Positions 1 to 14,758 of a stretch of 14,758 nucleotides of DNA are shown piece by piece (positions within the stretch are counted from its first letter, which is position 1; every line of letters starts with the position of its first letter). The stretch is taken from NCBI GenBank assembly GCA_903913345.1, contig CAIWLA010000240.1, positions 1 to 14,758 of the forward strand. Reading direction: 5' to 3'. Under the pieces are notes generated by a model. It was not told where the DNA came from. It did no database searches and saw nothing but the letters and a program-made list of their open reading frames with translations. Both the position numbers and the translations under genes were made by a program. The DNA comes from an uncultured Magnetococcales bacterium. GTDB lineage: Bacteria > Pseudomonadota > Magnetococcia > Magnetococcales > Magnetaquicoccaceae.

Positions 1-26
1 CATTTCTGTGAAGAAATCGGCCAAAC

Positions 27-2192
27 CTACTGCAACGTCGCGAACATGCGGCTGTTGTTCCGGTCCACTTCCAGGAGAATGCTTTGTTGGGGGCCAATGG
101 CGTTGATCACCTGATCCAGGGCACCCGCCGAGGGGACTGGCTGGTTGTTGATGGCCACCACCACATCCCCCACCTGAATCCCCGCCGTCTCAGCAGGGGT
201 ACCCGGTTCCACATCCGCCACCATCGCCCCGAATTTGTTCAGCAAAGTCGAATCCTTTTGCTTCATGGCTGGCGAAATGGGCGTCATTTCCAGCCCCATC
301 CACTCAAACTCGGTCTTGAGCGGAGCCGCCGCCGGAGCCGGTCGCCCGGCACCACCCGCAGGCGGCACCGTCTGGGTCATCATGGGATCCGCTGCGGTGG
401 AAGGAACCCGCAAGGCGACCGGTTGCGCCCCAGGCGTCCCGGCAACCCCACCACCACCATTGACCACGACCGTCAGATTTTGCCGCTCCCCATCCCGCAC
501 CACGGCAAAACGGACCGCTTGTCCCACCCCCATTCCGCCCAACAGGGCAACCATCTCCTGGGGGGATTTGACCCAACGACCGTTGACCTTGAAAACAATG
601 TCGTTCGCCCGCACCCCCGCCTGCATCCCCAGGGAACCCGGCAGGACACTGCGCACCAACACCCCCTCTGGATAGGGGGAACGGTATTGCCGCGCCAAAG
701 CGGCGTCCACCGGCACCCCATCCAACCCGCCACTGCCCAGGCCGCCAGCCCCCGGCGCGACGGCCGCCGGAATGCCCACCGCCCCACCCGGCGAAAAGCT
801 GTAGTTCATCCCCCCACGACCCTGATAACCGGGACGCAATCCCCCCATGACGCCGTTCGGGCCGGTGCCCCGCCCTGCACCAGGACCGGCACCCGTCATC
901 GCGGCAGCCGTCATCGGCGGCGTCGCCAGAATGGCATGACAGCCGGTACAGGCCCCCCGATCTTCGTGGGGCATCACCGCATTGGCAACAATGGGCGGAG
1001 CCGCCACCGGCGGTGTCCCATTGGCCGCTACCGGCGTCGTCCCATTGGTTGCAGAGGGGGTCGCCAGAATCGGGTGACAGGATTCACAGGCCCCCCGGTC
1101 CTCATGGGGCATCACCGCATTGGCAACAATGGGCGGAGCCGCCACCGGTGGTGTCCCCCCCGCCGCCGCCGGAACCGCTGCCGCCGGCAAAGGCACCACC
1201 TCTTCGATAAACTCCCTGGCCCGCTCAATGGGTACGGCAAAACCGATCCCCGCAAAGGCACCCGTCGGGGTATAAATGGCCGTATTGATGCCAATCACCA
1301 TCCCCTTGCCATCCACCAACGGTCCACCGGAGTTGCCCCGATTGATGGCCGCATCGGTCTGGATCAAATCCTTGTGGACAATACCCTCAATCGTGACGGC
1401 ATTGCGCTTGCCGGAGACAATCCCCTGACTGACCGTCTGGTCCAGACCAAACGGCGAACCAATGGCAATGACAGGATCGCCTGTGCGCTCCAGCCTGCTG
1501 TTGCCCAGGGGAGCCGGTCTCAGGGGGCGCGCCGGATCCACCTTGAGCAGTGCCAACTCCCGCTTGGCATTCAAACTCACCACCTCGGCCTGATAGCGCA
1601 TGGTGGTGCCATCTTTTTCAAACACCGTGACATAGACCTCCTGGGACTGTTCCACCACATGGTGATTGGTCAGGATATACCCATCAGAGGTCACGATAAT
1701 TCCGGACCCCACGCTCTCGAAGGCCGCTCCCGTGAAGGGTTGGGCGAAGCGCAAACCGGTATCCGGGGTCGCCGGAGAGGGCGGAACCGCCGGAGCCATC
1801 GCCCCCGCCTGGGCCGTGGGTGCCGCACCCCCCGCCGCACCCGCTGCCGTGCGGGTGGCACTGACATTGACCACACTGGGCATGAGCCGACGGGCAATCC
1901 ACCCGAACCCCCCCTTGGGCACCGCCGACACCGCCGCCACGGCCTGCCCCGTTGGGGTTGGCGATCCCGCCCCCCACCAGGCCGCCGGGACACTCTGGGG
2001 GGCCAATGGCACCCCACCCCCGGCCGTCAACAGCGGCGCATCCCCCGTCGCGGTGGCACCCAGCCCAACCCCTTTCAGGTAATACTGGGTGTACCAGTAA
2101 CTGCCGACCAGAACGAACAGGGCGACAATACCGATTAAATACAAGTACTTGCGGAGATCTTTGCCGCAAAAGAGCAACTCTTTAGGACTCAT
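27..2192 (-). CDS. mamE: MamE, magnetosome HtrA-type serine protease with two magnetochrome motifs and two PDZ domains
   Basis: MamE is a magnetosome-membrane protease needed in known magnetotactic bacteria for protein sorting and magnetite growth. The 721-residue product has one N-terminal membrane anchor (about 17-38), a low-complexity Gly/Ala/Pro linker, a trypsin-like domain (about 95-332), two CxxCH heme-binding motifs (C369-H373 and C415-H419), and two PDZ domains (about 495-578 and 626-720). His178 (TNHHVV) and Ser288 (GNSGG) are visible. The third triad position, in NAKRELALL, is Glu212 where HtrA proteases have Asp. The two heme modules are a near-exact 46-residue duplication. MamE is normally about 730 residues with two CxxCH motifs, so length and layout fit. 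The start is ATG, with only a weak GGA ribosome site. It is the last complete gene of the leftward magnetosome operon, 30 bp after mamI. Confidence 0.93.
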   Translation of the reverse strand: MSPKELLFCGKDLRKYLYLIGIVALFVLVGSYWYTQYYLKGVGLGATATGDAPLLTAGGGVPLAPQSVPAAWWGAGSPTPTGQAVAAVSAVPKGGFGWIARRLMPSVVNVSATRTAAGAAGGAAPTAQAGAMAPAVPPSPATPDTGLRFAQPFTGAAFESVGSGIIVTSDGYILTNHHVVEQSQEVYVTVFEKDGTTMRYQAEVVSLNAKRELALLKVDPARPLRPAPLGNSRLERTGDPVIAIGSPFGLDQTVSQGIVSGKRNAVTIEGIVHKDLIQTDAAINRGNSGGPLVDGKGMVIGINTAIYTPTGAFAGIGFAVPIERAREFIEEVVPLPAAAVPAAAGGTPPVAAPPIVANAVMPHEDRGACESCHPILATPSATNGTTPVAANGTPPVAAPPIVANAVMPHEDRGACTGCHAILATPPMTAAAMTGAGPGAGRGTGPNGVMGGLRPGYQGRGGMNYSFSPGGAVGIPAAVAPGAGGLGSGGLDGVPVDAALARQYRSPYPEGVLVRSVLPGSLGMQAGVRANDIVFKVNGRWVKSPQEMVALLGGMGVGQAVRFAVVRDGERQNLTVVVNGGGGVAGTPGAQPVALRVPSTAADPMMTQTVPPAGGAGRPAPAAAPLKTEFEWMGLEMTPISPAMKQKDSTLLNKFGAMVADVEPGTPAETAGIQVGDVVVAINNQPVPSAGALDQVINAIGPQQSILLEVDRNNSRMFATLQ
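951..1157 (-). repeat. Tandem duplication of the magnetochrome module inside mamE
   Basis: Two 69-bp segments (951-1019 and 1089-1157) match at all but 4 positions and lie 138 bp apart, equal to 46 codons. Similarity continues more weakly across the rest of the unit. Each copy encodes a Pro/Ala stretch followed by MPHEDRGAC and the CxxCH motif. The mismatches are scattered single bases, which suggests a fairly recent in-frame duplication that is still being kept in register. Confidence 0.9.
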
Positions 2193-2222
2193 TCTGATCC
2201 ACTCTCGCCCGATACAACGCGA

Positions 2223-2474
2223 TTACAGGTGCTGCGTGATATCCTGTTTCAGGGCATCCCCGGCCACATCATGCAACTCGTCCGCAGCCAGAACCGCATC
2301 CACCTCGTTATTTTCCCTCAGTTTGGTGATGCCCGCCCCCAACGCCACCGGACCGATCAAGATCAGCAACAGTGGCACCACGCCGCGCAACACCTCCACC
2401 ACCGACCACCACCAGGTAGAGAGCCCCCACAACCCCAGTGCAATGGCCACCAACCCGAACACAATACTTGCCAT
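2223..2474 (-). CDS. mamI: MamI, small magnetosome membrane protein
   Basis: In Magnetospirillum, MamI is a small two-helix protein essential for forming the magnetosome membrane. This 83-residue product starts MASIVFGLVAIALGLWG. It has the family's WWWSV motif between the helices (about 3-18 and 29-47), followed by a hydrophilic, acidic tail rich in Asp, Glu and Ala (about 52-83). The frame is open 8 codons further upstream, but the ATG at 2474 has a strong ribosome site (CAGGAGAG) at good spacing and matches the usual MamI N-terminus, so I chose it. It lies between mamH (48 bp) and mamE (30 bp). The order mamH-mamI-mamE is the conserved core order of mamAB-type operons. The tail is somewhat longer than in the roughly 70-residue Magnetospirillum proteins. 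Confidence 0.9.
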   Translation of the reverse strand: MASIVFGLVAIALGLWGLSTWWWSVVEVLRGVVPLLLILIGPVALGAGITKLRENNEVDAVLAADELHDVAGDALKQDITQHL

Positions 2475-2482
2475 GACATTCT

Positions 2483-2490
2483 CTCTCCTG
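2483..2490 (-). promoter_or_regulatory. Ribosome binding site of mamI
   Basis: The minus strand reads CAGGAGAG 8 nt before the ATG at 2474. This strong Shine-Dalgarno sequence favours that start over an in-frame start 24 bp upstream, which would lie on the far side of the site. Confidence 0.75.
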
Positions 2491-2522
2491 AGAAACATGC
2501 AATAAAAACAATCACTCTCCGT

Positions 2523-3818
2523 TCAAGACCCGCTCATTGAGACGGAAGGACTCGGCTTTGCCCTAAGGATAAACAAACCATAGAACATAATGATAAAATT
2601 GGCAACACCTGTAAACACAAAAGGGGCACTTGGCCCCAGCCAGTCAAACAGCAACCCCCCGACCTGCAGGAAAAAGATGATCCCCAGGCAACCCACCGTA
2701 TTGAAGACCCCCAACACCGAACCACGCATGGCCAGCGGGGCGAGATCCAGGGCCACCACCTGGGGTGCCAGCAGGCAACCGGCCTGCCCCAATCCCACCA
2801 GAAAGGCGGGCAGAAAGACCCAACCACCCAGGGGATTGACAATCAACCCCATACCAGCAAAACCCGCACCAGAGAGGGCCAGACCCAGCACCATGGCCGG
2901 CACCCGACCCAGACGCACGATCAGCTCCCCCCAGATATTGATCGTCAGCAACACGATCAGCCCGACAAAACCGATCACCATGCCGGCCCGGGCCGCCGCC
3001 TCGGCACTATCCATACCCAGAATATCGGCAAAATAGACCGCCCAGGTCATCAGAAACAGGCCAATGATGACCATATCGTTGCGGGAAGTAAAGGCTGAGA
3101 AAAAGCTGAGGCGCAACGCTTCCTCCCGTTTGACCATCTGGAGGATTGCCTGAAAGGGAATCCGGCCGGTCGCCACCCGTGGGGCGACATCGACCAAAAA
3201 CCGGCGCGCCACCCATCCCCCCGCAAAGGCGATACCGGACATCAACAACATGGCCACCACCACACCCGATTGCCGGGGAATCTGCATCAGGATCGTATAG
3301 ACCAGGGTGGCACCAAAGGCCATCATGAACCCCGCCTTGGCCAGCAGACGCGGTCGCAGACGGTGGGCCTCCTGGGAGTCGTGGGCGATGGAGCCATCCC
3401 CATCGGAAAAATCCCCCGCCAGGGCCGCAATCTGCGGCCAAACCGCCGTGGTACCCAACGACATGGTGGAACGCAACAGATAGACCAGCGTCAAACCACC
3501 CGCCCCCGTCAGTATCCCCAATTCCAGGCTGAACGGCAACAACAACGCAGACACCCCGGACAATAAAAACCCATAATACACCACGGGAATACGTCCCTTC
3601 CGGTCGGACAGATAGCCCAGATAGCCCACCGACAGCAGATCCACCAGCTCGGTGATCACCTGAATGTTGGCGTTGACAAAACCAGCATTGTCCCGTGCCA
3701 GACCCAGGACATGGCGCAAATACAACGGTTGCAGGGCCAGAGCCAGGGTCATGAAAATCATGGCGACCGCCGCCAGCAGATACAAGGCGTTGTGATGTCG
3801 CGTTTCGACCTGTTTCAC
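2523..3818 (-). CDS. mamH: MamH, magnetosome major facilitator superfamily transporter
   Basis: MamH is a major facilitator transporter of the magnetosome membrane, thought from mutant work in Magnetospirillum to help move iron into the vesicle. The 431-residue product has about 12 hydrophobic segments spread over its length. The superfamily signature in the loop between helices 2 and 3 is GYLGYLSDRKGRIPV (about 65-79). Its length is close to the roughly 428 residues typical of MamH. The start is GTG, overlapping the mmsF stop in a GTGA junction, with GGCGGA 6 nt upstream, so it is probably translationally coupled to mmsF. MamZ has a similar transporter domain, but it also carries a ferric-reductase-like domain that is absent here. 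Placement directly before mamI and mamE supports MamH. Confidence 0.9.
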   Translation of the reverse strand: MKQVETRHHNALYLLAAVAMIFMTLALALQPLYLRHVLGLARDNAGFVNANIQVITELVDLLSVGYLGYLSDRKGRIPVVYYGFLLSGVSALLLPFSLELGILTGAGGLTLVYLLRSTMSLGTTAVWPQIAALAGDFSDGDGSIAHDSQEAHRLRPRLLAKAGFMMAFGATLVYTILMQIPRQSGVVVAMLLMSGIAFAGGWVARRFLVDVAPRVATGRIPFQAILQMVKREEALRLSFFSAFTSRNDMVIIGLFLMTWAVYFADILGMDSAEAAARAGMVIGFVGLIVLLTINIWGELIVRLGRVPAMVLGLALSGAGFAGMGLIVNPLGGWVFLPAFLVGLGQAGCLLAPQVVALDLAPLAMRGSVLGVFNTVGCLGIIFFLQVGGLLFDWLGPSAPFVFTGVANFIIMFYGLFILRAKPSPSVSMSGS

Positions 3819-4138
3819 AATTTTTCCGCCAAAATGGCGATCATCGGTAACCGCCAGTTGCGGTTCAGGATGACCGAGACGATGCCAATCGTGCTGAAAA
3901 TGCCGATCACCCCCATGGAAAAGGTCAGAAAAAAGCCGCCAATCTCACCCAAAGCCAGGGCAAAGATGGAGACCAGCATCCACAACCACAAAATCAGCCC
4001 CTGTCGGGCATGAAAACGGACAAAACCGTTGTGGTCGCCAAACACCAAAGGGGCCAGACACAACAGGCCCAGATAACTCATCGCGGCCAGGAGGCGCGTC
4101 TTGCGCGATTCCGGCAACTGCAACACATAATCCACCAT
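3815..4138 (-). CDS. mmsF: MmsF/MamF-family magnetosome membrane protein
   Basis: MmsF and MamF are paralogous small magnetosome membrane proteins of the Tic20-like/DUF4870 fold that control magnetite crystal size and maturation. The 107-residue product begins MVDYVLQLPESRK and has three hydrophobic helices (about 17-32, 46-66 and 68-90). The family signature FHARQGLILWLW (about 42-53) follows the first helix, and the protein ends in an RNWRLPMI-type tail. In-frame ATGs at 4144 and 4153 are possible starts. I chose 4138 because GGA lies 5 nt upstream and the N-terminus fits the family. The gene follows the Mms6-like gene by 66 bp and overlaps mamH by 4 bp. MmsF is preferred over MamF only because of the mms6-like neighbour; similarity alone cannot separate them here. 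Confidence 0.82.
   Translation of the reverse strand: MVDYVLQLPESRKTRLLAAMSYLGLLCLAPLVFGDHNGFVRFHARQGLILWLWMLVSIFALALGEIGGFFLTFSMGVIGIFSTIGIVSVILNRNWRLPMIAILAEKL
3825..3830 (-). promoter_or_regulatory. Ribosome binding site of mamH (GTG start)
   Basis: The minus strand reads GGCGGA 6 nt before a GTG codon that overlaps the mmsF stop codon. The site lies inside the last codons of mmsF and supports this non-ATG start. Confidence 0.6.
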
Positions 4139-4204
4139 GCCCATCCACACCATTGATTCCGAAGAGAGTGAGAGAGATTTCCTGAAAGCAGGCCAACAAA
4201 ACAA

Positions 4205-4621
4205 TCAAAGTGCCTCTTGTCCCCTCTGGGCCGACGACCCTTCCCCCCCGTCACCGGAACCCTTCCGCCACCCCACTGTCCCGCCCCGATAGAGATAGTT
4301 GCAGACCCCCACCCCCACGGCGAGGGTCACCCCGATCAGCAGGATCTGGCTCCAGGCCCCCAGCCCCAGTGTCAGACTCAACCCTTTGGTCACCCCCCCT
4401 CCCGCACTCTTGACCACCACGGCCGCCCCACCGGAGGAGGATCCCAGGGCCAGAGAGTTCATGGCCTGGCCAATGGAGTTCACGGCCTGACCCACCACGC
4501 CCTGGCTGGTGATGGTGGTCACGCCGACCGCTGGCACCGCACTGCCCTGTGCCACCAGACTCTTGACCAACCCAGCAACCTCCAACTCACCCGCCGACAA
4601 CAACCCTTCGGTTATGTGCAT
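4205..4621 (-). CDS. mms6: Mms6/MamD-like magnetosome protein with Leu-Gly-rich segment
   Basis: Mms6 and MamD (Mms7) are tightly bound to magnetite crystals and shape crystal growth. The 138-residue product has an Ala/Gly/Val/Ser-rich N-terminal region, then a Leu-Gly run ending LGLGAW (about 81-90). A hydrophobic helix (about 91-111) follows, then a short hydrophilic tail. The order LG-repeat, AW, helix is the hallmark of the Mms6/MamD group. The tail (about 112-138) has only three acidic residues, whereas the iron-binding tail of classical Mms6 is strongly acidic. A TTG at 4630 could extend the frame, but it sits directly against the ribosome site GGGGGAGA, so the ATG at 4621 is chosen. 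This is the first gene of the leftward operon. MamD, or a separate small LG-protein, remains possible. Confidence 0.65.
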   Translation of the reverse strand: MHITEGLLSAGELEVAGLVKSLVAQGSAVPAVGVTTITSQGVVGQAVNSIGQAMNSLALGSSSGGAAVVVKSAGGGVTKGLSLTLGLGAWSQILLIGVTLAVGVGVCNYLYRGGTVGWRKGSGDGGEGSSAQRGQEAL

Positions 4622-4630
4622 GGTTGACAA

Positions 4631-4638
4631 TCTCCCCC
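4631..4638 (-). promoter_or_regulatory. Ribosome binding site of the mms6-like gene
   Basis: The minus strand reads GGGGGAGA 9 nt before the ATG at 4621. It abuts a TTG at 4630 and so rules that codon out as a practical start. Confidence 0.65.
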
Positions 4639-4698
4639 AGATACCGGCATCCTGCTGAAGTGGACTCTTTCAGAAAAGGCACTACCCCAAGGATCGGT

Positions 4699-4727
4699 AG
4701 TTAGCCTATATTTTGGTCTCCTGTCAA
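4699..4727 (-). promoter_or_regulatory. Probable promoter of the magnetosome operon
   Basis: The minus strand has a perfect -35 hexamer TTGACA (4727 down to 4722), followed after 17-18 nt by a weak -10 region around CTAACTA. The spacer is A/T-rich in its centre (AAAATATA). The site is about 80-100 bp upstream of the mms6-like start. The -35 match is direct; the -10 box is poor, so activation by a regulator or use of another sigma factor is possible. Confidence 0.4.
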
Positions 4728-4730
4728 GCA

Positions 4731-4747
4731 AACAAATTCACTTTGTT
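4731..4747. promoter_or_regulatory. Inverted repeat in the divergent control region
   Basis: AACAAA and TTTGTT form a perfect 6-bp dyad around a 5-nt centre (TTCAC). It lies 30 bp before the parA start and directly next to the -35 of the opposite promoter. It could be an operator shared by both operons, but a 6-bp dyad can also occur by chance. Confidence 0.35.
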
Positions 4748-4776
4748 CCCCAATCAGGGCGGCGCGAAACCCCATT

Positions 4777-5643
4777 ATGCACACCATTGCCCTCTACAAC
4801 AACAAAGGCGGTGTCGGAAAATCGACGTTGACCCTGTTCATGGCCGATTTTCTCGCCTCCCTGACGGTGGCGGGACGACTGCTCCGGGTTCTGGTGATCG
4901 ATCTGGATGCCCAGGGGTCGAGCAGCACCGCCCTCCTGGGGGACGAAAAGGGACGGCAGGCCAGGGCCGCCGACCTCAGCATCGGCCATCTGGCCTTGCA
5001 ACTGGCCGAAGGAGGCCGACCGGCACTGGAGCCGTTTTTGCTGCTTCGCCCCCGCAGTCGCAGCGGACATCCCCCGTTGCCCGCCATCACGGTCCTCCTC
5101 CCGGAAAGGGAGAGCATTTTCAATTTTGATGCCAATCCATTGCAATCCTTGACCCTCCTCTCCCACACCCTCAAGCCGCTCCTGGAACAAATTTTTGACA
5201 TTGTGTTGTTGGACCTGCCCGGCAATCTGGACGAACGCCACCTGCTGGCGATCAATGGCCTGGTGATGAGCGATTCCATCGTCATCCCGATGGAACCCAC
5301 CCGACTCGCCATCCACGCCCTTCCGGAAACCCTGCGCATGATCCGCTATGCCCAGGGGAAAAACCGACGGGGAACCCCCACCCTCCTGGGCATTGTCCTC
5401 AATCGCACCGACCGGCGCAGTCGGCAGTTCCATCTGCATGTACCTGAAATGGTGCAATTTCTCGAACAAACCGGCACCCCCTGCTTTGCCAATTGTCTCC
5501 CCAACGCCCCCGAACTGGCCAATGCCACCGACGACACCCTGGCCTTCACCTCCCTCAAGGATCGCTATGGCGGTTATTACCCCCATGTCAAAAAAGTGGT
5601 CAAGGAACTCTTTGATCGCTGGCAACAGGCCCCATTGGGATAA
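4777..5643 (+). CDS. Orphan ParA/MinD-family ATPase next to the magnetosome operon
   Basis: ParA-type ATPases position cargo such as plasmids, chemoreceptors and microcompartments by ATP-dependent dimerisation. The 288-residue product shows the deviant Walker A box NNKGGVGKST (8-17) with signature Lys10 and catalytic-loop Lys15. It also has the A' box VIDLDAQGSSS (about 40-50) and a Walker B segment DIVLLDLPGN (141-150). The segment IPMEPTRLAI (about 170-179) matches the usual family position after Walker B. There is no N-terminal helix-turn-helix, so it resembles small cargo-positioning ParAs rather than plasmid ParA repressors. No ParB-like partner or centromere-like repeat array is visible in the window. 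It is divergent from the mms6-like gene and 114 bp before a MotA-like gene on the same strand. Its role in magnetosome placement or in the downstream complex is inference from position. Confidence 0.85.
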   Translation: MHTIALYNNKGGVGKSTLTLFMADFLASLTVAGRLLRVLVIDLDAQGSSSTALLGDEKGRQARAADLSIGHLALQLAEGGRPALEPFLLLRPRSRSGHPPLPAITVLLPERESIFNFDANPLQSLTLLSHTLKPLLEQIFDIVLLDLPGNLDERHLLAINGLVMSDSIVIPMEPTRLAIHALPETLRMIRYAQGKNRRGTPTLLGIVLNRTDRRSRQFHLHVPEMVQFLEQTGTPCFANCLPNAPELANATDDTLAFTSLKDRYGGYYPHVKKVVKELFDRWQQAPLG

Positions 5644-5681
5644 GCCGACGATCCCGGGTTCAGACAAGATCTTGAAAATTC

Positions 5682-5710
5682 TTTAAAGTTGGTATGAATT
5701 TTGGTAGAGT
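5682..5710 (+). promoter_or_regulatory. Possible promoter of the stator/YcjXF operon
   Basis: In the 114-bp gap after parA, TTTAAA (5682-5687) and TAGAGT (5705-5710) are 17 nt apart, each matching 4 of 6 sigma-70 consensus positions. An alternative is TTGAAA (5672) with TATGAA (5693) at 15 nt. The stretch is clearly more A/T-rich than its surroundings. I see no terminator after parA, so read-through from the parA promoter is also likely. Confidence 0.35.
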
Positions 5711-5757
5711 AGCCGAAAGAGGTATGCGCGGAATACCCGCCGTCCGTTGGAGATCCT

Positions 5758-6864
5758 ATGCTTGACTGGATATTTCATCTGCTGAATCATCCCTGGGTTC
5801 CCTGGAGTGGCTCCGGTCTCATTGCCGCCTGGGGGCTGGGAGAGTGGTTGGTGGTGCAACAGCGTTGTCTGATCCCCATTCGGCAACGACTGACCCATGA
5901 CTGTCAGAGTCTGGACCGGGGAACCACCCCATCGTTATCCATCATCGGTCAATCGGTGGTCTCACCCACCGATTATACCGTGCTGCGCCCACGACTGACC
6001 CTGGAAAAGGTGCTCGGAAAAGGGTGGGATGCCTATTATTTACAAACGGTTCCCTATCGGTTTTTGGGGATGGGACTCTTTTTCACCCTGATCGGACTGG
6101 CGGCGGCCCTCTTTTTTGTGATCCAGGAGCTGCATGCCGATACCCTGGCGGGGGCACGCCAGGCGTTGGATGGATTGCTGCTCTCGGCCATGCTGAAATT
6201 TCTCTCTTCCATCAGCGGCCTGTGTACCGCATCCCTCTTTTCCTGGGGGATCAAACGGCAGCGCGGTCGGTTGGAACGACAGCTGGAGGGACTCTGTCAG
6301 CGGGTGGATGAAGGGATCGCGCGCCACGAGAAAACCGTGTGGCAACCCCCCTCCCCCCTCATGACATCCCCGCCACAGATGGCCGACCCGCTCTCCGTCA
6401 CCGATGTGGCGGCGGCAACGGACCATCGGGAGACAGCGGTGACGGAGACCGTGGCCGATCTCACCCCCTTTTGCCAGACCGAGGTGGAAAAATACCTGGA
6501 CAAAACCACGGAAACGCCGGACACTGATACCGAAAAGCCGGACGAAAAACCGACCGTGGAGACCATGCCAGAACCGATAGCCATGCCCGTTCCGACGGCC
6601 ATGCCAGATCGGGTCACCCGGCCGGATCCGACGACCATGCTGGATTCGACAGCCATGCCGAATCCAGCGATCGTACCCGTTCCGATGGCCACCCCGGCTC
6701 CGACGGCCACCCCGGCTCCGATGGCGCGTGGTCCCGCCTTTGCACGATTGGCGGGAGAATTTTTACAGGCTCGGCAACAGCGGAAAGAGGTTTCGATGCC
6801 ACGACGCAGCCAGGCCAGCGACCGCAATCCCCCCTCTGTCACCTCGGTCCAACAGGCAGAATGA
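5758..6864 (+). CDS. MotA/TolQ/ExbB-like channel subunit with long repetitive Pro-rich tail
   Basis: Members of this family form ion channels that power envelope-spanning machines (MotA, TolQ, ExbB, ZorA). The 368-residue product has an N-terminal hydrophobic segment (about 15-34), a cytoplasmic loop, and a hairpin of two helices (about 102-122 and 138-164) around the loop QELHADTLAGARQALDG. It then has the basic stretch WGIKRQRGRLERQ (about 163-175). The helix pair, the Leu-Asp-Gly-Leu entry and the Arg-rich exit are most like ZorA-type proteins; exact homology needs a profile search. Residues 195-368 form a Pro/Thr/Ala/Met-rich tail containing a nine-fold 6-residue repeat. The ATG has a GGAG ribosome site 5 nt upstream. 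The stop overlaps the next start (ATGA), so it pairs with the OmpA-domain protein as MotA does with MotB. Confidence 0.72.
   Translation: MLDWIFHLLNHPWVPWSGSGLIAAWGLGEWLVVQQRCLIPIRQRLTHDCQSLDRGTTPSLSIIGQSVVSPTDYTVLRPRLTLEKVLGKGWDAYYLQTVPYRFLGMGLFFTLIGLAAALFFVIQELHADTLAGARQALDGLLLSAMLKFLSSISGLCTASLFSWGIKRQRGRLERQLEGLCQRVDEGIARHEKTVWQPPSPLMTSPPQMADPLSVTDVAAATDHRETAVTETVADLTPFCQTEVEKYLDKTTETPDTDTEKPDEKPTVETMPEPIAMPVPTAMPDRVTRPDPTTMLDSTAMPNPAIVPVPMATPAPTATPAPMARGPAFARLAGEFLQARQQRKEVSMPRRSQASDRNPPSVTSVQQAE
6565..6726 (+). repeat. 18-bp tandem repeat in the tail of the channel subunit
   Basis: About nine degenerate 18-bp units encode a six-residue repeat of type (M/T)P-x-P-(T/M)-A. The last two units are nearly identical (ACC CCG GCT CCG followed by ACG or ATG and GCC or GCG). 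The units vary freely except at Pro, Ala and Met/Thr, as expected for an extended, flexible cytoplasmic tail. Confidence 0.8.
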
Positions 6865-9446
6865 ACGCGATTCCCAAAAAATTTTTGCTTATCCTGATGG
6901 ATCTGGGACTGAGTCTGCTCTTCCTGGTGATCATTCTGGTCGCTGTACTGGATTTTAACAGTCGGCTGAAACACGAGGAGCAACAGGCACGGCAGGGTGG
7001 CCATGGGGTGACAACCCCCTCCATGGCGGGCAGTCTGGCCCAATTGCAAAAACAGAAAGAGTCCCTGACCTCCCAGGTGGACAAAGGCCGGGCAGAGATG
7101 CAGGAAATGTGGGAGAAAAACACGGTCCTGACGGCAGAAATCCGCAAAAAGAATGCCGAAGCACGCAAGTTGCTGGAAGACAACGTGGCCTTGTTGAGTC
7201 AGAACGCCTCCCTGTTGGCCCAACTCAACCAGGAAGAGGAGCGGAGCAAACAGTCCACCCATCGACCACCCATCCTGGAGGCCCCTCTCCCTGGAGGGGC
7301 GGAGACCGCCTCCCCGGCCGAGACACCGCAGGCCCAGGCGTTGCGTCAGGAAAATGCCGACCTGATTGCCCATCTGGCGCAGACCAATGATACGCTCCAA
7401 CGTTTGCAACAACAAAAGGCGGCCCAACCCCAGGGAACAACCGCACCGGTCGGGGGCCAACGGGGGCAACCCCTCTCCAGTGATCTGCTGGATACCCAGG
7501 CGGTGGGCGAGGCGGAAAAAAGGGATGGGACAAAATTTTGGAACTCCGTGATCTCCACCTTCCAGGAGCCAGCCAAAACCAAACCGGAATCGTCTCCTCT
7601 CGTCGAGGAGGCCACCGGGATCAAGCCGCCATCGCCCCCCCTCGTCAAAGTGGAAAAGGGGATGGTGGGAGCGGGTGCCTTGGATAAAATAACGACCGCT
7701 TTTCAGGCATTGCCCCCCGCTTCCCCGACCACACCGGGCGTGACCGCTGCCCCATCGCCAGCGGCAGCCGAGCCGACGGCGGTCCGCCATGACCAGACGA
7801 CCGCCACCCCGGCCCATTCTGCACCGTCCGCCTTGGCCGCCAAAGAGGAGGCCAAAGAGGAGGCCAAAGAGGAGGCCAAAGAGGAGGCCAAAGAGACCGG
7901 TACGGAGAAGACAGGTGAAACAGGTCTGTGGCACACGTTAATGAATACGTTCCAGAAATCGCCCAAACCCGCCCCGTCCGCCGTGGAGGTGGCGTTGCCA
8001 CCGCCACCGGCCTCCCTGCCAACACCAGCGGCAACCACCACCACACCACCCGCCCAGGCGGAAAAAACGGCGGCGGTTGCCGCACCAGAAACGACCCTGC
8101 GGAGGGATACAGCGGCAGACAAAGGCACCCGTCTGGCCACCGCACCGGAGACCAGAACGAGAAACCCCGCCACACCGGCGGCAACCATCACCACACCACC
8201 CGCCCAGGCGGAAAAAACGGCGGCTGTCATCACCACACCGAAGGAGACTCCGCAGACGGACAACACCATGGACAAGGGCAGCCATCCTGTCGCCGCACCA
8301 GGGACCAGAACGGCCACCACAGGCGGCATGACACCCGCCAAGGGTGGCTCGACCCCGGCCACCTCGGCGGTTGGCGGAGCCAAAACCGCCACGGAGACCG
8401 CTGCCCCGATCGCGCCCGTCGAAAAGGGCGTCACCGCTGCCGGCACCACCCCGATGGCCACCGAGGTGGCCAAAACGGGGCATGACACCCCCAAAGAGGG
8501 GATGTGGGAGGAGTTGCTTGCCTCTTTCCAGGGGACACATCCGGCACCCGCCCACCCGGCAGCGACCGGTTCCGGGCAACCGGTCTCCCCCGCACGGGGT
8601 GCCCCCACGACCCCCACCCCCGCCCAACCAGCAGAGACCCAGGTGGCTGCGCGCTCCCCTGCTCCTCCGGTTCCACCCACGGTGGAGTCACCTCAGTCCC
8701 CCCCTGGTCGGTCACTGCCCGCCACTGGCCCGCAAGGGTCACTGGCCACTGGAGGGGCCATCCGGCCATCCATGCCCACTCCGGTCGCACCCGCCGAGCT
8801 GGCGAAGGGGTTGCCCGCCGATCAGGCCAAGGTGGTGCTGAAATCGGCCACCGAGGGGGCACACATGGCCACTGTCTCCCTGAAAGATCGTCTCAACGCC
8901 CGTTCGCACCTGTTGCATCAGATTCAAAACGACCTGAAACAACGGCGGATTCCGGCTGAAATGGATGAGCAGAGCGGAACCCTCTATCTGCCCGGTCTCC
9001 TGGACTTCAAGAGCGATACGCTGCCATTCACGCCGGAAAAACAGCAGGGGATGCGGGAACTGGCTGCGGTCCTGGCCAAACACCTGCCCTGTTTCACCCA
9101 ACAGGCCAGCCAGAGGCCAGGATGTGCCGAATCCTCCGAGGCCAGGCTGGATACCCTGGTCATCGCCGGCAATGCCGGTTCGGCACCGGTGGGTTCCGGT
9201 GCCTTCCGCCATAACTGGGATCTGGCCAATGCCCGCGCCTTGGCCACCTTTGCCGAGTTGCTGGAGGCCCATCCCGCACTGAACAATCTGCGCAACACCC
9301 GGGAGCAGTCCCTGTTCCGTCTGGATGGATTTCTGCCCCCGGAGGGGGCCACAGAGTCCAAGGGACAACTCTCCAGACCGCTGCGTCGGGTGGAGTTGCG
9401 CTTTGTCATGGATCCCGCTGCCCACGAATCCCATCCGCCCCAATGA
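6861..9446 (+). CDS. Large single-span envelope protein with coiled coil and C-terminal OmpA-like domain (MotB/ZorB-type)
   Basis: The 861-residue product has a short N-terminus (MNAIPKKF), one membrane helix (about 9-31), and a Gln/Glu/Lys-rich coiled coil (about 36-130 and 155-187). A very long Pro/Ala/Thr-rich region follows (about 190-650), then an OmpA-like domain (about 675-852). The latter shows LYLPGLLDFKSDTLPFT (708-724), the N-x-x-L-x-x-x-R-A helix motif (NWDLANARA, 785-793) and a final strand RRVELRFVM. The layout matches MotB/ZorB stator stalks that anchor to the cell wall, but the linker is unusually long. The expected peptidoglycan-binding Asp appears replaced (IAGNAGS, 768-774). 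The linker holds four copies of a W/L...FQ motif plus other repeats. It overlaps its neighbours by 4 bp on both sides. Confidence 0.8.
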   Translation: MNAIPKKFLLILMDLGLSLLFLVIILVAVLDFNSRLKHEEQQARQGGHGVTTPSMAGSLAQLQKQKESLTSQVDKGRAEMQEMWEKNTVLTAEIRKKNAEARKLLEDNVALLSQNASLLAQLNQEEERSKQSTHRPPILEAPLPGGAETASPAETPQAQALRQENADLIAHLAQTNDTLQRLQQQKAAQPQGTTAPVGGQRGQPLSSDLLDTQAVGEAEKRDGTKFWNSVISTFQEPAKTKPESSPLVEEATGIKPPSPPLVKVEKGMVGAGALDKITTAFQALPPASPTTPGVTAAPSPAAAEPTAVRHDQTTATPAHSAPSALAAKEEAKEEAKEEAKEEAKETGTEKTGETGLWHTLMNTFQKSPKPAPSAVEVALPPPPASLPTPAATTTTPPAQAEKTAAVAAPETTLRRDTAADKGTRLATAPETRTRNPATPAATITTPPAQAEKTAAVITTPKETPQTDNTMDKGSHPVAAPGTRTATTGGMTPAKGGSTPATSAVGGAKTATETAAPIAPVEKGVTAAGTTPMATEVAKTGHDTPKEGMWEELLASFQGTHPAPAHPAATGSGQPVSPARGAPTTPTPAQPAETQVAARSPAPPVPPTVESPQSPPGRSLPATGPQGSLATGGAIRPSMPTPVAPAELAKGLPADQAKVVLKSATEGAHMATVSLKDRLNARSHLLHQIQNDLKQRRIPAEMDEQSGTLYLPGLLDFKSDTLPFTPEKQQGMRELAAVLAKHLPCFTQQASQRPGCAESSEARLDTLVIAGNAGSAPVGSGAFRHNWDLANARALATFAELLEAHPALNNLRNTREQSLFRLDGFLPPEGATESKGQLSRPLRRVELRFVMDPAAHESHPPQ
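7839..7895 (+). repeat. 12-bp tandem repeat (Lys-Glu-Glu-Ala) in the OmpA-domain protein
   Basis: Four exact copies of GCCAAAGAGGAG plus a partial fifth encode an AKEE array (about residues 327-345). The exact identity suggests active slippage, so copy number probably varies between strains. Each unit is 12 bp, so changes stay in frame. Confidence 0.9.
8022..8224 (+). repeat. Duplicated 50-residue unit in the Pro-rich linker
   Basis: Segments 8022-8074 and 8172-8224 are near-identical over 53 bp (2 mismatches) at a 150-bp offset, equal to 50 codons. Both encode P-A-A-T-x-T-T-P-P-A-Q-A-E-K-T-A-A. Weaker protein similarity continues through D-K-G and T-R-T in each unit, pointing to an in-frame duplication that has since diverged. 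Confidence 0.8.
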
Positions 9447-10882
9447 ACGCCGCCTCTGTCCCTTTTTCCCTGCGGCCCCTCGGTACGATGTGGAACAACA
9501 CCCAGAGATCCGTGACCGAGTGGATGCGCCTGGCCATGGATCAAACCGTGCGCCTCGCCGTCACTGGCCTGAACCAGAGTGGCAAGACGGTCTTTATCAC
9601 CGCCCTGGTCCATCAACTGCTCCATGCCAGACAGGACTCCGGGCTGCCCTTTTTTGATTGTGTCAGCACCAATCGCTTTGCCGGGTCCAAGGTGATGGTA
9701 CAACCCGATGTGGATGTCTCCGCCTTTCGTTACGACCAGTTCATCCGTCCTCTGACCGCCCGTCATCCCACCTGGCCGAACCGCACGGAAGAGTTGAGTG
9801 AGATTCGTCTGGCCCTCCGTTTTCAACCGACCGGACTCATCCATCGCCAGTTGTCCAACGTGGGCACCCTCTATCTGGACATTATCGACTATCCGGGGGA
9901 GTGGCTGTTGGACCTGCCCATGCTGGAACTCTCCTTCGCCACCTGGTCGGAACAGATTTTTCGCGCCTGCACCGAGGAGCCTCGCCGCACCCTCTCCTCC
10001 GAGTGGCAGGCCTACCTGCACACCCTGGATCTCTCTGCTGCAACCGATGAGGGGGTGTTGCGGCAGGCCAGCGCGTTGTATACCCAATTTTTGTTGCGCT
10101 GCAAGGCGGAACACGGTCTGACCCTGCTGCAACCGGGCCGATTTACCGTACCCGGCGAATGGAAAGAAACCCCGCTGCTCACCTTTTGCCCCCTGCCCGC
10201 CCCCACCACCGGCGACCCCGGTGGCGATACCCTCCACGGCACCATGGCGCAACGGTTTGAGGCCTACAAGGAAAAGGTGGTCCACCGGTTTTACAAAGAC
10301 CATTTTTCCCGTTTTGATCGGCAGATTGTCCTGATCGATCTGCTCAAGGCACTCAGCGGTGGCCCGGACAATTTTGCCGACACGCGGGTGGCTCTGGAAT
10401 CCATTTTGCGCAACTTCCGCTATGGATCATCGAGCGCGCTCAATCGGCTGTTTTGGCCCAAAATAGACAAACTGCTCTTTGTCGCCACCAAGGTGGACCA
10501 TGTGGCGGCCAACCAGCACAGCAACCTGGAACGACTGCTCAACCGCATTGTCAGCCAGCCCGCCAATGAGGCCATTTTTCAGGGTGTCGAGGTCAAGACC
10601 ATGGCCCTCTCCGCCCTCACCTGCACCCGGACGGTGGTACGCGACCATGACGGACGGCGTCTCTCCTTCGTGCAGGGGATTCCCAAGGGACGCAACCGGG
10701 AGATTTTGCTCTTTCCGGGGGAGATTCCCGAATCCCTGCCCCGCCCAGAGGATTGGGATGCCAACCGATTCAATTTTCTGGAATTTGAACCACCTCGACT
10801 GGTTGACCCGGAGGCAGCTCCCCTGCCCCATATCCGCATGGACCAGGCGTTGCAATTTTTACTGGGAGATAAATTGACCTGA
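9443..10882 (+). CDS. ycjX: YcjX-family (DUF463) P-loop GTPase-like protein
   Basis: YcjX is a conserved Ras-like NTPase, in Escherichia coli linked to the phage-shock (psp) envelope-stress regulon. The 479-residue product is close to the family length of about 465. It shows Walker A GLNQSGKT (42-49), the family signature DYPGEWLLDLPML (149-161) serving as the DxPG switch motif, and FDRQIVLIDLL (291-301). The G4 motif TKVD (349-352) sits in LLFVATKVDH, and the typical C-terminus ends LPHIRMDQALQFLLGDKL. All key nucleotide-binding motifs are intact, so it should be active. It overlaps the OmpA-domain gene by 4 bp and ycjF by 1 bp. There is no ribosome site in front, so translation is probably coupled. 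No pspF or pspA is seen nearby; its partners here are stator-like proteins instead. Confidence 0.92.
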   Translation: MNAASVPFSLRPLGTMWNNTQRSVTEWMRLAMDQTVRLAVTGLNQSGKTVFITALVHQLLHARQDSGLPFFDCVSTNRFAGSKVMVQPDVDVSAFRYDQFIRPLTARHPTWPNRTEELSEIRLALRFQPTGLIHRQLSNVGTLYLDIIDYPGEWLLDLPMLELSFATWSEQIFRACTEEPRRTLSSEWQAYLHTLDLSAATDEGVLRQASALYTQFLLRCKAEHGLTLLQPGRFTVPGEWKETPLLTFCPLPAPTTGDPGGDTLHGTMAQRFEAYKEKVVHRFYKDHFSRFDRQIVLIDLLKALSGGPDNFADTRVALESILRNFRYGSSSALNRLFWPKIDKLLFVATKVDHVAANQHSNLERLLNRIVSQPANEAIFQGVEVKTMALSALTCTRTVVRDHDGRRLSFVQGIPKGRNREILLFPGEIPESLPRPEDWDANRFNFLEFEPPRLVDPEAAPLPHIRMDQALQFLLGDKLT

Positions 10883-11970
10883 TGCGTGTCTCATCAACCT
10901 GGATCCCCCCTCTGGAACTGGAGGTACCACCCACTGGCATGGTACAGCCTCTGTTCCGTCCCAAACCGGTCATGCTGCCCACGGGTGATGACCTCCGGCC
11001 CCATCCGTCAAAACGGACCGAACCGCTCCTGGCTGCCCCGTCAGACGAAACCGATCCGCAGACCCCGGTCGTCGCCCGGCGCAAAACCACCAGGCGGCAT
11101 GGGCTGTTCTGGGGCCTGGTGGGCGTGACTCTGCTCTTGCTGGTCAGTCTCCTGATACGGGACACCCTCCTGTTTCTGCTTCAACAGTGGCAGACCCACC
11201 CCCTGCTCGGCGGTTTTTTTTCTCTCCTGGTTCTGGCCATGACGGGGCTGTTGCTGACATTGACCGGGCGCGAATGGATCCGGTTCCGGCGGTTGCGAAC
11301 CCTCTCCACCTTGCGCCAGGAGACCGGCCATCTGATGGACAGTCAAACCTTTGGCAGTGGTCAACGGTTGGTCAACCGCATCATCCTGCTCTATCGGGAC
11401 CGGACGGAGATGGAGCCTTCTCTGCAACAGTTTCACCGCCAGGTCAACGACTATCTGGGCGATCGGGAAATGTTGACCCTCTTTTCCACCCAGGTTCTTT
11501 CGGTGGTAGATACCCAGGCCTATCAGGTGGTGGTTCGTCATGCCTCGGCGGCGGCCGTCATGACCGCCATCAGCCCCCTGGCCTGGCTGGATACCCTCTT
11601 TTTCCTGTGGCGCAACCTGTGGATGGTACGGGAGATTGCCGAAGTCTATGGGGCACGTCCGGGGGCAACCGGTTCCCTGCTCCTTCTGCGTCAGGCGGTC
11701 CAGGGGATCATGGGGGCCGGGTTGGCCGATCTCCTGGCCAACAGTGCGGCCCACTCCATGGGGGATTCGGTGGCCGCCCTGCTCATGGCCAAGGCCGGAC
11801 AGGGGATTGCCAATGGCCTTTTCATCGCCCGGATCGGTCTGCAAACCATGCACGCCTGCCGTCCCCTCCCCTTTGGCGATGGAGAGAGACCCGGTCTGGC
11901 CCGCATCCGCCGGGCATTGCAGCAAGAGATCAAAAAGAGCCTGAACCCATCAGAACAGAAGGATTCATAA
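10882..11970 (+). CDS. ycjF: YcjF-family (DUF697, UPF0283) inner membrane protein
   Basis: YcjF is the usual partner of YcjX; its biochemical role is not settled. The 362-residue product (E. coli YcjF is about 353) has a Pro-rich basic N-terminus (1-72) and two membrane helices (about 74-92 and 108-127). A soluble helical part follows (about 130-220), then a hydrophobic DUF697 domain (about 222-330) with SPLAWLDTLFFLWRN and a Gly/Ala-rich segment that may associate with the membrane. The C-terminus is basic. It starts at a TGATG junction with ycjX, a strong sign of coupled translation, and ends 2 bp before the next gene. The conserved pair YcjX-YcjF makes the identification firm, though the cargo or substrate is unknown. 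Confidence 0.88.
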   Translation: MRVSSTWIPPLELEVPPTGMVQPLFRPKPVMLPTGDDLRPHPSKRTEPLLAAPSDETDPQTPVVARRKTTRRHGLFWGLVGVTLLLLVSLLIRDTLLFLLQQWQTHPLLGGFFSLLVLAMTGLLLTLTGREWIRFRRLRTLSTLRQETGHLMDSQTFGSGQRLVNRIILLYRDRTEMEPSLQQFHRQVNDYLGDREMLTLFSTQVLSVVDTQAYQVVVRHASAAAVMTAISPLAWLDTLFFLWRNLWMVREIAEVYGARPGATGSLLLLRQAVQGIMGAGLADLLANSAAHSMGDSVAALLMAKAGQGIANGLFIARIGLQTMHACRPLPFGDGERPGLARIRRALQQEIKKSLNPSEQKDS

Positions 11971-11972
11971 AC

Positions 11973-12593
11973 ATGCTACCTTTTATCTATGCCGGTGTGG
12001 TTTCGACGCTTGGCGTCATCCTGGGCAAGCGGTTGGCCGCCGCCCACCAGCGATCGACCGGGGGCCTCCCCCGGCAGACCTCTGCCAGTGTCCGCCTTCT
12101 GGCCCATCATGTCCTGGAGGAGACCAACCAGGTACTGGCCACGGAAGAGGTTCCCATGGACAACCGGTTTGGCAACAAGCCGTTGAGCAGCGAACTGGAA
12201 TTCAGCCAGACGGCCGCCATCGCACTGGAGTTGGGAGAGAACAATCGGGTGACGACCGGCTCCAAAACCACCCTGTGGCGTCTGATGGAGAACCGGGCGG
12301 AGTTGGAATTGGGCAAAAGCCTGGGCATCGAGGTGGGCAGTCAGATCAGTCGGCGGGTCAAATTGCGCTTTGCCACCGATCCCGGTCAGTTTGTCCGTTA
12401 CCGGGTGGTATGGCAACAACAGAGTCAACGGGGGATTTTGGAACTCCAGGCGGGCCGCCATGTTTTTCAACTGCCCTACCTGGTCGCCTACGGCCTGAGC
12501 CATACGGTGGAAAGTCTGCCGGGAGAATCCATCGACAAACGGCCCAAGGCCAACCATGCGGCAGAGGAGAGCACGGAGGAAGAGGAAGAATAA
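11973..12593 (+). CDS. Unrecognised membrane-anchored protein, last gene of the operon
   Basis: I do not recognise a family for this 206-residue product. It has an N-terminal hydrophobic segment (about 3-18, MLPFIYAGVVSTLGVILG), then Lys/Arg, predicting one membrane anchor with the rest in the cytoplasm. Residues about 40-170 look like a folded, strand-rich domain with alternating charged and hydrophobic residues (for example VRYRVVWQQQ and RGILELQAGRHVF). The tail is strongly acidic (ESTEEEEE). The ATG at 11973 lies 2 bp after ycjF and has an AAGGA ribosome site 9-12 nt upstream; the frame stays open far upstream, but that part is a shadow of ycjF. The acidic tail could contact the basic C-terminus of YcjF, which is speculation. 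It is probably a third component of the YcjX-YcjF module. Confidence 0.75.
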   Translation: MLPFIYAGVVSTLGVILGKRLAAAHQRSTGGLPRQTSASVRLLAHHVLEETNQVLATEEVPMDNRFGNKPLSSELEFSQTAAIALELGENNRVTTGSKTTLWRLMENRAELELGKSLGIEVGSQISRRVKLRFATDPGQFVRYRVVWQQQSQRGILELQAGRHVFQLPYLVAYGLSHTVESLPGESIDKRPKANHAAEESTEEEEE

Positions 12594-12653
12594 AAGCAGT
12601 CAGGATTCAGCGTCGATCAGCGGTCGGAAATGGTCTTGACGATGGGATCCTTT

Positions 12654-13838
12654 TCAACTCTCTCTCGTGGAGGCCTGTACGTCACGACCGGGCTGAATAT
12701 GAATCATCACCCATTCCGGGGGAGCACCGATACGAATGGGTACCGTGGTGACGCCAACCCCATTCGTGATGATGACAGGCGGTCTCTCCTCCAGAGTGAC
12801 CAGACCGGAGACCAGTCTGGGATCGTCCCTCACCACCAAAGGTCCAAAACCGGGCATGGCAACCTGCCCACCATGGGTGTGACCGCTCAGCATCAACGCC
12901 GTTGCCGCCTGTGCCTCGGCGGAGAGTGAAAAAAGCGACATGGGATTGTGGGCAAGCAGAATACTGGGACCATCGGCCTGCAACAGGCAAGAATGGCCCC
13001 CTGGTTTGAACAGTTCATCTTCCGCCCCGGCCAGCGTCACGCCACCCGGCAGGAGATACAACTGGTTTTGCAAGACCGTTACGCCCATGCCTTCCAAATA
13101 ACTCGTCATGTCAACCGGATTGGCATGATCACGGTTTCCCAGCACCGCGACAGTCGGGGCCAGATCGACACAACCCCGGAAGAGGGTCTCCAAATCCTCT
13201 ATACTGTGCCAATCAGAATCAATCGCATCGCCTCCAAAGAGGATCGCATCGGGTTGGGCATGACGCAGTTGGGCCAGCAATTCCCGTGTGCGGGACGGCG
13301 GCAAAAAAAATCCGGCATGCAGGTCTGAAAAAAAGGCCAGACGCAACGGTCGAGCCAGAAACAGACCCAGATCGTCCCCGTTGAAGTGATAGTCCGTCCG
13401 CCGCAGTTCCTGAAACCCGATGTAAGCCGTGCCGAATGATCCCGTGCCGGTCAGGGAGGCAAATCCGGCCCCCATCAAGAAAACGGAGTTGCGCCGAGAT
13501 AAATCGACTCCGCTGGGTACCGTTCGATGCAATCGATCCAGCAGCCTTTGATATCCTTCGACAATGAGATAAAAAAGACCCAACGCGCAGAGGACTCCAT
13601 TGACCGCCATGGTCAGAACATAGGGCGCGGCGAGACGGGAATGGTTCAGGGCGGAGAGGATGCCGGTGGACGATTCTGCCGTCGCCGCCATCAAAACCAC
13701 CAACAGGAGGAACAGAAGACGCCCAAGCGGCGTGGAAATCCGCCGCAAGACCCACACGATCCCGGAGATCCAGAACAGACCGAACAATCCAATCAGAAAC
13801 AAGGACAAAACAGGGAAATAGTGCATATTCTGAATCAT
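12654..13838 (-). CDS. Membrane-anchored metallophosphoesterase (YaeI/LpxG-like)
   Basis: This is a calcineurin-type metallophosphoesterase on a membrane domain. The 394-residue product has hydrophobic helices at about 6-31, 39-56 and 70-96, a twin-Arg-containing stretch SRRNSVFLMG (about 114-123), then the catalytic domain (about 163-385). All metal-site motifs are visible: SDLHAG (Asp172, His174), GGDAIDS (Asp204), GNRDH (Asn235), AHNP (His297) and SGHTHGG (His320, His322). The GNRD motif has Arg where most relatives have His; LpxH has the same Arg. Likely substrates are phospholipids or UDP-diacylglucosamine, but the sequence does not decide this. The frame is open to 14012, but MIQNMHYFPV at 13838 starts directly before the first helix and is preferred. 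It converges with the plus-strand operon, and no clear terminator lies between them. Confidence 0.82.
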   Translation of the reverse strand: MIQNMHYFPVLSLFLIGLFGLFWISGIVWVLRRISTPLGRLLFLLLVVLMAATAESSTGILSALNHSRLAAPYVLTMAVNGVLCALGLFYLIVEGYQRLLDRLHRTVPSGVDLSRRNSVFLMGAGFASLTGTGSFGTAYIGFQELRRTDYHFNGDDLGLFLARPLRLAFFSDLHAGFFLPPSRTRELLAQLRHAQPDAILFGGDAIDSDWHSIEDLETLFRGCVDLAPTVAVLGNRDHANPVDMTSYLEGMGVTVLQNQLYLLPGGVTLAGAEDELFKPGGHSCLLQADGPSILLAHNPMSLFSLSAEAQAATALMLSGHTHGGQVAMPGFGPLVVRDDPRLVSGLVTLEERPPVIITNGVGVTTVPIRIGAPPEWVMIHIQPGRDVQASTRES

Positions 13839-14021
13839 AAGAGACAACCCGACCACTGGCTGAAAATCGACCTGGAAACCCGCCCCACCCACTCGCTGAT
13901 GAGTGTAACACCATCGCCCTATTGCAGCGCACAAAAATTTTGTAAAAAATCGTAAGGGAAAAGATCCCCAGGTCGAGAACGGAGGCACCGATGGTTGATT
14001 GGCATCTCTCACTCTGCCCGC

Positions 14022-14555
14022 TTAAGTCGTCTCCGGAAGATGTCGGGCCAGCCATATTCCTTGCAGGAGGACAAACAAAAAGGTCATCCCCAGCAGACCA
14101 AACAGCTTGAAAGCCACCCAGGTGGCTTCATCAAAGGTATAGGCCACAAACAGATTGGCCGCCCCGGAAAACAAAAAAAAGCCGATCCAGGCAAGGCTCA
14201 GGCGGGTCCAGACAGCGGGGGGCAGCTGAATCTGGGCATCCAGCAAACGGCGAATCAACGGCTTTTGACCGATAAAATGGCTGCCCGCAAAGGCCAGGGC
14301 CATCAACCATTGGACGAGGGTTGGCTTCCACTGGATAAAACGGGGATCGTGCAACACCAGGGTGGCCCCGCCAAACAACAAAACCAGCACCAGGGTGAGA
14401 CCCTGCATCGGCGAGAGACGCCGCTCCCCTCTCCAGACCAGGAGCGAATGGACCACCACCGCCCCCATCAGAACCGCCGTGGCCACATAAATGGTGGACC
14501 ATTGATAGACCACAAAAAAAAGCAGAACAGGCCAAAGATCCAACAGTTGTTTCAT
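14022..14555 (-). CDS. yciB: YciB, intracellular septation protein A family
   Basis: YciB is an inner-membrane protein of proteobacteria involved in envelope integrity and septation, reported to interact with cell-division and cell-elongation proteins. The 177-residue product (E. coli YciB is 179) is hydrophobic throughout with about five membrane helices. It has family features: an N-terminal LLDLWPVLLFFVVYQ segment, FIQWKPTLVQW in the middle (about 91-101), FIGQKPLIRRLL (about 113-124), and a final FVLLQGIWLARHLPE. The ATG at 14555 has GAGG about 11 nt upstream. It is on the same strand as, and 183 bp before, the metallophosphoesterase gene. As a widespread housekeeping gene, it may mark the edge of the magnetosome-associated region. 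Confidence 0.92.
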   Translation of the reverse strand: MKQLLDLWPVLLFFVVYQWSTIYVATAVLMGAVVVHSLLVWRGERRLSPMQGLTLVLVLLFGGATLVLHDPRFIQWKPTLVQWLMALAFAGSHFIGQKPLIRRLLDAQIQLPPAVWTRLSLAWIGFFLFSGAANLFVAYTFDEATWVAFKLFGLLGMTFLFVLLQGIWLARHLPETT

Positions 14556-14600
14556 GAAAGAGATACCTCAAAACGGCCTGGACCATCATTTGGATCAAAA

Positions 14601-14644
14601 CGGGTGCTCTGCCCCCGACCCCACCAGGGGGATAATCCCCCTGG
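14601..14644. repeat. Tandem-hairpin (REP-like) element
   Basis: Two adjacent dyads lie in the 118-bp gap upstream of yciB. 14601-14617 pairs CGGGTGC with GCCCCCG with one mismatch. 14624-14644 is a perfect 8-bp stem, CCAGGGGG and CCCCCTGG, around ATAAT. The minus strand has no T-run after the stem, so this is not a canonical terminator for the gene ending at 14674. The tandem G/C stems joined by GACCCCA resemble dispersed palindromic repeats often seen between genes in alphaproteobacteria and relatives. It could also stabilise a 3' transcript end. Confidence 0.55.
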
Positions 14645-14673
14645 ACATCTAATATATAAAAATCAAACGATGA

Positions 14674-14758
14674 TCAAGGCTGGCCCGCAAACGGGAGAAA
14701 GGCATCCTGATCTTGCCCGGCGATAAAATGGCGCAACAACCCGGCGGTCGAACCATCA
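14674..14758 (-). CDS. 3' end of an unidentified gene (partial)
   Basis: On the minus strand an open frame enters from the right edge and ends at a TGA (14676 to 14674) after 27 codons, reading DGSTAGLLRHFIAGQ then DQDAFLPFAGQP. Composition and third-position G/C bias resemble real coding sequence better than the other two frames, one of which starts with a stop. Too little is present to name the product. It is on the same strand as yciB and 118 bp upstream of it. Confidence 0.45.
   Translation of the reverse strand, partial: DGSTAGLLRHFIAGQDQDAFLPFAGQP

Follow-up and report, generated by a model that had tools for sequence, protein, structure and literature searches.

The window, the whole 14,758-nucleotide stretch analysed here, is a MAG contig from a member of the Magnetococcales (genome G000). 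The preliminary description had placed five forward-strand genes on it, joined by overlaps of 4, 4 and 1 bp and a 2-bp gap, and the ORF coordinates confirm this layout. The first gene encodes a ZorA-like stator subunit of 368 aa (5758..6864, +), identified from the ORF list and ZorA profiles. It shares a 4-bp ATGA overlap with the gene for a ZorB-like stator subunit of 861 aa (6861..9446, +), which overlaps in the same way, by 4 bp (ATGA), the gene for a YcjX GTPase (DUF463) of 479 aa (9443..10882, +). The gene for YcjF (DUF697/TIGR01620), a 362-aa membrane protein recognised by profiles and hydropathy, follows with 1 bp in common (TGATG; 10882..11970, +). After a 2-bp gap (TAA-AC-ATG) comes X206, encoding 206 aa with an N-terminal TM and a beta domain (11973..12593, +). 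A ParA-type ATPase gene of 288 aa (4777..5643, +; Pfam AAA_31, 1.7e-20), absent from the operon as first described, ends 114 bp 5' of the ZorA gene on the same strand, and we conclude that it belongs with the five-gene operon.

Adjoining the operon in divergent orientation lie mamE, mamI and mamH together with small MamF-like and MamD-like genes (27..4630, -; NCBIfam). MamI (88.9 bits, cut-off 80) and MamH (603.5, cut-off 300) scored above the NCBIfam cut-offs, while MamE (428.9) and MamD (20.7) scored below theirs. MamE contains two magnetochrome stretches, and MamF is our own assignment, NCBIfam having given no match. The intergenic region between mamD and the ParA gene holds a block (4697..4744, no strand assigned) in which, across the alignment of G000-G003, GTAGTTAGCCT ... 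CCTGTCAAG ... AAATTCA.TTT is kept in all four genomes and the other columns vary. This block may be a promoter; no promoter-like match passed in our promoter scan of it.

The first gene had been taken for a MotA/TolQ-like subunit, an identity that the profile searches rule out. We take MotAB, TolQR and ExbBD to belong to the same superfamily in outline, with similar A-subunit TM helices and an Asp starting the B-subunit TM. However, the window ZorA has no Pfam match whatever at E<=0.1, MotA_ExbB included, whereas it matches PADLOC ZorA1 (6.7e-11), the solved ZorA 8qyk in a profile search against the PDB (6.5e-12) and NCBIfam ZorA (1.2e-7; 30.4 bits, under the family cut-off of 190 bits). The NCBIfam model is matched by all 16 aligned ZorA sequences, the window's among them. 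Hydropathy places TM helices near residues 104-122 and 140-158, and an N-terminal TM helix is probably present as well. In the alignment with the 8qyk chain, T110 and S151 fall opposite its residues 147 and 184, and ZorB Asp14 (codon 6900..6902, +) pairs with residue 26 of the ZorB structure in a weak match (0.066). These three ion-path residues are intact in the window. Across the operons, the ion-path residues are kept in 16/16 ZorA sequences, and the TM acid is found in every ZorB whose TM was seen (15/15; D in 14, E in 1).

For the second gene, the ZorB half of a proposed MotB/ZorB-like, OmpA-domain identity holds: its C-terminal 200 residues match PADLOC ZorB1 at 1.9e-38, defining a ZorB1-type OmpA-like periplasmic domain (residues 662-857; 8844..9431, +), and it matches the solved 8vvn_B at 3.8e-8. 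Searched singly against Pfam, it gave no OmpA match of its own. The protein consists of an N-terminal TM with Asp14, a coiled coil, a long Pro/Ala/Thr-rich linker and the OmpA-like domain, in which Cys744 and Cys755 are invariant in 7 sequences. What we take to be the usual G-x-T-D of the OmpA peptidoglycan site is absent, and Arg792 is kept; peptidoglycan binding is therefore putative.

The pair thus resembles the ZorAB of type I Zorya in its ZorA and ZorB1 homology, its aligned ion-path residues and the TM anchor and OmpA-like domain of ZorB. In contrast to Zorya ZorA, which has a long alpha-helical rod, the window ZorA has a short Pro/Thr-rich tail (residues 191-330; 19% Pro, 17% Thr), and the 861-aa ZorB differs in its long linker and W-x-x-L-x-x-x-F-Q-like repeats. 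The tail leads to a C-terminal motif, GPAFARLAGEFLQARQQRK (6736..6792, +), whose L331 and F335 are invariant in the 16-sequence alignment, where the C-terminus of sister-genus ZorA, which has a longer tail, is not placed under the motif. We infer that this motif is a docking site. The partners also differ: Zorya ZorAB has ZorC/D/E effectors, while the window operon lacks them and has ParA, YcjX, YcjF and X206. Among the six operon proteins no PADLOC model for ZorC/D, ZorE or ZorF/G found a match, nor did EH_Signature in G000-G003.

One could still imagine a variant Zorya-like anti-phage system with ParA, YcjX, YcjF and X206 as effectors, since the nearest families are ZorA and ZorB and X206 is predicted to be similar to aerolysin-like folds (see below), which occur in pore formers. 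We consider this quite improbable, because ZorC/D/E models are absent, the operon is kept through a family, X206 is found among mam genes and YcjXF stands alone elsewhere. In addition, Zorya defence needs both the ZorA cytoplasmic extension and the ZorB peptidoglycan domain, according to the portion of PMC11890865 consulted, whereas the ZorA tail here is short and the sister-genus ZorB sequences that were read, G014 excepted, have a TM helix and coil without the OmpA-like domain. Together with the loss of ZorB from two operons, these shorter ZorB sequences also mean that the envelope-spanning stalk proposed earlier is not a general feature.

The identities of the third and fourth genes stood up well. 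YcjX matches Pfam DUF463 at 1.1e-169 and the solved relative 6nz5 at 1.7e-104, with intact GTPase motifs (P-loop GLNQSGKT, DYPG, TKVD), and YcjF matches DUF697 at 6e-39 and TIGR01620 at 4e-71 (NCBIfam, 240.3 bits, above the cut-off of 160). The two are clear, adjacent members of the YcjX-YcjF pair, which in the window sits inside a stator operon. The ParA ATPase has a Walker A, KGGVGKST, at position 10; the solved structures nearest to it in sequence are those of Soj/ParA-type proteins, and it accompanies the operon in 15/18 genomes of the window's family.

An operon that unites a stator-type channel pair, YcjX, YcjF and an anchored protein does recur, and the arrangement is not confined to the window's genome. 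YcjX or YcjF abuts ZorA/ZorB in all 16 YcjF-bearing genomes of the family (15 scored by script, G013 by hand); the contigs of G002 and G003, the other two of the 18, end at ZorB. The synteny expected in several lineages is found across this family but in only one family of Magnetococcales. In other Magnetococcales, 0/20 YcjXF loci had ZorAB in the fetched flanks, and YcjX/YcjF occurred within 13-14 kb in 0/11 ZorA-like loci outside the order. In 37 other Pseudomonadota genomes with YcjX, none of the listed MotA_ExbB matches came within 10 kb of that gene, and the nearest of those listed was ~16.5 kb off; this model fails to find the ZorA of the window itself. At E<=1e-5 the ZorA profile matched nothing on the YcjX contig of these genomes and only 1/37 overall (G141, on another contig). 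The 11 outside loci and 37 YcjX genomes rule out a widespread module. The MAGs in these comparisons are incomplete, with short contigs, and the fetched flanks differed in length.

Within the family, parts are missing singly: ZorA in G001, ZorB in G008 and G013 (it is present in the G010 operon), and YcjX in G004-G006. We found no convincing remnants by tblastn in the gaps of G001, G004, G005, G006, G008 and G013. Because parts are lost singly, the operon is not one inseparable machine. The YcjX/YcjF module had been proposed as the effector, and the YcjX part of this is doubtful since G004-G006 keep ZorA-ZorB-YcjF without a DUF463 match anywhere in the genome.

A ZorA tree places the window protein with other Magnetococcales ZorA, apart from the ZorA of other bacteria (SH-aLRT 98). 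The tree came from a rapid search, was not bootstrapped and leaves out Thiotrichales ZorA; its label Zorya is ours and covers every one of the 10 sequences that come from other bacteria, of which G224 was below threshold. It does not unite the operon ZorA of both genera in a single group: in the window genus they fall with paralogues such as G000:C105, in the sister genus with G025/G026. This amounts to two label changes for operon ZorA, and a single origin is still compatible with the tree. Both this split and the independent loss of single parts would suit selfish or chance gene packing, that is, co-transcription without a common machine. However, the genes overlap, the arrangement is conserved in 16/16 family genomes despite low identity (~23-28% between window and sister-genus ZorA), and YcjF remains with ZorB where YcjX is lost, all of which make such packing an improbable account.

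The last gene, described at first as a novel anchored protein, does have an N-terminal TM anchor but is not novel: X206 occurs in 45/48 Magnetococcales. It lies <=10 kb from magnetosome genes in 37/45, a tally that left out MamE/O, MamF and CDF matches. X206 is not specific to the operon, as it stands in magnetosome clusters without YcjXF and is near YcjF in only 4/45 genomes (the window's, G001, G014 and G028). A Thiotrichales cluster that contains mam-type genes has it too. In M. marinus MC-1 the homologue is Mmc1_2245, annotated only as hypothetical, which ends the series mamQ-B-S-T-ZorA-ZorB. Searches of X206 against Pfam and PDB sequences gave nothing informative; a fold search with its AlphaFold2 model suggests a resemblance to aerolysin-like beta-sandwiches.

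Related ZorAB genes show a similar association. In G025, G026, G027 (MC-1), G034 and G038, five genomes from three families other than the window's, mamT is followed by ZorA, ZorB and X206, with mamT-ZorA gaps of 32, 22, 11, -4 and 2 bp, respectively (ORFs from the first start codon). All five ZorA belong to the tree group of the window ZorA. In these versions the polar residue at S151 is absent from ZorA in 5/5, and the ZorB of G025 and G026 lack the TM acid; the ion path is thus eroded, and it follows that not all magnetosome versions need a motor. Mam labels in the compared loci came from small profiles built from translated loci, with our own score thresholds, and the MamK labels in locus L201 are our reading of the sequence.

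The suggestion that the set tracks with magnetosome genes therefore applies to X206 and related ZorAB, found in the clusters of other families, but for the whole operon only to G000-G003; in the fetched flanks of G004-G017 it lies away from mam genes. Given this position in the sister genus and in G004-G006, a single relocation may account for its place next to mam genes in G000-G003. YcjXF is tied to envelope stress in E. coli, and the part of the YcjX/YcjF literature covered consists mostly of expression and stress studies. One may therefore picture an envelope-stress machine without any magnetosome tie, pulling on the wall in a Tol-Pal-like manner with YcjXF as its stress module and beside mam genes through one chance relocation, which would also fit the 20/20 other Magnetococcales loci in which YcjXF occurs without ZorAB. 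We regard this as rather unlikely, because magnetosome clusters throughout the order contain X206, the last operon gene in the window clade, because mamT is followed in three families by a ZorA from the group of the window protein, and because the conserved intergenic block faces mamD.

As the preliminary description had supposed, our literature search yielded no account of this gene composition. Nor did it yield work joining the magnetosome with Zorya or the M. marinus magnetosome gene cluster with a proton channel, or any on Mmc1_2245-2247. Motor-like genes in magnetosome clusters, not named ZorAB, appear in a 2019 paper on Ca. Magnetaquicoccus (PMC6783814). The portion of it consulted, which does not name Zorya, places EH-signature, MotB and apolipoprotein-domain genes, of unknown function there, 9 kb downstream of mamT in the WMHbin3 magnetosome island. 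It mentions, too, 11 genes for hypothetical and chemotaxis proteins downstream of mamT. For HCHbin5 (G001) it says only that another gene set flanks the cluster, and YcjX, GTPase and DUF697 do not occur in its main text. The three genes correspond to ZorC-ZorB-ZorA: in G013 a ZorA likewise lies ~9 kb from mamT. This ZorA falls in another tree group than the window ZorA.

Our preferred reading, held tentatively and at slightly less than an even chance, is a non-defence ZorAB stator that is tied to the magnetosome cluster and is joined in the window family to ParA and YcjXF. What the sequences show are the homologies, the residues, the conserved operon and the proximity of mam genes to X206 and related ZorAB; the assembly of the stator, its ion flow, its partners and its role at the magnetosome are our inference. 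By homology, the inner membrane would contain a ZorB dimer encircled by a ZorA pentamer, ions passing ZorA T110/S151 and ZorB D14 would drive the stator, and the ZorB domain would reach toward the peptidoglycan. The cytoplasmic side would be a short flexible tail with a conserved end motif rather than the long Zorya rod. This motif may engage a membrane platform of YcjF and X206 on which the YcjX GTPase would act as a switch, while ParA would place the complex in the cell. The stator would then do mechanical or organisational work where the inner membrane adjoins the magnetosomes: it would anchor or position the organelle against the cell wall and not kill phage.

A bolder and unlikely version makes the ZorAB stator of magnetic cocci a mechanical link between magnetosome chain and cell wall. 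X206 would form an oligomeric membrane collar beside the organelle and ZorAB would tie this collar to peptidoglycan. The ion-powered form of the window family, with ParA and YcjXF for placing and switching, would move or tension the organelle, and the ion-dead mamT-linked form (MC-1 family, G025, G026) would be a passive anchor. If true, a motor family would have been reused repeatedly for an organelle.

These results suggest that ZorAB-type motors have been put to work outside virus defence. The recurring ZorAB and X206 genes of magnetosome clusters, both intact and ion-path-eroded, are now named candidates, and the poorly understood YcjX and YcjF stand beside a defined membrane machine, where their function could be asked directly.

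The operon lies on a 14,758-base contig (G000:C240) that belongs to a 3.6-Mb assembly with close relatives among Magnetococcales MAGs. The genes mamE (with two magnetochrome stretches), mamI and mamH and small MamF-like and MamD-like genes occupy the minus strand; divergent from them, ParA (4777..5643) and the five operon genes (5758..12593) follow on the plus strand, and past the operon end metallophosphatase and YciB/IspA genes are again on the minus strand. Checking the window sequence bore out the coordinates and junctions that a preliminary description had assigned to the five genes. Between mamD and ParA (ZorA in G003), a block of ~48 bp is mostly conserved across the window's genome (G000) and genomes G001-G003, although ZorA identity to the window is only 41% in G002 and 51% in G003. 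This block could serve mamD, ParA or both.

The first gene had been called MotA/TolQ-like. A Pfam search returned no match at E ≤ 0.1, and ZorA models match instead, from PADLOC (6.7e-11) and from NCBIfam (1.2e-7, under the curated cut-off). A profile of 16 relatives had solved ZorA chains as its best match (8qyk, 6.5e-12), and all 16 match an NCBIfam ZorA model. Residues 662-857 of the second gene product match PADLOC ZorB1 (1.9e-38), while a profile of seven relatives matches ZorB chain 8vvn_B (3.8e-8). Since both genes match ZorA/ZorB models and solved chains, the pair is, judged by sequence, of ZorAB type.

According to the available text of PMC11890865, defence by Zorya I and II depends on the cytoplasmic extension of ZorA as well as on the peptidoglycan domain of ZorB. 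Compared with Zorya, the window ZorA has a short, Pro/Thr-rich tail with a terminal motif, whose Leu and Phe align with the sister genus in one alignment and not in a second; the tail is longer in the sister genus. We also observed giant-tailed ZorA-like proteins, with open frames of 2,222-4,073 aa at four loci (L177 7778-19999, L116 5108-14983, L114 1-7179 and L126 6431-13099) and a longest match of 4,577 aa in a ZorA-profile search of 398 Pseudomonadota genomes. The window ZorB is of unusual length, and its linker, rich in Pro, Ala and Thr, carries repeats such as WNSVISTFQ, WHTLMNTFQ and WEELLASFQ. Linker peptides of the form W-x-x-L-x-x-x-F-Q recur (window 7539-8531, residues 227, 357 and 549, with a variant at 274), and similar ones can be read in G001 and G003. 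PADLOC models for ZorC, D, E, F and G matched none of the six proteins (ParA and the five operon products), and EH_Signature was absent from G000-G003; it was matched in 21 of 48 Magnetococcales genomes.

We then considered the distribution of the set. YcjX was detected in 34/48 Magnetococcales genomes (33 loci compared including the window, G046 left out), and YcjF in 16 of the 18 genomes of the window's family. The preliminary description had sought recurrent co-occurrence. Within the family this held, YcjX or YcjF adjoining ZorA or ZorB in all 16 YcjF-bearing genomes (15 by script, G013 by hand), but it failed beyond: 0/20 in other Magnetococcales loci, some on short contigs, and none in 11 loci of 13-14 kb around ZorA-like genes outside the order. 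The 398-genome search had yielded 58 genomes matching at E ≤ 1e-5, 47 of them Magnetococcales. YcjX occurred in 66 of 160 genomes examined, 37 of these outside Magnetococcales; among the matches listed, MotA_ExbB was never within 10 kb of YcjX in those 37, the nearest being ~16.5 kb away (G052). Because the MotA_ExbB model fails to detect the window's own ZorA, a ZorA-profile comparison was added; only G141 among the 37 matched at E ≤ 1e-5, on a contig other than that of YcjX.

The composition of the operon varies within the family. ParA accompanies it in 15/18 genomes; it is missing at the site in G003, and the contig stops before the site in G014 and G015. ZorA is absent from the ParA-ZorB interval of G001, ZorB from the operon in G008 and G013, and YcjX from the operon in G004-G006, where a DUF463 search of the genomes found none. 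G017 carries ParA-ZorA on one contig and ZorB-YcjX-YcjF on another. As read from the sequences, sister-genus ZorB lacks the OmpA-like domain in G007, G009, G010, G011 and G016, and G014 retains it. Upstream of ParA-ZorA-ZorB-YcjXF, sister-genus loci have another ParA-like gene as well as one of 242-244 aa, whose product is a membrane coiled coil in G007 (L068 8980-10428, L070 10470-12139, L072 2583-4034).

Two kinds of ZorAB accompany magnetosome clusters. In the ZorABC-type, ZorC, ZorB and ZorA stand at the cluster flank (G004, G007, G018, G023), and ZorC (PADLOC ZorC1, 5.4e-45) combines EH_Signature with Hpt, as in G023. Such flanking genes were noted in several Magnetococcales (L123 228-10418, L125 6124-12099, L129 7702-14633, L147 183-6226). 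ZorA is also close to the cluster in G008, G009 and G013. In G023 the flanking genes stand with Hpt, STAS and response-regulator genes, an arrangement that is a Zorya-like motor linked to phosphorelay parts. In the mamT-linked kind, ZorA, ZorB and X206 come directly after mamT (G025, G026, G027, G034 and G038, from three families). A tree built quickly from 52 ZorA cores split ten ZorA of other bacteria plus the ZorABC-type from 35 Magnetococcales ZorA (SH-aLRT 98), which include the mamT-linked kind and the window's operon. Within this group, operon ZorA of the window's genus cluster with paralogues (G000:C105, G001:C177, G002:C92) and sister-genus ones with G025/G026 (support 82). Operon ZorA thus separate by genus, so ZorA may have been swapped within the operon, or the tree may be uncertain.

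ZorAB are treated as remote stators in the available part of PMC12505986, and that of PMC11890865 gives a Ser/Thr polar ring around the ZorB Asp as the conserved core. T110 and S151 of the window ZorA aligned to ZorA chain residues 147 and 184, and ZorB D14 to residue 26 of chain 8qyd_F, in a weak match (0.066). Operon ZorA has T110 in 16/16 and Ser (13) or Thr (3) at 151; operon ZorB with the TM seen has Asp in 14/15 and Glu in 1/15. These residues suggest that operon ZorAB can conduct ions. In mamT-linked ZorA, the residue at 151 is A, A, V, A and L (G025, G026, G027, G034 and G038, in order), and G027, G034 and G038 have Ser at 110; the ZorB TM start has no acid in G025 and G026 and Glu in the other three. 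Some magnetosome-linked ZorAB may therefore not conduct ions, as would befit a scaffold. ZorA without mamT linkage can likewise have Ala at 151 (G028, G033, G041, G047), so this erosion of the ion path is not limited to mamT-linked pairs.

X206, the last operon gene (11973..12593), is present in 45/48 Magnetococcales genomes, and a protein search names Mmc1_2245 of M. marinus MC-1 (probably G027) as a homologue. By our own profiles, 37 of these genomes have it at most 10 kb from a mamT, S, Q, H, I or D gene; the others are G014, G019, G021, G024, G028, G036, G040 and G046, several with short contigs. A frequent order is mamQ-B-S-T, a 287-aa gene, X206, a response regulator, and STAS and Hpt proteins. 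ZorA or ZorB is within 1.5 kb of X206 in seven genomes, and YcjF in four: the script gave G001, G014 and G028, and manual reading added the window. Two copies each occur in G000 (C598, C240), G001 and G003 (loci L134 and L061, L135 and L136); the three mamQ-side copies group together at the end of a long stem, the remaining copies cluster with the window's, and the second G003 copy sits on a contig that lacks YcjXF. Of 24 loci found, three with X206 are outside the order, two of them in Thiotrichales MAGs and the third in a gammaproteobacterial MAG; one Thiotrichales MAG has mamQ-B-S-T-X206-STAS-Hpt with ZorA-ZorB further along. Thiotrichales MAGs carry similar ZorA-ZorB(-ZorC) and X206-STAS-Hpt genes (L212 239-7763, L214 960-7673, L185 6047-20558), in G399 on the mamQ-B-S-T contig. 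In the gammaproteobacterial MAG (L201 3118-7168), two actin-like genes, putatively MamK, precede X206.

Literature searches found no earlier description, subscription papers being mostly outside their coverage. For Ca. Magnetaquicoccaceae, the available text of PMC6783814 lists, as being of unknown function, EH-signature, MotB and apolipoprotein-domain genes plus 11 genes downstream of mamT, reports a different gene set flanking the cluster in HCHbin5 (G001), and nowhere mentions YcjX, GTPase or DUF697. Neither OmpA nor MotA occurs in the available parts of PMC3934378, which mention chemotaxis, signal-transduction and hypothetical proteins, or of PMC12791574; that of PMC10470508 held nothing on the operon genes.

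On the best account, a stator module of ZorAB type serves outside defence, with X206 as its recurrent magnetosome-cluster partner and ParA and YcjXF joined to it in one family. G000-G003 lack ZorC, and their operon occupies the flank that holds ZorABC in other genomes; this is a single event within one clade and weak evidence. From its GTPase motifs and position, YcjX would switch the complex, a role weakened by its loss in G004-G006. Going by gene order, the complex would anchor or place magnetosomes.
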